Assembly (NCBI RefSeq): GCF_029846175.1
Contig: NZ_JARWAC010000002.1
Span: 62,001 to 126,000, forward strand
Direction of reading: 5' to 3'
Length of the DNA: 64,000 nt
From: Sphaerisporangium sp. TRM90804
GTDB taxonomy: Bacteria > Actinomycetota > Actinomycetes > Streptosporangiales > Streptosporangiaceae
Positions 1 to 64,000 of this stretch are shown in pieces; positions within the stretch are counted from its first letter, which is position 1, and each line of letters opens with the position of its first letter. The position numbers and the translations under genes were made by a program. The notes under the pieces are model-generated. The model was given only the letters and a program-made list of their open reading frames with translations, made no database searches and had not been told where the DNA came from.

Positions 1-82
1 GATCCGGCATGTCAGCTACCTCCAAAGTCGTCACGAATGAAAGCCCGGGTGGGCGGCCGTCCCCGGCGTGGCCGTGCGGGGG

Positions 83-991
83 TCACCCCTCCACGACGGT
101 GCCCGCGCCGCCGGTCAGCGCCTCGCCGAGGTGTTCCAGCGAGGTGATGACGGCCCGGCCCCCCTCGGCGGCGAACTCCAGGGCCGCCGCGACCTTGGGG
201 CCCATGCTGCCACTGGCGAAGTGCCCGGCCGCCTGCAGCTCACGCATCCGCGCGGCCGTCGTCCGGCCGATGGGGCGCGCGGCGGGCGTGCCGAACCCGG
301 CGACGGCCGCCGGCACGTCGGTCGCGATGACGAGCACCGTCGCCTCGACGGCGCGGGCCAGCACCGACGCGGCGGCGTCCTTGTCGACGACGGCCTCGAC
401 GCCGGTGAACGACCCGTCGTCCCGCCGGACGACCGGCACTCCCCCGCCCCCGGCGACGACCACCGTGTAGCCCGCCGCCATGAGGGCGAGGGCCGCGGGG
501 GCGTCCAGGATCTCCAGTGGCCGGGGCGAGGCGACGACGCGCCGCCACCCCCTGCCGGGGAACTCCCGCCAGGTCTCGCCCAGCGCCTGGAAGCGGCGGG
601 CCTCGGCCTCGGCGAAGTAGCGGCCGATGGGCTTGACGGGGTCGCGGAAGGCCGGGTCGGCGGCGTCGACGAGCGTGCGGGTGACCACGACGGCCGTGCG
701 CGGGCCGAGCGCGTTGAGGATCAGGACGCCGATCGTGGCCTGCGTCTGCGCGCCGCACCAGTCGAGCGGCACGGGCGGCACCACCGCCGCCGCGATCTGG
801 TTCTTCAGCAGCAGGTTGCCCACCTGGGGGCCGTTGCCGTGGGTCAGCACGACCCGGTGGCCGGCGGCGATCAGGGCGGTGACGTGGGTCATCGCGCGCT
901 CGACCGCCCGCCGCTGGACCGCCGGCGAGGCGTCGCCGTCCGGCCCGGTCATGGCGTTGCCGCCCAGAGCGATCAGCACCCGTTCACCCAC
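83..991 (-). CDS. arcC: Carbamate kinase
   Basis: A 302-residue amino-acid-kinase-fold protein that should interconvert carbamoyl phosphate + ADP and carbamate + ATP in the cytoplasm. It opens with the nucleotide-binding GERVLIALGGNAM segment, has HGNGPQVGN at residues 51-59 and the late DKDAAASVLA segment, all typical of carbamate kinases, and has the usual family length. The start is a GTG with a weak ribosome site. No arginine deiminase or ornithine carbamoyltransferase gene lies beside it, so an arginine deiminase role is not supported. The window does contain an oxamate-carbamoyltransferase-like operon about 42 kb away whose product would be carbamoyl phosphate, so a role like E. coli AllK (YbcF) is a reasonable inference. 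Confidence 0.93.
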   Translation of the reverse strand: MGERVLIALGGNAMTGPDGDASPAVQRRAVERAMTHVTALIAAGHRVVLTHGNGPQVGNLLLKNQIAAAVVPPVPLDWCGAQTQATIGVLILNALGPRTAVVVTRTLVDAADPAFRDPVKPIGRYFAEAEARRFQALGETWREFPGRGWRRVVASPRPLEILDAPAALALMAAGYTVVVAGGGGVPVVRRDDGSFTGVEAVVDKDAAASVLARAVEATVLVIATDVPAAVAGFGTPAARPIGRTTAARMRELQAAGHFASGSMGPKVAAALEFAAEGGRAVITSLEHLGEALTGGAGTVVEG

Positions 992-1119
992 GATGCGAAG
1001 CTATCCAGCCGGGACGTCCCGCTCATGGGCCATCATTGCCCACGAACCCCCGTTTCTTCGGAAAGTCTCGCCAGCGCCAGACCGCTCCCGGCCACGTGGC
1101 CGTCACACCGGCGCGGCCG

Positions 1120-1518
1120 TCACACCAGGGCGGTGAAGCTGCGCAGCACCCGGGCGATCTCGTCCAGCTCGGCGTACCGGCCGCGGGCGACGGCGGTGAC
1201 CAGGTCGTGCGCGGCGTCGTCGCCGGTGTCGAGCTCGACGCCGTTGTAGGCCAGGAACACCACCGTGCAGATCCAGGCGGTCTTCGCGCCGCCGGTGGCG
1301 AACGGCCGGTGCACGGCCAGCGACTGCAGCAGCGCCGCCGCCTTGACCATCACGTCGCCGTACGCCTCGTGGCCGAACATCGACGCCTGCGGCCGGTGCA
1401 CGGCCGACTCGAGCAGGCCGGGGTCACGCAGCCGCGGGGCGGCGCCGAGGACCAGCCCGGCCAGCTCCACGACCTGCCCGGCCGTCAGGTAGCGCGTCGC
1501 GGGCGCGCCCCGCGTCAA
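1120..1518 (-). CDS. Doc/Fic-family toxin-like protein with degenerate catalytic motif
   Basis: A 132-residue protein with the fold signature of Doc (death-on-curing) toxins: RYLTAGQVVELA at the N-terminus, the LLESAVHRPQA segment, and a C-terminal helical half. Doc enzymes phosphorylate EF-Tu through an HxFx(D/N)xNKR loop. Here the loop reads HRPFATGGAKTAW (residues 70-82): aligned on TAW, the catalytic His is Arg, the Asn is Gly and the Lys-Arg pair is Ala-Lys. I chose the TTG start whose bases overlap the antitoxin TGA stop (TTGA) because homologues begin near RYLT and coupling is the usual arrangement; a longer ATG start at 1554 is possible. The toxin is probably weak or dead. Confidence 0.75.
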   Translation of the reverse strand: MTRGAPATRYLTAGQVVELAGLVLGAAPRLRDPGLLESAVHRPQASMFGHEAYGDVMVKAAALLQSLAVHRPFATGGAKTAWICTVVFLAYNGVELDTGDDAAHDLVTAVARGRYAELDEIARVLRSFTALV

Positions 1519-1712
1519 TCGCCGAGCCGGTCGAGGACCGGCCGCCAGCGGCACGCGGCGGTGGAGCCGAGGCGGCGCACCTCCTCGTCGGCGTCGTGGC
1601 GGGCGATGTACTCCTCCACGGCGGCGTGCACCACCTGCTGGACGCTGCGCCCCTCCTTGTCGGCGCGCAGGCGCAGGGCCTTGAGGTGCTCCTCGCTGAG
1701 GCGAAGCGTCAT
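1515..1712 (-). CDS. Ribbon-helix-helix antitoxin of the Doc-like pair
   Basis: A 65-residue protein beginning MTLRLSEEHLKALRLRADKEG, the beta-strand then helix pattern of CopG/RHH antitoxins, followed by SVQQVVHAAVEEYIARHD. It should bind DNA as a dimer through the N-terminal strand, repress its own promoter and neutralise the toxin with its C-terminal tail. I chose the ATG at 1712 because GGAGG lies 8 nt upstream; two earlier in-frame starts (GTG 1727, ATG 1718) sit on top of that ribosome site. Its stop overlaps the toxin TTG start, so the two are translated together. Confidence 0.82.
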   Translation of the reverse strand: MTLRLSEEHLKALRLRADKEGRSVQQVVHAAVEEYIARHDADEEVRRLGSTAACRWRPVLDRLGD

Positions 1713-1789
1713 GGTCATACCCTCCACGGTGCGCGTGCGGTACCGGTCGGCTTCGGCACGGTGAGTGTATGACTATTTACACAGGGTTG

Positions 1790-2974
1790 TCAGCCGATTT
1801 CCCGGCGCAGGCCGGCGAGGCGGCCCACGGCCTCGTCGATGATCTCGTCCCGCTTGCAGAACGCGAAGCGGATGAACCGCCTGCCCTGCTCGGGGCGGTC
1901 GTAGAACACCTGGGTCGGGACGGCGACCACGCCGATCAGCTCGGGCAGCCGCCTGGTCAGCTCCATGCCGTCGGTGAGGCCGAGCGGCCGGATGTCGGCC
2001 TGCACGAAGTACGTGCCCGCAGGCCGGAAGGTGGTGAACCCGGCAGCGTCCAAGCCCGCGATCAGGCGGTCGCGCTTGCCGGCGAGCGCCGCGCGCAGCC
2101 CTTCCACCCAGCCGAGCTCGTGGCGCAGCGCGTACGCCGCCGCGAGCTGCCAGGGCCCGCCGGAGGTGAAGGTGAGGTACTGCTTGACGCGCTGGACCGC
2201 GGACACCAGCTCCGCGGGCGCGCAGAGCCAGCCGGTCTTCCAGCCGGTCACCGAGAACGTCTTGCCCACCGAGGAGATCATGATCGTGCGCTCGCGCATG
2301 CCGGGGAGCGAGGCGAGGGGAACGTGCTCGACCCCGTCGTAGACGAGGTGCTCGTACACCTCGTCGCTGATCGCGACCAGGTCGCGCTCCTGGCAGACGG
2401 CGGCGATCGCCGACAGCTCCTCGCGGGTGAACACGGTGCCCGTGGGGTTGTGCGGGGAGTTCACCATGACGGCCCGGGTGCGGGGGCCCACCGCCGCGCG
2501 CAGCTCGCCGGGGTCGAAGGTGAACCTGCCGCCGTCGGGGCGCAGCGTCACCGGCCGGCGCACGGCCCCGGCCAGCGCGATGGCGGCGGCGTAGGAGTCG
2601 TAGTAGGGCTCGAAGACGACGACCTCGTCGCCCGGCTCGCACAGCGCCAGCACCGAGGCCGCCAGCGCCTCGGTGGCGCCCACGGTGACCAGCACCTCGC
2701 CGTCGGGGTCGTACAGGAGCCCGTAGTGCTCCTTGCGGTGCTCGCAGACCGCCTGCCGCAGCTCGGGGACGCCGGGACCCGGCGGGTACTGGTTGACCCC
2801 GGCGCGGATCGCCTCCACCGCCCGCTCCAGCATGCCCTCGGGCCCGTCGGTGTCGGGGAAACCCTGCCCGAGGTTGATCGACCCGGTGCGCACCGCCAGG
2901 GCCGTCATCTCCGCGAACACCGTCGTGCCGAACTCGCGCATGCGTGCGACCAGAGGCTCGTTCACGCCGGACAT
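1790..2974 (-). CDS. dapC: Class I/II aminotransferase, DapC-like (N-succinyl-diaminopimelate aminotransferase candidate)
   Basis: A 394-residue fold-type I PLP enzyme. It matches in layout the M. tuberculosis Rv0858c type: FGTTVFAEMTALA then NLGQGFPDTDGP, GVNQYPPGPG, VTVGATEA, the NSPHNPTG cofactor motif, SDEVYEHLVYD and the Schiff-base lysine in ISSVGKTFSVTGWKTGW. DapC works in the succinylase branch of lysine/diaminopimelate synthesis; related enzymes use methionine or kynurenine, so the substrate is not settled by sequence. The ATG at 2974 gives the family length and start; upstream codons in frame have no family resemblance. It is transcribed divergently from the DUF418 gene, 85 bp away. 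Confidence 0.88.
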   Translation of the reverse strand: MSGVNEPLVARMREFGTTVFAEMTALAVRTGSINLGQGFPDTDGPEGMLERAVEAIRAGVNQYPPGPGVPELRQAVCEHRKEHYGLLYDPDGEVLVTVGATEALAASVLALCEPGDEVVVFEPYYDSYAAAIALAGAVRRPVTLRPDGGRFTFDPGELRAAVGPRTRAVMVNSPHNPTGTVFTREELSAIAAVCQERDLVAISDEVYEHLVYDGVEHVPLASLPGMRERTIMISSVGKTFSVTGWKTGWLCAPAELVSAVQRVKQYLTFTSGGPWQLAAAYALRHELGWVEGLRAALAGKRDRLIAGLDAAGFTTFRPAGTYFVQADIRPLGLTDGMELTRRLPELIGVVAVPTQVFYDRPEQGRRFIRFAFCKRDEIIDEAVGRLAGLRREIG

Positions 2975-3059
2975 CCTAGCGAACCACGACACGCTACCCT
3001 CGTCGGATGACCGCCAGGCCCGCGCCCGCCCCCGGCCCCCGACGCCCGGGCCGCGGCGG

Positions 3060-4046
3060 GTGAGCCGGGTACGCGAGCTCGACGTCGTGCGCGGCTTCGC
3101 CGTGTGCGGCATCATGCTGGTCAACACCTGGCAGCTCACCGTCGAGCACGTCGAGCGGGAGAGCGCCACGGCGCCCGACTGGATCGTCGAGAACCTCATG
3201 CAGAGCAGGTTCTACCCGATCTTCTCCTTCCTGTTCGGCGTGAGCTTCTGGCTCTTCATGCGCTCGGCCGCCGAGCGCACGCCGTACCCGAGCGTGGTCA
3301 TGCTGCGCAGGCTCGCCGTCCTGGCCTGCCTCGGGCTGGCGCACCAGTTCGTCAACCCCGGCGAGGTGCTGCTGCCGTACGCGCTGACCGGCGCGGTCCT
3401 GCTGCTGCCGCTCTCCTACCTGCCCCGGTGGGTCGTGGCGGCGGCGGGGGCGGCGGGCACGGTTTGGGCGGTGCTGGCCCACGCGGGCGGCATCTGGCTG
3501 GTCCCCGGGCTGTGCGTGCTCGGCATGGCCGCGGCCCGGTTCCGCCCGCCGCGGCGGGCCCTGCCGCCCGTGTTCGTGGTCGCAACGGTGCTCGCCGTGG
3601 GGCTCACCGCGCTGTGGGAGTACCTGTACGCGCGTCCCGCGCAGTTCGCCGCCTTCCCGTACGCGCTGAGCCTCTACTCGCTGGCCGGTCTGGCCGCGGC
3701 CGTGGCGTACTGCGCCGGGCTGCTCCTGCTGCTGCGGCTGCGTCCCGGCTCCTTCGCCGTCCTGGAGTCGCTCGGGCGGGTGGCGGTCACCGCCTACCTG
3801 TCGGGCACGCTGCTGATCATGGCCGCGCTGCCGCTCCTGGTCCGCGACCCCACCCGCGTCGGCGCGCTGGTCGCCGGCGTGCTCATCGCGGCGGCGCAGG
3901 CGGGCCTGGCCTGCTGGTGGCTCGCCCGGCACCGGTACGGGCCCCTGGAGTGGGCGTGGCGGTGCGCCACCTGGGGGGAGATCGTCCCCAACCGCCGCGC
4001 GCCCGCCGCTCCGGCCGGTGAGAAGGTCGTGCCGCCCGCGGGGTAG
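3060..4046 (+). CDS. DUF418-family integral membrane protein
   Basis: A 328-residue polytopic membrane protein. It starts RVRELDVVRGFAVCGIMLVN, the hallmark first helix of DUF418 proteins, then NLMQSRFYPIFSFLFGVSFWLFM, and continues with about eight to ten hydrophobic helices, ending with the conserved YGPLEWAWRCATWG segment seen at the end of the family. Function of the family is unknown; it is distantly related to membrane acyltransferases. I used the GTG at 3060, just before the conserved start; an ATG at 3007 is out of frame. Confidence 0.85.
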   Translation: MSRVRELDVVRGFAVCGIMLVNTWQLTVEHVERESATAPDWIVENLMQSRFYPIFSFLFGVSFWLFMRSAAERTPYPSVVMLRRLAVLACLGLAHQFVNPGEVLLPYALTGAVLLLPLSYLPRWVVAAAGAAGTVWAVLAHAGGIWLVPGLCVLGMAAARFRPPRRALPPVFVVATVLAVGLTALWEYLYARPAQFAAFPYALSLYSLAGLAAAVAYCAGLLLLLRLRPGSFAVLESLGRVAVTAYLSGTLLIMAALPLLVRDPTRVGALVAGVLIAAAQAGLACWWLARHRYGPLEWAWRCATWGEIVPNRRAPAAPAGEKVVPPAG

Positions 4047-4086
4047 ACCGCCGGTGCGCCGCGGGCCCGGGCCTTACGCTTGAGCC

Positions 4087-4926
4087 GTGACCCGCATCGC
4101 CCTGTGCCAGATCCCGGTCTCCGCCGACCCCAAGACCAACCTCGAACGCGTGCGCGACGCCATCGGGCGGGCCGCCTCCCGGGGCGCGGCGCTCGCCGTC
4201 TTCCCCGAGGCCACGCTGAGCCGGTTCGGCGAGGGGATCGCCGAGTCGGCCGAGCCGCTCGACGGCCCCTTCGTGACCGCCGTCGCCGACGCCGCGCGCA
4301 CGCACGAGGTGGCCGTCGTGCTCGGCACCTTCGAGCCGGCCGGCGAACGGGTGTACAACACCGCGGTCGCCCTCGACCGGCGCGGCCGGCTGCGGGCCGC
4401 GTACCGGAAGATCCACCTGTTCGACTCCTTCGGCGCCCGCGAGTCCGACCTGGTCGCGCCGGGCGACACCCCGGTCGTCGTCGAGCTGGAGGGCCTGCGG
4501 CTTGGCCTGGTCACCTGCTATGACATCCGCTTCCCCGAGCTGGCGCGCGCCCTGGTCGACCGGGGGGCCGACACCTTCGTGGTGATCGCGGCGTGGGGCT
4601 CGGGCCCGCTGAAGGAGGAGCACTGGCACACGCTGGTCAAGGCCCGGGCCATCGAGAACACCATGTGGACGGTCGCCGTGGGGCAGGCGCCCAGCCCCGA
4701 GGCCCGCGACGGCTTCGGCGTGGGCAGGAGCATGCTCGTCGACCCGATGGGCGTGGTGCGCGCGGACCTCGGCCCGGCGGCCGGCGTCCAGGTGGTGGAG
4801 GTCGACCAGGCCGAGACCGTGCGGGCGCGCGCGACGCTGCCCAGCCTGGCGCACCGGCGCCCTGATATCTGCCGGGGCGAGGATATTTCTCCGGGCGGGC
4901 CGATCGCCGAGGTCGGCAGATCGTAA
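4087..4926 (+). CDS. Carbon-nitrogen hydrolase (nitrilase superfamily)
   Basis: A 279-residue cytoplasmic amidase-type enzyme. The Glu-Lys-Cys triad is visible: FPEATLSRFG (Glu about residue 40), YRKIHLFDSFG (Lys about 103) and LVTCYDIRFPEL (Cys about 142). It resembles the deaminated-glutathione amidase/omega-amidase branch, which hydrolyses small amides, but the natural substrate cannot be read from the sequence. Start is a GTG at 4087. It lies 10 bp before an orphan two-gene unit on the same strand and may be co-transcribed with it. Confidence 0.9.
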   Translation: MTRIALCQIPVSADPKTNLERVRDAIGRAASRGAALAVFPEATLSRFGEGIAESAEPLDGPFVTAVADAARTHEVAVVLGTFEPAGERVYNTAVALDRRGRLRAAYRKIHLFDSFGARESDLVAPGDTPVVVELEGLRLGLVTCYDIRFPELARALVDRGADTFVVIAAWGSGPLKEEHWHTLVKARAIENTMWTVAVGQAPSPEARDGFGVGRSMLVDPMGVVRADLGPAAGVQVVEVDQAETVRARATLPSLAHRRPDICRGEDISPGGPIAEVGRS

Positions 4927-4936
4927 ACTACCGGTT

Positions 4937-5395
4937 GTGAGTGAGCTGGCGCCCGGAACCCCGATGCAGAAGGTCATTCCGCCCCGGCTGCTCGTGCCCT
5001 ATCTCTCGGGGCAGCGCACGGTCATCTCCGGGTACGTCTACCGGGTTCAAGACTGCTCGCGGCTGTCCAGCCCCGAGCAGCTCGTCTCGGCCCTCGACCT
5101 CGCGTTCGAGGGCTCGGAGCTGACACCGTCGGTTCCCGAGCTGTACGTCATGCGGTGGCATTCGCGCGACATCGATGCCTATGTCGTCCCCTACGGCGCC
5201 CACATGGGCGGAGATTGGAACGATTCGCCGCCGTTCGCGGGCAACGGCTTCACCACCTCGCGCCAGCACGTGGTGCCCCAGTTCCACACGACGCCGATGC
5301 CCATCCCGGCCGGAGCGGAGATCCAGCACGTGACCGAGCGGGGCGAGCGGCGGTTCGCCGACTACGACGGGCTCACCTGGCGGCCCGCGGCATGA
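4937..5395 (+). CDS. Hypothetical protein, first of a coupled orphan pair
   Basis: A 152-residue soluble protein I do not recognise. It has no signal peptide or membrane segment. Visible landmarks are PPRLLVPYLSGQRTVISGYVYR, the aromatic stretch ELYVMRWHSRDIDAYVVPYG, and GNGFTTSRQHVVPQFHTTPMPIPAGAEI, the latter two looking like beta-rich strands with several conserved-looking aromatic and histidine residues. The GTG start lacks a strong ribosome site. Its TGA overlaps the ATG of the next gene, so the two are translated together and their products may interact. Confidence 0.7.
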   Translation: MSELAPGTPMQKVIPPRLLVPYLSGQRTVISGYVYRVQDCSRLSSPEQLVSALDLAFEGSELTPSVPELYVMRWHSRDIDAYVVPYGAHMGGDWNDSPPFAGNGFTTSRQHVVPQFHTTPMPIPAGAEIQHVTERGERRFADYDGLTWRPAA

Positions 5396-5829
5396 GCCCC
5401 ATCGAACCCGTGGGCCTCGGCTTCATCGCCCACCAGGCGGAGCAGACCTACGCCGCCGCGCTGGGCCCCGGCCCCGACGACGTCATCCTGTTCAGCGAGG
5501 AGTCCCGCGAGGGGTTCGGCAGCGCCGGCGGCTACTGGTGGCGGCAGGTCCGCCGCGAGGAGCTCGAGTGGCTGGTGCTGCTGCGCACGGTGGGCGCGTT
5601 CGGCGGTGAGCCCTGCGTGGTGCTCGACGAGGACGACGACGGCCTGCACATCGCCTACACCGGCCACAGCGGGCTGAAGGCCGAGGCGCTGGGCTACTGG
5701 ATGGTCGACCACGGCGCCTACGAGGTGGTGGTCCCGCACGAGGAGGTGCACAGCATCCGCGTCGAGCGGGTCCCCATCCCCTGCCGTCCGGCCCGGCCGG
5801 GTCAGCCGGCCGCGCCGAGCGCCCTGTAG
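5392..5829 (+). CDS. Hypothetical protein, second of the coupled orphan pair
   Basis: A 145-residue acidic protein of unknown function. The ATG overlaps the preceding stop as ATGA. It contains GGYWWRQVRREELEWLVLLRTV, a run of acidic residues (LDEDDDGL) and AYTGHSGLKAEALGYWMVDHGAYEV. No signal peptide or membrane helix. A two-gene unit of small, co-translated, non-membrane proteins could be an immunity or toxin-type pair, but nothing in the sequence proves it. Its last 28 bp overlap the 3' end of the convergent carboxyltransferase gene. Confidence 0.7.
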   Translation: MSPIEPVGLGFIAHQAEQTYAAALGPGPDDVILFSEESREGFGSAGGYWWRQVRREELEWLVLLRTVGAFGGEPCVVLDEDDDGLHIAYTGHSGLKAEALGYWMVDHGAYEVVVPHEEVHSIRVERVPIPCRPARPGQPAAPSAL

Positions 5830-7358
5830 CGGGCGACGCGCGCGGCCAGGCGGTCGCCGGGCGGGCGGCGCGTCAGCGCGGTGATCTCCTCCTCCAGCGC
5901 GCCGGCGACCCGCGCGCAGAACGCCTCGGGCTCGTAGGCGGCGTCCGGAAACTCCGGCACGATGCGGTCGACGATGCCGGAGCGCCGCAGGTCGGACGCG
6001 CCGACGCCCTGGGCGGCGGCGATCTCGGCCGCGAACTCGGTGGTCCGGTAGAGGATCACCGAGGCGCCCTCGGGCGGGAGCGGGGACAGCCAGCCGTGCT
6101 GGGCGCACAGCACCCGGTCGGCGGGCAGCAGCGCCAGCGCCGCACCGCCGGCGCCCTCGCCGAGCAGCAGGCACACGGTGGGCGCGTCCAGCATCACCAG
6201 GTCGGCCAGCGAGCGGGCGATCTCGGCGGCGAGCCCGCCCTCCTCGGCCGGCTTCGACAGCGCCGCCCCGCCGGTGTCCACGACGGTGACCAGCGGCAGT
6301 CGCAGCTCCGAGGCGAGCTGCATGCCCCTGCGCGCCACCCGCAGGCCCGCGGGGCCGAGCTTGCCGCCGTCACGCCGCCGGCGCCTGTCCTGCCCGATCA
6401 CGACGGCGGGAGCCGCCCCGAACCGCGCGAGCGCGAGCAGCACGCCGGGGTCGTTCTCCCCCTCGCCGGTGCCGTTCAGCGGGGTGACGTCGCGCGCGCC
6501 CAGCCTGAGCAGCGCCCGCACCCCCGGCCGATCGTCGCGCCGCGACCGCGTGATCGCCTCCCACGCGCCGACGGCGACCCCCTCGGCCGGGGAGCCGCCG
6601 TGCCCCGCCGCCGCGCGTTCGCCCGGCGCCGGCTCCGGCGTCCCCGGCCCGGGCCGCGGCGCGTCCTCGGCCTCGCCGGGCGCGCACAGCACCGCCAGGA
6701 CGCGGATCGCGACCTCGCGCGCGTCGCCCGCCGACACCACGGCGTCGACGAGACCGCGCCGGAACAGGTTCTCCGCCGTCTGGACGCCCTCGGGGAACGG
6801 GTGGCCGTGCAGCGACTCGTACACCCGGGGGCCCAGGAAGCCGATCAGCGCGCCGGGCTCCGCGGCGGTGACGTGGCCGAGCGAGCCCCACGAGGCGAAC
6901 ACCCCGCCGGTCGTCGGGTGCCGCAGGTAGACGATGTACGGCAGCCCGGCGGCGCGGTGGGTGGACACCGCGGCGCTGATCTTCACCATCTGGACGAAGG
7001 CGAGGGCCCCTTCCTGCATCCGCGTGCCGCCCGAGGCGGGCGCGGCCAGCAGCGGCAGCCCCTCGGCCGTCGCGCGCTCGACGGCGCGCACCAGGCGCTC
7101 GGCCGCCGCCACCCCGATGGAGCCGGCCAGGAAGCTGAACTCACACGCCATGACCGCCACGCGCCGCCCGCCGAGGAACCCCTCGCCGGTGACCACCGAC
7201 TCGTCGTACCCGGTCTTGGCGCGGGCGGCGGCCAGCTCCTGCGCGTACGGCGAGCCCGGCGCCGCGGCGTCCTCGACCGGCTCGTCCCAGGACTTCCACG
7301 ACCCGGCGTCGAGCACCGTGCCGATGAGCGTGCGCGCGTCGGGGCGCTCCGGCCTCAT
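5802..7358 (-). CDS. Fused acyl-CoA carboxyltransferase (beta + alpha domains)
   Basis: A 518-residue protein with two tandem crotonase-fold carboxyltransferase domains. The N-terminal half (about 25-270) is AccD-like: GGRRVAVMACEFSFLAGSIG, then ASGGTRMQEGALAFVQM and HPTTGGVFASWGSLGH. The C-terminal half (about 290-518) is AccA-like: VVTVVDTGGAALSKPAEEGG and LLLGEGAGGAALALLPADRVLC. It should transfer carboxyl groups from carboxybiotin to acetyl-CoA or another acyl-CoA. The N-terminal four-cysteine zinc finger of E. coli AccD is absent, and no biotin carboxylase gene is nearby. I preferred the ATG at 7358 (G-rich site upstream) over the GTG at 7376. It lies downstream of a CaiB-type CoA-transferase on the same strand, so both may serve one acyl-CoA pathway. 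Confidence 0.85.
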   Translation of the reverse strand: MRPERPDARTLIGTVLDAGSWKSWDEPVEDAAAPGSPYAQELAAARAKTGYDESVVTGEGFLGGRRVAVMACEFSFLAGSIGVAAAERLVRAVERATAEGLPLLAAPASGGTRMQEGALAFVQMVKISAAVSTHRAAGLPYIVYLRHPTTGGVFASWGSLGHVTAAEPGALIGFLGPRVYESLHGHPFPEGVQTAENLFRRGLVDAVVSAGDAREVAIRVLAVLCAPGEAEDAPRPGPGTPEPAPGERAAAGHGGSPAEGVAVGAWEAITRSRRDDRPGVRALLRLGARDVTPLNGTGEGENDPGVLLALARFGAAPAVVIGQDRRRRRDGGKLGPAGLRVARRGMQLASELRLPLVTVVDTGGAALSKPAEEGGLAAEIARSLADLVMLDAPTVCLLLGEGAGGAALALLPADRVLCAQHGWLSPLPPEGASVILYRTTEFAAEIAAAQGVGASDLRRSGIVDRIVPEFPDAAYEPEAFCARVAGALEEEITALTRRPPGDRLAARVARYRALGAAG

Positions 7359-7390
7359 CGGCGGCCCCCGCCGCACCCGGCACGCCGACG

Positions 7391-7540
7391 GAGCCCCGGC
7401 ACCGGCACGCCTCCCGCTTCGCCGGCCGGTCGAGCACGGCCCGCCCGCCCGCCACCGGCGCGGGTGGCGCCGCCCCCGGCCCGCTGGCGGAGCACCGGCA
7501 CCGTCACGCCTCCCGCTTCGCCAGCCAGTCGAGCACGGCC
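7391..7540. repeat. 51-bp direct repeat, decayed copy of the 3' end of the CoA-transferase gene
   Basis: Positions 7391-7441 and 7490-7540 match at 47 of 51 bases with an offset of 99 bp. The right copy contains the last codons of the CoA-transferase gene (coding LDWLAKREA and stop). In the left copy the stop codon TGA has become TGC. This looks like a tandem duplication of the gene's 3' end that has since drifted. Confidence 0.85.
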
Positions 7541-8661
7541 TGGTCGTCCGCGCCCAGCTCGGGGGGTGCCCTGTGCTCGGCGGGCGGCTCGCCGTCGAAC
7601 CGCAGCGGCGAGCCCGGCAGCTCGACGGTGCCCAGCACCGGGTGGTCGACGGTGACCACGAGGTTCTGCGACCGCGTCTGCTCCCAGGCGTACACCTCGT
7701 CGAGGGTGCGGACCGCGCCCGCCGGGATGCCCAGGCGGGACAGCTCGGCCAGCCAGTGCGCGCGGTCGTGGCGGGTCAGGGCCTTCTCCATGTCGGCGAC
7801 CAGCTCGTCGCGGTGGGCGAACCGCTGCCTGTTGACGGCGTACTCGGGGGCCTCGGGGTCGATGCCGAGCAGCGGGGCCAGCCTGCGCCACTGGGCGTCG
7901 TTGGCGGCCGCGATCTGGATGATGCCGTCGGCGCAGCGGAAGGCGCCGTAGGGCGCGATGGAGGCGTGGTGGTTGCCGTTGGCCCCGGGGACCTTGCCGC
8001 CGACCGTCCAGGCCGTGCCGTGATAGGAGTGCACGCCGACCACCGAGGCCAGCAGGGAGGTGCGCACGACCTTCCCCCGGCCGGTGCGCTCCCTCTCGTA
8101 CAGGGCTGCGAGCACGCCGTACGCGCCGTGGATGCCCGCGAGCAGGTCGGCGATGGAGGCGCCCACGCGGTAGGGCTCGTCGGGCGAGGGGCCGGTGAGG
8201 CTCATCAGGCCGGCCTCGCCCTGGGCGATCTGGTCGTACCCGGGCCGGCCGCCTTCGGGGCCGTCGTGGCCGAAGCCGGTGATCGACAGGACCACCAGGC
8301 GCGGGTTCAGCTCGTGCAGCCGCTCCACGGGGAAGCCGAGCCGGTCGAGCACGCCGGTGCGGAAGTTCTCCACCAGCACGTCGCTCTGCCGGACCAGACG
8401 GGTGAGCAGCGCGGCCCCCTCCTCGGTCTTCAGATCGAGGGTGATCGACCTCTTGTTGCGGTTGGCCGCCAGGAAGTACGTGGAGATGTCGCCGTCGGGG
8501 CCGGCGAACGGCGGACCCCAGCCGCGCGACTCGTCACCGCCGCCGGGATGCTCCACCTTGATCACCAGCGCGCCGAGGTCGCCGAGCATCTGGGTGCCGT
8601 GCGGTCCGGCGAGTGCGCGGGAAAGGTCGAGGACGACGATGTCGCTGAGAGGTCCCTGCAA
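7504..8661 (-). CDS. CaiB/BaiF family (class III) CoA-transferase
   Basis: A 385-residue cytoplasmic enzyme moving CoA between carboxylic acids. Conserved parts: VVLDLSRALAGPHGTQMLGDLGA near the N-terminus, IKVEHPGGGDESR, NRNKRSITLDLKTEEG, VLVENFRTGVLDRLG, and GYDQIAQGEAG with the catalytic aspartate at about residue 143. Substrates cannot be assigned from sequence. The start is TTG at 8661, supported by GGAGG six bases upstream and by the family N-terminus; longer in-frame starts add unconserved residues. Same strand as the carboxyltransferase downstream, 145 bp apart. Confidence 0.9.
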   Translation of the reverse strand: MQGPLSDIVVLDLSRALAGPHGTQMLGDLGALVIKVEHPGGGDESRGWGPPFAGPDGDISTYFLAANRNKRSITLDLKTEEGAALLTRLVRQSDVLVENFRTGVLDRLGFPVERLHELNPRLVVLSITGFGHDGPEGGRPGYDQIAQGEAGLMSLTGPSPDEPYRVGASIADLLAGIHGAYGVLAALYERERTGRGKVVRTSLLASVVGVHSYHGTAWTVGGKVPGANGNHHASIAPYGAFRCADGIIQIAAANDAQWRRLAPLLGIDPEAPEYAVNRQRFAHRDELVADMEKALTRHDRAHWLAELSRLGIPAGAVRTLDEVYAWEQTRSQNLVVTVDHPVLGTVELPGSPLRFDGEPPAEHRAPPELGADDQAVLDWLAKREA

Positions 8662-8864
8662 GGTCAGCCTCCACGGGTCGGGGAGAGCCGCGCCGGTGGC
8701 GCTCCGCCCTCCACCCGCAAGCCTGCCAGGTTCCGGCCGTCGCTCGACACCCCGGTTCCCCACCCCACCCGGCCGCCCGTCTCATCCCGGGGCGGCCGGT
8801 CCGTCCACCCCGGCCCGTCACCCACGCGGGTGGTGGCCTCCGGCGGCGGGCGGGCGCCCGTGGC

Positions 8865-9008
8865 TCAGTGCGTGCGGCGCGAGCGCAGCCGGTCCATCAA
8901 CTGGCGCAGCCTCTGCTGGTTGCGCGGGTCGCGAGCCATCGTCTTGGCGCGCGCCACATGCTGCTGCCCCTTGGGGCTGCGAAAGTAGAGCTTGATGCGG
9001 TCGATCAT
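8865..9008 (-). CDS. Small basic conserved-type protein (47 aa)
   Basis: A 47-residue, strongly basic protein starting MIDRIKLYFRSPKGQQ and ending RLRQLMDRLRSRRTH. GGAGAG lies 9 nt before the ATG at 9008; an in-frame ATG at 9017 sits too close to it. The pattern (one amphipathic helix, RNQQRLRQLMDRLR) resembles a short protein often found in actinomycetes annotated only as hypothetical. The basic charge fits a nucleic-acid or ribosome partner, which is inference. Confidence 0.7.
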   Translation of the reverse strand: MIDRIKLYFRSPKGQQHVARAKTMARDPRNQQRLRQLMDRLRSRRTH

Positions 9009-9287
9009 GGTCGCCATCTCTCCACCACCGTTCCTCGGTCACTGTTTCACAGAGACGGCTACCCCCAACGCCGCTTATCAATCACACAAAGTGCACGCCA
9101 GCGATAAAACAGGACAACGAGTGACGTTTGATGACCGCTCCCTATAGCTCGCCTTCCCAGCCCACCGGCGCGCCCCGCACCGGCCGGCACGACCACCGGA
9201 CGACGCGACGATTCGCCGACCGCCACGGGGCGGCGGGCAGGTCAGAGCGCGGCCGGGGGACGTTCCGGCACGACGGCCGCCGCACCG

Positions 9288-10256
9288 TCACACGGTGAGG
9301 GGCAGGTCGAAGTACAGGCGGGTGGACATGCCGGCGGCATGGTGGTGGACACGCGTCAGATCGGCCAGCTCGTTCACGATCAGCAGGCCGCGGCCCCGGC
9401 CCGCGCCGTCGTCCGCCGGGAGCCGTCCCGCCAGCGGGTCGGAGATGTGCCCGGTGTCGTCTATCTGGCACACCAGAGCGCCGTCCTCGGTCCACACCGA
9501 CAGCGTCCCGGGCGCGCCGGTGTATTCGGCGGTGTTGGTGGCCAGCTCGTTCACCGCGATGAGCACCTCGGTGACCCGGTCGTCGTCCAGTCCGGCGGCC
9601 CGCGCCCGGGCGGCCGTGAAGCTCCTGAGCACCGGAAGCATGCCGACCCCCGAGAACCGGTGCGTCGCGGCGTGCTCGGGCGGCGCGGGAAGCGGCCGGT
9701 CGAACAGGGCGGCGGCCTCCAGCGGGTCGGTGTACGACGGGCTGTCCCAGACGGCGGCCCCGTCCCCCAGCAGCGGATGGGTGCGGGCCGCGTCGGCGAT
9801 CGCCTGCTCGGTGAGCCGCGAGGTGTCGTAAGGGCACAGGAGCGCGGCGTCGTGTCCGGCGAAGGCGAGGTTGATCAGGGCCTCGTGCACCACGCAGGGC
9901 GGGTACGCGAGGTCGCTGCGCCCCTTCCACACCGGCTCCCCGATGATCCACACTCGACGGCCCGGATGCCCGGCGGCGAAGGCCAGCAGCACGGCCGGGA
10001 TGATGCGGGCGGGGTTGCGCCCTTCGACCGCCATGTCCGCGAACCGCACACCGCCGCTCCGGGGCCCGAGCTCCGCGCGGATGCGCTCGCCGCCGTCCCC
10101 CGGCACGACCACGAGCACGGGCTCCCGACGCTCCAGCGCAGGTGCGAGCCATCCCGCGCACGCCCGTGCGTAGTGCTCCTCATCCCGGTAGAGAAGCCCG
10201 ATGTGACGGAAGAATCCCCCGGACGAAACCGGTCCAGCCTTCGACGACGCCGTCAC
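9288..10256 (-). CDS. RsbA-like anti-sigma regulatory protein (MEDS + HATPase domains)
   Basis: A 322-residue cytoplasmic regulator. The N-terminal part (about 10-185) is a MEDS sensory domain: HIGLLYRDEEHYARACAGWLAPAL, PARIIPAVLLAFAAG and EPVWKGRSDLAYPPCVVHEALIN. The C-terminal part (about 195-322) is an RsbW-type GHKL ATPase with the N-box VNELATNTAEY, QIDDTGHISDP and GRGRGLLIVNELAD. Such proteins are thought to sense a ligand and switch an alternative sigma factor or partner anti-sigma. The GTG at 10256 follows a G-rich ribosome site; an ATG at 10289 is also possible. No sigma factor gene is in the neighbourhood. Confidence 0.85.
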   Translation of the reverse strand: MTASSKAGPVSSGGFFRHIGLLYRDEEHYARACAGWLAPALERREPVLVVVPGDGGERIRAELGPRSGGVRFADMAVEGRNPARIIPAVLLAFAAGHPGRRVWIIGEPVWKGRSDLAYPPCVVHEALINLAFAGHDAALLCPYDTSRLTEQAIADAARTHPLLGDGAAVWDSPSYTDPLEAAALFDRPLPAPPEHAATHRFSGVGMLPVLRSFTAARARAAGLDDDRVTEVLIAVNELATNTAEYTGAPGTLSVWTEDGALVCQIDDTGHISDPLAGRLPADDGAGRGRGLLIVNELADLTRVHHHAAGMSTRLYFDLPLTV

Positions 10257-10682
10257 GAAACGCCCCCCGCCCCGCCGCGACACCGCCATGGCCCGTGGAC
10301 CATCCTGCGGTGACGCCCCCATTCCGCCACTACCGCTCCGCCGCGACGGCGTCACGCCTCGACCCGCCCGGCGCCCGCACCGCGGTTCCGCGACCGCCGC
10401 CCCGCGACGAGCGCGTCATGCCGGTGCGGCCGTTCGCCGCTCGTCAGCGCTCGCCCGCCAGACGTGCCCGCCAGGCCGCGACGTCTCAGCAGACGGGTGC
10501 ATGGACCCCCTTCATCGAAGCGCCACGGCGTGACCTATCACGACATAAGTGATCTTGACCGCAAGTCACCCAAACTACGTTAACCGAACCCGTCAGAATC
10601 GGTAATGCCCCATCCGGCGCCCGCCCCCGCCGTCCACTAGGTTGGGACCACTCCTGAGACCTGAGAGAAAGAAGAGGTCAGC
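10257..10682. other. 426-bp divergent intergenic region
   Basis: Lies between the RsbA-like gene and the DUF2786 leader ORF. The left part is GC-rich with no convincing ORF. Around 10535-10600 there is an AT-richer patch (TATCACGACATAAGTG, then TTGACC at about 10556 and GTTAACC) that probably carries promoter elements. A TAGGTT hexamer at about 10638 could be a -10 box for the rightward transcript. Confidence 0.4.
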
Positions 10683-10805
10683 GTGCCCCTTCGTGCGGCC
10701 CCCACCCTTCCGGCCCGCACCCGTGCGCCCCTCCGCCTCCATCCCGCCCCGGCCCCGGCCCGCCGGTTCCGCGAGGCGGCGCGACGGCGTCGGCGGTCCG
10801 GTTGA
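10683..10805 (+). CDS. Putative 40-aa leader ORF coupled to the DUF2786 gene
   Basis: A GTG start preceded by AGAAAGAAGAGG at good spacing opens a 40-codon frame rich in Pro, Ala and Arg and ending in a run of arginines. Its TGA overlaps the TTG start of the DUF2786 gene (TTGA). The DUF2786 start has no ribosome site of its own, so this frame may deliver ribosomes to it. No homology is claimed for the peptide itself. Confidence 0.45.
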   Translation: MPLRAAPTLPARTRAPLRLHPAPAPARRFREAARRRRRSG

Positions 10806-11602
10806 CCCGCGGTACGGGCGGCACCCCCGGCAAGATCACCGAGCGGGTCCGGAGGCTGCTCGACCTGGCGGAGCACCCGAACACGGGCGAGGAGGAGGCA
10901 GCGCTCGCCTCCGCGCACGCGGCCGCGCTGATGCTCAGGTACGGCCTGGTCGCCTCCGCCGTCAGGCGCGGCGCCACCGGGCGCGCGGAACACATCGACG
11001 GCATCGAGTTCGAGGTCTCCAACCGCGGCGGGCACGCCCGCGAGCGCTGCTGGGCCCTGCACCTGATCTGCGACGCCCTCGGCTGCAAGGGCGCCCAGCG
11101 CTGGACCGGCGTCAAGGGCCGCGGCATCCGCGGCGCCAAGCACGTCACGATGACCGTCATCGGCCCCGAACCCGTGCTCGACAGCCTGCGCGTCCTCCTG
11201 CCCTCCCTCACCCTGCAGATGGAGAACCAGGTCGCCCCCGCCCTGCGCCGCTTCACCGCCACCCGACTGGCCCACCTGACCGCCAAGGACCACCGCGCCC
11301 GCGCCACCGCCGACTTCCGCCGCGCCTTCTACGTGGGCTTCGGCTCCGGAGTCTCGGCCAAGCTCCGCGCCCGCGTAACCGAGATGACCGCCCAGGTGAA
11401 GGGCACCAGCGCCGAACTCGTCCTCCTCGACCGCACCCCCCTGGTCCAAGCCGAGTTCACCCGCCGCTTCCCCGGCCTGAGAAGAGCCCGCACCACCCCC
11501 CTCGACGCAGACGGCTACACCACCGGCCAAACAGCCGGCCACCAAGCCGACCTCAACGACCACACCCTCGACACCGATCCGACCGCTCGGCGCAGCCTTT
11601 GA
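10802..11602 (+). CDS. DUF2786 domain protein
   Basis: A 266-residue protein. The N-terminal region (about 8-48, KITERVRRLLDLAEHPNTGEEE followed by an AxxxA helix and MLRYG) is the DUF2786 signature. The rest (to about 235) is helical with RCWALHLICDALGC and FRRAFYVGFGSGVSAKL, as in other actinomycete DUF2786 proteins. Function is unknown; the family occurs in phages and in accessory regions. Start TTG at 10802 is inferred from the stop-start overlap with the upstream small frame. The C-terminal tail is low-complexity and polar. Confidence 0.78.
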   Translation: MTRGTGGTPGKITERVRRLLDLAEHPNTGEEEAALASAHAAALMLRYGLVASAVRRGATGRAEHIDGIEFEVSNRGGHARERCWALHLICDALGCKGAQRWTGVKGRGIRGAKHVTMTVIGPEPVLDSLRVLLPSLTLQMENQVAPALRRFTATRLAHLTAKDHRARATADFRRAFYVGFGSGVSAKLRARVTEMTAQVKGTSAELVLLDRTPLVQAEFTRRFPGLRRARTTPLDADGYTTGQTAGHQADLNDHTLDTDPTARRSL

Positions 11603-11761
11603 CATCCCGCTTCATGCCGCGCTGAACGGCGCTGCGCCGACTGTCTCAGCTGACGAGAGCATGGGCCGGCGTCCCTTTGATGGGTTCGGAGTCATCGGTA
11701 GCTCGCTTTGGGTTACGTTGGTGAGCTGGCGTATCGGTGTGCCGGAGGGGGCGAGAACCGC

Positions 11762-13726
11762 GTGACCACAGTGCCACCGGGGACAGGGCCGCTGTCGCCC
11801 GACTTCACGGGCATCGACCCGGACCTGATGGACACTCTGATCTCCGAGATGAGCCGAGCCCGCGGTGTCATCGGCGAACGCACCGAAGCCATACGTCGCC
11901 TGTTCGCCGCCAACGGCGTCCCGGCGACGTCCCTGGCCCCGATAGGCGAGGTGGAACGCTGGATCGACGAACACCTCCCGGACCTCCGCCGCCGCAACGA
12001 TGTGGCTCGTAGAACCGCCGCCCTCCCCACCTGGTCCCCCGCCGCCTTGGGCGCCCTCACCTCCTACGACGAGACCGCTCTTCTCCCGGCCACCGAGGCA
12101 CAGCGCCTCGGCCGTCAACTCGCCGCGGAGTACAAGCGGCTCGACCCGGACGCCATCTGGAATTCAGGCCTGAAAGAGAGATACCAGGCGATCGTCGAGA
12201 AACTGGCCGCCCACGCCAACGACCCAGCTTTCACGACCGCCTTCTACGCGGCGCTCGGTCTGGAAGGGACGCTCCAGTTGCCTGTGATGCTGCGGCAGAA
12301 CCTCGGCCCGCCGGGCGAGGCCACCCTGGCAGCGCCGCGCCCCGACGATGAGGTCATCGGCGCAGCGAGTCACGCCTTCGCGACGGCTGTATCGGCAAGC
12401 TCACCCGCGCCAGGATTCTCCGCCATCAAAGACGCACTGACCGGGCCGGCCTTGTCAGGCCCCCAGCGGTTCGGCATGAGCCTGTTGCTGAGCGCAGGAG
12501 CATTTCCCACCGAATGGTTGTCACAGGCGGTACTGGCACGGGGATTGGCTGAGCCCCGCAAAGTGAACCCGGGCTTCCTCTACGCCCTAGGCAACAATCC
12601 GGCGGCTGCGCGGCTGGCGATCTCAGCTGTAACCAGTGGCGATCAGGCGAAGTTGACCCATTTCATCAAGGAACTCAGCTCGCGAACCACCCATCCATAC
12701 GCCACCGACGGCGAGGCTGACGCGTTCGGGCGCATGCTTGCGGCCATCTCCGGCGCCTACGACGAGAAGGACGGCGAACACAGCAAACAGGCCGCCATGT
12801 ACGCCTTCACGGTTATGACCGTAATCAATGATCTAGAGGTCGCGGCGGCAACCCGGGTACATCTGGCGGAGATCGCGGGTGCCTACGCCACGGAGATCGC
12901 TGAGGGCGCCGACCTGGGCGACGAGAACCAACTGCTGCCCAGTGCTTTCGGAGATGTGAACTCCTCAATTCCTGGCCTGAAGCCCGCATTCCGCTTGAGC
13001 CCGGAAGACACCTATCGTTTCATCAAGACCTTCGCCGACGGCGAGGCGAACCAGCTACCCTTCACCGAAGGCATGGGCAATCTGACCCGCCGCCTGGTAG
13101 CCGAGGGCGTTCCCGCCATGCTGAAAGAAGAAGACACGACCCGACTGGACGAAGTATTCGCCGCGCTAGGCAACGTACGCGGCCTGCAGCTCGCCGCCGA
13201 GGAAACGATAGCCACAGCCAAGGACGAAGCGACGGAACGCACCGGAAAGATGTTCAGTTGGGGATCAGGAAACGCATTAGGTGTTGTGGGCCTGGTTGTG
13301 CCACCCGCCGGAGCCCTTGCGTGGACCACCCTAGGTGCCGTCTGGTCCACCGCAGACACTCTGAAGCCAGAGAAGAAGAAGGAGGCGGACAAGGTTGAGG
13401 AGTTCGATGATCTGGAAACACTCGGCCGCCGTCACGCAATCGCGCAGTTGCTCATGGATGGCGGCTTCTCACCCAACGTACCTGCGCACGACTACCAGTC
13501 GAGCAGTCATCCTCGAAACCTCATAGCTACGCAGAACGGAAAGCTTCGCCCATTTCCTGAGATCGCACAAGATTCAGATGCCTTGCGAAGCTTCGAATCC
13601 TGGCTCATCGAAAATGGCCTGGGAAAGGCCAAGCGAAGCTTCGCGAGCATTGCGGACGACTTTGCCGCGAACTTCGACGGCCACAAGAGTCACGCGCGAG
13701 CACGATCAACACATTTCAAACAATAG
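11762..13726 (+). CDS. Large protein of unknown function, candidate type VII secretion-linked partner
   Basis: A 654-residue mostly helical protein. The N-terminal 130 residues look like an alpha-helical WXG/LXG-like region (DLMDTLISEMSRARGVIGERTEAIRRLF). The middle resembles the helical repeats of actinomycete DUF6571-type proteins. A hydrophobic stretch, GNALGVVGLVVPPAGALAWTTLGAVW at about 512-537 in two halves, could be a membrane hairpin, followed by a charged KPEKKKEADKVEEFDD segment and a C-terminal tail. Base composition is clearly lower in GC than the flanks, suggesting transfer. GTG at 11762 is chosen after GGAGGGG, about 12 nt away. Together with the lipoprotein and the WXG-like gene beside it, it forms a probable secreted or surface system; a toxin role is unproven. 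Confidence 0.6.
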   Translation: MTTVPPGTGPLSPDFTGIDPDLMDTLISEMSRARGVIGERTEAIRRLFAANGVPATSLAPIGEVERWIDEHLPDLRRRNDVARRTAALPTWSPAALGALTSYDETALLPATEAQRLGRQLAAEYKRLDPDAIWNSGLKERYQAIVEKLAAHANDPAFTTAFYAALGLEGTLQLPVMLRQNLGPPGEATLAAPRPDDEVIGAASHAFATAVSASSPAPGFSAIKDALTGPALSGPQRFGMSLLLSAGAFPTEWLSQAVLARGLAEPRKVNPGFLYALGNNPAAARLAISAVTSGDQAKLTHFIKELSSRTTHPYATDGEADAFGRMLAAISGAYDEKDGEHSKQAAMYAFTVMTVINDLEVAAATRVHLAEIAGAYATEIAEGADLGDENQLLPSAFGDVNSSIPGLKPAFRLSPEDTYRFIKTFADGEANQLPFTEGMGNLTRRLVAEGVPAMLKEEDTTRLDEVFAALGNVRGLQLAAEETIATAKDEATERTGKMFSWGSGNALGVVGLVVPPAGALAWTTLGAVWSTADTLKPEKKKEADKVEEFDDLETLGRRHAIAQLLMDGGFSPNVPAHDYQSSSHPRNLIATQNGKLRPFPEIAQDSDALRSFESWLIENGLGKAKRSFASIADDFAANFDGHKSHARARSTHFKQ

Positions 13727-13730
13727 CACC

Positions 13731-14195
13731 TCAAGAAGAGGCCAAGCAAGTCGTTTCACCGGCTATGGCATATATGCCACTGGATGGCGAGTCCAAAGTG
13801 AGCGCCACCTTCAACGATTCATCAGCTACCCTTATCGGGCTGCTCATGTCACCGGAACCTACGATCCGGTATGACGCCAAATGGCTTACGGTGCCAAGGA
13901 GCATCGACCGAAGGGTTTCAGCATTTCGCTCAGGCAGGTCGTTTCCAGTCGCCGCAAAGGTCTGCCTGTATTTACCGTCAGCACACGGGATATTTTTACC
14001 CCCGGGGTCCACTATTCTGACATTCTGGGCGTTACGCTCTTCTAGCACACGAAGAACATGTTTTTTCAACGTCTGACCGGCTTGTGCAGCAGTAGGCCCC
14101 TGATCGGTCGTGCAGCCAGCCATGGGCAGGAGCACCAGCATCAGCGGCCAGACGAGACTACGTTTGAATGGTCTGGACCTGAGCGCAGTTCGCAC
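13731..14195 (-). CDS. Small secreted lipoprotein
   Basis: A 154-residue protein with a lipoprotein signal peptide: basic MRTALRSRPFKRS, a hydrophobic core and the lipobox LPMAGC with cysteine 28 as the acylated residue. The GTG at 14195 has GGAGG eight bases upstream, which beats longer in-frame starts. The mature part is small and soluble with two further cysteines (PCADGKY and TTCLASS). It is tail-to-tail with the large orphan gene and head-to-head with the WXG-like gene. No enzyme motif is visible. Confidence 0.75.
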   Translation of the reverse strand: MRTALRSRPFKRSLVWPLMLVLLPMAGCTTDQGPTAAQAGQTLKKHVLRVLEERNAQNVRIVDPGGKNIPCADGKYRQTFAATGNDLPERNAETLRSMLLGTVSHLASYRIVGSGDMSSPIRVADESLKVALTLDSPSSGIYAIAGETTCLASS

Positions 14196-14312
14196 AATCT
14201 TCGCCTCCACGTCTGGCCGAAACCAGGCTTTCGCCTTCATAATCTCAGACAGAACCAGTGTGCATCTAGTATCCATGTGCTCAGCTGTACTCATCCCGGC
14301 AGGAGGTCGGCG

Positions 14313-14615
14313 TTGCCGATCGACGACGATCTGGTACCGAACCCCAGGTACCTGGAGTTGGAGGCAGCGCTTGCGGCCGTCCGCGCGCATCTTCATGTGC
14401 TGGAGACCGCCCTTGATCCCGTCGCTGCGCACTTCGGCGGAAGAGCAGTGTGGGTCGGACCGACGGCGCGCGCTTTCGGAGAGGAACTGAACGGCCGTAG
14501 AGCACGGATCAAGATAGTGACACAGCATGTCCTAGCAGAGTTAGAAGATGCGTTGAGCACGACTCCACGCAAGGTCTCCCGTACAGTGGCAGCCGGTTTG
14601 AGCGGTTGGTCCTAA
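14313..14615 (+). CDS. WXG100-like small protein
   Basis: A 100-residue two-helix protein. LELEAALAAVRAHLHVLETAL is the first helix, VWVGPTARAFGEEL carries the turn motif (W-x-G) seen in actinomycete WXG-like proteins, and the second helix runs to the end. Such proteins are usually type VII secretion substrates or helical partners of larger neighbours. Start TTG at 14313 is set by AGGAGG seven bases upstream. The lipoprotein gene is divergent and the large orphan protein lies upstream, so the three probably act together. Confidence 0.7.
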   Translation: MPIDDDLVPNPRYLELEAALAAVRAHLHVLETALDPVAAHFGGRAVWVGPTARAFGEELNGRRARIKIVTQHVLAELEDALSTTPRKVSRTVAAGLSGWS

Positions 14616-14652
14616 CTGGTGGGTGTGCCCCACCCGGCGCGCGTCGTGGGGA

Positions 14653-16020
14653 TCATGCCATCGCGTCGCTCGACCTGGCCCGGAAGGGATAGCTCCCCAG
14701 CAGTACTTCCGGGTCTGGCGCACGTAGATCCGCGAGCGCCTCTCTCCATTCCACCGTCGCGGAGCCGGACCGAGCGAGCAACCTGTCGAACTCATGGGCG
14801 CGCACGACGACACTGATGACCGGAAGCGTGTGGGGGTCGCGTACGGCCGCCGTTGCGATTCGGCAGGCCTCCTCGATCTCATAAGCTTTGGCGAGAGCCG
14901 TGGCGTGGGCGAAACGAACGAGAGCCGGGTCACTGGAAACAGTCGGGTCATACACTGCCAGGGCACGATTTGTCGCCGCCCCGGCACCGAGAACATCGCC
15001 CAGGTCTGCGCGCCCACGCGCCTCGTAGAACGCGTGTCGCTCTGGTTGGAACGACAGAATCCCAGGGTGTACAGAATCGGGTGCACATCGATCAAGCGTG
15101 ATCCGAGAGCTGTTGATCGCCCGTTCGAACGCGGCGCGGTCGCCGAGGTTAGCGTGTGCAAGTGCGGCCAGTCCCCAGAGCCACGCGAGAGCCGGCGTAG
15201 CCCCTGTGGCCTGTTCGAGCCGGGGTGTCACCAGGGCTAAAACCCCTCGGGGATTGCCGGAATACGTCGGCGCCAGTGCGGCACTCGTCAGCGCAAGATC
15301 ACTAAGATGCCGGGCCCCTGCCTCATCGGCCGCACGTGCCGCAGCCATCCACCAACGATTGGCCAAAGTGAAGTGGTTGCCGCTGAACAGAACCTCTCCC
15401 ACGACGATGGAGAGCTTGGAGCCGATCATCGCCAGACGTCGCTGCGCCGCTATGGGCTGCCGTTGCGCGAGGAGTTCCCGGATACCGGCCAAATGTAGCG
15501 CCAGCTCGGGCAGCAGGCTCGCGGGCTGAACCTTTTCGACCTGCCGGCCTAGACGATCAGCCTCGGTCTCCAAGTACGACAGGCGGTTCGCTCCCACTGT
15601 CGTCGAGTCAAAAGCTTGCTCGAGGAGGTCGGGGCCTCGGGTGAGGGTTTCGGTCAGGGTCAGGGCCATGGCGGCGGCGCCGAGGTGGAAGACTTCTCGT
15701 CGGTTCGTTGTCGCCTCCGGAAAGTTGAGGCGCGTGTCGGCAGCGCCTGGGGCCTTTCTTCCAGGGTCGTACGGGGCGAGCAGTTCCGCAACGGTGTGGC
15801 CGGGGAACATGCGTTCCAAAACGCGGCAGTGGTCGGGACGCGGCTTGGTTTTGAGGTCTCCTTTCAGCCAGCGTCCGAACGCCTCCCTGCTGGGAGACGA
15901 TCCGATGAGGTTCCGGTCGATGCTCCGGGCCACCTTGTCGTACTCCCAGCAGAAGGCTCTGTGCGTCTCTTGGTGACGCTTTTGAAGGAGAGCCTTCAGC
16001 AGGGTGTGCCGGCTGGACAC
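14653..16020 (-). CDS. Transcriptional regulator with N-terminal helix-turn-helix and TPR-like C-terminus
   Basis: A 455-residue protein of the kind common in streptomycetes. The N-terminal 90 residues (ALLQKRHQETHRAFCWEYDKVA, then SREAFGRWLKGDLKTKPRPDHCRVLERMF) form an XRE-like DNA-binding domain. The rest is a helical solenoid with TPR-like units (ALAWLWGLAALAHANLGDRAAFERAI). It may respond to a peptide or small ligand. The GTG at 16020 follows GGAGG at eight bases; the TTG at 16041 has no site. Divergent from an anti-sigma-type ATPase gene, the usual partner arrangement. Confidence 0.8.
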   Translation of the reverse strand: MSSRHTLLKALLQKRHQETHRAFCWEYDKVARSIDRNLIGSSPSREAFGRWLKGDLKTKPRPDHCRVLERMFPGHTVAELLAPYDPGRKAPGAADTRLNFPEATTNRREVFHLGAAAMALTLTETLTRGPDLLEQAFDSTTVGANRLSYLETEADRLGRQVEKVQPASLLPELALHLAGIRELLAQRQPIAAQRRLAMIGSKLSIVVGEVLFSGNHFTLANRWWMAAARAADEAGARHLSDLALTSAALAPTYSGNPRGVLALVTPRLEQATGATPALAWLWGLAALAHANLGDRAAFERAINSSRITLDRCAPDSVHPGILSFQPERHAFYEARGRADLGDVLGAGAATNRALAVYDPTVSSDPALVRFAHATALAKAYEIEEACRIATAAVRDPHTLPVISVVVRAHEFDRLLARSGSATVEWREALADLRAPDPEVLLGSYPFRARSSDAMA

Positions 16021-16301
16021 GGGGGCCACCTCCGCAATCAATCGATTACTCCGCGTTGCCGACTCTCACAGTAGGTGTCCCAGAGCCCGTAGCGCCCTGC
16101 TTTGCCGTCCATGACCGGCCAGGACAGGCCTACGACGCGTGCGGGGCACATCCGCGACCGTTCGGGCCACGGATGAACGCTGCTCAGGACCGTATCCGCC
16201 CCTCTACGTTCGGCACGTGGGACCAGTGGTCAGCCGGCGCGGGATACGCGCATCGCTTTCGACCACGAGAGCCGCCTTTTCCGAGAAGGACGTGTGACCG
16301 G

Positions 16302-16730
16302 ATGTACGACGACACGATGGACGACACCCAGCGGGGAGGGCTCGTGGAGAGGGCGGCCTTTCCGGCTACCGAGGCGGCCGTGGCGGAGGCACGGCGATGG
16401 CTGCGGAAGCTGCTCGCCGGCCACTCATGCACGGACGACGCCGTCCTGCTGCTCTCCGAGACGTTCACCAACTCCGTGGTGCACACTCGGTCGGCCGCTG
16501 TGGGAGTCGTGCTGATCGTGGACGGGGACGGTGGCGTCCAGATCGAGGTGATCGACGAGGGGGCGGAGACGTCCCCGTGCGTGTGCCGCCACGCCGAGCG
16601 CGGTGACCTCACCGAGTCGGGGCGCGGCGTGCGCCTGCTGCGCGCTCTGTCCAGCCGATGGGGCTTCTTCGAGGAGAGTCCGCGGTGCGTCGTCTGGTTC
16701 GCTCTGGACCGTCCAGTTGGAGGACGGTAG
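16302..16730 (+). CDS. RsbW-like ATP-binding regulatory protein
   Basis: A 142-residue single-domain GHKL ATPase. ERAAFPATEAAVAEARRWLRKLL is the usual N-terminus, LLLSETFTNSVVHT the N-box, IEVIDEGAE the G1-type segment and ESGRGVRLLRALSSRWGF the G2 box. These proteins act as anti-sigma kinases or as modulators of helix-turn-helix regulators. Start ATG at 16302 follows GAGAAGGA; ATG 16317 is an alternative. Confidence 0.82.
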   Translation: MYDDTMDDTQRGGLVERAAFPATEAAVAEARRWLRKLLAGHSCTDDAVLLLSETFTNSVVHTRSAAVGVVLIVDGDGGVQIEVIDEGAETSPCVCRHAERGDLTESGRGVRLLRALSSRWGFFEESPRCVVWFALDRPVGGR

Positions 16731-16873
16731 ATGCCGATCCGGCGACTGGGTTGCCATGCCCGTCGGACCGCCCAGTGCGATGCGTGCCCACCGGAGTCAT
16801 GTGAGCGGTCCAATGGGGATCGGCCGCTCTGGGGCTTGCATCCGGTACCAGGGTCCAGGTTTACCGTCGGAGC

Positions 16874-17230
16874 ATGGACGGGAGCAAGAGCAGCCTTGAG
16901 CACGGGTGGGTACCGAGCACGTGTACGTTGTCCGCCGACCGACGGCCATTACGCCTGGCGGAGTTCGACGCTCTCTTCGCGCGATCTGTGCGGGTTGTGG
17001 ACCGGGTGGGAGCTGACCGCTTACGACTCGAGCTCGCGTTCAGCCCTGCGGTCGCGGCGGCCACGGCCGAGTTGATGGCACGGGAGAGCGGCTGCTGCTC
17101 CTTCTTCGTCTTCACCCTCACCATCAGCGGTGAGCGTCTGGGGCTGGAGGTGGGAGTGCCCGAGCGGAACGTCAGCGTGTTGGACGCTCTACAGGAACGC
17201 GCGATGGTGTCGGCGGGGAGGCCCTTGTGA
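16874..17230 (+). CDS. Small protein with a Cys-Cys motif, partner of the MerR gene
   Basis: A 118-residue protein with WVPSTCTLSADRRPLRLAEFDALFA near the start, a central helix, and MARESGCCSFFVFTLTI with a vicinal cysteine pair at about residues 74-75. Similar small proteins are found immediately before MerR regulators in actinomycetes, and the Cys pair suggests metal or thiol chemistry (inference). Its TGA overlaps the GTG of the MerR gene. Confidence 0.7.
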   Translation: MDGSKSSLEHGWVPSTCTLSADRRPLRLAEFDALFARSVRVVDRVGADRLRLELAFSPAVAAATAELMARESGCCSFFVFTLTISGERLGLEVGVPERNVSVLDALQERAMVSAGRPL

Positions 17231-17655
17231 CGCGGTTGCGTAGTGGGCAGCTTGCGGCGGCGGCGGGGGTGAGTGCGCAGACGTTGCGGTATTACGAGCG
17301 GCGGGGGTTGCTGGCGGAGCCGGAGCGGAGTTCTGGGGGGCATCGGCTGTATCCGCGGCAGGCCGTTACGGTGTTGCGGGTGATCAAGGCGGCGCAGCGG
17401 CTGGGGTTCACGTTGGAGGAGGTCGCCGAGTTGCTGGAGGCCGGCGATCGGCTTCGTGCTCACCGTCGTGGGCGGGGGGACGCCGGGCTGCGGACGCGGG
17501 CGCGGCGCAAGCTCGCCGACGTCGAGGCCAGGATCGCGGAGCTGACAGTCATCGCCGGCACCCTGCGTCAGGCGCTGGATGCCGGCTGCGACGACCTGGT
17601 GGCCTGCGCCGGTGAGCCGGGCTGTCCGCTGCCCTTCGCCGAACCGGCCGGCTGA
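17227..17655 (+). CDS. MerR-family transcriptional regulator
   Basis: A 142-residue regulator. The winged helix is clear: SGQLAAAAGVSAQTLRYYERRGLL, then GGHRLYPRQAVTVLRVIKAAQRLGFTLEEVAELL. The dimerisation helix covers about 90-118. Cysteines 121, 127 and 133 in CDDLVACAGEPGC match the C-terminal metal-binding loop of MerR, but there is no cysteine near residue 79, where mercury-binding MerR has its third ligand, so another metal or a thiol stress signal is more likely. It is translationally coupled to the preceding Cys-pair protein. Confidence 0.88.
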   Translation: MTRLRSGQLAAAAGVSAQTLRYYERRGLLAEPERSSGGHRLYPRQAVTVLRVIKAAQRLGFTLEEVAELLEAGDRLRAHRRGRGDAGLRTRARRKLADVEARIAELTVIAGTLRQALDAGCDDLVACAGEPGCPLPFAEPAG

Positions 17656-17751
17656 CGCGGTGTCCATCCGGGCCCCGCCTGACAGCTCTTCCCTTTCGTC
17701 GGCGACGTGCCTCGAAGCCGTGGCACACCGGGCAGGGCCTGCCTGGCCTGC

Positions 17752-17778
17752 CTGGGCTACCTGGGCTACCTGGGCTAC
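17752..17778. repeat. Three copies of a 9-bp unit
   Basis: CTGGGCTAC is repeated three times head to tail in the short gap after the MerR gene, with degenerate CTGG units on both sides. It lies outside the assigned genes and is probably slippage-prone spacer. Confidence 0.7.
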
Positions 17779-17822
17779 CTGGTCGGACGGGGCGCGGCGG
17801 CGTTAGGTGGTCGGTTGGCGCC

Positions 17823-18980
17823 TCACTTGCCCGGGGGGTTCTGGTGGGTGGGTCGGGTGCCGATGATGACGGTGGCGTCGAGATCGTCTGAGGTGGCTAC
17901 GCGCGGGATGAGGCCGTTGCGGGTGAAGGCTTGGATGGCGGCCGGGACTTGGCGGTCGCTGGTCTCCACCAGGAGGGAGCCGCCGGGGGCCAGCCAGAGG
18001 GGGGCGGCGCCGGTGACGCGGCGTAGGACGTCGAGGCCGTCGGTGCCTCCGTCCAGGGCTACGCGGGGTTCGTGGACACGGGCCTCCGAAGGGAGTAGGG
18101 CGAGCTCCTCGGTGGGCACGTAGGGGACGTTGGCCGTCAGGATGTCGACGCGGCCGCGCAGGGTGGCGGGGAGCGGCTCGTAGAGGTCGCCTTCGTATAC
18201 GCGCCCGCCCCTGGCCTCGACGTTACGACGGGCGCAGCGCACCGCGGCCGGGTCGATGTCGACGGCGTGCAACTCGGCATCGCCGAGGACCGCGACCAGC
18301 GCCGCGCCCACCGCGCCCGAGCCGCAGCACAGGTCGACGACGACCATCCTCCGCGCCCCCGCGGACGACCGGTCCGCGGGGGCGGCGGCCCGGATGACCC
18401 CCGCCGACGACCGGTAAGCGCGGTCGTCGGCCCGATCGTCCCCCGCGGATGGCCAGCCGGTGGGGGCGGTGGCCCGATCGTCTCCCGTGGATGGCCAGCC
18501 GGTGGGGGCTGTGGCCCGGACGCCCCCCGGCGACGGCCGGTCCACTGGATCGGCGGACCCGAGGACAGCCTCGGGCGACCGGTCGGCGGGATGTGTGGCT
18601 CGGACGATCCCAGCGGATGACCGGTCGGTGGGCGCGGTGGCCCGGACGGCACTCTCGGGCGCCTGGCGGGGGGCGTCGGCCAGGTGGAGGGGGGGTGCGG
18701 GGTGGAGGGTGGCGGCCTGGTGGACGAGGAGTTCGGTGCGGGGGCGGGGGACGAACACTCCCGGGTCCACCGATATTCGGAGGCCGCAGAACTCCGCCCA
18801 GCCCAGAACGTGTTCCAGGGGGAGGCCGGCTACCCGGCGGTCCACCATGGCGGCGAGGTCGGACGGGGTTCTGGCCGTGCTGATGAGCAGGCGTGCCTCG
18901 TCCTCGGCGAAGACGCAGCCGGCGGCTCGCAGCCTCGTGACGATGACGGACGGGGGCAGGGAAGACGAAGAAACCGACAT
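17823..18980 (-). CDS. PrmC/HemK-like N5-glutamine methyltransferase with a repeat insertion
   Basis: A 385-residue S-adenosylmethionine-dependent methyltransferase. The N-terminal substrate domain (1-95) has the GLPLEHVLGWAEFCGLRISVDPGVFVPRPRTELL signature, and the catalytic domain (about 210-385) has VVDLCCGSGAVGAAL, the acidic loop AVDIDPAAV and the catalytic-pocket motif NVPYVPT (NPPY in E. coli PrmC). Residues 112-209 are seven 14-residue repeats inserted between the domains, which makes the protein about 100 residues longer than the family norm. PrmC-type enzymes methylate the GGQ glutamine of release factors; this divergent actinobacterial type has no proven substrate. ATG at 18980 follows AAAGG. 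Confidence 0.85.
   Translation of the reverse strand: MSVSSSSLPPSVIVTRLRAAGCVFAEDEARLLISTARTPSDLAAMVDRRVAGLPLEHVLGWAEFCGLRISVDPGVFVPRPRTELLVHQAATLHPAPPLHLADAPRQAPESAVRATAPTDRSSAGIVRATHPADRSPEAVLGSADPVDRPSPGGVRATAPTGWPSTGDDRATAPTGWPSAGDDRADDRAYRSSAGVIRAAAPADRSSAGARRMVVVDLCCGSGAVGAALVAVLGDAELHAVDIDPAAVRCARRNVEARGGRVYEGDLYEPLPATLRGRVDILTANVPYVPTEELALLPSEARVHEPRVALDGGTDGLDVLRRVTGAAPLWLAPGGSLLVETSDRQVPAAIQAFTRNGLIPRVATSDDLDATVIIGTRPTHQNPPGK
18354..18647 (-). repeat. Seven in-frame 42-bp repeats inside the methyltransferase gene
   Basis: Reading the minus strand, residues 112-209 divide without remainder into seven 14-residue units of the type VRATAPTDRSSAGI and DRATAPTGWPSAGD. The two best copies are nearly identical at DNA level. 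The units sit exactly between the substrate-binding and catalytic domains and keep the frame. Confidence 0.9.
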
Positions 18981-19025
18981 GAGCGCCTTTCGGGATGCCG
19001 ATGGGCGCTTTCCTCCGTCGCCTAA

Positions 19026-19044
19026 GCCGGGTGGGACACCCGGC
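19026..19044 (-). promoter_or_regulatory. Perfect hairpin in the methyltransferase leader
   Basis: GCCGGGTG (19026-19033) and CACCCGGC (19037-19044) form an 8-bp stem with a 3-nt loop, about 45 nt before the methyltransferase start codon on its coding strand. Some 40 nt further upstream the same strand carries a complete AGGAGGTGA ribosome-binding sequence that precedes no ATG or TTG at normal spacing. The arrangement suggests a structured leader. Confidence 0.5.
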
Positions 19045-19300
19045 CGCGCGGAGGGAGCACCCGGCCTGGTCTGGCGTTGATGGGTCTCACCTCCTAAGGA
19101 CGTCCATTGCTGGAGACCGCAAACGATACCCGAGCCGCCTCCCGCCGCACACGAGGGGGCTGGACATCGGTGACGCATCCGACAGAGCACCGTCCACAGC
19201 TGCCGCGCCGGCGCGGCCGAAGCGGTGCGGTTCATCTCGCCCCCCGGGTCTTCACCACGCACGCGGGCGACGTCAGCGGTGGGCGAACGTCGCTTATCAC

Positions 19301-19492
19301 CGCGCGCCCAAGCCGGGCGGCGGCGACACGGCCGGGGTTTCCACCGAGGGCGGACCACCACGGTCGCGAACAGCGCACGTCGCCGCGCGCCCAAGCCGAG
19401 CGGCGGCGACACGACCGGGGTTTCCACCGAGGGCGGACCACCACGGTCGCGAACAGCGCACGTCGCCGCGCGCCCAAGCCGGGCGGTGGTTA
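19301..19492. repeat. 83-bp tandem repeat, 2.3 copies
   Basis: Units begin at 19301, 19384 and 19467, each with CGCGCGCCCAAGCCG; the two full copies differ at only two positions and the third stops after about 25 bp. The array fills most of the 535-bp gap between the methyltransferase and hyuB. An open frame exists on the minus strand through the repeat but shows no protein-like features, so the stretch is treated as non-coding. Confidence 0.85.
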
Positions 19493-19515
19493 TACGGTCG
19501 GAGGGCCGGGCGGGG

Positions 19516-21342
19516 TTATGTGGGTGGGGTGGTGTCTACGGGGGCGTGGGTGGGGCCGCCGGAGAGGAGGGGGTAGCCGGGGCCTCGGTCGAAGAAGGCC
19601 GGGGGGTGGGCGGGTCTGAGGGTGGCGCGGAGGCGGGTGGTGGCTTCGGCGTCGATGTCCAGGCTGTCGAGGACTACGCCGTAGTCGTCGCGCGCGGCTT
19701 GCGGGGAGACCTTGCCGTCGCGGACGTCGGCGGCCACCAGGGCGGGGTCGCGGTCGAGGGGGGAGCCCCAGCCGCCGCCTCCGGTCGTGCGGACGCGGAC
19801 GATCTCGCCGGCCTTCACCGGGAAGTCGTCCACCAGGCCCTCCATCTCCTGGTCGCCGACGGTGACCAGGAACGGGCGTCCGGCGCGGCCGCCGTTCACA
19901 CCCCAGCACGCAAGGATCGACCGGTCGGCGATGGACATAAAGGAGGCGTCGCGCAGCATCCGGATGTGCTTGTCGTAGCCCAGGCCGCCCCGGTAGAGCC
20001 CGGGGCCGCCGGAGTCGCGCGCCAGCCCGAGGCGTTCGACGCGGAACGGCCAGCGGGACTCGGCGAACTCCACGGGGATGTTGCGGGAGTCGGGCACGAC
20101 GTGGATGGTGTCCTCGCCGTCGGCGTACCAGCGTCCTCCCGAGCCGCCGCCCAGCACCTCGCGCATGAGGTACGGACGGCCGTCGTGGTCCTCGCCGTAC
20201 ACGCCGGTGTACCTGATGGTCTCCTGGTCGGCGGGCATGCGCCCGCCGGTGGCCTTGGCGAGCACCCCGGCGAGCACGCCCAGCAGGCGCAGGATGACGA
20301 AGGTGCGGGCGTTGGTCGGCGCCGGGAAGATCGGGGTGAGCAGGGTGCCCTTCTCGGGGAACCGCATCTCGATCAGCGGGACGACGCCCTCGTTGACGTC
20401 CAGCTCGGCCATGCGCTCAGGCGTGTCGGCGAGGTTGCGCAGGACGGGCGCCAGCCACTTCTTCAGGAACACCCCGCCCGCGTAGTCGCCGGCGTGGTTG
20501 ATCGGCCCCTTGGCCTGCGGCGAGGTGCCGGTGAAGTCGATGATCAGCGGCGCGGCGGCGGCGTGGTCGACGGTGAGCGTGATGCGCTGGGCGTGCAGGC
20601 GGGGCTCGTCCACGCCGTCGTGCTCGGCGTAGTCCTCCCACACGTACGTCCCCTCGGGGATCTTGGCCAGCAGCTCGCGCCGGAACGTCTCGGTGGTCTT
20701 GGAGATGATCGCGTCGAAGCACGTCTCGATCGCCTGCCTGCCGTACCGGTCGAACAGCTCGCCGAGGCGCCGGGCGCCCATCAGGCAGGCCGAGCACTCG
20801 GCGTCCAGGTCGCCGGCCAGGGAGTCGGGCATGCGGGAGTTCCGCGTCATGATCGTCAGCGCGGCGCGGTTGGGCACGCCGCGGTCCCACAGCTTGATCG
20901 GCGGGACCATCAGCCCTTCCTCGAAGGCGCTGCGCGCGTGGGACGGCATCGACCCGGGGACGGAGCCGCCGATGTCGTCGTGGTGGCCGAACGCCTGCAC
21001 GAACGCGACCACCTCGCCGTCGTGGAAGACCGGCACGGTGACGCACAGGTCGGGCAGGTGGCCGATGCCGCCCTCGGACAGGTAGACGTCGTTGTGGAAG
21101 AAGACGTCGCCCGGGTTCATCTCCGCGACCGGGAAGTCGCGGACGATCGGCTGGACGAGGGCGGAGTAGGAGCGGCCGGTGAGCTTGCGCAGCCGGACGT
21201 CGTGGATGCCGGCGCGGAAGTCGTGCGCGTCGCGGATCATCGGCGAGCGGGCCGTGCGCGCGATCGCCGTCTCGACCTCCTTCTCGACCGACGCGAGAGT
21301 CCCCTCGACGATCTCCACCATGATCGGGTCGACCCGTGTCAT
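19516..21342 (-). CDS. hyuB: Hydantoinase B / oxoprolinase family subunit
   Basis: A 608-residue subunit of an ATP-dependent amide-ring hydrolase (N-methylhydantoinase, 5-oxoprolinase or acetone-carboxylase-like). Diagnostic stretches: RSPMIRDAHDFRAGIHD, MNPGDVFFHNDVYLSEGGIGHLPD, AFGHHDDIGGSVPGSM, and ADQETIRYTGVYGEDHDGRP. The C-terminus has TGGGGWGSPLDRDP, the common end of HyuB. ATG at 21342 follows a G-rich site. It lies 53 bp downstream of hyuA on the same strand, so the two form a complex-encoding operon; the real substrate is unknown. Confidence 0.92.
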   Translation of the reverse strand: MTRVDPIMVEIVEGTLASVEKEVETAIARTARSPMIRDAHDFRAGIHDVRLRKLTGRSYSALVQPIVRDFPVAEMNPGDVFFHNDVYLSEGGIGHLPDLCVTVPVFHDGEVVAFVQAFGHHDDIGGSVPGSMPSHARSAFEEGLMVPPIKLWDRGVPNRAALTIMTRNSRMPDSLAGDLDAECSACLMGARRLGELFDRYGRQAIETCFDAIISKTTETFRRELLAKIPEGTYVWEDYAEHDGVDEPRLHAQRITLTVDHAAAAPLIIDFTGTSPQAKGPINHAGDYAGGVFLKKWLAPVLRNLADTPERMAELDVNEGVVPLIEMRFPEKGTLLTPIFPAPTNARTFVILRLLGVLAGVLAKATGGRMPADQETIRYTGVYGEDHDGRPYLMREVLGGGSGGRWYADGEDTIHVVPDSRNIPVEFAESRWPFRVERLGLARDSGGPGLYRGGLGYDKHIRMLRDASFMSIADRSILACWGVNGGRAGRPFLVTVGDQEMEGLVDDFPVKAGEIVRVRTTGGGGWGSPLDRDPALVAADVRDGKVSPQAARDDYGVVLDSLDIDAEATTRLRATLRPAHPPAFFDRGPGYPLLSGGPTHAPVDTTPPT

Positions 21343-21395
21343 CCGTCCGTTCCCCTCCGCCGCGCCGTCGCCGTACGCCCGATCGCCGTGGTCGC

Positions 21396-23507
21396 TCACA
21401 GCGGGATCGTCTCCCGCCGGACCACCAGGTTGCCGCGGTCGTCGACCTCGACGGTGAAGCCGGGGTGCACCGGCAGCGTGGAGCCGTACTCCTCGATCAC
21501 CGCCGGGCCGGTGACGACGTCGCCGCGGCGCAGGTCGCCGCGCTGGTGGACGGGCGCGGTCCACCAGCCGTCCTCCGGGTAGGCGGGCGGCGGCTCGGCG
21601 TCCGGGGGCGGGGTGAAGGTCGTGGGCCCGGGCGGGCTCTCGTCGAAGTACACGCGCCGGGTCGCCGGGGACGGCGGCGGGCCGTCGCCGGGCGGGCCGA
21701 GCTCCGGGATGGCGGGCCGGGTGATGGGCCCGATGCCCGAGACGCGAAGGTTGACCCATTCGACGGCGTGCCGGGGGTCGTCCCGGTAGCCGTACCCGTA
21801 GAGCGTGCGGTGGGCTTCGTGGAAGCGGTCGAGCACCTCGGCCCGCCACGCGGCGTCCACCGGCCCCGCGGGCGCCGGGACGCGGACCTCGTAGGCCTGG
21901 CCGTAGTAGCGAAGGTCGGCGCTGCGCGCGTAGACGTGCCGCTCGGCGGGGAAGCCCTCGCGGTCGAGCGCGACGGCGGCCTGCGACTCCAGCTCATCGA
22001 AGACCTCCGCGGCCGTCTCGGCCGGGAGGTCGCGGGTGACGCGCGTGCGGACGTAGTCGTTCTTGACGTCCACCGTGAGCAGCCCGAACGCCGAGACGTT
22101 GCCCGGGTTCCGCGGCACGATCACCGCCGGGAGCGACAGGATGTCGATCAGGCGGCACACCAGGAGCGGGCCCGACCCGCCGAATGCCACCATGGGGAAG
22201 TCGCGCACGTCCAGGCCGCGTTTGACGGTGATCTGCCGGATCGCGTTCGACTGGTTGAACGCGCTGATCTCCAGGATGCCCGCGGCCGTGCGCTCGGGTG
22301 ACAGGCCCAGCTTGTCGGCCAGCGCCTCGACGCCGGCCCGCGCCGCGTCCGCCGACAGCGGGATCTCCCCGCCGAGCAGGTGCGGCGGCACGCGCCCGAG
22401 GAAGACGTGCGCGTCGGTCACGGTCACCTCGGTGCCGCCCCTGCCGTAGCAGATGGGGCCGGGGTCGGCCCCGGCCGACTTGGGGCCGGCCTTGAGCGTC
22501 CCCTCCGGGGAGATCCAGGCGATCGAGCCGCCGCCCGCGCCGACCGTGACGATGTCGATCATGGGGATCTTGCACGGGTAGCGGCCGATCGACCCCTCGG
22601 TGGTCAGGGACGGCTCGCCGTCGACGACCACGGCGACGTCGGTCGAGGTGCCGCCGCCGTCGAGCGTGATCACCGACGGGTGCCCGGCCGCGTCCGCGAT
22701 GAGCGCGGCGCCCAGCGCGCCGGCCGCCGGGCCCGACAGCACGGTCGTGATCGGCTGGTGGACGACCTCGGACGCCGACAGCACGCCGCCGTTGCTCTTC
22801 ATCACCGAGAACGGCATTCCGAGGCGGGAGGACAGGTTGTCGATGTAGCGGCGCATGGCCGGCTTCACCGCGGCGTCGACCAGGGTGGTGACCGAGCGCT
22901 CGTACTCGCGGTACTCGCGCAGCACGTCGCTGGAGATCGACACGACCGCGCCGGGGTGCTCGCGCTCCAGCACCTCGCGCATGCGCCGCTCGTGCCCGGG
23001 GTCGGCGTAGGAGTGCAGGAAGCACACCCCGATCGTGCCGACGCCCTGGTCGCGGAACCACCGCGCCACCTCGGCGGCCTGGGCCTCGTCGAACGGGCGC
23101 ACCTCCCGCCCGAGGTGGTCGAGCCGGCCGCCGACCGTCCTCACCCGGTGGACCGGGACGATGCGGGGCGGCTTGACCCAGAAGTAGGAGTTGCCGTAGC
23201 CGTCGGGGACGCTCTGGCGGGCGATCTCCAGGACGAACTCGAACCCCTCGGTGGTGACGAACCCGAGGTCGAGCGGCCGGTCTTCCAGCAGCTGGTTGGT
23301 GGCGACCGTGGTGCCGTGCACGATGCCGTTGACGTCGGCGAGGCTCCGCCCGGACAGGACCTTGTGCACGCCGTTCATGAAGCCGTCCGCGGGGTCGGCC
23401 GGGGTGGACGGGGTCTTCGTCGTGGTGATCTGGCCGGTCTGCTCGTCCACCGCGACCACGTCGGTGAACGTGCCTCCGGTGTCGACGCCGATACGGACGC
23501 TTCGCAT
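21396..23507 (-). CDS. hyuA: Hydantoinase A / oxoprolinase family subunit
   Basis: A 703-residue subunit with an ASKHA-type ATPase fold: RIGVDTGGTFTDVVAV is the phosphate-1 loop, HGTTVATNQLLEDR follows, then LRYYGQAYEVRVPAP near the C-terminal region. Hydantoinase A phosphorylates the ring carbonyl while HyuB completes hydrolysis. ATG at 23507 gives the family N-terminus. Close to a purine-catabolic region (34-46 kb), a role in opening hydantoin-like purine or pyrimidine breakdown products is possible but not shown. Confidence 0.92.
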   Translation of the reverse strand: MRSVRIGVDTGGTFTDVVAVDEQTGQITTTKTPSTPADPADGFMNGVHKVLSGRSLADVNGIVHGTTVATNQLLEDRPLDLGFVTTEGFEFVLEIARQSVPDGYGNSYFWVKPPRIVPVHRVRTVGGRLDHLGREVRPFDEAQAAEVARWFRDQGVGTIGVCFLHSYADPGHERRMREVLEREHPGAVVSISSDVLREYREYERSVTTLVDAAVKPAMRRYIDNLSSRLGMPFSVMKSNGGVLSASEVVHQPITTVLSGPAAGALGAALIADAAGHPSVITLDGGGTSTDVAVVVDGEPSLTTEGSIGRYPCKIPMIDIVTVGAGGGSIAWISPEGTLKAGPKSAGADPGPICYGRGGTEVTVTDAHVFLGRVPPHLLGGEIPLSADAARAGVEALADKLGLSPERTAAGILEISAFNQSNAIRQITVKRGLDVRDFPMVAFGGSGPLLVCRLIDILSLPAVIVPRNPGNVSAFGLLTVDVKNDYVRTRVTRDLPAETAAEVFDELESQAAVALDREGFPAERHVYARSADLRYYGQAYEVRVPAPAGPVDAAWRAEVLDRFHEAHRTLYGYGYRDDPRHAVEWVNLRVSGIGPITRPAIPELGPPGDGPPPSPATRRVYFDESPPGPTTFTPPPDAEPPPAYPEDGWWTAPVHQRGDLRRGDVVTGPAVIEEYGSTLPVHPGFTVEVDDRGNLVVRRETIPL

Positions 23508-23603
23508 GCTCCCAGTGTTTACTGTTCGCCTCCCGCCTGGCGAACCAGCAACGTTCGCCAAGGAATGGGCCGAGGGTGGGCACTTCTCGTCCGGCGGCCG
23601 CCG

Positions 23604-24506
23604 TCACGGGGCGGAGGAGATGTCCTCCATGCGGGCCGCCAGCTGCAGGGGGTCGCCGGTCAGCAGGGCTGAGGCGGCGCGCCACCAGGCGAACCACTCG
23701 CCGCTGCGCCACATCCAGTCGGCGCGCTCGATCGCGGCGATGACGTCGCCCTTGGCCTGCCATCGCGCGCCGACCTGCTCGACGGTGGCGCCGTTGCGCA
23801 GCGCCCACCGGCGCAGGGTCTCCGACGCGTGCGGGTCGACGGTCTCGGCGTAGGGGTCGGGGTCCTCGCCGGGCAGGGCGTGCGGGCCGAGGCCGGCCGC
23901 GACGCCCCAGCTCCACTGGGCTTCGGCGGGGCCGGAGTACCGCAGCGAGGAGAAGTCGAGGTCGGACCCGGGCACGCCGCCGGGCCGCGTGACGACGACG
24001 GCGTCCAGCCGCCCGCCCGCGTCGAAGGAGACGACGAGGCGCCGGCCGGGGGCCGCGCCCTCGGGGAGGGCGAGGCGGTCCTCGGCCTGCCAGGAGTTCA
24101 GGTCGACCGTTCCGACAGGCGGGCCCCAGGCCAGGTCGGCGGTGTCGTCGGCGATCCAGGCCGCCAGCATCTCGAGCACGGTGAGGTCGGTCCAGGGCTC
24201 GATCGCCGTGGTGGCGGCGAGCACCTCGTCGGGCGCGGGGATCTTGCCGCCACGGCCGGCGGACCACCAGCCGGCGCCCAGGGCGCGCGTGCCGATGAGC
24301 AGCCCGGCGACGGCGGCCAGCTCGGAGGAGCGCCTGGTGAGCGCCGCGCCCTGAGCCAGCTCCACGCAGCGGGCCGTCCGCTGCTCGCCGAGCACGTCCG
24401 CGGCCTCGTCGAGGAGCAGCCGGGCCGTCGGATGCTCCTGGTGGAACAGGTCGCGAATGAGGCGTCTTGCCTCGTTTCGAGCGTCCTCCGCACGGAACTC
24501 TCGCAT
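23604..24506 (-). CDS. Hypothetical protein
   Basis: A 300-residue soluble protein I do not recognise. The N-terminus is helical and charged (MREFRAEDARNEARRLIRDLFHQEHPTARLLLDEA), the middle is beta-rich (GRRLVVSFDAGGRLDAVVVTRPGG), and the C-terminus is tryptophan-rich (WMWRSGEWFAWWRAAS). No signal peptide or membrane span. An in-frame GTG at 24515 is an alternative start; neither has a strong ribosome site. It stands alone between hyuA and the CoxG-like gene. Confidence 0.65.
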   Translation of the reverse strand: MREFRAEDARNEARRLIRDLFHQEHPTARLLLDEAADVLGEQRTARCVELAQGAALTRRSSELAAVAGLLIGTRALGAGWWSAGRGGKIPAPDEVLAATTAIEPWTDLTVLEMLAAWIADDTADLAWGPPVGTVDLNSWQAEDRLALPEGAAPGRRLVVSFDAGGRLDAVVVTRPGGVPGSDLDFSSLRYSGPAEAQWSWGVAAGLGPHALPGEDPDPYAETVDPHASETLRRWALRNGATVEQVGARWQAKGDVIAAIERADWMWRSGEWFAWWRAASALLTGDPLQLAARMEDISSAP

Positions 24507-24806
24507 ATGTGCCACGTTACGCCGGGAGATCCTCTTCCGCGAGATCTCCCGGGCCGCCGGGATCTACCTGGACGGACGGCACGCTCCTGGCCTGCGGCGA
24601 CGCTCCTCACGTCCCGATCCGGACACGGCGGGGGCGCCGGGCCCTTGACCGCCCGCAGGCCTGACCGCGCGATACCGCGGCACGCACGGGCACGCCGGTG
24701 CCATGGCCTGCCGCCGCCACGTCCCGCCCCAGGCGCGCGCGTTGCGTGGAGCGGGGCAAAGATCTAAGGACGAGGAGCCGCCCGGCGCCGGGCGAGGCGG
24801 CCGGCG
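24507..24806. other. 300-bp intergenic stretch
   Basis: GC-rich spacer upstream of the hypothetical gene. I see no ORF with protein-like codon use and no clear promoter or hairpin in it. Confidence 0.4.
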
Positions 24807-25475
24807 TCAGCGGCGGCGGCCGGAGCGGCCGAGGAGCCAGCCGATGACGACGCTGCCGAGCGTGATGCCCGCGCCCATGCCGAAGGCGGCGAGCACCGGC
24901 CAGGCGGGCCCGCCGGAGCGCGCGCGGCGGGGCGGCCGCTGGAACACCTGCCCGAGCGTGTAGCCGGCCACCCGATCGAGGGCGCCTCCGCCCGCGGGGA
25001 CGAGCTCGCCCGGCTCGCCGGCCGTCTCCTCCCCGCCCGACCGCAGGTGGTCCTCGACGGCGGTGAAGAACTCCTCGGCGGTCTTCTTGGCGACCGAGCC
25101 GAGCATGCGCTGCCCCACGCCGCCGATCATGCCGCCGACCACGGCCTCGGCGTCGTAGTCGACCCGGGTGGCGCCGTCGTCCACCTCGCTCAGCCGGATG
25201 TGCACGGTGGCGTCGACGGTGCCCGGCGCTCCGGCGCCGCGGGCGCGCAGCGTGAAGCGCTCGGGCTGCTCGGGATCGGACAGGGCGACCTCGCCCTGGT
25301 AGACACCCTTGATGGAGGCGACGCCCGCGGTGACCGTCATGCGGTAGGTGTCGGCTCCCGTGGCCTCCAGGCGCTCGCACCCCGGGATGGTGCGCACGAG
25401 GACCTCCGGGTCCTGGAGCGCGTCCCACACACGTCCCCGGTCGACGCCGACGACAGCACTGCCAACAACCTTCAT
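24807..25475 (-). CDS. CoxG-like SRPBCC protein with C-terminal membrane anchor
   Basis: A 222-residue protein. Residues 1-145 are a CoxG/SRPBCC lipid- or cofactor-binding domain: VVGVDRGRVWDALQDPEVLVRTIPGCERLE, then IKGVYQGEVALSDPEQPERFTLRARG and GGMIGGVGQRMLGSVAKKTAEEFF. A Gly/Arg linker leads to one hydrophobic helix (VLAAFGMGAGITLGSVVIGWLLG) and a basic end, so it is tail-anchored facing the cytoplasm. CoxG recruits molybdenum hydroxylases to the membrane; the xanthine-dehydrogenase-type enzyme at 34.7-38.4 kb is a candidate partner. GGAGGTG at 5 bases supports the ATG. Confidence 0.88.
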   Translation of the reverse strand: MKVVGSAVVGVDRGRVWDALQDPEVLVRTIPGCERLEATGADTYRMTVTAGVASIKGVYQGEVALSDPEQPERFTLRARGAGAPGTVDATVHIRLSEVDDGATRVDYDAEAVVGGMIGGVGQRMLGSVAKKTAEEFFTAVEDHLRSGGEETAGEPGELVPAGGGALDRVAGYTLGQVFQRPPRRARSGGPAWPVLAAFGMGAGITLGSVVIGWLLGRSGRRR

Positions 25476-25659
25476 GGACACCTCCGATGCCGAGAGACTA
25501 AAGACTCCCGCCCGGCGCGCGGAAGAGCAACTCCAGCCGGCCCCGGCGCGGCCCGCGCGGCACCGGGCGGCGCCGCTCCCCCGCGGTTTAACCGGTTGCG
25601 CGGCCCGCCGGGCGCGGCCATGCTGGCCCGCCGGTGCACCGAGGTGAAGGGGAGACGTG

Positions 25660-26664
25660 ATGACGGGCGAGGCGGAGCGGGGCCGGGGGCTGGGGACGAT
25701 GGCCGACCTGGTCACCCCGATGGCGATCCGGACGGCGGCCACGCTGCGGATCGCCGACCACCTAGCGGGCGGCCCGCGCACCGCGGCCGAGCTGGCCGCG
25801 ACGGTGGGCGCGCACCCGGGCGCGCTCGACCGCCTGCTGCGGCACCTGGCCGCCGAGGACGTGCTGCGCCGCGACGCGTCCGGGCGGTACGAGCTGACCG
25901 GGCGCGGCGAGCAGCTCCGCGACGACCACCCGTCGGGGCTGCGCGCCATGCTGGACGTCGAGAGCGCGATCGGCCGCGCCGACCTGTCCTTCGTGCGGCT
26001 CCCGGAGGCCGTGCGCACCGGCGGCCCCGCCTTCCCCGTCCACTTCGGCCGTTCCTTCTGGGACGACCTGGCGGCCGACCCCGCGCGGAGCGCCTCCTTC
26101 AACGCGCAGATGGGCGTCGACGTGGCGGGCGACGCGCCCGCCATCGTCGCCGGCTACGACTGGGGCTCGCTCGGCCACCTGGTGGACGTGGGCGGCGGGG
26201 ACGGCACGCTGCTGGCGGCCGTCCTGGCGGCGTACCCCGGCCTGCGGGGCACGGTCTTCGACCTGCCGTCCGCCGCCGGGGCGGCCCGCGCGACGCTGGA
26301 GGCGGCGGGCCTGGCCGGCCGCGCCGACGTCGTCTCGGGGAGCTTCTTCGACCCGCTGCCGCCCGGGGCGGGCGGCTACCTGCTGTCGGCCATCGTGCAC
26401 GACTGGGACGACGAGCCCGCGCGCGCCATCCTGCGCCGGTGCGCGGAGGCGGCGGGCGGGCGCGGCTCCGTGCTGGTGGTGGAGAAGATCGGCGCGGACG
26501 GCGAGTCGCCGCGCACCGCCATGGACCTGCGCATGCTGGCGTACTTCGCCGGCAAGGAGCGCGGCGTCGCCGAGCTCACCGCCCTGGCCGCCGGCGCCGG
26601 TCTGCGCCCGGTGGCGGCGCACCCGGCGGGAGACCTGATCGTACTGGAGCTGGCCGCCGCCTGA
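25660..26664 (+). CDS. SAM-dependent O-methyltransferase (plant COMT-like, dimerisation + catalytic domains)
   Basis: A 334-residue small-molecule methyltransferase. Residues 15-90 form the winged-helix dimerisation domain (MADLVTPMAIRTAATLRIADHL), and the catalytic domain has LVDVGGGDGTLLAAVLAAYP for SAM binding and AIVHDWDDEPARAILRRC, the His-Asp region used as general base in this family. These enzymes decorate aromatic polyketides, phenazines and similar products. GGGGAG lies just upstream; GTG 25657 is an alternative start. Convergent with the epimerase gene. Confidence 0.9.
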   Translation: MTGEAERGRGLGTMADLVTPMAIRTAATLRIADHLAGGPRTAAELAATVGAHPGALDRLLRHLAAEDVLRRDASGRYELTGRGEQLRDDHPSGLRAMLDVESAIGRADLSFVRLPEAVRTGGPAFPVHFGRSFWDDLAADPARSASFNAQMGVDVAGDAPAIVAGYDWGSLGHLVDVGGGDGTLLAAVLAAYPGLRGTVFDLPSAAGAARATLEAAGLAGRADVVSGSFFDPLPPGAGGYLLSAIVHDWDDEPARAILRRCAEAAGGRGSVLVVEKIGADGESPRTAMDLRMLAYFAGKERGVAELTALAAGAGLRPVAAHPAGDLIVLELAAA

Positions 26665-26681
26665 GCCGGGCGGTTCGGGGG

Positions 26682-27641
26682 TCAGCGGCCGGCCTGGGCG
26701 GCGAGCCAGTCGCCGTACCAGGCGAGGGTGGCGTCCAGGGTCCGCGGGAGCGGGGTGGGGCTCGTGCCGAAGGCCCGCTCGAAGGCCGAGGAGTCGACGA
26801 TCTGCGGCTCGGTGTGCTGGTAGAACATCTCGTCGTACTCGTTCATGAACACCTCGTCGAACGGGCCGATCGGGCGGGCCCGGTCGAGCACGACGACGTT
26901 CAGCGGCCGTCCGACGCGCTTCTCGATCATCTCGTGCACGTGGCGGGTGGTGGTGGCGGGGGCCGTCGGCAGGTGCCACACGCGGCCGTCGCCCTCGGGG
27001 CGCTCGCCCAGGGTGGCCAGGCCGGCGGCGACGTCGCCGATGGAGCTGTAGCTGTGGGGCAGGTCGATGTCGCCCAGGGCGAGCACCTCCCCGCCGGTGA
27101 GCGCGCCGGGGAAGACGGCGCCGCCGAGCGTCGAGTTGAGCACCCCGGGGCCGACGAAGTCGGCGGCCCGCCCCAGCACGACACGCGCGCGGCCCGCCCG
27201 GTGGGCGGCGAGGTAGCTCTCGTCCAGCCGGGCCCGCAGGAGCCCCTTGCGCGTGGTCGCGCGCCAAGGGGTCTCCTCGGTCATCACCGCGCCGCCGGTG
27301 CGGCCGTAGGGGTAGAGGGTGTCCAGCACCACGAGCCGGGTGGGCTCGGCCTCGACGGCGGTCATGATCGACTCCTGGATGCGGGGCAGGAGGTCGACCT
27401 GAAGGTGGTAGGCGACGTTGACGCAGTGGTACACGACGGCCGCCCCCTTGATCGCGGCGCGCGTCTCCTCGACGGAGCTGACGTCGGCCGCCGCGCGCTC
27501 CACCCCCTCGGGCGCGGGGCCCTCGCCCCGCCGGTCGACGAGCCGCACCAGGTGGCCGCGGCGGGCGAGCTCGCCGGCCAGGGTGGTGCCGGCCGGGCCG
27601 GATCCGAGGACGACGTGCAGGTCGCGCTTGCCGGAGGACAT
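26682..27641 (-). CDS. NAD(P)-dependent epimerase/dehydratase-family protein
   Basis: A 319-residue Rossmann protein. The nucleotide-binding start is VVLGSGPAGTTLAGELARRGHLVRLVDR; VVYHCVNVAYH and LVVLDTLYPYG follow, where the usual YxxxK is not clearly present (RARLDESYLAAHRAG is the nearest), so it may be an atypical extended short-chain dehydrogenase with a binding or regulatory role. AAGGAG precedes the ATG. A TTGTTA-N7-TAACAA inverted repeat lies in its promoter region, suggesting repression by a dedicated regulator. Confidence 0.8.
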   Translation of the reverse strand: MSSGKRDLHVVLGSGPAGTTLAGELARRGHLVRLVDRRGEGPAPEGVERAAADVSSVEETRAAIKGAAVVYHCVNVAYHLQVDLLPRIQESIMTAVEAEPTRLVVLDTLYPYGRTGGAVMTEETPWRATTRKGLLRARLDESYLAAHRAGRARVVLGRAADFVGPGVLNSTLGGAVFPGALTGGEVLALGDIDLPHSYSSIGDVAAGLATLGERPEGDGRVWHLPTAPATTTRHVHEMIEKRVGRPLNVVVLDRARPIGPFDEVFMNEYDEMFYQHTEPQIVDSSAFERAFGTSPTPLPRTLDATLAWYGDWLAAQAGR

Positions 27642-27691
27642 GAGGGCTCCTTATGGATACGGGGTGACACCTGAACTACTGCTAATCACCT

Positions 27692-27710
27692 TTGTTACTA
27701 GCTATAACAA
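27692..27710. promoter_or_regulatory. Operator-like inverted repeat upstream of the epimerase gene
   Basis: TTGTTA (27692-27697), seven bases, then TAACAA (27705-27710), inside an AT-rich island that stands out against the GC-rich surroundings. It lies about 50-70 bp upstream of the epimerase start on the minus strand, where a promoter is expected. The half-site style fits TetR, MarR or HxlR regulators; none is encoded next to it. Confidence 0.6.
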
Positions 27711-27904
27711 ATAGCATAACCCATCACAGCACGACGGCGCCACACCCCGCGGGCGCGCGCCGCGGCGGGGTGGGCGCACGGAGGCCGATCGGGCGTCTTC
27801 GCCGGTCGTCGCCGGGGAACGGAGGCGTCCGACGGCATGCCAGATCGGGCCCCCGCCGAAGCGGGGACCCGATCACGGCGGGAGCCGGGAGACGGCCGGC
27901 GGTG

Positions 27905-28132
27905 TCAGGCCGGCAGGCGGGACCAGAAGTCGCGCCACCACTGGGCCACGCGGGCGATGAGGTCCGAGACGCCGACGACGCCGACGACGGGCGGCCGCCT
28001 GCTCAGCTCGTCCAGGATGACCTCCCTGAGACGGTCCGCCTCCCGGGGCGTGAGGCCCCCTCGCGGCCGCGCCGGGACGTGGATCCTTCGCGCGCGTCCA
28101 CGCCCGCCCCTACGAGCCCCGCCGGTCGTCAC
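27905..28132 (-). CDS. Small hypothetical protein at the end of the Crp-cyclase-TPR operon
   Basis: A 75-residue frame starting at a GTG that overlaps the last codons of the TPR gene. The N-terminal third is Arg/Gly-rich; the rest looks like real protein (LTPREADRLREVILDELSRRPP, then VSDLIARVAQWWRDFWSRL, an amphipathic Trp-rich helix). No ribosome site is obvious, so translation would depend on coupling. Could be a membrane-associating helix; assignment is tentative. Confidence 0.45.
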   Translation of the reverse strand: MTTGGARRGGRGRARRIHVPARPRGGLTPREADRLREVILDELSRRPPVVGVVGVSDLIARVAQWWRDFWSRLPA

Positions 28133-29651
28133 CGGTGATCTCGGCCCACAGCCGCGCCACCAGTGCCGCCAGCCCGGCGTCGTGCGCCACCTCGCGGTTG
28201 ATCCTGGCCAGGGCGTCACGCACCTTGGCCTCGTCGAACCGGCGCCGCTGCCCGACCTCGTTGCGGATCTCCCCCAGCTCGAACAGCGCGTTCCCGCGCC
28301 GCTCGGGGTCCAGGCCGCTGGAGGACACCTCGCGTTCCAGGTCGTCGACGCGGCCCACGATGTGCCCGTTGATCTGGACGCGCTCGATGTGCGAGAAGTC
28401 CCCGGCGCTGACGTTCAGATGGTGCCCTTGCCCGCTCTGGTTTCCCGACATGGGTGTCCCTTCGTGGTCACGGCTCATCGCGGCGCCCGCCCCCACGCTG
28501 AACAGGCCGATCTCGGAGATGCTCGCGTGGTCGCCGGCGATGATGCCGTGGTTGTTGTAGATGGTGTGGTGGGTGACCTTCGACCGCTCGCGTTCGGAGC
28601 GGTTGTGCTCCCAGTTGTTCAGCCGCCGCCGCAGCTCCTCGCCGCCGATGAAGCGGGCCTCCGCGAGCGCGGTGAGCGTCATGTCGCCGTAGACGCTGGA
28701 GTGCGAGCCGCTGACCAGGTGCGCGACCAGGCGCGCGTCCGTGCGGGGGATCCTCGCCACCGCGTCACGGATGTGCCGCCCGAACTCGGCGGGCCGGCGC
28801 AGCTCCTCGTCGACCACCGCCAGGTTGACCAGCGGGTACGGGCTCTCGGGCCACAGCCGCGCCGACGCCTCCAGGTACGCGGTGGCCTGCCCGGGCTCGC
28901 GGGGCGGGTCCAGGGCGATGAGCCCGGCCTCCATCAGCAGGAAGGCGGCGCCCTGCCGGGCGGCGGCCCCCGCGGGCGTCGCCTCGGCCGCGCCCCGCGA
29001 CAGCAGCAGCGTGTGCCCCTCCACCAGCAGCCGGTAGGCCGCGGGCCGGTCGGTGCGCGCCAGCAGGTGGGCCAGGCCGAGCCTGGTCTCGGCCGCCAGC
29101 GGCCGCAGGCGCAGCGCCGTCTCGAAGGCCTGCCGGGCGGTGACGGTGTCCGACAGCTCGGCCCGGCAGGCCGCCAGCAGGTGCCACGCCGCCGGCAGCG
29201 GGTCGTCCCCTGAGCCCGGGAAGGCGGTGAGGACGGGCACCAGCGCGGCGGACGCCTCGGCGTACCGGCCGTGCGCCATGAGCAGCCGGGCGCGCTGCAC
29301 CGTCACGAACGCGCCCGTGGCGGGATCGGCCGCGGCCGCCGCCGCCCGGTCCAGCGCGATCCCCGCCTCCTGGAGCAGCGCGCCGTGGTCGATCCAGATC
29401 TGCGCCGTGTTGGTGAGCACCACCGGATCGTCCGGCGCCTCCTGGAGCAGCGCGCCGTACCCCCGCAGGGCCTCCTCGTACCGGCCCGCCGCGTGATGCC
29501 CGATCGCCTCGCCCAGCGCCCGCGCGTACTCACGGCGCCGGGCCTCGCGCTGCCGCACCCCCTCCTCCCTTCCGCGCGCGGCCATGCGGGAGCGGAGCAC
29601 CCTTATGGCGGTGAAGCTCGCGGCGGCGGCCAGCGTCGCGCCGGTGCTCAC
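28110..29651 (-). CDS. TPR-repeat protein with Gly/Asn-rich C-terminal motifs
   Basis: A 513-residue protein. A short hydrophobic N-terminus (TGATLAAAASFTAIRVL) may be a weak membrane anchor. Residues about 35-300 are TPR-type helices (AAGRYEEALRGYGALLQEAPDDPVVLTNTAQIW is one unit). A short charged stretch (WEHNRSERERSKVTHHTIY) leads into NNHGIIAGDHASISEIG and HHLNVSAGDFSHIERVQ followed by INGHIVGRV, Gly/Asn/Ile-rich segments that resemble amyloid-type signalling motifs of bacterial conflict proteins (impression only). The last 80 residues are helical. It follows the cyclase-like gene by 35 bp, so the operon presumably joins signal production to a protein-interaction platform. Confidence 0.78.
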   Translation of the reverse strand: MSTGATLAAAASFTAIRVLRSRMAARGREEGVRQREARRREYARALGEAIGHHAAGRYEEALRGYGALLQEAPDDPVVLTNTAQIWIDHGALLQEAGIALDRAAAAAADPATGAFVTVQRARLLMAHGRYAEASAALVPVLTAFPGSGDDPLPAAWHLLAACRAELSDTVTARQAFETALRLRPLAAETRLGLAHLLARTDRPAAYRLLVEGHTLLLSRGAAEATPAGAAARQGAAFLLMEAGLIALDPPREPGQATAYLEASARLWPESPYPLVNLAVVDEELRRPAEFGRHIRDAVARIPRTDARLVAHLVSGSHSSVYGDMTLTALAEARFIGGEELRRRLNNWEHNRSERERSKVTHHTIYNNHGIIAGDHASISEIGLFSVGAGAAMSRDHEGTPMSGNQSGQGHHLNVSAGDFSHIERVQINGHIVGRVDDLEREVSSSGLDPERRGNALFELGEIRNEVGQRRRFDEAKVRDALARINREVAHDAGLAALVARLWAEITGDDRRGS

Positions 29652-29687
29652 CCGTTCACCGCCATCCCCGCTCCCGTGCCTGGCGCA

Positions 29688-30452
29688 TCAGTCCTCGATG
29701 TTGACGATGGGCGCGAGCCGTACGACCCGCGCCGGCGGGCCGGCGTGCCGGTTCCCGGGCGCCGCGCCCGGGGACGGGCGCGGCACGGCTCCCGGCACGC
29801 TGCCGGACGGCCTGCCGCCGGCGGCGTCCGGGACGCTGATCCACGCCGCGACGGAGCCCTCCTTGGCGTGCACCGTCACCGGGTGGAACGCGTCTTTGCG
29901 CAGGTCGCGGTACTCGTGCTCGATGACGTCCTCGAACAGGGCGCCCGAGACGATGACGGCGAGGTCGGCCTCGGGGTGGCGCGTCAGCGCGCGGCGCAGC
30001 TCGTCGCTGTCGCGCAGGCGGCACACCGTGTTCACCGCACGGCCGGCGAAGCCGTTGTCCCCGACCCGGGTCGGCCCCTGGTGGTAGGCCAGCCGCAGGC
30101 GCAGCCGCACGGGCGCGTCGCCGCCCAGGTGCCGGTTGTGCTGGCGCAGGGCGATGCGCAGCTCGCTGGTGAACCCGGCGATGATCCGCGACTCGCTCAC
30201 CCCGGACGGCAGCAGCAGCAGGGACCCGTCGCCCTGCTCCTGGTGGAACATGACGGCCTCCGAGCCCGCCTCCACGTACGCGGCGCGCTCGGCGAGATAG
30301 AGCCGGTCCAGGCCCGCCTCGCGGCCGGCCGCGCCGATCACCTCGACGAGACGGCGCTGGATCTCCCGCTGTTCGGGGTCCGAGCGCCGGCTGTACCGCT
30401 CGACGTCGAGCGCGACGCACAGCCGGCGGACCTCTCCGCTCAGGTCGTTCAC
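29688..30452 (-). CDS. Class III nucleotide cyclase-like protein
   Basis: A 254-residue cytoplasmic protein with the class III cyclase fold. Both metal-binding aspartates are present: Asp16 in CVALDVERYSRR and Asp75 in QEQGDGSLLL. The transition-state Asn-Arg pair is present as Asn141 and Arg145 in GRAVNTVCR. The last 55 residues are a Pro/Gly-rich tail. Whether it makes cAMP, cGMP or a pyrimidine cyclic nucleotide cannot be read. GTG at 30452 is set by GAAGGAG seven bases upstream. It lies 52 bp after a Crp/Fnr gene with an intact cyclic-nucleotide cassette, so producer and receptor may be paired in one operon. Confidence 0.78.
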   Translation of the reverse strand: MNDLSGEVRRLCVALDVERYSRRSDPEQREIQRRLVEVIGAAGREAGLDRLYLAERAAYVEAGSEAVMFHQEQGDGSLLLLPSGVSESRIIAGFTSELRIALRQHNRHLGGDAPVRLRLRLAYHQGPTRVGDNGFAGRAVNTVCRLRDSDELRRALTRHPEADLAVIVSGALFEDVIEHEYRDLRKDAFHPVTVHAKEGSVAAWISVPDAAGGRPSGSVPGAVPRPSPGAAPGNRHAGPPARVVRLAPIVNIED

Positions 30453-30504
30453 CGGTGTTCTCCTTCGGGCGAGACGGCTGGATCGCTCCAGGGTCTCGCC
30501 GCGC

Positions 30505-31251
30505 TCACGCCGGAACCTCATAATCCAACGGGTTGTCGCCGAGACCGGCGAACGCCTGCAGACGGCGCATGTCGTGGACGACGATGCGGCGGTAGCCGGT
30601 GCCCAGCACGCCCTGCCGTCGCAGCAGGGTGAGCGTCTTGTGGACCGTCGGATCGGCCGCTCCCACCAGGGCGGCCAGCTCGGGCTGGGTGAGGGCGACG
30701 CCGATCATGATTCCCTCACGCACGGGCTCCCCGTACGACCAGGCCAGCTCGACCAGGACGCGGGCCAGCCGCGTCGGGGTGGAGAAGGTGCCGAACTCGA
30801 CGCGCCGGCGGGTGGTCCAGCGCACCTTGTTCACGACGGCGCGGTTGACGGCCAGCGCCGCCTCGGGCGAGCGCTGCAGGAAGCCCAGAAAGGCGTCCTG
30901 GGAGATGAGCTGGACCAGGCACGGCCCGGCCGCGGCGACGGTGGCCCCGCGGGGAAGGCCGTCCAGGGCGGCGAACTCCCCCACGAGGTCGCCGCCGACG
31001 CGGATGCCAAGCAGCGCGACCCTGCCGCTCTCGGTGTTGGCGGTGACCTTGACGCACGCGTCCACCAGCAGGAAGACGTCGGTCGACCGGTCGCCTTCCA
31101 GGATCAGCGTCTCGCCGGTGGTGAACTGCCTCGGGCGCCCCAGCCCGAGCATCTCGTCTCTGACCGGCTCCGGCAGGCTGCCCAGGAGGCTGCCGCGGGG
31201 CCAGTTGCCTACCTTGCGGATCACGCGGCGCCCGGGCTCGGAGCCGATCAT
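30505..31251 (-). CDS. Crp/Fnr-family transcriptional regulator
   Basis: A 248-residue regulator. The N-terminal cyclic-nucleotide-binding barrel carries VGEFAALDGLPRGATV with Glu92 and Arg101, the pair that contacts ribose and phosphate in cAMP receptors. A long helix leads to the C-terminal winged helix-turn-helix LTQPELAALVGAADPTVHKTLTLLRRQGV (about 188-217). No cysteine cluster of the Fnr type. It heads the operon with the cyclase-like and TPR genes. Confidence 0.9.
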   Translation of the reverse strand: MIGSEPGRRVIRKVGNWPRGSLLGSLPEPVRDEMLGLGRPRQFTTGETLILEGDRSTDVFLLVDACVKVTANTESGRVALLGIRVGGDLVGEFAALDGLPRGATVAAAGPCLVQLISQDAFLGFLQRSPEAALAVNRAVVNKVRWTTRRRVEFGTFSTPTRLARVLVELAWSYGEPVREGIMIGVALTQPELAALVGAADPTVHKTLTLLRRQGVLGTGYRRIVVHDMRRLQAFAGLGDNPLDYEVPA

Positions 31252-31471
31252 GATGGTCCTCCAGCGTGTGTGGCGGCCGTTGGGCCGACGGTCGCGACCC
31301 GGTCCCCGCCTGGGCCTGCTGCGTTTTGGTTGTGCTCTTCAACTATGGGAGCGCTTGCTTGCGGACGGCTTGCGGGCAGCCGACAAGGCTCACCGGGCCG
31401 TCGCGGGGCTCATGGCGACCGGGGCGCACCCCTGTGTGACGAAGATCATGGCCGGACGCCGGCGGTTTACT

Positions 31472-31516
31472 CTACGTCTCGTAGTACTACTAGAAGTAGA
31501 ACTACAGCCTGTAGAG
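31472..31516. promoter_or_regulatory. Three tandem 15-bp CTAC-N5-GTAG operator-like units upstream of cydA
   Basis: CTAC occurs at 31472, 31487 and 31502, and GTAG at 31481, 31496 and 31511, so each unit is an inverted repeat CTAC-N5-GTAG plus 2 bp with exact 15-bp spacing. The last unit is a perfect 13-bp dyad (CTACAG C CTGTAG). The array ends 20 bp before the cydA ATG. Half-sites built from TAC/GTA recall operators of the BlaI/MecI/CopY family; this is inference. Confidence 0.75.
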
Positions 31517-31536
31517 CTTCGCACGTGAGAGGGCGC

Positions 31537-33024
31537 ATGGACGCACTGGACCTGGCACGGTGGCAGTTCGGGGTCACCACCGTGTACCACTTCCTCTTCG
31601 TACCCCTGACCATCGGCCTGGGCGTCTTCGTCGCGGGGCTGCAGACGGCATGGCACCGCACCGGCCGGGAGCACTACCTCAGGCTGACCAGGTTCTTCGG
31701 GAAGCTGTTTCTGATCAACTTCGCCATGGGCGTGGTCACCGGCATCGTGCAGGAGTTCCAGTTCGGGATGAACTGGAGTGAGTACTCCACGTTCGTCGGC
31801 GACGTCTTCGGGGCCCCGCTGGCGCTGGAGGCGCTGCTCGCGTTCTTCCTGGAGTCGACGTTCCTCGGGCTGTGGATCTTCGGCTGGGACCGGCTGCCCA
31901 AGCGCGTCCACCTGGCGTGCATCTGGGCCGCCGCCATCGGGTCCAACCTGTCGGCGTACTTCATCCTGGCGGCCAACGCCTGGATGAAGCACCCGGTCGG
32001 GTACGAGGTCACCGGCGGGCGGGCGCGGATGACCGACATCGGGGCCGTGCTGACCAACTCGACCGCCCTGGCCCAGGTGCCGCACGTCATCGCCGCGGCC
32101 TTCCTCGTGGCGGGCGGGTTCGTCATCGCGGTCAGCGCGTACTGGATCCTGCGCGAACGCCGCGCGGACGCGGCCTCCAGGGACGGCGCCGGAACCGCCG
32201 GGGCGCCCGCCGCGCCGGGCGCCCGCTCCCCCGCCGGAGGCGGGCCGGGCCCGCGGGCCGCCGGCCCCTCGATGTGGCGCACCAGTCTGCGGGCCGCGCT
32301 GGTCATGACGGCGATCGCCGGCGTGGTGGTCGCCGGCAGCGGCGACCTGTCGGCCCGGCTGGTGCACGAGCAGCAGCCCATGAAGCTGGCCGCCGCCGAA
32401 GGCCTGCGGCACGACGAGAACGGGGCGCCGTTCTCCCCCGTCCCGGGCGTGGAGGTGCCGAACCTGCTCAGCCTGCTCGCCGCGCACGACCCCCGCGCGC
32501 GGGTGCAGGGCGTCGAGGACATCCAGCGGCGGTACGCCGAGCAGTTCGGCCCCGGCGACTACACCCCGAACGTGCCGGTCGTGTACTGGTCGTTCCGCGT
32601 GATGATCGTCTTCGGCATGGCGGCGGCGAGCCTGGCCGCCCTGGGGCTCTGGCTGACCCGGCGCCGCCGCCCGGCGCCGGCGTGGTTCGCCCGGGCGTGC
32701 CTGTGGGCGCTGCCGCTGCCGACGATCGCGGTGATCGCCGGGTGGCTGCTCAGCGAGATCGGGCGCCAGCCGTGGACCGTGCAGGGCGAGCTGCTCACGG
32801 CGGCGAGCGTCTCCCCCGGCGTCTCGCTCGGCGAGGTCGCGACCTCGCTCGCCGTCTTCACCCTGCTGTACGGGGCCCTGGCGGTGGCCGAGGCCAGGCT
32901 GCTGGTTCGCCACGTCAAGGCGGGCCCCGCGCCGTCCGCCCCGCCGCCGGGGGCGGAGCCCGGCACCGGGCCCGGGGACGCCCGCGCGGCGACCGCCCCG
33001 CTCGCCCCGACCCTGATGTACTAG
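31537..33024 (+). CDS. cydA: Cytochrome bd quinol oxidase subunit I
   Basis: A 495-residue polytopic membrane protein, the haem-bearing subunit of the high-affinity, non-proton-pumping terminal oxidase. It starts MDALDLARWQFGVTTVYHFLFVPLTIGLG with the haem-ligand His18, has NFAMGVVTGIVQEFQFGMNW, the axial methionine region SFRVMIVFG (about residue 352) and GRQPW (about 409). The Q-loop region between helices is of the short type. GAGAGGG precedes the ATG. Three 15-bp inverted repeats sit just upstream, and cydB follows after 9 bp. Confidence 0.95.
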   Translation: MDALDLARWQFGVTTVYHFLFVPLTIGLGVFVAGLQTAWHRTGREHYLRLTRFFGKLFLINFAMGVVTGIVQEFQFGMNWSEYSTFVGDVFGAPLALEALLAFFLESTFLGLWIFGWDRLPKRVHLACIWAAAIGSNLSAYFILAANAWMKHPVGYEVTGGRARMTDIGAVLTNSTALAQVPHVIAAAFLVAGGFVIAVSAYWILRERRADAASRDGAGTAGAPAAPGARSPAGGGPGPRAAGPSMWRTSLRAALVMTAIAGVVVAGSGDLSARLVHEQQPMKLAAAEGLRHDENGAPFSPVPGVEVPNLLSLLAAHDPRARVQGVEDIQRRYAEQFGPGDYTPNVPVVYWSFRVMIVFGMAAASLAALGLWLTRRRRPAPAWFARACLWALPLPTIAVIAGWLLSEIGRQPWTVQGELLTAASVSPGVSLGEVATSLAVFTLLYGALAVAEARLLVRHVKAGPAPSAPPPGAEPGTGPGDARAATAPLAPTLMY

Positions 33025-33033
33025 GAGGCCGCC

Positions 33034-33987
33034 GTGGAGCTCACGACCGTCTGGTTCCTCGCCATCGCCGTCCTGTGGACGGGCTACTTCGTGCTGGAGG
33101 GCTTCGACTTCGGCGTCGGCGCGCTGCTCGGCGTGCTGCCCCGGGGCCGGGCCGAGCGCGGGCAGGCGCTGGAGACGATCGGCCCGGTGTGGGACGGCAA
33201 CGAGGTCTGGCTGATCACCGCCGTCGGCGCCATGTTCGCCGCGTTCCCCGCCTGGTACGCGGGCCTGCTGAGCAGCTTCTACCTGCCGCTGGTCGCGGTG
33301 CTCGCGGGGCTCATCGTGCGGGGCGTCGCCCTGGAGTGGCGCGGCAAGGTGACCGCCCGCGAGCGCCGGCTGTGCGACGCGGGCATCATGGCCGGCAGCG
33401 CGCTGACGGCGTCCCTGTGGGGTGTGATCTTCGGCCATCTGGTGTCGGGCACGGTGACGGCGGCCCTGCTGGGCGGGGCCTTCTCGCTGTCGCTGGCGGT
33501 GCTGCACGGCGCGGTGTTCCTCGGCCTGAAGACCGCCGGCCCGCTGCGCGCCCGCGCGCGCGGCGTCGCGCTGGCGGTCTCGGCGGGGGTGCTGCCGGTC
33601 GCCGCCCTCGTGCTGCCCGCGCTGGCCCGGGCGGCCTCGACCGGCCCCGGCGGCCCCGCGGCCGGTGCGGCGGCCTGGGCGGCGAACCCGCTGCCCTGGG
33701 CCACGGCGCTGGGCGCGATGGTCGCGCTGGCCGCCGCCGTCGCGCTGGTCTGGCGCCGCCGGGAGGGATGGGCGTTCACCGCGACCGCCGCGGCCATCGC
33801 CCTGACCAGCGCGACCCTGTTCGCCGGCCTGTGGCGGGCGCCGCTGCCCGGCCTGACCCTCGCCGAGGCCGCCTCGGGCCCCTACACGCTGGGCGTGCTC
33901 ACCTGGATCGCCCTGGTGGCGCTGCCGTTCGTGCTGGCCTACCAGGGCTGGACGTACTGGGTGTTCCGCAGGCGCGTCACCGCCTGA
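33034..33987 (+). CDS. cydB: Cytochrome bd quinol oxidase subunit II
   Basis: A 317-residue membrane protein with about eight helices. It begins WFLAIAVLWTGYFVLEGFDFGVG, the CydB signature, then IGPVWDGNEVWLI. GGAGG at the junction with cydA sets the GTG start. The transporter genes cydC and cydD, which often follow in actinomycetes, are not here; the next gene is unrelated and on the other strand. Confidence 0.94.
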   Translation: MELTTVWFLAIAVLWTGYFVLEGFDFGVGALLGVLPRGRAERGQALETIGPVWDGNEVWLITAVGAMFAAFPAWYAGLLSSFYLPLVAVLAGLIVRGVALEWRGKVTARERRLCDAGIMAGSALTASLWGVIFGHLVSGTVTAALLGGAFSLSLAVLHGAVFLGLKTAGPLRARARGVALAVSAGVLPVAALVLPALARAASTGPGGPAAGAAAWAANPLPWATALGAMVALAAAVALVWRRREGWAFTATAAAIALTSATLFAGLWRAPLPGLTLAEAASGPYTLGVLTWIALVALPFVLAYQGWTYWVFRRRVTA

Positions 33988-34037
33988 GAAGGCGGGCGGG
34001 CGCCCCCGCCACGAGGGCGCCCGCCCGCGGCGCGGCG

Positions 34038-34481
34038 TCAGCACATGTCGGGCAGCCCGACCGCGTCGATCCTCCTGCCGAAGTTGGTGTCGTAGGCCTT
34101 GGCGTAGTCGCCGGGGTTCACCCTGCGGCGCTCGGCGGGGTCCCAGTCGATGAAGCAGCCCGTGGCGTTGGAGTAGAAGGAGTAGACGTGGTCGTGCAGG
34201 TTGGACGGCATGTCGCGGTAGCCGCTGGCGGGGGTCCACCGCCACGGCGCCCCCGCGTAGTCGCGGTCGCGCCAGAAGCAGATCTCCCCGCTCCCGCACT
34301 GCTCGGCCGCCCGCCGCAGCGCCGCCGGCTTCTCCCCCGGCGACAGCCGGGCGGACACCGGCCCGTCCGGCGCGGGCCCGCCGGCGGCGCCCGCCTGGAC
34401 GGGCGTGGCGGCCGCCAGCACCATGCTCGTGAACCCGATCGCGGCCGCTGCCGCCCGAACCCCTCGCCTGTGTGGTCTCAC
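34038..34481 (-). CDS. Secreted peptidase inhibitor I36-like protein
   Basis: A 147-residue exported protein. The signal peptide is basic MRPHRRGVRAA, a hydrophobic run and a cleavage site at TPVQAGA. The mature domain has CGSGEICFWRDRDYAGAPWRW and DHVYSFYSNATGCFIDW, the beta/gamma-crystallin-like pattern of the I36 (SMPI-type) family of metalloprotease inhibitors, with paired cysteines. GTG at 34481 follows GAGAGGA. Acts outside the cell. Confidence 0.85.
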   Translation of the reverse strand: MRPHRRGVRAAAAAIGFTSMVLAAATPVQAGAAGGPAPDGPVSARLSPGEKPAALRRAAEQCGSGEICFWRDRDYAGAPWRWTPASGYRDMPSNLHDHVYSFYSNATGCFIDWDPAERRRVNPGDYAKAYDTNFGRRIDAVGLPDMC

Positions 34482-34672
34482 TGTCGGCGTCCTCTCGTGA
34501 CATGGCGCCGGAGGCCGGCCACCGTCGGCGGCGATCTCCCGGCGCACCAAGACAGTCACGGAATGTAGCAATGACGGCACTCAGCGTGACATGACCGCCT
34601 GGTCGCATGACGGTCGCCGCGACGGCAGCCCCTCCTTACCTCCGGGCCATGGAAGCGGCCCCGGCCGGGTCG

Positions 34673-37063
34673 TCAGGGGGCGGTGGCGCGGCGCAGCTCG
34701 TACAGCTCCGACGGAGAGATCGGCATGCGGTCGACCGTGATGCCCTCGGCGTCCTCGACGGCGGCGGCGATGACGGCGGACACCGGGATCACGCCGGCCT
34801 CGCCCGCGCCCTTGACGCCGAGCGGGTTCAGCGGGGACGGCGTCTCCAGGTGCGCCGTCTCCACGAACGGGATCTCGGTGGCGTACGGCATCAGGAAGTC
34901 CATGAAGGAGGCGTTGAGGAGCTGGCCGTGCCCGTCGTACACCATGCGCTCGTACAGCGCGCCGCCGACGCCCTGGGCCACCCCGCCATGGATCTGCCCC
35001 TCGACGATCATCGGGTTGATCAGCCTGCCGCAGTCGTGCACGACGGCGTAGCGCAGGATGCGGATCTCGGCGGTGTCCGGGTCGGTCTCCACGATGGCCG
35101 CGTGCATGCCGGAGGCGAACGTGGAGCGCACAGGGGAGTAGTAGTCGCGGCCCTCCAGCCCCGGCTCCTCCCCCGCCTCCACCGGCGGCCGGTCCATCGA
35201 CGCGGGCCCGGCGAACTGGGTGGCCCTCTTGGCCTCCTCGTCGAAGGCGTACCGCAGCGGGTTGGACAGCACGGCCACCGTGGCCAGCGAGATGGACGCC
35301 TCGGGGTCGCCCGCCACTCGCACCACCCCGTCCTCGATCTCCAGGTCGCGCGGGTCGGCCTCCAGCGCCTCGGCGGCGATCCTGAGCGCCTTGTCGCGGA
35401 CCTTGCGCGCGGCCAGGGCGATCGCGTTGCCGCTCATGACGGCGGCCCGCGAGGCGAACGTGCCGACCGCGTAGCCGAACCGCCGGGTGTCGCCGGTGAC
35501 CACCGAGACGCGGTCGAGCGGCACGCCCAGCTCGGTGGCGGCGATCTGCGCGAACACGGTCTCGTGGCCCTGGCCCTGCGAGGTGAGGCCGGTCGAGACG
35601 TGCACCCGCCCGTCGGAGGTCACCTGCACGTGGCCGCCCTCGTACGGCCCGACGCCGGTGCCCTCGACGTAGCAGGCCAGGCCGATGCCCAGCCGCCTGC
35701 CCTCGGCCGCGGCGCGCTCCTTGGCCTGCGGGAAGGCGTCCCAGCCGATCAGCTCCTTCAGCATGCTCAGCGACTTCGGGTAGTCGCCGCTGTCGTAGAT
35801 GAGCGGCCGCCCGTCCTGGAAGATCAGGCCCTGGTCGTAGGGGAACTCGCCGGGCTGGATGAAGTTGGCCGCGCGCACGGCCGTGCGGTCGAGGCCGAGG
35901 TGGGCGGCGATGCGGTCCATGGTGCGCTCCATGCAGAACACGCCCTGCGGGCGCCCGGCCCCGCGGTACGGCGTTACCTGCACGGTGTTGGTGTAGATCG
36001 AGGAGAACTCCACCCGGTAGGCGCCGATGCGGTAGGGCCCGAGGAGCTGGGTGGCGGTGATGATCGGCACGATGATGCCGTACGGGGTGTAGGCCCCGTG
36101 GTCGTGCAGGATCGTCACGTCCAGGCCGAGGACGCGGCCCTCGTCGTCGAAGCCGACCCGCACGTGCTGCACCTGGGCCCGCTCGTGCGCCGAGGAGATG
36201 AAGTGCTCGCGGCGGTCCTCGGCCCACTTGACCTCCCGGCCGAGCAGCATCGCCGCCCACGGCACCAGCACCTCCTCCGGCCACGGATGCACGATCTTGA
36301 CGCCGAACCCGCCGCCCACGTCGGGCGCGATCACCTCGACCGACGGCAGCGGCAGGCCCAGCTTGGCGGCGACCGCCATGCGCACGCTGGTGGAGGTCTG
36401 GGTGGAGCTGTACACGCGCAGGGAGCGGTCGTCGGCGTCCCACCGGGCGTAGACGCCGCGGCCCTCCAGGGGCGTGGAGGCGCTGCGCTCGATGTCGAGC
36501 CGGAACGCCAGCACGTGCGGCGCGGCGTCGACGGCCTCGCGCGCCCCGGCGCCCCCCGGCGAGGGCACCTCCTGCACCAGGTGCGCGCCGACGTTGCCGG
36601 GCACGTCCTCGTGCACCAGGTGGACGCCCTGCACCGCCTCCTCGATGCCGACGACCGGCTTGAGGAACTCGTAGTCGACCTCGATGAGCGCGGCGGCGTC
36701 CTCGGCCAGGTAGCGGTCGCGCGCCACGACCATGACCACCGGCTCGCCGACGTGGCGCACGACGTCCCTGGCCAGCGGGTAGGCGGTGCGGCCGTGGGTG
36801 AGCGCCGGGTGCGGAATCAGCAGCGGCAGCGGGTCGCGCACCCCTTCGGGAAGGTCCTCCCAGGTGTAGACGGCGACCAGGCCGTCCACCTCCAGCGCGC
36901 CCGACACGTCGATGCCGCGGATGCGGGCGTGGGCGTGGGGGGAGCGCACGAACGCGGCGGCCAGCGCGTCCTTCCCGAGGTCGTCGAGGTAGCGGCCCTC
37001 GCCCGTGATCAGGCGGAGGTCCTCCCTGCGCTGGACCGGCTCGCCGAACAGCTTCGTCGTCAC
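34673..37063 (-). CDS. Molybdenum hydroxylase large subunit (xanthine dehydrogenase / CoxL family)
   Basis: A 796-residue molybdopterin-binding subunit. DVGGGFGVK (about 242-250), TPYRGAGRPQG (about 361-371), TSQGQGHET and GVKGAGEAG (about 749-757, with the catalytic glutamate) are all present. The active-site loop is the YRGAGR form of CO-dehydrogenase-like form II and xanthine-type enzymes, not the AYRCSFR of true CO dehydrogenase. With the permease and PucR neighbours, xanthine or a related purine is the likely substrate. It follows the iron-sulfur subunit by 13 bp on the same strand. Confidence 0.92.
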   Translation of the reverse strand: MTTKLFGEPVQRREDLRLITGEGRYLDDLGKDALAAAFVRSPHAHARIRGIDVSGALEVDGLVAVYTWEDLPEGVRDPLPLLIPHPALTHGRTAYPLARDVVRHVGEPVVMVVARDRYLAEDAAALIEVDYEFLKPVVGIEEAVQGVHLVHEDVPGNVGAHLVQEVPSPGGAGAREAVDAAPHVLAFRLDIERSASTPLEGRGVYARWDADDRSLRVYSSTQTSTSVRMAVAAKLGLPLPSVEVIAPDVGGGFGVKIVHPWPEEVLVPWAAMLLGREVKWAEDRREHFISSAHERAQVQHVRVGFDDEGRVLGLDVTILHDHGAYTPYGIIVPIITATQLLGPYRIGAYRVEFSSIYTNTVQVTPYRGAGRPQGVFCMERTMDRIAAHLGLDRTAVRAANFIQPGEFPYDQGLIFQDGRPLIYDSGDYPKSLSMLKELIGWDAFPQAKERAAAEGRRLGIGLACYVEGTGVGPYEGGHVQVTSDGRVHVSTGLTSQGQGHETVFAQIAATELGVPLDRVSVVTGDTRRFGYAVGTFASRAAVMSGNAIALAARKVRDKALRIAAEALEADPRDLEIEDGVVRVAGDPEASISLATVAVLSNPLRYAFDEEAKRATQFAGPASMDRPPVEAGEEPGLEGRDYYSPVRSTFASGMHAAIVETDPDTAEIRILRYAVVHDCGRLINPMIVEGQIHGGVAQGVGGALYERMVYDGHGQLLNASFMDFLMPYATEIPFVETAHLETPSPLNPLGVKGAGEAGVIPVSAVIAAAVEDAEGITVDRMPISPSELYELRRATAP

Positions 37064-37076
37064 GCCTCATCACCCA

Positions 37077-37574
37077 TCAGCTTCGCCCTTCGGCCTCGCC
37101 CATCAGCTCGGACGCGCGGTGGACCGCCTTCACGATGTTCTGGTAGCCGGTGCACCGGCACAGGTTGCCCGAGATGCCCTCCACCACCTCGTCGTCGCTG
37201 GGCGCGGGGTTGTCACGCAGCAGGGCGGTGACCGTGCACAGGAAGCCGGGGGTGCAGAAGCCGCACTGCAGCGCGTGGCTCTCGGAGAACGCGCGCTGCA
37301 CCGGCGACAGCGAACCGTCGGGCTCGCGCAGCCCCTCCACGGTGGTGATCTCGCGGCCGTCCACGGTGACCGCGAAGGTCAGGCACGAGCGCACGGGCTC
37401 GCCGTCCAGCAGCACCGTGCAGCACCCGCAGACGCCGTGCTCGCAGCCGACGTGGGTGCCGGTGAGCCCGAGGTCGTGGCGCAGGCAGTCCGACAGCAGC
37501 CGCCGGCCGGGGACCCTGGTCTCGCGCGGGACGCCGTTGACGGTCAGGCGGATCTCGTGCAGCTTCTCACCCAT
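37077..37574 (-). CDS. Molybdenum hydroxylase 2Fe-2S subunit
   Basis: A 165-residue electron-transfer subunit with two [2Fe-2S] clusters. The plant-ferredoxin-type cluster uses GCEHGVCGCCTVLLDG plus the cysteine in RSCL; the second uses QCGFCTPG and NLCRCTGY. Length and order are standard for CoxS/XdhC-type subunits. It overlaps the FAD-subunit gene by 8 bp and is followed by the molybdenum subunit. Confidence 0.95.
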   Translation of the reverse strand: MGEKLHEIRLTVNGVPRETRVPGRRLLSDCLRHDLGLTGTHVGCEHGVCGCCTVLLDGEPVRSCLTFAVTVDGREITTVEGLREPDGSLSPVQRAFSESHALQCGFCTPGFLCTVTALLRDNPAPSDDEVVEGISGNLCRCTGYQNIVKAVHRASELMGEAEGRS

Positions 37575-38439
37575 CGGCGGCCTCCCCGGCGGCGACGCGC
37601 AGCGCGCGCTCGGCGAGCACCCCGGTCAGGTGCCGCCGGTAGCCCGCGGTCGCGTGGATGTCGTCCCCGGGGTCGACGCGCAGGCTCACCGCGCGCGCCA
37701 CCGAGGGCCAGTCGACGGTCGCGGCGGGGCGCCCGCCGCACTCCTCGGTCACGTCCAGCGGCGCCGGGCGCGGGCCGACGCTCACGCAGGCCACCCGCGC
37801 CGACCGGATGCGCAGGTCGTCGTCGAGGCTCACGACGGCCGCGACCCCCGCGACCGCGTAGTCGCCGTGCCTGCGGGCGACCTCGGCGAAGGCGGTGCCG
37901 GTGCGCGGCGTCAGGGCGGGGAAGAACGCCGAGACGGCCAGCTCCCCGGGCTCGGCCGCCGACTCCATCGGGCCGGTGAAGAAGTCGGCGGCCGGGACGT
38001 CGCGCTCGCCGCCGCCGTGCCGGGCGAGCCGCACCGACCCGCCCAGCACGACGAGCACGGCGGGCATCTCGGCGGACGGGTCGGCGTGCACCAGGCTGCC
38101 CACCACGGTGCCCCGGTTGCGGATCACCGGGTGCGCCACGTGACGCAGCGCCGTGCGCAGCAGGGGCTGGGCCCGCGCGGCGGAGTCGGACCGCTCGACG
38201 GCGGCGTGCCTGGCCAGCGCGCCCACCCGCACCCCGGCGCCGCCGGCCTCGATGGTGTCAAGCTCGGGGACGCGGTTGATGTCGACCAGGTGCGCGGGGG
38301 CGGCCAGCCGCATGTTGAGCAGGGGGATCAGGCTCTGGCCGCCGGCCAGCACCTTGCCGTGCGGCGCGGTCGCGGCGAGGATCTCCAGAGCCTCGCCGAC
38401 GTCGCGCGGCGCGTGGTAGTCGAACGCCGAAGGCTTCAC
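37567..38439 (-). CDS. Molybdenum hydroxylase FAD-binding subunit
   Basis: A 290-residue subunit of the CoxM type: MKPSAFDYHAPRDVGEALEIL, then KVLAGGQSLIPLLNMRLA (pyrophosphate-binding loop) and RNRGTVVGSLVHADPSAE. It hands electrons from the iron-sulfur clusters to the final acceptor. GTG at 38439 overlaps the permease TGA as GTGA with AGGAG upstream, so the operon order is permease, FAD, iron-sulfur, molybdenum subunit. Confidence 0.94.
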   Translation of the reverse strand: MKPSAFDYHAPRDVGEALEILAATAPHGKVLAGGQSLIPLLNMRLAAPAHLVDINRVPELDTIEAGGAGVRVGALARHAAVERSDSAARAQPLLRTALRHVAHPVIRNRGTVVGSLVHADPSAEMPAVLVVLGGSVRLARHGGGERDVPAADFFTGPMESAAEPGELAVSAFFPALTPRTGTAFAEVARRHGDYAVAGVAAVVSLDDDLRIRSARVACVSVGPRPAPLDVTEECGGRPAATVDWPSVARAVSLRVDPGDDIHATAGYRRHLTGVLAERALRVAAGEAADG

Positions 38440-39806
38440 GTGCTCCTGTCGCTCCCCTCCGCCGGCACCGGGGCCGGGTGGTCCGGCGCCGGGCGGCGCC
38501 CGGCGATCGCCCGCAGCAGGTGGTACCCGCCGAGCACCACGATCGTGCCCAGGGCGATGCCCGCCAGCGAGAACTCACCGGTGATCTGGTGGGAGACCGG
38601 GCCGATGGCCAGAATGATGCCCGCTCCGGTCGGCACCATGTTCACCGGGTCGGAGAAGTCCACCCGGCTCTCGATCCAGATCTTCGCGCCGAGAAGGCCG
38701 ATCATGCCGTACAGGATGACGGTGATGCCGCCCAGCACGCCGCCGGGCGTGGCCGCCACCAGCGCGCCGAACTTCGGGCACAGGCCGAACAGGATGGCCA
38801 CGACGGCGGCGATGTAGTAGGCGCCGGTGGAGTAGACGCGGGTGGCGGCCATGACGCCGATGTTCTCGGCGTAGGTGGTGGTGGGCGAGCCGCCGACCGC
38901 GCTGGCCAGCGCGGTGCCGACGCCGTCGGCGAAGACGGCCCTGCCCATGTACGGGTCGACGTCCTGGCCGGTCATCTCGCCGACCGCCTTGACGTGGCCG
39001 ATGTTCTCGGCGATCAGGGCGATGACGGCGGGAAGGGCCAGCACGATGGCCGAGACCGCGAAGTTGGGCGCGTGGAAGTCGGGCAGGCCGAACCAGGGGG
39101 CGTCGGCCACGCCCTGGAAGCTCACGCGCGGGTGGGTGTCGATCTGCCCGGTGCCGGCGTTGAGCGCGGTGATGTTCCCGAACAGCCGGTCGGCCACCCA
39201 CGAGAGCAGGAAGCCGATCACCAGGCCGAGCAGGATGCCGATGCGGCCGACGAACCCGCGGAACGCGACGATGATCACGAAGGTGACCACCATGGTGATC
39301 AGCGCGATCCACTGGTCCTGCGGCCAGTAGATGTCGGCCACGACGTAGGCCAGGCCGAAGCCGATGAGCATGACCACCGCGCCGGTGACCACCGGCGGGA
39401 AGATCTTGTTGATCGACCGGACGCCGAGGTAGTGGATCGCGATGCCGCACACCGCGAGCACCGCGCCCGCCACGAGGATCGCGCCGGTGACGGTGCCGCT
39501 GTCGCCGCCGCCCGCGCGGATCGCCACCACGGCCCCGACGAACGACGCCGAGGTGCCCAGGTAGCTCGGGATCCTGCCCTGCACGACCAGCAGGAACAGG
39601 ATCGTGGCGACGCCGGACATCATGATCGCGAGGTTGGCGTTCAGCCCCATCACCAGCGGGAACACGAACGTCGCGCCGAACATGGCGATGACGTGCTGCG
39701 CCCCGAACCCCACCATGCGCGGCCAGCTCAGCCGCTCGTCGGGCTTGACCACCTCGCCCGGCGCGAGCGTGCGCCCGTCGCCGTGCAACTTCCATCCGAA
39801 GGCCAT
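38436..39806 (-). CDS. Nucleobase:cation symporter, xanthine/uracil permease family
   Basis: A 456-residue NCS2 transporter with about 14 membrane segments. Family marks: RMVGFGAQHVIAMFGATFVFPLVMGLN, QGRIPSYLGTSASFVGAV, the ALIAENIGHVKAVGEMTG segment with the substrate-binding Glu, and GSPTTTYAENIGVM. It imports a purine or pyrimidine base. First gene of the molybdenum-hydroxylase operon, so xanthine or uric acid is likely. A 21-codon upstream frame ends 10 bp before its ATG. Confidence 0.93.
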   Translation of the reverse strand: MAFGWKLHGDGRTLAPGEVVKPDERLSWPRMVGFGAQHVIAMFGATFVFPLVMGLNANLAIMMSGVATILFLLVVQGRIPSYLGTSASFVGAVVAIRAGGGDSGTVTGAILVAGAVLAVCGIAIHYLGVRSINKIFPPVVTGAVVMLIGFGLAYVVADIYWPQDQWIALITMVVTFVIIVAFRGFVGRIGILLGLVIGFLLSWVADRLFGNITALNAGTGQIDTHPRVSFQGVADAPWFGLPDFHAPNFAVSAIVLALPAVIALIAENIGHVKAVGEMTGQDVDPYMGRAVFADGVGTALASAVGGSPTTTYAENIGVMAATRVYSTGAYYIAAVVAILFGLCPKFGALVAATPGGVLGGITVILYGMIGLLGAKIWIESRVDFSDPVNMVPTGAGIILAIGPVSHQITGEFSLAGIALGTIVVLGGYHLLRAIAGRRPAPDHPAPVPAEGSDRST

Positions 39807-39816
39807 GAGAGCCCTT

Positions 39817-39882
39817 TCACTTACCGGGCCGGGTGTCGGCGGCCACCCCCGCACGGCGGACCTCCGCGGCGTTCTGCTCCAT
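39817..39882 (-). CDS. Possible 21-aa leader ORF of the permease operon
   Basis: ATG at 39882 follows GGGGGAGCG and opens a 21-codon frame (begins MEQNAAEVRRAGV, ends RPGK). It stops 10 bp before the permease start. No homology is claimed; it could be chance or a short upstream reading frame. Confidence 0.3.
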   Translation of the reverse strand: MEQNAAEVRRAGVAADTRPGK

Positions 39883-40447
39883 CGTCGTCGGCGCTCCCCC
39901 CGGCGCGTGGCACCGTGGGGATCGTCGTCCGTTGCGGGCACATTAGACCCATCGGGACCCGCCCGCATGGTAAGGATCTGCCAAACGTGCCGTCCCCACC
40001 GGCACTCCTGTTGCGCACCACCACACCGCACGACGAGTGAGCACCCGCGGCCGTCACGACGCGCCGACGGCGTACGCGACGCCCCCGGTCGTCTCCTCCC
40101 GGGTGACGGGCTCACCGCTCCGTCGAAGGCGGGCCGGTCGCGGCTCGTCCCAGACGTCCCGCGCGCGCGATCCGGTCATGCGGGCGGCGCCTGCCGCGCG
40201 GCGGTGAGGTAGGCCCACACCCTGTGGCCGGTGGCGGGGGTGCCCTGGTGGCCGGCGAGCGCGGCGAGCGCGGCGACGATCGGAACACAGTCCGAGCGAA
40301 GCGAGGCCCGTTCGGCGGTGACTCGTCAGTTTCCGCTCGCAACGGCGATGAAGGGTTTCGGACGTGCGCTGGGGGCCGGGCGGGGCTCCCGTAAATGGGG
40401 GTCGAGCGGAGCTGGGGCCCGTTCGCGGGGCGGGCTTGACAGGGTTG
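39883..40447. other. 565-bp region between the permease promoter and pucR
   Basis: Contains the promoter of the permease operon (a less GC-rich patch around 39940-39960 on the minus strand) and about 450 bp in which I see no credible gene. At 40437-40450 TGACA-GGGT-TGTCA forms a small inverted repeat that includes the pucR stop codon. Confidence 0.45.
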
Positions 40448-42013
40448 TCAGATTCCTCGCATCCGCAGGACGTGGAGGGCCAGGGTGAGGTTGAGGCGGA
40501 GGTGGGCGTCCTCGGTGAAGTTGCCGAGCATGCGCTCCAGCTTGCCGATGCGGTAGCGCAGGGTGTTGTAGTGGAAGTGCAGGCGGCGGGCGGTCTCGGC
40601 GACGTTGAGGTTGGTCTCCAGCAGCACCTGCAGGGTGCGGCGCAGGTCGGCGTTCTCGGCGTCCTCGTCGAAGGCCAGCGGGCCGAGGGTCTCCTTGACG
40701 AACGAGTGCAGCTCGGCGGTGTCGTTCACCAGCGACAGCAGGCGGTAGACGCCTAACTGGTCGAAGTGCGCGACGGCGCCCGAACCGTGCAGCTGGCGGC
40801 CCACCCGCGCGGCCTTCAGCGCCTGGGCGTAGGCGTCGGGCAGCGTCTCGGCGCCCTGGGCGACGCGGCTCATGCCGGTGGAGAAGGTGGCGGGGCGGGC
40901 GTCGGCGAACGCGGCCACGGCGTCCCTGGCCAGGCGTCCCATGTCGGTCTCCGAGCCGACGACCGCGACCACCTCGTGCGAGAAGCCGGCCACGGCGCCG
41001 CGCGGGTCGTGCCGCCTCAGCGCGGTCACCCAGGCGGTGAGCAGCCGGTCGGGCGGGATGTCGCACTCTGGGTCGATCTCGGCGACCAGCACGCCGACGG
41101 GCCGTTCCAGGTCCCAGCCGAAGGCCCGGGCCCGCGCCGGGACGCGGACCCCGCCCCGGCCGGTGAGCACGTCGCGCAGGAAGTCTGCCCGGTACTTGCT
41201 CTCGACGGCGTTGACGGCCTCCTGCCGGGTGACCACCAGCGCCGCCACCGTGGCGGCACGTTCCAAGATGCCGATGTCGCCCTCCCGGATGGCGCCGCCG
41301 GGGCTGTGGGCGACGATGCGCCCGTGGTGGTGCCCGCCCGCGACCACCGGGACGACCGTGTAGTCGCCGGCCGAGACGGCGGGCGCGACGCGCAGCACGG
41401 CGGCGTCCCCCTCGGCCGACAGGACGTGGCCGGCGGGGTCGACCACGGCCACCGCCACGTCCAGCAGGCCGGCGACCTCGGCGACCACCTCGCGGAGGCC
41501 GCCGCCGGCCAGCACGATCTGCACCAGCGCCCGGTGGGCCTCCTCCGTGCGGGCCAGCAGGGCGGCCTGCCGGTTGAGGATGTCGGTGAGCACCTGGTTG
41601 AGGATGTCGTCGAAGCCGACGTCGTTGGGCAGCAGGATCAGCGGGAAGCCCAGCCGGTCGGCCTGCTCGACCATCTCGGCGGGCAGTTCGTCGACGTACC
41701 TGCCGAGCTTGATGCCGAGCGCGGCCAGGCCCCGCTCGTCGAGGTCGGCCACCAGCCGGTCGAGCGACTGGGGGGTGTTGCGCAGCGGGTAGCCGGTGGT
41801 GAGCAGCAGTTCGTGCGGCTTCACCCAGGCCAGGATGTCGGGCACCTCCATCACGTTGAGCCGCTGCACGATGCGGCCCAGGCCGTTGGCGCCGCCGATC
41901 AGGCGGGCCTTGGCCAGGGTGGAGACGCCGAGCACCTCGCCGACCGAGATGCCGTGAATGATGGTGCCCGTGGAGGCCAAACGCATCGCCGGGGGTGCTG
42001 GGTCAGCAGACAT
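40448..42013 (-). CDS. PucR-family purine catabolism regulator
   Basis: A 521-residue regulator. The N-terminal PucR domain covers about 20-145 (ISVGEVLGVSTLAKARLIGGANGLGRIVQRLNVMEVPDI), a CdaR-type GGDEF-like middle follows (about 290-410), and the C-terminus is the PucR helix-turn-helix LLETNLNVAETARRLHFHYNTLRYRIGKLE. Such proteins switch purine or allantoin catabolic genes in response to intermediates. ATG 42013 has GGAG seven bases upstream. It separates the molybdenum-hydroxylase operon from the divergent DUF2877-FdrA-DUF1116 operon and probably controls both. Confidence 0.9.
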   Translation of the reverse strand: MSADPAPPAMRLASTGTIIHGISVGEVLGVSTLAKARLIGGANGLGRIVQRLNVMEVPDILAWVKPHELLLTTGYPLRNTPQSLDRLVADLDERGLAALGIKLGRYVDELPAEMVEQADRLGFPLILLPNDVGFDDILNQVLTDILNRQAALLARTEEAHRALVQIVLAGGGLREVVAEVAGLLDVAVAVVDPAGHVLSAEGDAAVLRVAPAVSAGDYTVVPVVAGGHHHGRIVAHSPGGAIREGDIGILERAATVAALVVTRQEAVNAVESKYRADFLRDVLTGRGGVRVPARARAFGWDLERPVGVLVAEIDPECDIPPDRLLTAWVTALRRHDPRGAVAGFSHEVVAVVGSETDMGRLARDAVAAFADARPATFSTGMSRVAQGAETLPDAYAQALKAARVGRQLHGSGAVAHFDQLGVYRLLSLVNDTAELHSFVKETLGPLAFDEDAENADLRRTLQVLLETNLNVAETARRLHFHYNTLRYRIGKLERMLGNFTEDAHLRLNLTLALHVLRMRGI

Positions 42014-42044
42014 GGTCATGCTCCAGGGTGGAACGCCGTTTCGC

Positions 42045-42105
42045 GCATTGTGGCGGAACAGGGAGTCTGTCAACAAGAGCCAACTCATCGAAGAACTGTT
42101 GTCAG
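42045..42105. promoter_or_regulatory. pucR promoter and inverted repeat in the divergent region
   Basis: CTGTCAACA (42067-42075) and TGTTGTCAG (42097-42105) are inverted with one mismatch. On the minus strand the left arm includes TTGACA (42073-42068), followed at about 17 nt by CAATGC, a plausible pucR promoter. Dyad overlap with the -35 box fits autoregulation and shared control of the divergent operon. Confidence 0.5.
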
Positions 42106-42160
42106 CTTTCTCCGTACGGTCACCCACCGGACCGTTCTACGTTTCCTCGCGGGAGGCCGA

Positions 42161-43078
42161 GTGACACTGGGGACGGGCACGAGGGTTCGCCACCGGCTGC
42201 CGGCGCACGTCGAGGCGTTCGGGGCGGCGAGCACCGCCATCCGCGCGGCGCTGGAGTCGCCGAGGCGGCCGGCGCGGGTGCTCGCGGCGTTCCCGCTCGG
42301 CGTCTACCTGGAGATCCGCACCGAGACCGAGCCGTCCGTCGTCGCCATCGTGACCGGCGAGGCGACGCGGCTGCCCAACGCCGTCGTGGTGGGCGAGCCG
42401 CTGCCGCCGGTCTCGGCGGGCGACGAGGCCATGGTGGGCGACGGCCGCATCGACGTCGGCCGCTTCACCGTCCGAGTGCGCCGCTGGTGGGACCCCTCCC
42501 CCGTTCTGGGACGGCTCGACGTCAAGGCGCTGCCCTCGGCGGGGGCGCGGTTCGACGACGTGTGCCGCGCGTCCGCGCGCCGCCCCGGCCTGGAGCAGGG
42601 CGGCGCCGGCGCGCTGCTCGCCGAGGGCTGCCGGCGCGGCTCGCTGGTCATGACGCTCACCGCCGCCGAGCAGCTCATGGGCCTCGGCCCGGGGCTGACG
42701 CCCAGCGGCGACGACATGCTGGCCGGCGTGCTGGTGGCCCTTCGCCACCTGGGCCGCGCGACCGGCACGGGCAGGGCCGTGTGGCTGGCCGACTGGCTGG
42801 CCGCCACCGTGGCCTTCGACGCCCGCACCCGCACCACCCCGATCTCGGCGACCCTGCTCCACTGCGCCGCGCGCGGCGAGACCTGCGCGGACGCGGCGAC
42901 CGCGTTGCAGGCCCTCGCCGGACGCCGGCCGCTGGAGCCGGCGGTGCACCGCCTGCTCCACCTGGGCCACACCTCCGGCGCCGACCTGGCGTGGGGGCTG
43001 CGGACGGGACTGTCGGCCGTCGTGGCGCTCAGCGGCGACGCACGCGCGCGCGGCGACCACATGCGACACGACGTGTGA
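42161..43078 (+). CDS. allH: DUF2877 protein, oxamate carbamoyltransferase AllH-like subunit
   Basis: A 305-residue cytoplasmic protein of the YlbF/DUF2877 family, recognised by LMGLGPGLTPSGDDMLAGVLVALRHLG at about 173-199 and TTPISATLLHCAARGE. In E. coli, AllF, AllG and AllH (FdrA, YlbE, YlbF) together form oxamate carbamoyltransferase, the last step that makes carbamoyl phosphate from oxalurate in anaerobic allantoin use. The order here is H-F-G. GTG 42161 has GGGAGG five bases upstream. Transcribed divergently from pucR. Confidence 0.85.
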   Translation: MTLGTGTRVRHRLPAHVEAFGAASTAIRAALESPRRPARVLAAFPLGVYLEIRTETEPSVVAIVTGEATRLPNAVVVGEPLPPVSAGDEAMVGDGRIDVGRFTVRVRRWWDPSPVLGRLDVKALPSAGARFDDVCRASARRPGLEQGGAGALLAEGCRRGSLVMTLTAAEQLMGLGPGLTPSGDDMLAGVLVALRHLGRATGTGRAVWLADWLAATVAFDARTRTTPISATLLHCAARGETCADAATALQALAGRRPLEPAVHRLLHLGHTSGADLAWGLRTGLSAVVALSGDARARGDHMRHDV

Positions 43079-43098
43079 GAGACCGTGTAAGAGATCGC

Positions 43099-43164
43099 AT
43101 GAGAAGCGATGATCCACCGATCAGAGTTGGCGACGCCATGGGAGGGGCGGTGAGCGACAGTTGA
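43099..43164 (+). CDS. Possible 21-aa coupling ORF before fdrA
   Basis: A 22-codon frame starting at ATG 43099 ends with TGA inside the TTG start of the next gene (TTGA). GGAGGGG lies inside it. The fdrA-like gene has no good ribosome site of its own at the TTG, so this short frame may load ribosomes. The peptide has no recognisable features. Confidence 0.35.
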   Translation: MRSDDPPIRVGDAMGGAVSDS

Positions 43165-44549
43165 GTACGAGCACCGACAAGGTGGAGGTGCGCACCGGCG
43201 TGTACCACGACTCGGTGAGCCTCATGCGGGTCAGCCAGGCGCTGGGCTCCCGCCCGGGCGTCACCGTGGCGATGGTCGCCATGGCCACCGAGCTGAACGT
43301 CGGCATGGCCCGCGAGGTCGGGTTCGAGGTCCCCGCGGCCGGCCCGTCCGACCTGCTGGTGGCGGTCCGCGCCGAGTCCGAGGAGGCCCTCGGCGGCGCC
43401 GCCGAGGAGCTGGAGCGCCAGTTCGCCCTCCTGGGCCGGGCCGCGACCTCCGGCGGAGCCGGGGCCGAGGCGGCGCCGCGCACCACGCGCGCGGCCGCCC
43501 GTGCGTGGGACGCCACGCTGGCGCTGGTGTCGGTCCCCGGCGAGCACGCCTTCGCCGAGGCCATGGACGCCGTCGAGGCCGGCCTGTCCGTGATGATCTT
43601 CAGTGACAACGTCTCCCTGGAGCACGAGATCCTGCTCAAGGAGCGCGCGGCCGAGCACGGCGTGCTCGTGATGGGCCCCGACTGCGGCACCGCCGTGGTC
43701 GGCGGCGCGGGGCTCGGCTTCGCCAACGTGCTGCGGCCCGGCCCCGTCGGCGTCGTCGCCGCCTCGGGCACCGGGGCCCAGCAGGTCACGTGCCTGCTCG
43801 ACCACGCGGGCACCGGCGTCAGCCACGTGCTCGGCGTCGGCGGCAGAGACCTGTCGGCGGCGGTCGGCGCCCGCTCCACCCTCGTCGCCCTGCGCGCCCT
43901 GGACGCCGACCCCGCCACCGAGCTGATCGTGCTCATCTCCAAGCCGCCCGCCCCCGAGGTCGCCGCGACCGTGCGCCGGGCCGTGGAAGACCTGTCCACG
44001 CCGGTCGTCACCGCCCTGCTCGGCCCCGGGCAGGACGACCTGACCGCCGCCGCCGAGAAGGCGCTGGGCGCCCTCGGCCGGCCGGTCCCCGAGTGGCCGT
44101 CGTGGCCGATGCCCGCCGGGGAGCGGCCCGGCGGCCCGCTGTGCGGGCTGTACTCCGGCGGCACGCTGTGCGCCGAGGCCGAGATCATCGCCGGAGGCGG
44201 CTCGTTCACCGACTTCGGCGACGACGAGTACACCCGCGGCCGCGCCCACCCGATGATCGACCCCTCCACGCGCCTCGCGGCGCTGGGCGAGGTCGCGGGC
44301 GGCGTCGTCCTGCTCGACGTCGTGCTCGGCCACGCCGCCGACCCCGACCCCTCGGCGCGGCTGGCGCCGGCGGTCCGCCGGGCGCGCGAGCGGGGGGCCG
44401 CCGTGGTCGTCGCCCTGGTCGGCACGGACACCGACCCCCAGGGGCTCGGCCGCCAGGCACAGGCGCTCCACGAGGCCGGCGCGTCGGTGTTCGTCTCCAA
44501 CGCGGCGGCCGCCCGGCACGCCGCGAGCCTGACCGGGGGTACGCCGTGA
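43161..44549 (+). CDS. allF: FdrA-like protein, oxamate carbamoyltransferase AllF-like subunit
   Basis: A 462-residue protein with two succinyl-CoA-synthetase-alpha-like Rossmann halves. VYHDSVSLMRVSQALGSRPGV starts it as in E. coli FdrA; FSDNVSLEHEILLKERAAEHGVLVMGPDCGT is the family signature. FdrA works with DUF1116 (AllG) and DUF2877 (AllH) proteins as oxamate carbamoyltransferase in E. coli. TTG at 43161 gives the family N-terminus. Its TGA overlaps the GTG of the next gene. Confidence 0.87.
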   Translation: MSTSTDKVEVRTGVYHDSVSLMRVSQALGSRPGVTVAMVAMATELNVGMAREVGFEVPAAGPSDLLVAVRAESEEALGGAAEELERQFALLGRAATSGGAGAEAAPRTTRAAARAWDATLALVSVPGEHAFAEAMDAVEAGLSVMIFSDNVSLEHEILLKERAAEHGVLVMGPDCGTAVVGGAGLGFANVLRPGPVGVVAASGTGAQQVTCLLDHAGTGVSHVLGVGGRDLSAAVGARSTLVALRALDADPATELIVLISKPPAPEVAATVRRAVEDLSTPVVTALLGPGQDDLTAAAEKALGALGRPVPEWPSWPMPAGERPGGPLCGLYSGGTLCAEAEIIAGGGSFTDFGDDEYTRGRAHPMIDPSTRLAALGEVAGGVVLLDVVLGHAADPDPSARLAPAVRRARERGAAVVVALVGTDTDPQGLGRQAQALHEAGASVFVSNAAAARHAASLTGGTP

Positions 44550-45928
44550 CGCTGTCCATGCTCGACGGCGAGCCGCGGGTGATCACCGCCGGCGCCGCCG
44601 TGCTCGCCGAGTCCCTCGCCGGGCAGGCCGTGCCCGCCCTCGCGGTCGACTGGCGCCCGCCGCTGCCGGGCACGTCGGCGGCCCTGGCCAAGGTGCTGGC
44701 CGACCCCCGGCGCGAGCGCGCGAACACCACCGCGGTGGGGCGCATGCTGTCGGCCCGCCCGCAACTCGTGGCGGTGCGGCCCGCGCGGGAGGTCCTCGAC
44801 CTCCCGGCCGGCACGTTCTTCCACGCCGGCCCGCCCATCGACTGGGAGCGCGCCTCCGGCCCGATGCGCGGGGCGCTGATCGGCGCCGCGCTGTTCGAGG
44901 GCCTGGCCGCCGACGCCGAGGAGGCCGAGCGGCTGCTGGTTTCGGGCGGCGTGAAGCTCGACTCCTGCCACCACCACCGCACCGTCGGCCCGATGGCCGG
45001 AGTGGTCAGCGCGTCGATGTGGATGTTCGAGGTGGTCGACGGCGAGCACGGCGGCACCGCGTACTGCTCGCTCAACGAGGGCCTGGGCAAGGTCCTGCGG
45101 TACGGCGCCTACGGGCCCGAGGTCGTCGAGCGGCTGCGCTGGATGGGCGAGGTGCTCGGCCCGGTGCTCGCCGCCGCCCTGGCGCTGAGTGGGCCGATCG
45201 ACCTGCGCTCCCTCATCGCCCAGGCCCTGCAGATGGGCGACGAGCTGCACAACCGCAACCGGGCCGCCACCTCACTGCTGGCGCGCGAGCTGGCCCCGTC
45301 GGTGGTCGACGCCTCGCCCCGGTACGCCGCCGAGGTGCTGCGCTTCGTCTACGGCAACGACCACTTCTTCCTCAACGCGGGCATGGCCGCCGGCAAGGTC
45401 AGCGCCGACGCCGCGCGCGACGTGCCCGGCTCCTCGCTCGTGGTCGCCATGGCACGCAACGGCACCGACTTCGGAATCCAGGTGTCCGGGCTCGGCAACC
45501 GGTGGTTCACCGGCCCCGCGGGCGTTCCGGACGGCCTCTATCTGGGGGCGTACGGTCCCGGCGACGCCAACCCCGACATCGGCGACTCCAGCATCACCGA
45601 GACCTGCGGGCTGGGCGGGTTCGCCATGGCCGCGGCCCCGGCGATCGTCCGTTTCGTCGGCGGCGACGTCTCCGACGCCGTCGACGCCACCCGGTCGATG
45701 TACGAGATCACGCTGGCCGAGCACCCGGCGTACCAGATCCCCACCCTGGGCTTCCGGGGCACGCCCACGGGGGTCGACGTCACGCTCGTCGCGCGAACCG
45801 GCCGGCTGCCGGTCGTCAACACCGGCATCGCGGGCCGCGTCGCCGGAACCGGCCAGGTCGGAGCCGGTCTGGTGAGCCCTCCGGCCGAGGCGTTCACCGC
45901 GGCGCTCACCGCGCTCGCGAGTGCGTAA
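44546..45928 (+). CDS. allG: DUF1116 protein, oxamate carbamoyltransferase AllG-like subunit
   Basis: A 460-residue protein of the YlbE/DUF1116 family: VDWRPPLPGTSAALAKVLADP near the N-terminus, then CHHHRTVGPMAGVVSASMWMFEV, LNEGLGKVLRYGAYGPEV, GDELHNRNRAATSLLARELAP and the C-terminal RNGTDFGIQVSGLGNRWFTGPA. GTGA overlap with the fdrA-like gene shows tight coupling. Ends the operon. Confidence 0.88.
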   Translation: MTLSMLDGEPRVITAGAAVLAESLAGQAVPALAVDWRPPLPGTSAALAKVLADPRRERANTTAVGRMLSARPQLVAVRPAREVLDLPAGTFFHAGPPIDWERASGPMRGALIGAALFEGLAADAEEAERLLVSGGVKLDSCHHHRTVGPMAGVVSASMWMFEVVDGEHGGTAYCSLNEGLGKVLRYGAYGPEVVERLRWMGEVLGPVLAAALALSGPIDLRSLIAQALQMGDELHNRNRAATSLLARELAPSVVDASPRYAAEVLRFVYGNDHFFLNAGMAAGKVSADAARDVPGSSLVVAMARNGTDFGIQVSGLGNRWFTGPAGVPDGLYLGAYGPGDANPDIGDSSITETCGLGGFAMAAAPAIVRFVGGDVSDAVDATRSMYEITLAEHPAYQIPTLGFRGTPTGVDVTLVARTGRLPVVNTGIAGRVAGTGQVGAGLVSPPAEAFTAALTALASA

Positions 45929-46002
45929 AGGAAGACCGAATTCCCATTGACCACTCTTTGACCCTAATATCAGTGGCCAGTCTCACAGTCTTGCAGACGC
46001 TC

Positions 46003-46017
46003 ATGATCAACGATCAT
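46003..46017. promoter_or_regulatory. Small perfect dyad upstream of the kinase gene
   Basis: ATGATC-AAC-GATCAT, about 50 bp before the kinase start. A TAATAT hexamer at 45965-45970 just upstream could be a -10 box, so the dyad would lie in the 5' leader or start region. Confidence 0.35.
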
Positions 46018-46068
46018 CATCCGAACCTGGGGATATGACGCGGACAAGCGTGAATTGGGGACCGCGGT

Positions 46069-48759
46069 ATGACAACCGATCGCGTGCTCGGGAGGTCGCC
46101 CTCGATGGCTGAGGGTAGGAGCCCGGCGGGCGCGGGGGTGGCACCGGAGGGTCAGGGCAGGCTGGTCGGCAGGCGGTACCGCCTGCTGTCACCGGTCGGC
46201 CGTGGCGGCATGGGCATGGTGTGGCACGCCCATGACGTGCTGCTCGACCGCGACGTCGCCGTCAAGGAGCTGATCCTGCCCCTCGGGCTCGACCACGCCG
46301 GCACGCAGGTCGCCCACCGGCGCATGCTGCGCGAGGCCAGGTCCGCCGCGCGGCTCAGCCACCCCGGCATCGTCACCGTCCACGACGTCGTGGAGGAGGA
46401 CGGGCGTCCCTGGATCGTCATGGAGCTGGTCCGCGCCTGGTCGCTGGAGCAGGCCATCCGGCAGAGCGGGCCGCTGCCCGTGGTCCAGGCGGCCGAGATC
46501 GGCGTCCGGGTGCTCGACGCGCTCAGGCACGCCCACGCCGCCGGCATCCTGCACCGCGACGTCAAGCCGGGCAACGTGCTGCTCACGGCCGACCGCGTCG
46601 TGCTCACCGACTTCGGCATCGCCGCGATCGAGGGCGACGTGACGGTCACGCAGACCGGCCTGCTCATGGGCTCGCCCGCCTACATCCCGCCGGAGCGCCT
46701 GCAGGGCCGCCCGATCACGCACGCCGCCGACCTGTGGTCGTTCGGCGCGACGCTGTACGCCGCCGTCGAGGGCAGGCCGCCCTACGAGGGACCGGACGCC
46801 GTGGCCGTCCTGGGCGCCGTGCTGACCCAGGAGCCCAACCATCCGCAGCGCGCGGGCGCCCTCCTGCCGGTCATCGACGGGCTGCTCCGCAAGAACCCGG
46901 CCGACCGCATGCCAGCGGGGCAGGCCGCCGACCTGCTGGAGCGCGTGCTGCGCACGCACGGCTCCGGCCTGCCCATCCGCGGTGCCGACGGCCACATCGC
47001 GACCCCGCTGCCCACGCGGGGCGACCCCACCCCGATGCAGATGCTCCCTCCGCTCGACCCTCCCTCCGGCCCGATCCCGTCGCGCATCATCGAGACCCCC
47101 TCGGGCCCGGTGCGCGTCCCGATCGACCCCCGCGCTTCCGGCGCCCCGTCCGGTCCCTTCCCCGCGCGCGGCGGCGACCCCTCGGGGCCGCACCGCATGC
47201 CCTTCCCGACCCCCGCCGGGTACGACGCGCTCGACGGCCCGACCGAGGGCAACCGGCGCGGCCCGTTCGACGCCGAGCGGAGCGGCGGGTTCCCCGACCC
47301 GCTCGCCGGCCCGTCGGGCGGGCACCCCGCCGCCTACGACGCCCTGCGCAGCGCCTCCGGGCCCCAGACGGGCGGGTACGGCGGCCCCCCGCCCAACCCG
47401 TACGACGCTCTGCGCAGCCAGTCCGGCGCCTACGAGATGCCGGGCGCCTCCACGGGCCCGCACCGCGCCGGCGGGCCCTACGACGCTCTCGGCGGCCCCT
47501 CCGGGCCCCAGCGGCCCGGCGACGACTACGACGCGCTCGGCAGCCCGTCCGGCTCCCAGCGGGCCGGCGGCTACGACGCGCTGAGCAGTCCCTCGGGCGG
47601 CCAGCGGCCCGGCGGCCCGTTCGAGGGCCTCGGCGGATCCACCGGCCCGCACCGCGCCGGCGGGTCCTACGACGCCCTGGGCAGCCCCTCCGGCGGCCAG
47701 CGGCCCGGCGGCCCGTTCGAGGGCCTCGGCGGATCCACCGGCCCGCACCGCACCGGGGGGTCCTACGACGCCCTCGCCGGCCCCTCCGGGCCCTACGACG
47801 CCCTGGGCGGCGCCTCCGGGCCCCAGCCCGGCCTCTACGACGCTCTGCGCAGCCCGTCCGGCCCGTTCGAGGCGCCGGGAGGCCCGGGCGGCGCACGCTC
47901 AGGCGACGACGTGCTGGTCGCGGGCTCGGGTGGGCGGCGCGGGGCGGGGTCGCCGAACCTGGCCGACCGGCTCGCCCGCGACCTTCCGGCCGACAACCCG
48001 TTCGGCCTGCCCGACCCCCGGGGCCCCGAGCCGCGCCCGGGCGACACCGGCCCCGGGCGCCGGGTTCGCGTCGACGACGTGACGGCCGAGCCCGCGCGCG
48101 AGGGCCGTTCCCCCCTGCTGCTCATCCTGGCCGGCGTCGGGGTGGTCGGCGTGGTCGCCGCGCTGCTGTTCGTGCTGTGGCCGAGCGGCGGCACCGCGCC
48201 GTCCGAAGACCTCGCCGCGCCGCTCGTCGCCACGAGCGCCCCGCCGGCGCCCTCCGGCGGGCAGCCGCAGGAGGAGGAGGACGCTGTCACCGACGAGCCC
48301 TCTGCGCCGTCCACCGAGATCCCGTCCGACTTCCGGGCGCGCGAGGCCGCCGGGGTGTCGGTCGCGGTCCCCGAGGACTGGACGACGTCGGCCTCCGACG
48401 CCGCGGTCACCTACACCGGCCCGAAGAGCTCGGGGCGGCGCATCCAGATCAAGCGGGTGCCCGCCACCGGCGACGACGGGCTGCAGGCGCTCACCCAGGC
48501 CAAGGACCAGGCGACCCTCACCGACTACGCGCAGGCCCGGCTGGAGTCCTCGCCGTTCGGGGAGTGGCGGTCGAGCGTGTGGGAGTACACCTACACCTCG
48601 CTCAACAACGTCACCACGCACGCCGTCACCCGGTTCATCGCCGTCGACGACGACCACGCCTACCAGGTGACGTTCACCGCCCCCGACGCCGAGTGGGAGC
48701 AGGCGGACAACCGCCAGACGATGGCCGTCCTCTGGGCCACCTTCAAGCCCGCCGGCTGA
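46069..48759 (+). CDS. Hank-type Ser/Thr protein kinase with transmembrane helix and extracellular domain
   Basis: An 896-residue membrane kinase. Residues 32-290 are the catalytic domain: VGRGGMGMVW (P-loop), Lys66 in VAVKE, His-Arg-Asp 162-164 in HRDVKPGNVLL, Asp181 of DFG, and GSPAYIPPERLQG. About 300-670 is a Pro/Gly/Ser/Tyr-rich juxtamembrane region of degenerate YDALGGPSGPQRPG repeats with many possible phosphosites. One membrane helix lies at about 682-704 (LLLILAGVGVVGVVAALLFVLW), followed by an acidic linker and a C-terminal extracellular domain (FRAREAAGVSVAVPEDWTTSA onward) like those of other actinomycete kinases. Target proteins are unknown. Confidence 0.93.
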   Translation: MTTDRVLGRSPSMAEGRSPAGAGVAPEGQGRLVGRRYRLLSPVGRGGMGMVWHAHDVLLDRDVAVKELILPLGLDHAGTQVAHRRMLREARSAARLSHPGIVTVHDVVEEDGRPWIVMELVRAWSLEQAIRQSGPLPVVQAAEIGVRVLDALRHAHAAGILHRDVKPGNVLLTADRVVLTDFGIAAIEGDVTVTQTGLLMGSPAYIPPERLQGRPITHAADLWSFGATLYAAVEGRPPYEGPDAVAVLGAVLTQEPNHPQRAGALLPVIDGLLRKNPADRMPAGQAADLLERVLRTHGSGLPIRGADGHIATPLPTRGDPTPMQMLPPLDPPSGPIPSRIIETPSGPVRVPIDPRASGAPSGPFPARGGDPSGPHRMPFPTPAGYDALDGPTEGNRRGPFDAERSGGFPDPLAGPSGGHPAAYDALRSASGPQTGGYGGPPPNPYDALRSQSGAYEMPGASTGPHRAGGPYDALGGPSGPQRPGDDYDALGSPSGSQRAGGYDALSSPSGGQRPGGPFEGLGGSTGPHRAGGSYDALGSPSGGQRPGGPFEGLGGSTGPHRTGGSYDALAGPSGPYDALGGASGPQPGLYDALRSPSGPFEAPGGPGGARSGDDVLVAGSGGRRGAGSPNLADRLARDLPADNPFGLPDPRGPEPRPGDTGPGRRVRVDDVTAEPAREGRSPLLLILAGVGVVGVVAALLFVLWPSGGTAPSEDLAAPLVATSAPPAPSGGQPQEEEDAVTDEPSAPSTEIPSDFRAREAAGVSVAVPEDWTTSASDAAVTYTGPKSSGRRIQIKRVPATGDDGLQALTQAKDQATLTDYAQARLESSPFGEWRSSVWEYTYTSLNNVTTHAVTRFIAVDDDHAYQVTFTAPDAEWEQADNRQTMAVLWATFKPAG
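47611..47802 (+). repeat. Two near-identical 96-bp units inside the kinase gene
   Basis: 47611-47706 and 47707-47802 encode almost the same 32 residues starting GGPFEGLGGSTGPHR. They are the youngest part of the repeat-built juxtamembrane region and keep the reading frame. Confidence 0.85.
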
Positions 48760-48786
48760 CCGCCCCGGTCGCCGGGCCGGACCGCC

Positions 48787-50589
48787 TTAGGCGGGCGCCG
48801 GGCCGGTGAGCGGGATGGCGACCTCGTCCTCCAGCGGCGGCTCGATCTCCTGGGGACGGCAGCCGGTGGCCGCGAAGCAGCGGATGCGCAGCGTGCCGCC
48901 CTCCACCGAGACGTGCAGGAAGCTCTTGAAGAACGGCGGCTCGTCCCAGTCGGACAGCTCGGAGAACCAGCGGTGGAAGGTGCGCCCGACCGGCAGCCGG
49001 AACGGCATCGGCCAGCCGCCGAGCACCCGCGCCGCCCACTTCATCCGCGCGGTGATCTTCACGTTCGGAGGCGAGAGGTCGGCCACCGGAGCGGCCCCGG
49101 CCGTGCCGCCCGCACCCGCGAGGGACGGGGCGCCGGCGCCGGGAGCGGTCGAGGGTGGCGGCCCCGATACCGGTGAGGAGTCCGAACCTGGGCCGGGCGG
49201 GACGTCCGTGGCGGGGGCCGGCGGGGCGGTGGGGGCGCCCTCGGCGGCGCCGGTCGGGGGCGGAGCCGGAACGGGCGGGACGTCCGTGGCGGGGGCCGGC
49301 GGGGTGGCGGCGGGGGCGCCGCCGGAGACGCCCTCGGCGGTGCCGACGGGGCGCGGCGGGCGGTTGCCGATCTGGCGCGACATCAGCACCAGGCCCTCGT
49401 CGGGGGTGAGGTACAGCCAGGGCATGCGGAGCCGGTCGCGGTAGAGCTTGCTGTAGAACGACAGCGAGTCGCCGCGCAGCGGGTAGCACTTGAAGCGGTC
49501 CTCGTGCACGCCGCCCACGTCGACCCGGCGGATGGTGTGGGTCGCGTGCGTGAACGCCCCTCCCCCGCCGGAGACGATGTACTGGATCACCCGGCCGTCC
49601 ACCTCGACGGGATACCGCTGGTAGTTGTGGGTGTCGCCGCCGATGGCCGCGACGTAGTTGTGCGCCGGGTCCCTGACGATGTCGTCGACCGTGCCGCCGT
49701 CCTCGATCGGGCAGGGGTGGTAGGAGTTGCGGTCGTAGATCGGCTTGCCGGTGATCAGCACCTTGGGCCGGGGGTCGGCCGACACCGCCCGCAGCCAGGC
49801 CCCCTGGTCGCGGTCGACGGTGCCGGTGATGCCGGTGTCGATGCCGACGAGCATCAGGCCTGGCAGGTCGATCACCCAGTACGGGGCGGGCTGCTCGGCG
49901 CGCTGCTCGGGCCGGGAGCGCAGCGCGCGGGCCTTGGCGAGCCGCGCCTCGTCGATCGGCTCCGGCTTCCGCCACAGCAGACCGCGCAGCCCGGCGGGCG
50001 AGAGCGAGAACTTCGGCCGCCCTCCGGACAACGCGGGCGCGTCGCAGAAGACGCGCATGAAGCCGCCCAGGCCGTCGTACCAGTCGTGGTTGCCGGGGAT
50101 CGCGTAGATCGGGGCCTTGTAGTCCTGGTAGGGCCGGAAGAACTTGTCGCCGTACTCGTTGCCCGACCCGGTGGGGTAGATGACGTCGCTGACCACGACG
50201 GCGAAGGAGGTGTCCTCCCCGATCTTGAGCAGGCCGGGCACCACGGCGTACTGCGAGGCGTCGCCCTCGCCGGTGTCGCCGATGACCAGGAAGCTGTAGT
50301 CGGCGCCCACCTCGGGCTTGACGCGGAAGCCGGGGTCGGCGCCGCGTTCCTCGCGCGCGGCGATCCAGCGCCTGCGCACCTCGTTGGACGGGTCGCCGAG
50401 GAGCTGGGCGAGGATCTCGTTGCGCGAGCGCCACAGCGTGCGCGGATGCAGCCACGAGAAGCTGTGCTCGCCGGTGGGCCGCAGCGCCTGGAACGCGCCC
50501 ATCTCCTCGCACGCCCACCCGGCGCCCTCTTCCGACACCCGCGACGAAGCCCGCCGCCCGCGCGCCGCCGCCCGCTCGACATCCACCAT
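48787..50589 (-). CDS. Calcineurin-like metallophosphoesterase
   Basis: A 600-residue protein with the five metallophosphoesterase blocks: GDTGEGD (Asp105), VVVSDVIYP, GNHDW (166-170), the later VLITGKPIYDRNSYHP and GGDTHNYQ. After about residue 410 comes a Pro/Ala-rich low-complexity linker, then a C-terminal globular part (WAARVLGGWPMPFRLPVGRTFHRWFSELS). No signal peptide, so probably cytoplasmic. Substrate unknown. Convergent with the kinase gene. Confidence 0.88.
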   Translation of the reverse strand: MVDVERAAARGRRASSRVSEEGAGWACEEMGAFQALRPTGEHSFSWLHPRTLWRSRNEILAQLLGDPSNEVRRRWIAAREERGADPGFRVKPEVGADYSFLVIGDTGEGDASQYAVVPGLLKIGEDTSFAVVVSDVIYPTGSGNEYGDKFFRPYQDYKAPIYAIPGNHDWYDGLGGFMRVFCDAPALSGGRPKFSLSPAGLRGLLWRKPEPIDEARLAKARALRSRPEQRAEQPAPYWVIDLPGLMLVGIDTGITGTVDRDQGAWLRAVSADPRPKVLITGKPIYDRNSYHPCPIEDGGTVDDIVRDPAHNYVAAIGGDTHNYQRYPVEVDGRVIQYIVSGGGGAFTHATHTIRRVDVGGVHEDRFKCYPLRGDSLSFYSKLYRDRLRMPWLYLTPDEGLVLMSRQIGNRPPRPVGTAEGVSGGAPAATPPAPATDVPPVPAPPPTGAAEGAPTAPPAPATDVPPGPGSDSSPVSGPPPSTAPGAGAPSLAGAGGTAGAAPVADLSPPNVKITARMKWAARVLGGWPMPFRLPVGRTFHRWFSELSDWDEPPFFKSFLHVSVEGGTLRIRCFAATGCRPQEIEPPLEDEVAIPLTGPAPA

Positions 50590-50791
50590 GGCCCTATCTT
50601 GGCCATGATCTTCCCCCGGCGCACGCCGGATCCTCAGGCCGGCAAGGCGATCGCGACCTCGGGGCCGGGCGTCCGGCGGCGCGCGCCGGATCCCGAGCCC
50701 GCCCGGGAGAGGGCCCGACCTGGTCCTTCGGCGGGGGGCCGGCCGCTCCGGGCTGCGGATCGGGGCACCGGGGGCCGGGACATCGACCGGG

Positions 50792-50874
50792 CCACCTGCC
50801 GTCAGCGGATCAGAACACCGAGGCCCAAGACACCGGCCCGACCACCTGCCGTCAGCGGATCAGGACGCCGGGGT
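50792..50874. repeat. Direct repeat of the 3' end of the alkyl-DHAP-synthase-like gene
   Basis: A 21-bp identical core (CCACCTGCCGTCAGCGGATCA) occurs at 50792-50812 and 50842-50862, followed in both by a similar dozen bases. The right copy contains the stop codon and last codons of the flavoprotein gene; the left copy lies just outside it. Offset 50 bp, not a multiple of three. Confidence 0.8.
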
Positions 50875-52474
50875 TGAGGATGCCGGCCGGGTCCAGGCGC
50901 TCCTTCACCGCGCGCAGGATGTCCACGCCCAGTTCCCCGATCTCGGCCGCGAACGCCTCGCGGTGGTCGGTGCCCACGCCGTGGTGGTGGGAGATCGTCC
51001 CGCCGGCCAGGCCGATGGCCTCGCTGACGGCGGCCTTGGCCGTCGCCCACTGCTCCACGGGGTCGCCGATCTGCGCGGCGACCACGGTGAAGTACAGCGA
51101 CGCGCCGGTGCCGTACACGTGCGAGACGTGGCACATGACCAGCGGCGCGTACCCGGGCCCGGACGTGAGGGTCGCGGCCAGGGCCTGCCTGACGGCGTCG
51201 TACAGCCGGGGGATGCCCGACCAGAAGCAGGCGGTCTCCACCGTCTCGACGACGGCGCCGGCCGACAGCAGGGCGTCGCGCAGGTAGGGCGCGCCGAAGC
51301 GGCCGCGCGCCCAGGCCTCGCCGGGCTCGGGGCCGAGCGGCACGCCGCCCATCTCGGACAGGATGCCGTCGGCGCGCTCGCGCCGGTAGGCGACGTCGCC
51401 CGCGTCGCCCTCGTACCCGACCACGGCCAGGCAGCCGCCGCCGGACTGAAGGCCGTCCAACTCGCCGAGCTCTCCCGGCTTGGCCAGGCCGACCGCGGTC
51501 TCGGTCTCGTCGGACAGGCGGAGCACGGTGGGCGCCGGCCCGGCCTGGACCAGCCGCCGCAGCGCCGCCGTGCCGGCCGCGAAGGACGGGAACCGCCAGC
51601 CCTCGTACACCTTCACGGCGGGCGCCTCGCGCACCCGCAGCCGCAGCGAGGTGATCACGCCGAACGCCCCCTCGGAGCCGAGGACCAGGTGGCGCAGGTC
51701 GGGGCCGGCCGCCGACCGGGGGGCGCGCCCGAACTCCATGGCGCCGCGCGGGGTGGCGACGGTGACGCCCACCACCATGTCGTCGAAACGGCCGTACCCG
51801 GCCGACGCCTGGCCGCTGGACCGGGCGGCGGCGAACCCGCCGAGGGTGGCGTACTCGTACGACTGGGGGAAGTGGCCGAGCGTCAGCCCGTGCCCGGCGA
51901 GCAGGCGCTCGGCCTGGGGGGCGCGCAGCCCGGGCTCCAGGCCGGCGACCATGGACTCGGCGTCCACCGACAGCAGCCGGTCGAGCCGGGCGAGGTCGAG
52001 CGCGACCACCCCGGCGAACCCGTCGCGGGAGGCGACCAGCCCGCCGACCACCGACGTGCCGCCGCCGAAGGGGACCACCGCGACCCGGTGGCGCGCGCAC
52101 ACGCGCAGCACCTCCAGCACCTCGTGGTGCGAGCCGGGCAGCAGCACGGCGTCGGGCGCGTCGGAGCCGTCGCCCGCGCGCATGCGCAGCAGGTCGGGGG
52201 TCGACTTGCCCCGGGTGTGGCGGATACGGGCGTCGTCGTCGAACCGGACGTGCTCGGCGCCCACGGCCTCGCCCAGGTCGGACAGCACGAGCGGCGACAG
52301 GGCCGCCGCGTTCAGCCTGACCTCGCCGAAGGTCGCCGGCGGGCCGGCGGGCTCGCGGACGCCGAGCACCTCGCGCAGGAGCGTGAGCACGGGCTCGGGC
52401 AGTCCGGCGGCCTTGGCGGGGTCGCCCCAGCCCGACCAGAGCATGGGTTCGGGCGATATGTCGGGAGTCTCCAC
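50852..52474 (-). CDS. FAD-linked oxidase, alkyl-dihydroxyacetonephosphate synthase-like
   Basis: A 540-residue cytoplasmic flavoprotein. FAD-binding domain: VVPFGGGTSVVGGL, LDLARLDRLLSVDAES, and TLGGFAAARSSGQASAGYGRFDDMV. The active-site HHHGVGTDHR motif near the C-terminus and NPGVLIR ending match alkyl-DHAP synthase relatives. In eukaryotes this enzyme swaps acyl for alkyl in ether-lipid synthesis; bacterial relatives next to glpD are common and their substrate is unproven. GTG start at 52474. Divergent from glpD. Confidence 0.88.
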   Translation of the reverse strand: METPDISPEPMLWSGWGDPAKAAGLPEPVLTLLREVLGVREPAGPPATFGEVRLNAAALSPLVLSDLGEAVGAEHVRFDDDARIRHTRGKSTPDLLRMRAGDGSDAPDAVLLPGSHHEVLEVLRVCARHRVAVVPFGGGTSVVGGLVASRDGFAGVVALDLARLDRLLSVDAESMVAGLEPGLRAPQAERLLAGHGLTLGHFPQSYEYATLGGFAAARSSGQASAGYGRFDDMVVGVTVATPRGAMEFGRAPRSAAGPDLRHLVLGSEGAFGVITSLRLRVREAPAVKVYEGWRFPSFAAGTAALRRLVQAGPAPTVLRLSDETETAVGLAKPGELGELDGLQSGGGCLAVVGYEGDAGDVAYRRERADGILSEMGGVPLGPEPGEAWARGRFGAPYLRDALLSAGAVVETVETACFWSGIPRLYDAVRQALAATLTSGPGYAPLVMCHVSHVYGTGASLYFTVVAAQIGDPVEQWATAKAAVSEAIGLAGGTISHHHGVGTDHREAFAAEIGELGVDILRAVKERLDPAGILNPGVLIR

Positions 52475-52632
52475 GTCCTACACTTTGACACGCCCCGCTG
52501 TGGGACCGGCGCACGTCCCCGCCGCGCCGGTGCGGAGGGGCGGGAGGCCGGTCCGTTCCGCAGACCGCTTCGACCCGGGCCTCACCCGGCGGCCCTCGCG
52601 GGCCCGCGAGGCCGGCCCGTGGAGGTGCCGCC

Positions 52633-54153
52633 GTGAACGCCTCGCTCAACGCCGCACGCCGCACGCGCGAGCTCGCGCGTGCGGCGGAGACGGTCTCGGA
52701 CCTGCTGGTGGTGGGGCTCGGCGCCACGGGCGCGGGCGTGGCCCTGGACGCCGCTTCGCGCGGCCTCTCCGTGACGGCGATCGACGCCCACGACCTGGCC
52801 TTCGGCACCTCGCGGTGGAGCTCGAAGATGATCCACGGCGGCCTGCGCTACCTGGCCAAGGGCCAGGTGGGCGTGGCCATGGAGAGCGCGGCCGAGCGCG
52901 GGGTGCTGCTGTGCCGGACCGCCCCGCACCTGGTGCGGGCGCAGCCCTACCTGCTGCCGCTCACGCCGGAGGTGCCGGGCGGGCTGGCCGCGACCGTGAT
53001 GGCCGGCTACCGGATGGGAGACCTGCTCCGGGCGGCGGCCCGCACCCCGCGCCGGGTGCTCCCCGGCCCCTCGCGCGTGCCGGCCTCGCGCGCCCTGGCG
53101 ATGGCGCCGGCGCTGCGCGCCGAGGGCCTGCGGGGCGCGCTGGCGTCGTTCGACGGGCGGGTCGTCGACGACGCCCGGCTGGTCGTCGCCATCGCGCGGA
53201 CGGCCGCCGCCCACGGGGCGTCCGTCCTCACCCGCTGCCGGGCCCTGTCCCTGAGCGGGGACGGCGCCCGGGCCCGCGACGAGCTGACCGGCGAGACGTT
53301 CACGCTGCGCGCCCGCAGGGTGATCAACGCGGCCGGCGTGTGGGCGGGCGGGCTGACCGACGCCGTGACGCTGCGGCCGTCCCGCGGCACCCACCTGGTG
53401 CTGCGCCCCGGCGTCCTGGGCGGGATGCGCGCAGGCCTGCACGTGCCGATCCCGGGCCACCCCGGCCGGTTCGCCCTCGTCCTGCCGCAGGAGGACGGCC
53501 GCGTGTACGCCGGCATCACCGACGAGCCGGTGGAGGGCGCGATCCCGGACGTCCCGGAGGCTCCGGAGGCCGACGTCGCCTTCCTCCTCGGCGTCCTGCA
53601 GTCCACTTTCGCCACTCCAGTCACACGCGAGGACGTGGCCGGCGCCTACGCGGGGCTGAGGCCGCTGCTGGCGGCCGACGGGCGCACGGCCGACCTCTCC
53701 CGCAGACACGCGGTCGTGAAGGGCTCTGACGGCGTCGTGACGGTGGTCGGCGGCAAGCTCACCACCTACCGCAGGATGGCACGGGACGCCGTGGACGCGG
53801 CGTTCCCCGGCGCCGCCCCCTCGCGGACCTCCCGCCTTCCCCTGACCGGCGCCCCGGGCGGGCCGCGCGCGGCCTCGCCGGACACCGGCGCGCGCCCCGG
53901 CCCGCCGGCGCCGTCCCGTCTGACCGCCCGCTACGGGTCGGAGGCGGCGGCCGTGCACCGGCTCGCCGATCCGGACGCCGAGACGCTGCCGCTGGGCGTC
54001 ACCACGGCCGAGCTGGTGTGGGCGGTGCGGCACGAGGGGGCGCTGGACGCCGGGGACCTGCTCGACCGGCGCACGCGCATCGGCCTGGTGGCGCAGGACC
54101 GGGCTGCGGCGCTGCCGGCGGCCGAGCGCGTGCTCCGCGAGCACCTGGGGTAG
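52633..54153 (+). CDS. glpD: Aerobic glycerol-3-phosphate dehydrogenase
   Basis: A 506-residue membrane-associated FAD enzyme making dihydroxyacetone phosphate from glycerol 3-phosphate and passing electrons to quinone. Rossmann start LLVVGLGATGAGVALDAASRGLSV, then GTSRWSSKMIHGGLRYLAKGQVG, RVINAAGVWAGGL, and GGKLTTYRRMARDAVD in the C-terminal half. GGAGGTG before the GTG start. Shorter than E. coli GlpD because the C-terminal helical domain is compact. Confidence 0.94.
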   Translation: MNASLNAARRTRELARAAETVSDLLVVGLGATGAGVALDAASRGLSVTAIDAHDLAFGTSRWSSKMIHGGLRYLAKGQVGVAMESAAERGVLLCRTAPHLVRAQPYLLPLTPEVPGGLAATVMAGYRMGDLLRAAARTPRRVLPGPSRVPASRALAMAPALRAEGLRGALASFDGRVVDDARLVVAIARTAAAHGASVLTRCRALSLSGDGARARDELTGETFTLRARRVINAAGVWAGGLTDAVTLRPSRGTHLVLRPGVLGGMRAGLHVPIPGHPGRFALVLPQEDGRVYAGITDEPVEGAIPDVPEAPEADVAFLLGVLQSTFATPVTREDVAGAYAGLRPLLAADGRTADLSRRHAVVKGSDGVVTVVGGKLTTYRRMARDAVDAAFPGAAPSRTSRLPLTGAPGGPRAASPDTGARPGPPAPSRLTARYGSEAAAVHRLADPDAETLPLGVTTAELVWAVRHEGALDAGDLLDRRTRIGLVAQDRAAALPAAERVLREHLG

Positions 54154-54242
54154 CCGCCCCGCGGCGCCCGAACGGGCGGGCGCGTGACCCGGGTTCCGAC
54201 CACGGCCGGCCGCGCCCTCGGGCCGCCGGCCCGCGCTCCTCG

Positions 54243-54264
54243 GAGAGTGAGCTATCTCACTCTC
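54243..54264. promoter_or_regulatory. Perfect 9-bp inverted repeat
   Basis: GAGAGTGAG (54243-54251) CTAT CTCACTCTC (54256-54264). It lies between glpD and the iron-regulated gene, about 90 bp after glpD. No T-run follows, so it may be a regulator site (TGAG-CTAT-CTCA style) or a factor-independent hairpin without tail. Confidence 0.6.
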
Positions 54265-54331
54265 GGCGTCCCCCATGTTCACGCCGGACTCTTCGGGGCA
54301 TCTCGTCCCCTCACCGAAGAGGACGGAGGAC

Positions 54332-54350
54332 ATAGGTTAGTCTTACCTAA
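54332..54350 (+). promoter_or_regulatory. IdeR/DtxR iron box
   Basis: ATAGGTTAGTCTTACCTAA matches the 19-bp DtxR/IdeR operator consensus (TTAGGTTAGSCTAACCTAA) at all but about three positions. It ends 18 bp before the GTG of the sucrase/ferredoxin-like gene, in a position to block transcription when iron is plentiful. Confidence 0.85.
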
Positions 54351-54368
54351 GTGAGCGGGGAGGGACGC

Positions 54369-55283
54369 GTGAAGGTCGAGCGGATGCGGGGGTGCGACCA
54401 CCCCGCGGGATGCCACACCGGCGAGGTGCCGACGCACGCCAGCGCGACGGTCGGCGCGCGCTTCTGGCTGCTGGTCGAGCACAACGGCCCATGGGCCTCC
54501 CACCTCGACGACTGCGACCTGCCCCCCGAGATCCACGCCCTGATCGACCAGGCCTCTGAGCTGGGCGTTCGCCCCCAGCTCATCCGCCGCCCCGGGCGCC
54601 GCCCGGGGACGGACGCCCCCTACCGGATCATCGTGGCCGACTCCGCCGCCCGCGCCCCGTGGGCGGCCGTGGGGTTCTTCGAGAATCCCACCGATCTTGA
54701 CCTGCGGTCACTCGTGCGCGGAGTGGTTCCGGAGTCCTGCATACTGGTGAAGGAGCCGCTGTTCCTGGTCTGCACCCATGCCAAGCGCAACGCGTGCTGT
54801 GCCCGGCTCGGTATTCCCCTCGCGCGGGTTTTGGCCGACAGCCAGCCGGGAAGGGTGTGGGAGACCACCCACGTCGGCGGCGATCGATACGCCGCCAACC
54901 TTGTGTGCTTGCCACACGGGCTTTACTACGGCAGCATGTCTCAGGCTGCCGCGATCGCGGCGGCAAACGCGTACCGGCACGGCGAGATCGTTCTCGACCG
55001 CTTCCGGGGACGCGCGGGCATCCCTGAGCCATCGCAGGCCGCCGAGCATTTCGTCCGGGTTCATACGGGCGAGCTCTCGGTAGGCGGAGTGGCCGTGGAA
55101 TCCACCAGGTCGGACGGTGACGTCACCAGGGCGATCGTACGCCTCGGTAACGTCCGGTTCCGGGTTGTGGTCGAGCGTGCGGTGTTCACGACGCCGTGCG
55201 GTACGGCATGTGCCGACACGATCGCGACCTACAGGCTGGCGGCGCTGGAGCCATTCCAGTGCGGCACGCCCGTCCTGACCTGA
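54369..55283 (+). CDS. Sucrase/ferredoxin-like protein, iron-regulated
   Basis: A 304-residue cytoplasmic protein of the Suc_Fer-like family (thioredoxin-like ferredoxin fold). RFWLLVEHNGPWASHLDDCDLP, LFLVCTHAKRNACCARLG and THVGGDRYAANLVCLPHGLYYG are the family marks, with several cysteines fit for an iron-sulfur cluster. GTG at 54369 has GGGGAGGG four bases upstream; the earlier GTG at 54351 touches the iron box and lacks a site. Release of IdeR at low iron should induce it, hinting at a role in iron release from siderophores or in replacing other redox proteins (inference). Confidence 0.88.
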   Translation: MKVERMRGCDHPAGCHTGEVPTHASATVGARFWLLVEHNGPWASHLDDCDLPPEIHALIDQASELGVRPQLIRRPGRRPGTDAPYRIIVADSAARAPWAAVGFFENPTDLDLRSLVRGVVPESCILVKEPLFLVCTHAKRNACCARLGIPLARVLADSQPGRVWETTHVGGDRYAANLVCLPHGLYYGSMSQAAAIAAANAYRHGEIVLDRFRGRAGIPEPSQAAEHFVRVHTGELSVGGVAVESTRSDGDVTRAIVRLGNVRFRVVVERAVFTTPCGTACADTIATYRLAALEPFQCGTPVLT

Positions 55284-55299
55284 GGCTCCCCTAGGAGCC
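55284..55299 (+). terminator. Hairpin after the sucrase/ferredoxin-like gene
   Basis: GGCTCC CCTA GGAGCC directly after the stop codon. Six-bp GC stem with a tetraloop; there is no T-run, as is usual for actinomycete terminators. Confidence 0.5.
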
Positions 55300-55395
55300 G
55301 GGAACACCGCGGGCTATCACGGCGTTGGTACCAGGGACGCCAGAAGCGTCCATCGCGCCACAAACACGCAAAAATTACACCTAAGGTGGTTTCTC

Positions 55396-55707
55396 ATGTC
55401 TCAGGTACGTCGGCAGATCGCCCGCCCGCGCCCCAGTTGGGGTTGGCAGGATGATGCCGCGTGCCGGGGAGAGGACCTCGTGCTGTTCTTCGGTCCTGAC
55501 GGCGAGCGCCAGCCTGAGCGTGACATCCGCGAGCGCAAGGCCAAGGCCATCTGCGCCCAGTGTCCCGTCCGCGCCGAGTGTCTCGACTACGCCCTCTCCC
55601 GTCCGGAGAAGTACGGCACGTGGGGCGGTCTGAACGAGGACGAGCGCGCGTCCGAGCGCCGTCGGCGCATGAGGCGCGCGGCCAGCGCCGGCATCAGCGC
55701 CGCTTGA
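55396..55707 (+). CDS. WhiB-family iron-sulfur regulator
   Basis: A 103-residue Wbl protein. Cysteines 23, 53, 56 and 62 (C-x29-C-x2-C-x5-C) bind a [4Fe-4S] cluster, GTWGGL at 74-79 is the turn that contacts sigma-A, and the basic ERRRRMRR tail binds DNA. The FFGPDGERxxER segment between the first cysteines is closest to WhiD/WhiB3-type members by eye. AAGGTGG at six bases sets the ATG. The ribosome site overlaps CACCT-A-AGGTG, a small dyad that might be an operator. Confidence 0.92.
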   Translation: MSQVRRQIARPRPSWGWQDDAACRGEDLVLFFGPDGERQPERDIRERKAKAICAQCPVRAECLDYALSRPEKYGTWGGLNEDERASERRRRMRRAASAGISAA

Positions 55708-55841
55708 GCCTCCTCCACCGGCATGCACCTTTCAGCGTGATCATGCGGCTCCCCCGCTTCCGCGCGCCTTCGGGAGCAGAACGGCGCCGCATGATCACGC
55801 GGACGTCCCCCGCTCGCGGGCGGCGCCCGGCAACTCCCTCG

Positions 55842-56528
55842 TCACCGGCCAAGGCGCATCCTCTCGTCATGTTCCCGGCCCCGCCGCAGCAGGCGGAGCA
55901 CGTCGGCGTCGGTCAGCTGGTCGAACCGCCGGTACCACTGGCCGACCGCGTGAAAGTCGGGCGGGGTGGCGACCACCATCACCTCGTCCGCCTCGTCGCG
56001 TAGCGCCCTGACCGTCTTGCCGGCTCCCACGGGAACCGCCAGCAGCAGCCTGCGGGGCCGAGCGCCGCGCACGGCGCGCAGCGCCGCCCGGGCCGTCGCC
56101 CCCGTGGCCAGCCCGTCGTCCACGACGACGACATCACGCTTCGCCAGGCGCGGCAGCGCACGCTCACCCCGGTAGAGCTCCACCCTCCTGGCCAGCTCCC
56201 GCCGCTCGTGCTCCACGACGGCCGCGACGTCCGCCTCGGTGATCATCAGCCGCTCCAGCAGCGGGGCGTCGAAGACCGGCTCCCCGCCCTCCGCGATGGC
56301 GCCCACCCCGAGCTCGGGCTCGCCCGGATACCCGATCTTCCTGGTCACCAGGACGTCCACCGGCGCGCCCAGCCGCTCGGCCACCGGCACGGCGACGGCC
56401 ACGCCCCCGCGCGGCAGCGCGAGGACCACCGGATCGGCCAGGCCGATGTCGGCGAGCATCTCGGCGAGCTGCTCCCCCGCCTCCGCCCTGTCGGCGAACG
56501 GCAGGGACACCCGCCGGCCGGCGCCCAT
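55842..56528 (-). CDS. Phosphoribosyltransferase-domain protein
   Basis: A 228-residue PRTase-fold protein: FADRAEAGEQLAEMLADIG, VVLALPRGGVAVAVPVAERLGAPVDVLVTRKIG, and the PRPP loop VVVVDDGLATGATARAALRAV. The middle helical insert (LMITEADVAAVVEHERRELARRVELYRG) and the C-terminal VMVVATPPDFHAVGQWYRRFDQL are typical of a stand-alone actinobacterial family of unknown substrate. ATG at 56528 has GGAGG very close; TTG at 56561 is an alternative start. Confidence 0.85.
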   Translation of the reverse strand: MGAGRRVSLPFADRAEAGEQLAEMLADIGLADPVVLALPRGGVAVAVPVAERLGAPVDVLVTRKIGYPGEPELGVGAIAEGGEPVFDAPLLERLMITEADVAAVVEHERRELARRVELYRGERALPRLAKRDVVVVDDGLATGATARAALRAVRGARPRRLLLAVPVGAGKTVRALRDEADEVMVVATPPDFHAVGQWYRRFDQLTDADVLRLLRRGREHDERMRLGR

Positions 56529-56643
56529 GCCTCCAACGTACCCGCCCACCCGCGATGGCAAAGCCGTGCGCGGGCGGGCACGGAACCGCCCGGCGGGGCC
56601 GGGCCCCCGCCGGGCCGGTCGGCGGCCCCCGCGCCCCGGTCGC

Positions 56644-57753
56644 TCAGGGGCGGTTCCTGCCGCGCATCGACTTGTGGATGATCTTCCACTTGCGCGCCTG
56701 CTCCGCCCGCAGCCGGGCGTCGGTACGGCCGGCCATCCAGGCGGCCTCCCGCTGGAGCTTGCGCCAGCTCGCGAGGCGGCGCTCGGGCAGCTCGCCGGAC
56801 TCCATCGCCGCGAGGACGGCGCAGCCCGGCTCGCTCTCGTGCGCGCAGTCGCCGAACCGGCACCGCCCGGCGAGCTCCTCGATGTCGGCGAACACCAGGT
56901 CGACGCCCTGGCTCATGTCGTACATGCCGACCCGGCGGATTCCGGGCGTGTCGATGATCAGGCCGCCGCCGGCCAGCGGCACCAGCTCGCGGTGCACCGT
57001 CGTGTGCCGCCCCCGGCCGTCGACGGCGCGCACCTGCTGGGTCTCCATCACCTCGGCGCCGGCGAGCGCGTTGACCAGCGTCGACTTGCCCGCACCGGAC
57101 GCGCCCAGCACGACGGCGGTGCGCGAGCCCGCCAGGTGGGCGCGCGCGAGGTCGACGCCCTCCCCCGTCATCGCGCAGACGCCGTGGACGTCCACGCCGG
57201 GCGCGGCCCGCGCCACGTCGTCGAGCAGGCCGGCGAGGTGCTCGCCGATGAGGTCGGCCTTGGTGACGAGCACGACCGGCAGCGCGCCGCTCTCCCAGGC
57301 CAGGGCGAGCAGCCGCTCCACCCGGCCGAGGTCGGCGAAGTCGCCGCCGTGCATGGCGGGCTCGGCGACGAAGACCACGTCGATGTTGGCCGCCAGCACC
57401 TGCCCCTGCGAGTCGCCGGACAGGCCGCCCCGCGAGTCGCGGCTCACCCCGCCTCGTACGAAGGCCGTGCGGCGCGGCAGGACGGAGTCCAGTTCCCAGC
57501 GGCCCTCGGGCAGCAGCCGCAGCGCGGCCCAGTCGCCCACGCAGGGCAGGGCCACGGGGTCGCCGGCCGCGGCCCGGCGCAGCCGGGCGCCGTAGGTGAC
57601 GTGGTGGTGGCCGTCGGCGGTGAGGACGTCCGCGGCACCGCGATCGACGCGGGCCACGCGGGCGGGGACGGCGCCGCCCGGGAGATCGGCGGAGAGGGAC
57701 TCGTTCCAGCCGAGAGTTGAGAGGTCGAGACCAGGAGAGGTCAACTGAGGCAC
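56644..57753 (-). CDS. rsgA: Ribosome small-subunit biogenesis GTPase
   Basis: A 369-residue circularly permuted GTPase. After an OB-fold (35-120) come TKAD (164-167), the P-loop GASGAGKST (217-225) and DTPG (268-271), then a zinc module with the CRFGDCAHESEPGC pattern and a basic C-terminal helix. RsgA matures the 30S subunit. The GTG at 57753 lies in the 3' arm of a hairpin; a TTG at 57744 with GAAGGG eight bases upstream may be the true start. A 22-codon upstream ORF with a perfect ribosome site precedes it. Confidence 0.92.
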   Translation of the reverse strand: MPQLTSPGLDLSTLGWNESLSADLPGGAVPARVARVDRGAADVLTADGHHHVTYGARLRRAAAGDPVALPCVGDWAALRLLPEGRWELDSVLPRRTAFVRGGVSRDSRGGLSGDSQGQVLAANIDVVFVAEPAMHGGDFADLGRVERLLALAWESGALPVVLVTKADLIGEHLAGLLDDVARAAPGVDVHGVCAMTGEGVDLARAHLAGSRTAVVLGASGAGKSTLVNALAGAEVMETQQVRAVDGRGRHTTVHRELVPLAGGGLIIDTPGIRRVGMYDMSQGVDLVFADIEELAGRCRFGDCAHESEPGCAVLAAMESGELPERRLASWRKLQREAAWMAGRTDARLRAEQARKWKIIHKSMRGRNRP

Positions 57754-57772
57754 CCTTCGAGAACCGGGTGCC
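57749..57772 (-). promoter_or_regulatory. Hairpin over the rsgA translation start
   Basis: GGCACCC and GGGTGCC pair over seven bases with a 10-nt loop. On the rsgA strand the 3' arm contains the GAAGGG/GTG start region, so folding would hide the ribosome site. Confidence 0.6.
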
Positions 57773-57777
57773 TGGCT

Positions 57778-57846
57778 TCAGCGCGTCGGCGGCACCCGGG
57801 TGGAGACTGACAGGAGTCTGGGCATGCTCATGCGAAAGACCCGCAT
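57778..57846 (-). CDS. 22-aa upstream ORF in the rsgA leader
   Basis: ATG at 57846 is preceded at six bases by AGGAGGTGA, a full match to the 16S rRNA tail. The frame encodes a basic, Ser/Arg-rich peptide (begins MRVFRMSMPRLL) and stops five bases before the hairpin that covers the rsgA start. Good candidate for translation-dependent control of rsgA. Confidence 0.65.
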   Translation of the reverse strand: MRVFRMSMPRLLSVSTRVPPTR

Positions 57847-57959
57847 CGGTCCTCACCTCCTCTCGAAGTGCCGCCCATCGAAGGGCGGCCTGGCCGGGCC
57901 CACTTTATCGCGGGCCCGGCGGCCGGGCGCAAGCGTATTTCGCGCGCCCGGCGTCGTGC

Positions 57960-59213
57960 TCAGCTCAGGCCGGGAACCGGGAACGTGCCGGTCAGCTCGC
58001 TGACCTCCGCGTGCACGCGCGCGATGACGTCCTCGGCGTCGCCCTTGGACACGGCGGTGACGACCTCGTCCATCCAGGCGCCGATCTGCCGCATCTCGGC
58101 CTCGCCCATGCCGCGGCTGGTCACCGACGGCGTGCCGATGCGCAGGCCCGACGGGTCGAACGGCTTGCGCGGGTCGAACGGGACGGTGTTGTAGTTGGTC
58201 TCCAGGCCGGCGCGGTCGAGCGCCTGCGCCGCGGGCTTGCCCGCGACGCCCTTGGAGGTCAGGTCGATCAGGATCAGGTGGTTGTCGGTGCCGCCGGACA
58301 CCAGCGAGAACCCGCGGGACGACAGCTCCTCGGCCAGGGCCTTGGCGTTGGTCACCACCTGGTGGGCGTAGGCCTTGAAGTCGTCGCCCGACGCCTCGCG
58401 CAGCGCGACCGCGATGGCGGCCGTGGTGTGGTTGTGCGGGCCACCCTGCAGGCCGGGGAAGACGGCCTTGTTCAGCGCCTTGGCGTGCTCGTCGTCGGAG
58501 GCCATGAGCATCGCGCCCCGGGGGCCGCGCAGGGTCTTGTGCGTGGTGGTGGAGATGACGTCGGCGTGGCCCACCGGCGAGGGGTGGGCGCCGCCGGCCA
58601 CCAGGCCCGCGATGTGGGCGATGTCGGCGGCCAGCACGGCGCCGACCTCGCGGGCGATCTCGGCGAAGGCCGGGAAGTCGATCGTGCGCGGGATCGCGGT
58701 GCCGCCGCAGAAGATCAGCTTGGGCCGGTGCTCCAGGGCGAGCGCCCGCACCTCGTCCATGTCGATGCGACCGGTGTCCTCGCGCACGCCGTACCGCACC
58801 GGGGAGAACCACTTGCCGGTGGCCGACACCGACCAGCCGTGGGTCAGGTGGCCGCCGAACGGCAGGCCCATGCCCATGACGGTGTCGCCGGGGTTCAGGA
58901 ACGCCAGGTAGATCGCCAGGTTGGCGGGCGAGCCGGAGTAGGGCTGGACGTTGGCGTGGCCCACCCCGAACAGCGCCTTGGCGCGCTCGATGGCCAGCGT
59001 CTCGATCTGGTCGATGACCTGCTGGCCCTCGTAGTAGCGCTTGCCGGGGTAGCCCTCGGAGTACTTGTTGGTGAGGACGGTGCCGGTCGCTTCGAGCACG
59101 GCCTTGGAGACGTAGTTCTCCGAGGGGATCAGCTTGACGGTGTCGGCCTGGCGGCGCTCTTCGGCGGCGACGAGCTCGGCGATCTGGGGATCGACATCGG
59201 CGAGAGAACTCAT
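57960..59213 (-). CDS. glyA: Serine hydroxymethyltransferase
   Basis: A 417-residue PLP enzyme interconverting serine + tetrahydrofolate and glycine + methylene-tetrahydrofolate. KLIPSENYVSKAVLEATGTVLTNKYSEGYPGKRYY near the start, HGWSVSATGKWF, DIAHIAGLVAGG and the Schiff-base lysine in STTTHKTLRGPRGAM are all present. AAGGGT precedes the ATG. A ZTP riboswitch lies 50 to 120 bp upstream on the same strand, consistent with control by folate/ZTP status. Confidence 0.96.
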   Translation of the reverse strand: MSSLADVDPQIAELVAAEERRQADTVKLIPSENYVSKAVLEATGTVLTNKYSEGYPGKRYYEGQQVIDQIETLAIERAKALFGVGHANVQPYSGSPANLAIYLAFLNPGDTVMGMGLPFGGHLTHGWSVSATGKWFSPVRYGVREDTGRIDMDEVRALALEHRPKLIFCGGTAIPRTIDFPAFAEIAREVGAVLAADIAHIAGLVAGGAHPSPVGHADVISTTTHKTLRGPRGAMLMASDDEHAKALNKAVFPGLQGGPHNHTTAAIAVALREASGDDFKAYAHQVVTNAKALAEELSSRGFSLVSGGTDNHLILIDLTSKGVAGKPAAQALDRAGLETNYNTVPFDPRKPFDPSGLRIGTPSVTSRGMGEAEMRQIGAWMDEVVTAVSKGDAEDVIARVHAEVSELTGTFPVPGLS

Positions 59214-59261
59214 GGCTCTACCCTTCGTTGGCTCAAGTGATGAACTCCTTGGCTCCGCGAA

Positions 59262-59332
59262 GACCCAGGCGCCCGGCCTCCGCCCTTCTCGCTCCCCGGT
59301 GGTATCCCACCTCAACGCGCCAGTCACGTCTC
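59262..59332 (-). ncRNA. ZTP (pfl) riboswitch upstream of glyA
   Basis: On the minus strand the segment reads GACGTGACTGGCGC, then GGTGGGATACCACCGGGGAGC and, after a short linker, GGCCGGGCGCCTGGGT. These are the conserved P1-P2 core and the P3/pseudoknot domain of the pfl motif, which binds ZTP/AICAR-phosphate and turns on folate and one-carbon genes when 10-formyl-THF runs low. It lies 49 nt before the glyA start. The exact ends are approximate. Confidence 0.88.
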
Positions 59333-59334
59333 AG

Positions 59335-60372
59335 TCAGACGATAGCGGACCCGGGCTCGCTCTCACTTCTTCCAGCGGGCCACAAGCGATCGACCTCGGC
59401 GTTGAGCGTCGCCCCGATGAGCACCGCGAGCGCCGTGATGTACAGCCACAGCAGCACGGCGATCGGGGCGGCCAGCGACCCGTAGACCGACAGCGGCGTG
59501 AACCAGGCGGCCAGCACCGCGCGCAGGACCGCCGCGCAGGCGATCCAGATGACCAGCGCGAGCAGCGCGCCCGGCAGCTCGCGCCACCAGCGCGTGCGCA
59601 CGGGCACGCTGACGTGGTACAGCAGCGTGAGCACCAGCACCGAGCCCGCGACGAGCACCGGCCAGTACAGGACGTCGACCAGCCCGCCGTACCGCGACAG
59701 GGCGCCCGACAGCATGGTGGGGCCGAGCACGAGGATCGGCATGACGATCAGGCCGAGCAGCAGCGCCGCCAGGTACAGGCCGAACGACATGATGCGCGTG
59801 CGGATGATGCCGCGCGTCTCGCCCAGCCCGTAGGAGATCGAGATGAGGTCGACGTAGACGAACAGCGCCCGTGAGCCCGACCACAGCGCGAGCAGGAAGC
59901 CCACGGAGATCAGCGACACCTGCCCGCCCTTCAGGACGTCGTCCAGGAGGGGCTTGACCACCCGGTCGACGGTGTCGCCGCTGAACAGCAGGTGCGACTG
60001 GTCGAGCACCCAGGCGCGGCTCTCGGCCACGGTGCCGGGGCCGACGACCGGGGTGAGATGGCCGAGCAGGCCGATCAGGCCGAGTACGAACGGGGGCAGC
60101 GACAGCAGCGCGAAGAAGGCCGCCTCGCCGGCCAGGCCGGTGACCCGGTAGGTGAACCCGGCGACCGCCGTCGCGCGGACGACCGCCCACAGCGGCGAGC
60201 GCCCCACCCAGGCCCACACGGACGACCCTCGGACGGCCGACAGGCCCGCGGACGCCACGGAGGCGCCCGCCCTGGCCTTCCTCACCAGCCGGCGGCGGAT
60301 ACGCGTGCGCCGCCTGGGCAGGGCGGCCCGCGTGTCGGCGGACGTCACGGCATCCACGGGAATGCGCACCAT
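59335..60372 (-). CDS. YihY/BrkB-family membrane protein
   Basis: A 345-residue polytopic protein. A basic N-terminus (TRIRRRLVRKARAG) precedes GEAAFFALLSLPPFVLGLIGLLG, SLISVGFLLALWSGSRALFVYVDLISISYG and about six membrane spans ending in PIAVLLWLYITALAVLIGATLNAEVDR, all typical of the BrkB fold. Function unclear; not the RNase formerly claimed. Its stop codon lies at the upstream edge of the glyA riboswitch on the same strand. Confidence 0.88.
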   Translation of the reverse strand: MVRIPVDAVTSADTRAALPRRRTRIRRRLVRKARAGASVASAGLSAVRGSSVWAWVGRSPLWAVVRATAVAGFTYRVTGLAGEAAFFALLSLPPFVLGLIGLLGHLTPVVGPGTVAESRAWVLDQSHLLFSGDTVDRVVKPLLDDVLKGGQVSLISVGFLLALWSGSRALFVYVDLISISYGLGETRGIIRTRIMSFGLYLAALLLGLIVMPILVLGPTMLSGALSRYGGLVDVLYWPVLVAGSVLVLTLLYHVSVPVRTRWWRELPGALLALVIWIACAAVLRAVLAAWFTPLSVYGSLAAPIAVLLWLYITALAVLIGATLNAEVDRLWPAGRSESEPGSAIV

Positions 60373-60518
60373 GCTGTTACCACGACCCCACCGCGTAGAT
60401 GTGCGTGCACGGCGCCTACCCGCAGGGACGCGGCTGTATCAGGCACTCCGTCGGCTGATTTTCCATGCTATCGATTCCGGGCACCTGAAAACGGCGTGCG
60501 GTGCGGTTCAGGTCCAGG

Positions 60519-61319
60519 TCAGCCCAGCGCCTTGGCCAGCCCGGCCGGGCGTCCGCCGCCCGGCGGGCCGGCGAACGCCTGGGCCCGCGACATCCAGCGC
60601 CGCGCGGTCTCCCCGCGCACCTCCAGCGCGGTGTCGGCGAGGGCGCAGCGCTGGGTGACCAGCAGGCAGAAGTCCAGGGCGGGGCCGCGCACCAGGTCGG
60701 CGGCGTCCTCGGGCCCGTAGGCCCACGGGGTGCCGTCCGGCAGCGCCAGCTCGACGCGCACCGGGTCCGCCGGCGGCTCCTCGCCGCGCACGGTGAAGCC
60801 GTAGGGCAGGGCGCGCGCGCCGAGCAGGGCGACGTGGCGCAGCCGCGCGGTCGGCACGCGCGACACGCCCAGGGCGTCGGCCACGTCCTGCCCGTGCGCC
60901 CACGTCTCCATGAGCCGGGCGGTGACGAACGACGCGGCCGACATGTCGAACCCGTACCAGGGCAGCCGCGCCCGGGGGTCGAGGCGCTCGAAGACCTCCA
61001 GGCTGCGGGCGCGGGCCGCCAGGAACCATTCGAGGACCTGCGCGGCGGACAGGGCGCGGGCGGTGGCGGCGATCTCGTCCACGGCGTTCTCCCGGCCTAG
61101 CACGCCGGGCACGGTGGCGCGGAAGCCCTCGGGGTCGGTGGCCGCCGCGGTGGCGGCGTCGTCGAACCAGGCCAGGTGGCTGATCTGGTCGCGCACCGCC
61201 CAGCCCTCGGCCGGCGTCGGCAGCTCCCACGCCTGCGGGGGGATCCCCCTGATCACGGCCGTCAGCTCGTCGCCCTCACGGCGGAGGTCGGCGAGCAGCT
61301 CGGACATGGGCACCGCCAC
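60519..61319 (-). CDS. TIGR03084-type DinB/mycothiol-dependent-isomerase-like protein
   Basis: A 266-residue helical-bundle protein. ELTAVIRGIPPQAWELPTPAEGWAVRDQISHLAWFDDAATAAA with its metal-binding His, LEWFLAARARSLEVFERLDPRARLPWYGFDMSAASFVTARLMETWAHGQDVADALG with the second His, and an alpha/beta C-terminal domain match the family. Members may use mycothiol. GTG at 61319 follows GGAGG at six bases. Confidence 0.88.
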   Translation of the reverse strand: MAVPMSELLADLRREGDELTAVIRGIPPQAWELPTPAEGWAVRDQISHLAWFDDAATAAATDPEGFRATVPGVLGRENAVDEIAATARALSAAQVLEWFLAARARSLEVFERLDPRARLPWYGFDMSAASFVTARLMETWAHGQDVADALGVSRVPTARLRHVALLGARALPYGFTVRGEEPPADPVRVELALPDGTPWAYGPEDAADLVRGPALDFCLLVTQRCALADTALEVRGETARRWMSRAQAFAGPPGGGRPAGLAKALG

Positions 61320-61398
61320 GGGCCACCTCCAGGTCACGTAGGCACACGCCAGCGTAACCGAGCGATGTTCTGGAATGAAACGGGGGAAGGATGGAGGG

Positions 61399-61524
61399 GT
61401 GATCTGCGAGAAGTGCAAGATCGACCGGCACGAGGAGTGCCGGGGCGGCTCGTGGTGTGACTGCCAGCACCGCCCGCCCGGCGAGCCCGCGGAGCCGCGG
61501 CTCGGCTGGCCCGGCCAGGGGTGA
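61399..61524 (+). CDS. Small Cys-rich zinc-finger-like protein
   Basis: A 41-residue protein with CEKC at 3-6, HEEC, CDCQH (Cys20, Cys22, His24): a compact potential zinc-binding knuckle, followed by a Pro-rich tail. GTG at 61399 with AAGG upstream. Function unknown; divergent from the TIGR03084-type gene. Confidence 0.6.
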   Translation: MICEKCKIDRHEECRGGSWCDCQHRPPGEPAEPRLGWPGQG

Positions 61525-61606
61525 CGCCGCCCTCGCGGGCCACGCCGATGTCCATACTCTGGACCCGCCGTTGGCTATCGGGCCCGGGAGGGGTATCGTC
61601 TGGAAC

Positions 61607-61690
61607 ATGCCAGCGGATCCGCTTCTCGTCGTGCGACGCCACGTCGACTTCCTGCGTGTCCGCAGTGCCATCTGTATCGACGCTTGTTGA
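61607..61690 (+). CDS. Leader peptide of the sulfur-assimilation operon
   Basis: A 27-residue frame that contains VVRRHVDFLRV, the common core of actinobacterial leader peptides before sulfur genes, and ends with ...CIDAC and stop. Two cysteine codons at the very end fit a cysteine-availability sensor acting by ribosome stalling or attenuation on the sulfite reductase operon. Confidence 0.8.
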   Translation: MPADPLLVVRRHVDFLRVRSAICIDAC

Positions 61691-61755
61691 CCGCCGCCCC
61701 GCTGTCTTCTTCTGCCAGCACGGGCGCGTGAACAGGCGTCTTTTCGCGTGTTCCC

Positions 61756-61779
61756 CCGGACTCCTCCTCATGGAGCCGG
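61756..61779 (+). promoter_or_regulatory. Hairpin between leader peptide and sulfite reductase gene
   Basis: CCGGACTCC, a 7-nt loop, GGAGCCGG (one mismatch). It lies 65 bp after the leader peptide stop and about 60 bp before the sulfite reductase start, the usual place for an attenuator. No T-run follows. Confidence 0.5.
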
Positions 61780-61839
61780 TAGGACCCTGCCTGCGCGCGT
61801 TCGTGCGACCTGATGACCATTCTCGGCAAAGGACGCACC

Positions 61840-63522
61840 ATGACCAGCCCGCCCAGGCCTGCGAACCGCCACCACAAGCGCCCGCGAGGTGAAGGCCAAT
61901 GGGCTCTCGGCTACCGTGAGCCGCTCAACAAGAACGAGGAGAACAAGAAGAACGACGACGGGCTGAACGTCCGTCAGCGGATCATCGACGTCTACTCCAA
62001 GAGGGGCTTCGACTCCATCGACCCGGCCGACCTCCGTGGCCGCATGCGCTGGTACGGGCTCTACACCCAGCGCAAGCCCGGCATCGACGGCGGCAAGACG
62101 GCGATCCTGGAGCCCGAGGAGCTCGACGACCGCTACTTCATGCTCCGCGTCCGCATCGACGGCGGCCAGCTCGACCTCGCCCAGCTCCGCACCATCGCCG
62201 ACATCGCCAACCGGTACGCCCGGGGCACCGCCGACGTCACCGACCGGCAGAACGTCCAGCTCCACTGGGTGGAGATCGAGTCGGTGCCCGCGATCTGGGA
62301 GGCGCTGGAGGCCGTCGGGCTGTCGACCACCGAGGCGTGCGGCGACACCCCGCGCGTCGTGCTCGGCTGCCCGCTGGCCGGCATCGACGCCGAAGAGGTG
62401 CTCGACGCCACCGAGCAGATCACCGACACCGTCGCCCGGTACGTCGGCGACAAGGCCTTCTCCAACCTGCCCCGCAAGTTCAAGTCGGCGATGAGCGGCT
62501 GCCCGGCGCACTGCACGGTCCACGAGATCAACGACGTCGCGTTCGTGGGCGTCGAGAACGAGGCCGGCGAGAAGGGCTACGACCTGTGGGTGGGCGGCGG
62601 CCTGTCCACCAACCCGATGATCGGCAAGCGGCTGGGCGCGTTCGTCCGGCCCGAGCAGGCCCACGAGGTGTGGGCGGGGGTCATCGGCATCTTCCGCGAC
62701 TACGGCTACCGCCGCCTGCGCCACCGGGCGCGCATCAAGTTCCTGGTCAGCGACTGGGGTCCCGAGCGCTTCCGCGAGGTGCTCGAGAGGGAGTACCTCG
62801 GCTACACGCTGGCCGACGGCCCCGCGCCCCAGCCGCCGCGCGGCGACCGGCGCGACCACGTCGGCGTGTTCCCGCAGAAGGACGGAAACTTCTACGTGGG
62901 CTTCGCCCCCAAGGTGGGCCGGCTCGACGGCGACAAGCTGCACCTGATCGCCGACGTCGCCGAGCGGTACGGCTCCGGCCGCGTCCGCACCACCGTCGAG
63001 CAGAAGATGGTCATCCTGGACGTCGCCCCCGACAAGGTCGACGGCGTCGTGGCCGACCTGGAGGCCGCCGACCTGCAGGTCAGGCCCAGCACGTTCCGGC
63101 GGCAGACCATGGCCTGCACCGGCATCGAGTACTGCAAGCTGGCGATCGTCGAGACCAAGGCCCTGGCCTCCGACCTCATCGACGAGCTGGAGCGCCGCCT
63201 GCCCGACTTCACCGACCCGCTGACCATCAACGTCAACGGCTGCCCGAACTCCTGCGCCCGCATCCAGGTGGCCGACATCGGGCTGAAGGGCCAGCTCGTC
63301 ACCGACGCGGCCGGCAGGCAGGTGGAGGGCTTCCAGATCCACCTGGGCGGCTCGCTCGGCCTGTCCGCCGGCTTCGGCCGCAAGGTGCGCGGTCTGAAGG
63401 CCACCGCCGAGGAGCTGCCCGACTACATCGAGCGCGTTCTGAAGAACTTCCAGAGCCAGAAGGACGACGGCGAGAGCTTCGCGGCGTGGGTGCAGCGCGC
63501 CGAAGACGCGGACCTCAAGTGA
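61840..63522 (+). CDS. sir: Ferredoxin-dependent assimilatory sulfite (nitrite) reductase
   Basis: A 560-residue sirohaem/[4Fe-4S] reductase, cytoplasmic. Sirohaem-pocket residues sit around ARGTADVTDRQNVQLHWVEIESVP and SGCPAHCTVHEINDV. The cluster cysteines are 426 and 432 (ACTGIEYC) and 468 and 472 (NGCPNSC). Position before a zinc-ribbon gene and cysH argues for sulfite over nitrite as substrate. ATG at 61840 has AAAGGA upstream; ATG 61813 adds nine unconserved residues. Confidence 0.95.
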   Translation: MTSPPRPANRHHKRPRGEGQWALGYREPLNKNEENKKNDDGLNVRQRIIDVYSKRGFDSIDPADLRGRMRWYGLYTQRKPGIDGGKTAILEPEELDDRYFMLRVRIDGGQLDLAQLRTIADIANRYARGTADVTDRQNVQLHWVEIESVPAIWEALEAVGLSTTEACGDTPRVVLGCPLAGIDAEEVLDATEQITDTVARYVGDKAFSNLPRKFKSAMSGCPAHCTVHEINDVAFVGVENEAGEKGYDLWVGGGLSTNPMIGKRLGAFVRPEQAHEVWAGVIGIFRDYGYRRLRHRARIKFLVSDWGPERFREVLEREYLGYTLADGPAPQPPRGDRRDHVGVFPQKDGNFYVGFAPKVGRLDGDKLHLIADVAERYGSGRVRTTVEQKMVILDVAPDKVDGVVADLEAADLQVRPSTFRRQTMACTGIEYCKLAIVETKALASDLIDELERRLPDFTDPLTINVNGCPNSCARIQVADIGLKGQLVTDAAGRQVEGFQIHLGGSLGLSAGFGRKVRGLKATAEELPDYIERVLKNFQSQKDDGESFAAWVQRAEDADLK

Positions 63523-63550
63523 GCCCGCGCACGAGGGCCGGAGCGGGCTC

Positions 63551-63694
63551 GTGAGCGAGCGCGCGGTGCCCTTCCACTGCCCGTACTGCGGGGATGAGGA
63601 CCTCGAACCCTACGAGGGCGACGGCGGCTGGTACTGCCGGTCGTGCGCCCGCGCCTTCCGGCTGAAGTTCCTCGGCCTAGGCGTCCGATCATGA
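63551..63694 (+). CDS. Small zinc-ribbon protein of the sulfite reductase operon
   Basis: A 47-residue protein with CPYC (10-13) and CRSC (29-32), a classic zinc-ribbon, and a basic tail. Found at this position between the reductase and cysH in actinobacteria; role unknown but conserved in place. GTG start; no strong ribosome site. Confidence 0.8.
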   Translation: MSERAVPFHCPYCGDEDLEPYEGDGGWYCRSCARAFRLKFLGLGVRS

Positions 63695-63747
63695 GCGGCC
63701 GCTCGCGCCCCGAGCGCCCGCACACCCAGTCCAACGAGGAGCGGTGA
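63691..63747 (+). CDS. Possible 18-aa ORF overlapping the zinc-ribbon stop
   Basis: ATG overlaps the TGA of the zinc-ribbon gene (ATGA) and the frame ends six bases before the cysH ATG. It may only carry ribosomes forward to cysH. No features in the peptide. Confidence 0.3.
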   Translation: MSGRSRPERPHTQSNEER

Positions 63748-63752
63748 GCACC

Positions 63753-64000
63753 ATGACCATTGTGGAGATCGAGACGGGGTTAGAGCGTCAGCGCGGTGTG
63801 CTGGACCTGCGGGGGATCGCCGACTCGGCGTCCGACTTCCTGGAGGAGGCCTCCGCGCGCGAGATCATCCGCTGGGCGGCCGCGACGTTCGGCGACCGCC
63901 TGTGCCTCACGTCCTCGATGAGCGACGCGCTGCTGATCGACCTGGTGAGCCGGGTGAAGCCCGGGGTGGACGTGCTGTTCATCGACACCGGCTACCACTT
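63753..64000 (+). CDS. cysH: Phospho-/adenylyl-sulfate reductase, N-terminal part
   Basis: Runs off the window end. The visible 82 residues contain LEEASAREIIRWAAATFGDRLCLTSSMSDALLIDLVSRVKPGVDVLFIDTGYHF, the PAPS/APS reductase N-terminal signature (adenine-nucleotide-binding SSMSDALL and DTGYHF). It should reduce activated sulfate to sulfite for the reductase upstream. GGAG lies before the ATG. Confidence 0.93.
   Translation, partial: MTIVEIETGLERQRGVLDLRGIADSASDFLEEASAREIIRWAAATFGDRLCLTSSMSDALLIDLVSRVKPGVDVLFIDTGYH

Follow-up and report, generated by a model that had tools for sequence, protein, structure and literature searches.

When their main respiratory branch is limited, actinomycetes turn to cytochrome bd as the alternative oxidase. 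Among the described systems closest to the locus examined here is the BlaI regulon of M. tuberculosis. Binding of BlaI at cytochrome bd promoters of this species is reported in an excerpt of PMC5473688, which points to Sala et al. (2009), and according to an excerpt of PMC12565901 the gene preceding the ATP synthase is transcribed less in M. smegmatis when the same protein is overproduced there, and EMSA shows the protein binding the Rv1303 promoter. Both cydA and blaI of M. tuberculosis are lower on cholesterol (excerpt of PMC7771538), a joint drop that fits common control. SenX3-RegX3 is named as a regulator of mycobacterial cydAB (PMC5874750, excerpt), and the excerpts of PMC4757040 and PMC9834060 contained no BlaI motif. 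In M. smegmatis, Crp1 activates cydAB, the CRP consensus being TGTGA-N6-TCACA, and mutation of both Crp sites still left a 7.3-fold induction of cydAB; BlaI is absent from the main text of that study as far as the excerpt extends (PMC7739888). For BlaI_0696 of C. thermocellum, the authors inferred that each target is occupied by four protomers (PMC8457756, excerpt), and the repressor CopY is described as structurally related to MecI and BlaI (excerpt of PMC5772342).

The window (the whole 64-kb stretch of DNA that was analyzed) carries three CTAC-N5-GTAG dyads before cydAB (Table 1). The dyads start at 31472, 31487 and 31502, a period of exactly 15 bp, and both their positions and their period are as the initial annotation had described them. 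That annotation also placed the array 20 bp from the cydA start, counting from 31516; the array does lie just before cydA, but the distance from the end of the last dyad to the cydA ATG (31537) is 22 bp.

Table 1. Coordinates of features at the cydAB locus within the window.
Feature	Coordinates	Strand	Basis
Divergent Crp/Fnr-type regulator	30505..31251	-	PF00027 + PF13545
CRP-like box TGTGACGAAGATCATG, decayed; putative activator site	31435..31450	+	7 of 9 fixed bases
Putative -35-like hexamer TTACTC, running into dyad 1	31467..31472	+	Column conservation
Full array with outer flanks CTCTAC...GTAGAGC; putative BlaI-family repressor operator	31470..31517	.	Conservation, matching sites at blaI
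Dyad 1, CTAC-N5-GTAG = CTACGTCTCGTAG; flanked form CTCTAC-N5-GTAGTA	31472..31484	.	Pattern match, conservation at best cydA matches
Dyad 2 = CTACTAGAAGTAG; TACTAC-N5-GTAGAA; TA linker in common with dyad 1	31487..31499	.	Pattern match, alignment
Dyad 3 = CTACAGCCTGTAG; AACTAC-N5-GTAGAG; linker to dyad 2 is AA, not TA	31502..31514	.	Pattern match, alignment
GAGAGGG, likely ribosome-binding site	31527..31533	+	Sequence
cydA, cytochrome bd oxidase subunit I	31537..33024	+	PF01654, E 3.4e-155
cydB, cytochrome bd oxidase subunit II	33034..33987	+	PF02322, E 4.1e-81

When the whole 64-kb window was searched, CTAC-N5-GTAG had three matches, all of them within the array, whereas 100 dinucleotide shuffles gave a mean of 0.08 matches per window and 1 at most. 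No other 4-base dyads with an N5 gap, whatever their words, occur three in a row at period 15 elsewhere in the window, and no other triple of a same-word dyad was found there (gaps 0-10, the twelve shortest non-overlapping periods of each). The operator word TACANNTGTA (TACA-NN-TGTA) was also tried and has no match in the window. The 8.32-Mb genome that includes the window (G000) contains 25 exact single CTAC-N5-GTAG dyads, compared with 334 for a control in which the same pattern is read backwards without being complemented, which makes CTAC-N5-GTAG an uncommon word in this genome; base order in codons together with avoidance of TAG may be the cause. The initial annotation had proposed a genome search for clusters of the dyad. 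We found the exact 28-bp tandem pair in two places only, the cydA array and G000:C4:293666-293693, where it precedes a blaI-blaR-like operon. Downstream of cydAB, the window encodes a small, apparently secreted protein (34038-34580; peptidase inhibitor I36 match of 30.8 bits against a cut-off of 21.1) and, on the minus strand at 34673-38439, a molybdopterin hydroxylase cluster with large and 2Fe-2S subunits assigned by Pfam, which by our reading also has an FAD-type subunit and is carbon monoxide dehydrogenase-like.

The initial annotation had named loss of the units upstream of cydA in relatives as an outcome that would count against it; the units are kept. A 15-phased pair with 15-16 of its 16 fixed bases was present at 80 of 99 best cydA matches and the other 19 scored 8-11, while the backwards control reached a maximum of 12 at the same 99 upstream regions. 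These regions represent one best match per genome, with orthology assigned by best match, and come from the 114 genomes with a match among 120 searched; the other 15 of the 114 had a best cydA match that was excluded, being weak or incomplete, absent from the listing, or located at a contig edge. Second cydA copies from genomes already in the set (28 among the matches listed) had no exact dyad and a best pair score of 11, and two of these 28 had one dyad at 7/8. Larger surveys were selected by the motif itself, leaving the set of best cydA matches as the fair test. In these surveys, the exact tandem pair was found in 159 of 297 family genomes (8 of 297 for the backwards control, from a hand count of the table) and, in a set of 296 genomes from the class, in 20 of the 28 that belong to the family but in none of the remaining 268. 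The 43-bp triple occurred in 54 stretches among 84,980 genomes (one genome per species), 53 of them actinomycete, including Streptosporangium, Microtetraspora, Herbidospora, Planotetraspora and one member of the Nocardiopsaceae. All but one of the 53 lie 18-31 bp before cydA, and in the remaining one (L150) the locus is cut at its edge and the gene is not visible. The last of the 54 comes from a Treponema MAG (L135), in a GTAGTAG-rich stretch with no match to the five query proteins, and was set aside as chance.

The spacing and the bases that surround the dyads are also conserved. Of 157 intervals between adjacent dyads, 144 measure 15 bp and 5 measure 18 bp. The consensus of 34 exact triples is TTGCTCTAC-N5-GTAGTACTACT-N4-GTAGaACTAC-N5-GTAGAGC, in which eight bases per dyad are forced by the selection. 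Among the unforced positions, TGCT before dyad 1 is conserved at 0.91-0.97 and the T that precedes it at 0.76, the TA that links dyads 1 and 2 at 0.97 and 1.0, the T at +19 inside dyad 2 at 0.97, and the AGC after dyad 3 at 0.94-0.97. The linker between dyads 2 and 3 has A at 0.65 followed by A at 1.0 in these triples, and is mostly AA or CA in the family. The outer flanks of the array mirror each other (CTCTAC and GTAGAG).

The second tandem pair of the genome links the array to a candidate regulator. Its two dyads, joined by a TA linker, lie ~10 bp before the start of a gene for a 118-aa BlaI-family protein, which is directly followed by a gene for a 308-aa metalloprotease. The BlaI protein matches PF03965 at 83.6 bits (cut-off 22.6), and the nearest solved structure is 2g9w (E 1.4e-26), which we take to be Rv1846c, the BlaI of M. 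tuberculosis; a penicillinase repressor and then MecI come next. It falls below the models of the named repressors (33.6 against 180 bits for BlaI_of_BCL, 23.7 against 250 for MecI_of_mecA, and 36.5 against 121.95 for CopY_TcrY) and is a member of the family, not one of these three. The metalloprotease has an HExxH motif, read as HETAH, and matches PF01435 at 46.9 bits (cut-off 20.3). Against the M56 (BlaR1 peptidase) model PF05569 it scores 20 bits, below the cut-off of 31, and no Pfam match to an extracellular penicillin-binding sensor domain was obtained for it at E <= 0.001. A dyad before blaI itself, as expected of a BlaI-type operator, was found both in this genome and in its relatives.

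All 120 family genomes searched have a relative of blaI. Of these 120 we examined 70 blaI upstream regions: 47 have a 15-phased pair at 15 or more of 16 bases and 56 at 13 or more, the control maximum being 12. For 58 genomes both genes could be compared, counting a score of at least 13 as an array at cydA, and a pair of at least 13 or an exact dyad as a site at blaI. By this count, 45 genomes have both, two have the cydA array only, six the blaI site only, and five neither (Fisher p 0.0017, kinship ignored). One of the genomes counted as blaI-only (L341, G067) falls into this class for a plain reason: its array is located between blaI-blaR and a divergent cydA of a second type, which has 33% identity to that of the window. 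The same layout, with the array between divergent blaI-blaR and another cydA-type gene, was found at three further loci (L046, L048 and L053). Two results run counter to a strict association: 19 of the 99 best cydA matches have no array although a blaI relative is present in every genome searched, and 11 of the 58 genomes have no array at the cydA examined, six of these having a site at blaI.

For the other families of the class, we hand-picked 22 genomes for spread from the 268, 20 of which have a BlaI match and 21 a CydA match. In nine of the 22, blaI lies within ~1.2 kb of a cydA-type gene. The two genes are divergent, with 107-273 bp from match to match, in seven of these (G321, G335, G352, G314, G392, G298 and G349) and divergent at ~850 bp in G332, and in G386 the cydA-type gene is on the same strand behind blaI-blaR. 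Using a cut-off of at least 10 of 12 bases that was set after earlier results had been viewed, we found TACTAC-N5-GTAGTA no more than 200 bp from blaI in 14 of the 20 genomes with a BlaI match, and at the same range from the best cydA-type gene in 14 of the 21 with a CydA match (control 0 and 0). The identical 14 genomes carry the site at both genes, and five of the 19 genomes with both genes have it at neither. Seven of the 14 have the two genes diverging from one intergenic region, which makes the counts at blaI and at cydA dependent on each other there; when these are removed, seven genomes with both sites and five with neither are left. Among 20 adjacent intervals at cydA in these families, a spacing of 19 bp is commonest (7), 15 bp occurs in G335, G352 and G392, and the others are 22, 23, 24, 3 and larger values. 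This variety indicates a site of ~17 bp for which 15 bp is one of several permitted spacings that became fixed in the family of the window. With 15-bp packing, neighboring 17-bp sites overlap by two bases.

Judged from the sequence comparisons, the array very probably serves as operator for a winged-helix repressor of the BlaI family with control over the cytochrome bd oxidase. The initial annotation had suggested that BlaI/MecI-type repressors might bind such an array, and the suggestion gains support from the sites before blaI, from the adjoining position of blaI and cydA-type genes in nine of 22 genomes of other families, and from the conservation at cydA. These patterns suggest that a repressor named for penicillin resistance serves the control of respiration in this group. 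From the family we infer binding, repression, BlaI cleavage and cooperativity; repression of cydAB is taken as more likely than its activation.

The alternative that survives best keeps BlaI at the array and gives it an activating or dual role at cydAB, in which RNA polymerase would touch the outermost dimer. The array abuts the -35-like hexamer, which reads TTGCTC in most of the 34 aligned triples and TTACTC in the window, and the T at +19 is conserved in 97% of them, so promoter elements and sites seem to be interleaved. (The hexamer is assigned from conservation only, since no match to a sigma-70 consensus promoter was found.) However, the end of the array is only 22 bp from the start codon, and in the excerpts of PMC12565901 and PMC8457756 the BlaI proteins act as repressors, and we consider activation unlikely.

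It appears very unlikely that the array is in truth bound by a redox repressor, for example Rex, or by the genome's second BlaI-like protein (L002). In other actinomycetes Rex is known to control cydAB, and the Rex operator consensus is TGTGAA-N4-TTCACA; near cydA, however, nothing was found within 3 mismatches of this sequence, and a Rex-type site was rejected as the operator. The genome does encode a second PF03965 protein, but none of the 25 exact dyads is in its locus, whereas the first BlaI has a pair ~10 bp before its start.

Still less probable is binding of the array by the divergent Crp/Fnr-type protein, although its gene adjoins cydA, faces it across a common intergenic region, and encodes a regulator by its domains. 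A relative of this protein was present within 2.5 kb upstream in only one of 43 eligible array loci, and the protein was rejected as a likely binder because it is so rarely beside cydA at such loci. The presence of the array before blaI also argues against a binder of this type. Moreover, the dyads are unlike TGTGA-N6-TCACA, a type of box that about half of the relatives have separately, upstream of the array. In a loosened form written after the relatives had been viewed, TGTGA-N6-TCNCA, this box has all its fixed bases (9/9) in 39 of the 77 array-bearing relatives, 25 of which have it in the form TGTGACGAAGATCGCA; no complete copy was found at the 28 second cydA copies among the matches listed. 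The strict TGTGA-N6-TCACA reaches 9/10 in 40 of the 77 arrays, against a best of 8 in the same 28 second copies among the matches listed. (Both counts use 77 of the 80 arrays, L171-L173 being outside the 200-bp limit.) The window's own box has only 7 of the 9 fixed bases, no better than the best second copy (7, among the 28 listed), and is therefore described as decayed. Finally, a role for the dyads in RNA, as a leader hairpin or attenuator, has a very low probability: the array is a nested palindrome that could fold if transcribed, but its folding does not clearly surpass that of its shuffles (z -0.92, with equal or better folding in 38 of 200), its spacing varies outside the family (19, 15, 22-24 and others), and its sites also precede blaI, as expected for protein sites.

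Returning to BlaI as the repressor, each 17-bp site (consensus TACTAC-N5-GTAGTA, with the outermost half-sites CTCTAC and GTAGAG in the family) would bind one BlaI dimer. As 15 bp corresponds to 1.43 turns at 10.5 bp per turn, adjacent dimers would be placed on almost opposite sides of the helix, and with this overlapping packing the array could fill cooperatively. The array extends from the -35-like hexamer towards the ribosome-binding site of cydA, so that dimers bound there would block RNA polymerase. BlaI bound at its own pair would confer autoregulation. The likely release step is cleavage or release of BlaI, on a signal, by the BlaR-like membrane metalloprotease in which no penicillin sensor was detected, which would free both blaI and cydAB, and a CRP-type activator at the upstream box may supply activation. 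As the signal, our leading guesses are that electrons pass poorly through the main oxidase or that the envelope is under stress.

Dyads at several other loci are recorded here as separate observations. One exact 15-phased pair (L052 1501-1528, G075) lies ~160 bp before a succinate dehydrogenase/fumarate reductase membrane-subunit gene (PF01127), which is followed by an apparent flavoprotein gene, making this another respiratory gene with an array. A second exact pair (L051 1501-1528, G103) lies ~20 bp before an FAD-binding gene (PF01494). In the genome of the window, a single dyad with full outer flanks, CTCTACAGACTGTAGAGC (L035 1246-1258, G000:C20:68745), is found 33 bp before a DUF3817 (PF12823) gene, a possible further target on sequence grounds, and a tandem pair with one mismatch (L033 766-793, G000:C17:766-793) lies between the end of a gene that reads as clpC-like and a TIM-barrel gene whose product resembles EboE, below the cut-off of the EboE model.

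A wider proposal, to which we would give slightly less than even chances, is that BlaI-BlaR in the Actinomycetes is primarily a respiratory switch, as opposed to a beta-lactam system. Cytochrome bd, often encoded next door, would be its core target and perhaps the ancestral one; the sensor-less BlaR protease would read the state of the respiratory membrane, the overlapping 15-bp array of this family would make the switch cooperative and nearly all-or-none, and a repressor of this kind would account for part of the Crp-independent induction of cydAB in M. smegmatis. The array offers a precise, testable pair of regulator and operator, and its overlapping packing a clean system for how repressor dimers share DNA. 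It also indicates that a regulator usually associated with beta-lactams appears tied to respiration across several actinomycete families, points to a candidate behind the share of cydAB induction that does not depend on Crp, and raises the question of what a BlaR without a penicillin sensor detects. Interest in the system will rise if BlaR proves to sense respiration.

Compared with the described systems, the locus resembles the M. tuberculosis BlaI (Rv1846c) regulon in that the closest solved structure to its BlaI is 2g9w and cytochrome bd is a predicted target, and differs in that the cydA site is a 15-phased triple. The M. tuberculosis regulon is also reported to include the ATP synthase, whereas here the ATP synthase was rejected as a further target: neither of the two a-subunit genes (PF00119 matches, L251 and L252) has a dyad of at least 7/8 in the 1.5 kb upstream, and the promoter of the operon could lie beyond that distance. 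With the M. smegmatis Crp1 system, in which two TGTGA-N6-TCACA-like sites are needed for cydA induction under respiratory inhibition (PMC7739888, excerpt), it shares a comparable box that is conserved at about half of the arrays. The further element that the M. smegmatis authors suspect, in a 20-bp upstream stretch (same excerpt), is not in the place expected of a BlaI operator. The CopY-type operator, TACA-NN-TGTA (excerpt of PMC7253601), likewise has palindromic TAC...GTA half-sites, but the array has N5 between TAC and GTA in place of N4, and tandem sites that overlap. BlaI_0696 and BlaI_1845 of C. thermocellum (PMC8457756, excerpt) are similar in operator design: BlaI_0696 recognizes inverted repeats of GTCTAT five nucleotides apart, with two ordered motif matches per target, and there is autoregulation together with BlaR genes; in contrast, the targets are read as a beta-lactam response and the excerpt names no cyd genes. 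The initial annotation had held that few operators are built as tandem phased dyads, and this is only partly right given the two ordered BlaI dyads per target described in that excerpt. In view of the M. tuberculosis (PMC5473688) and C. thermocellum (PMC8457756) reports, as excerpted, neither the link between BlaI and cyd genes nor the pairing of BlaI dyads is new. The 15-bp array and its breadth were not found in the literature searched, outside which most subscription papers fall, and as far as that literature extends, what is new relative to these systems is the overlapping 15-bp array, its fixed place before cydA across the family, and the connection with blaI seen in several other families.
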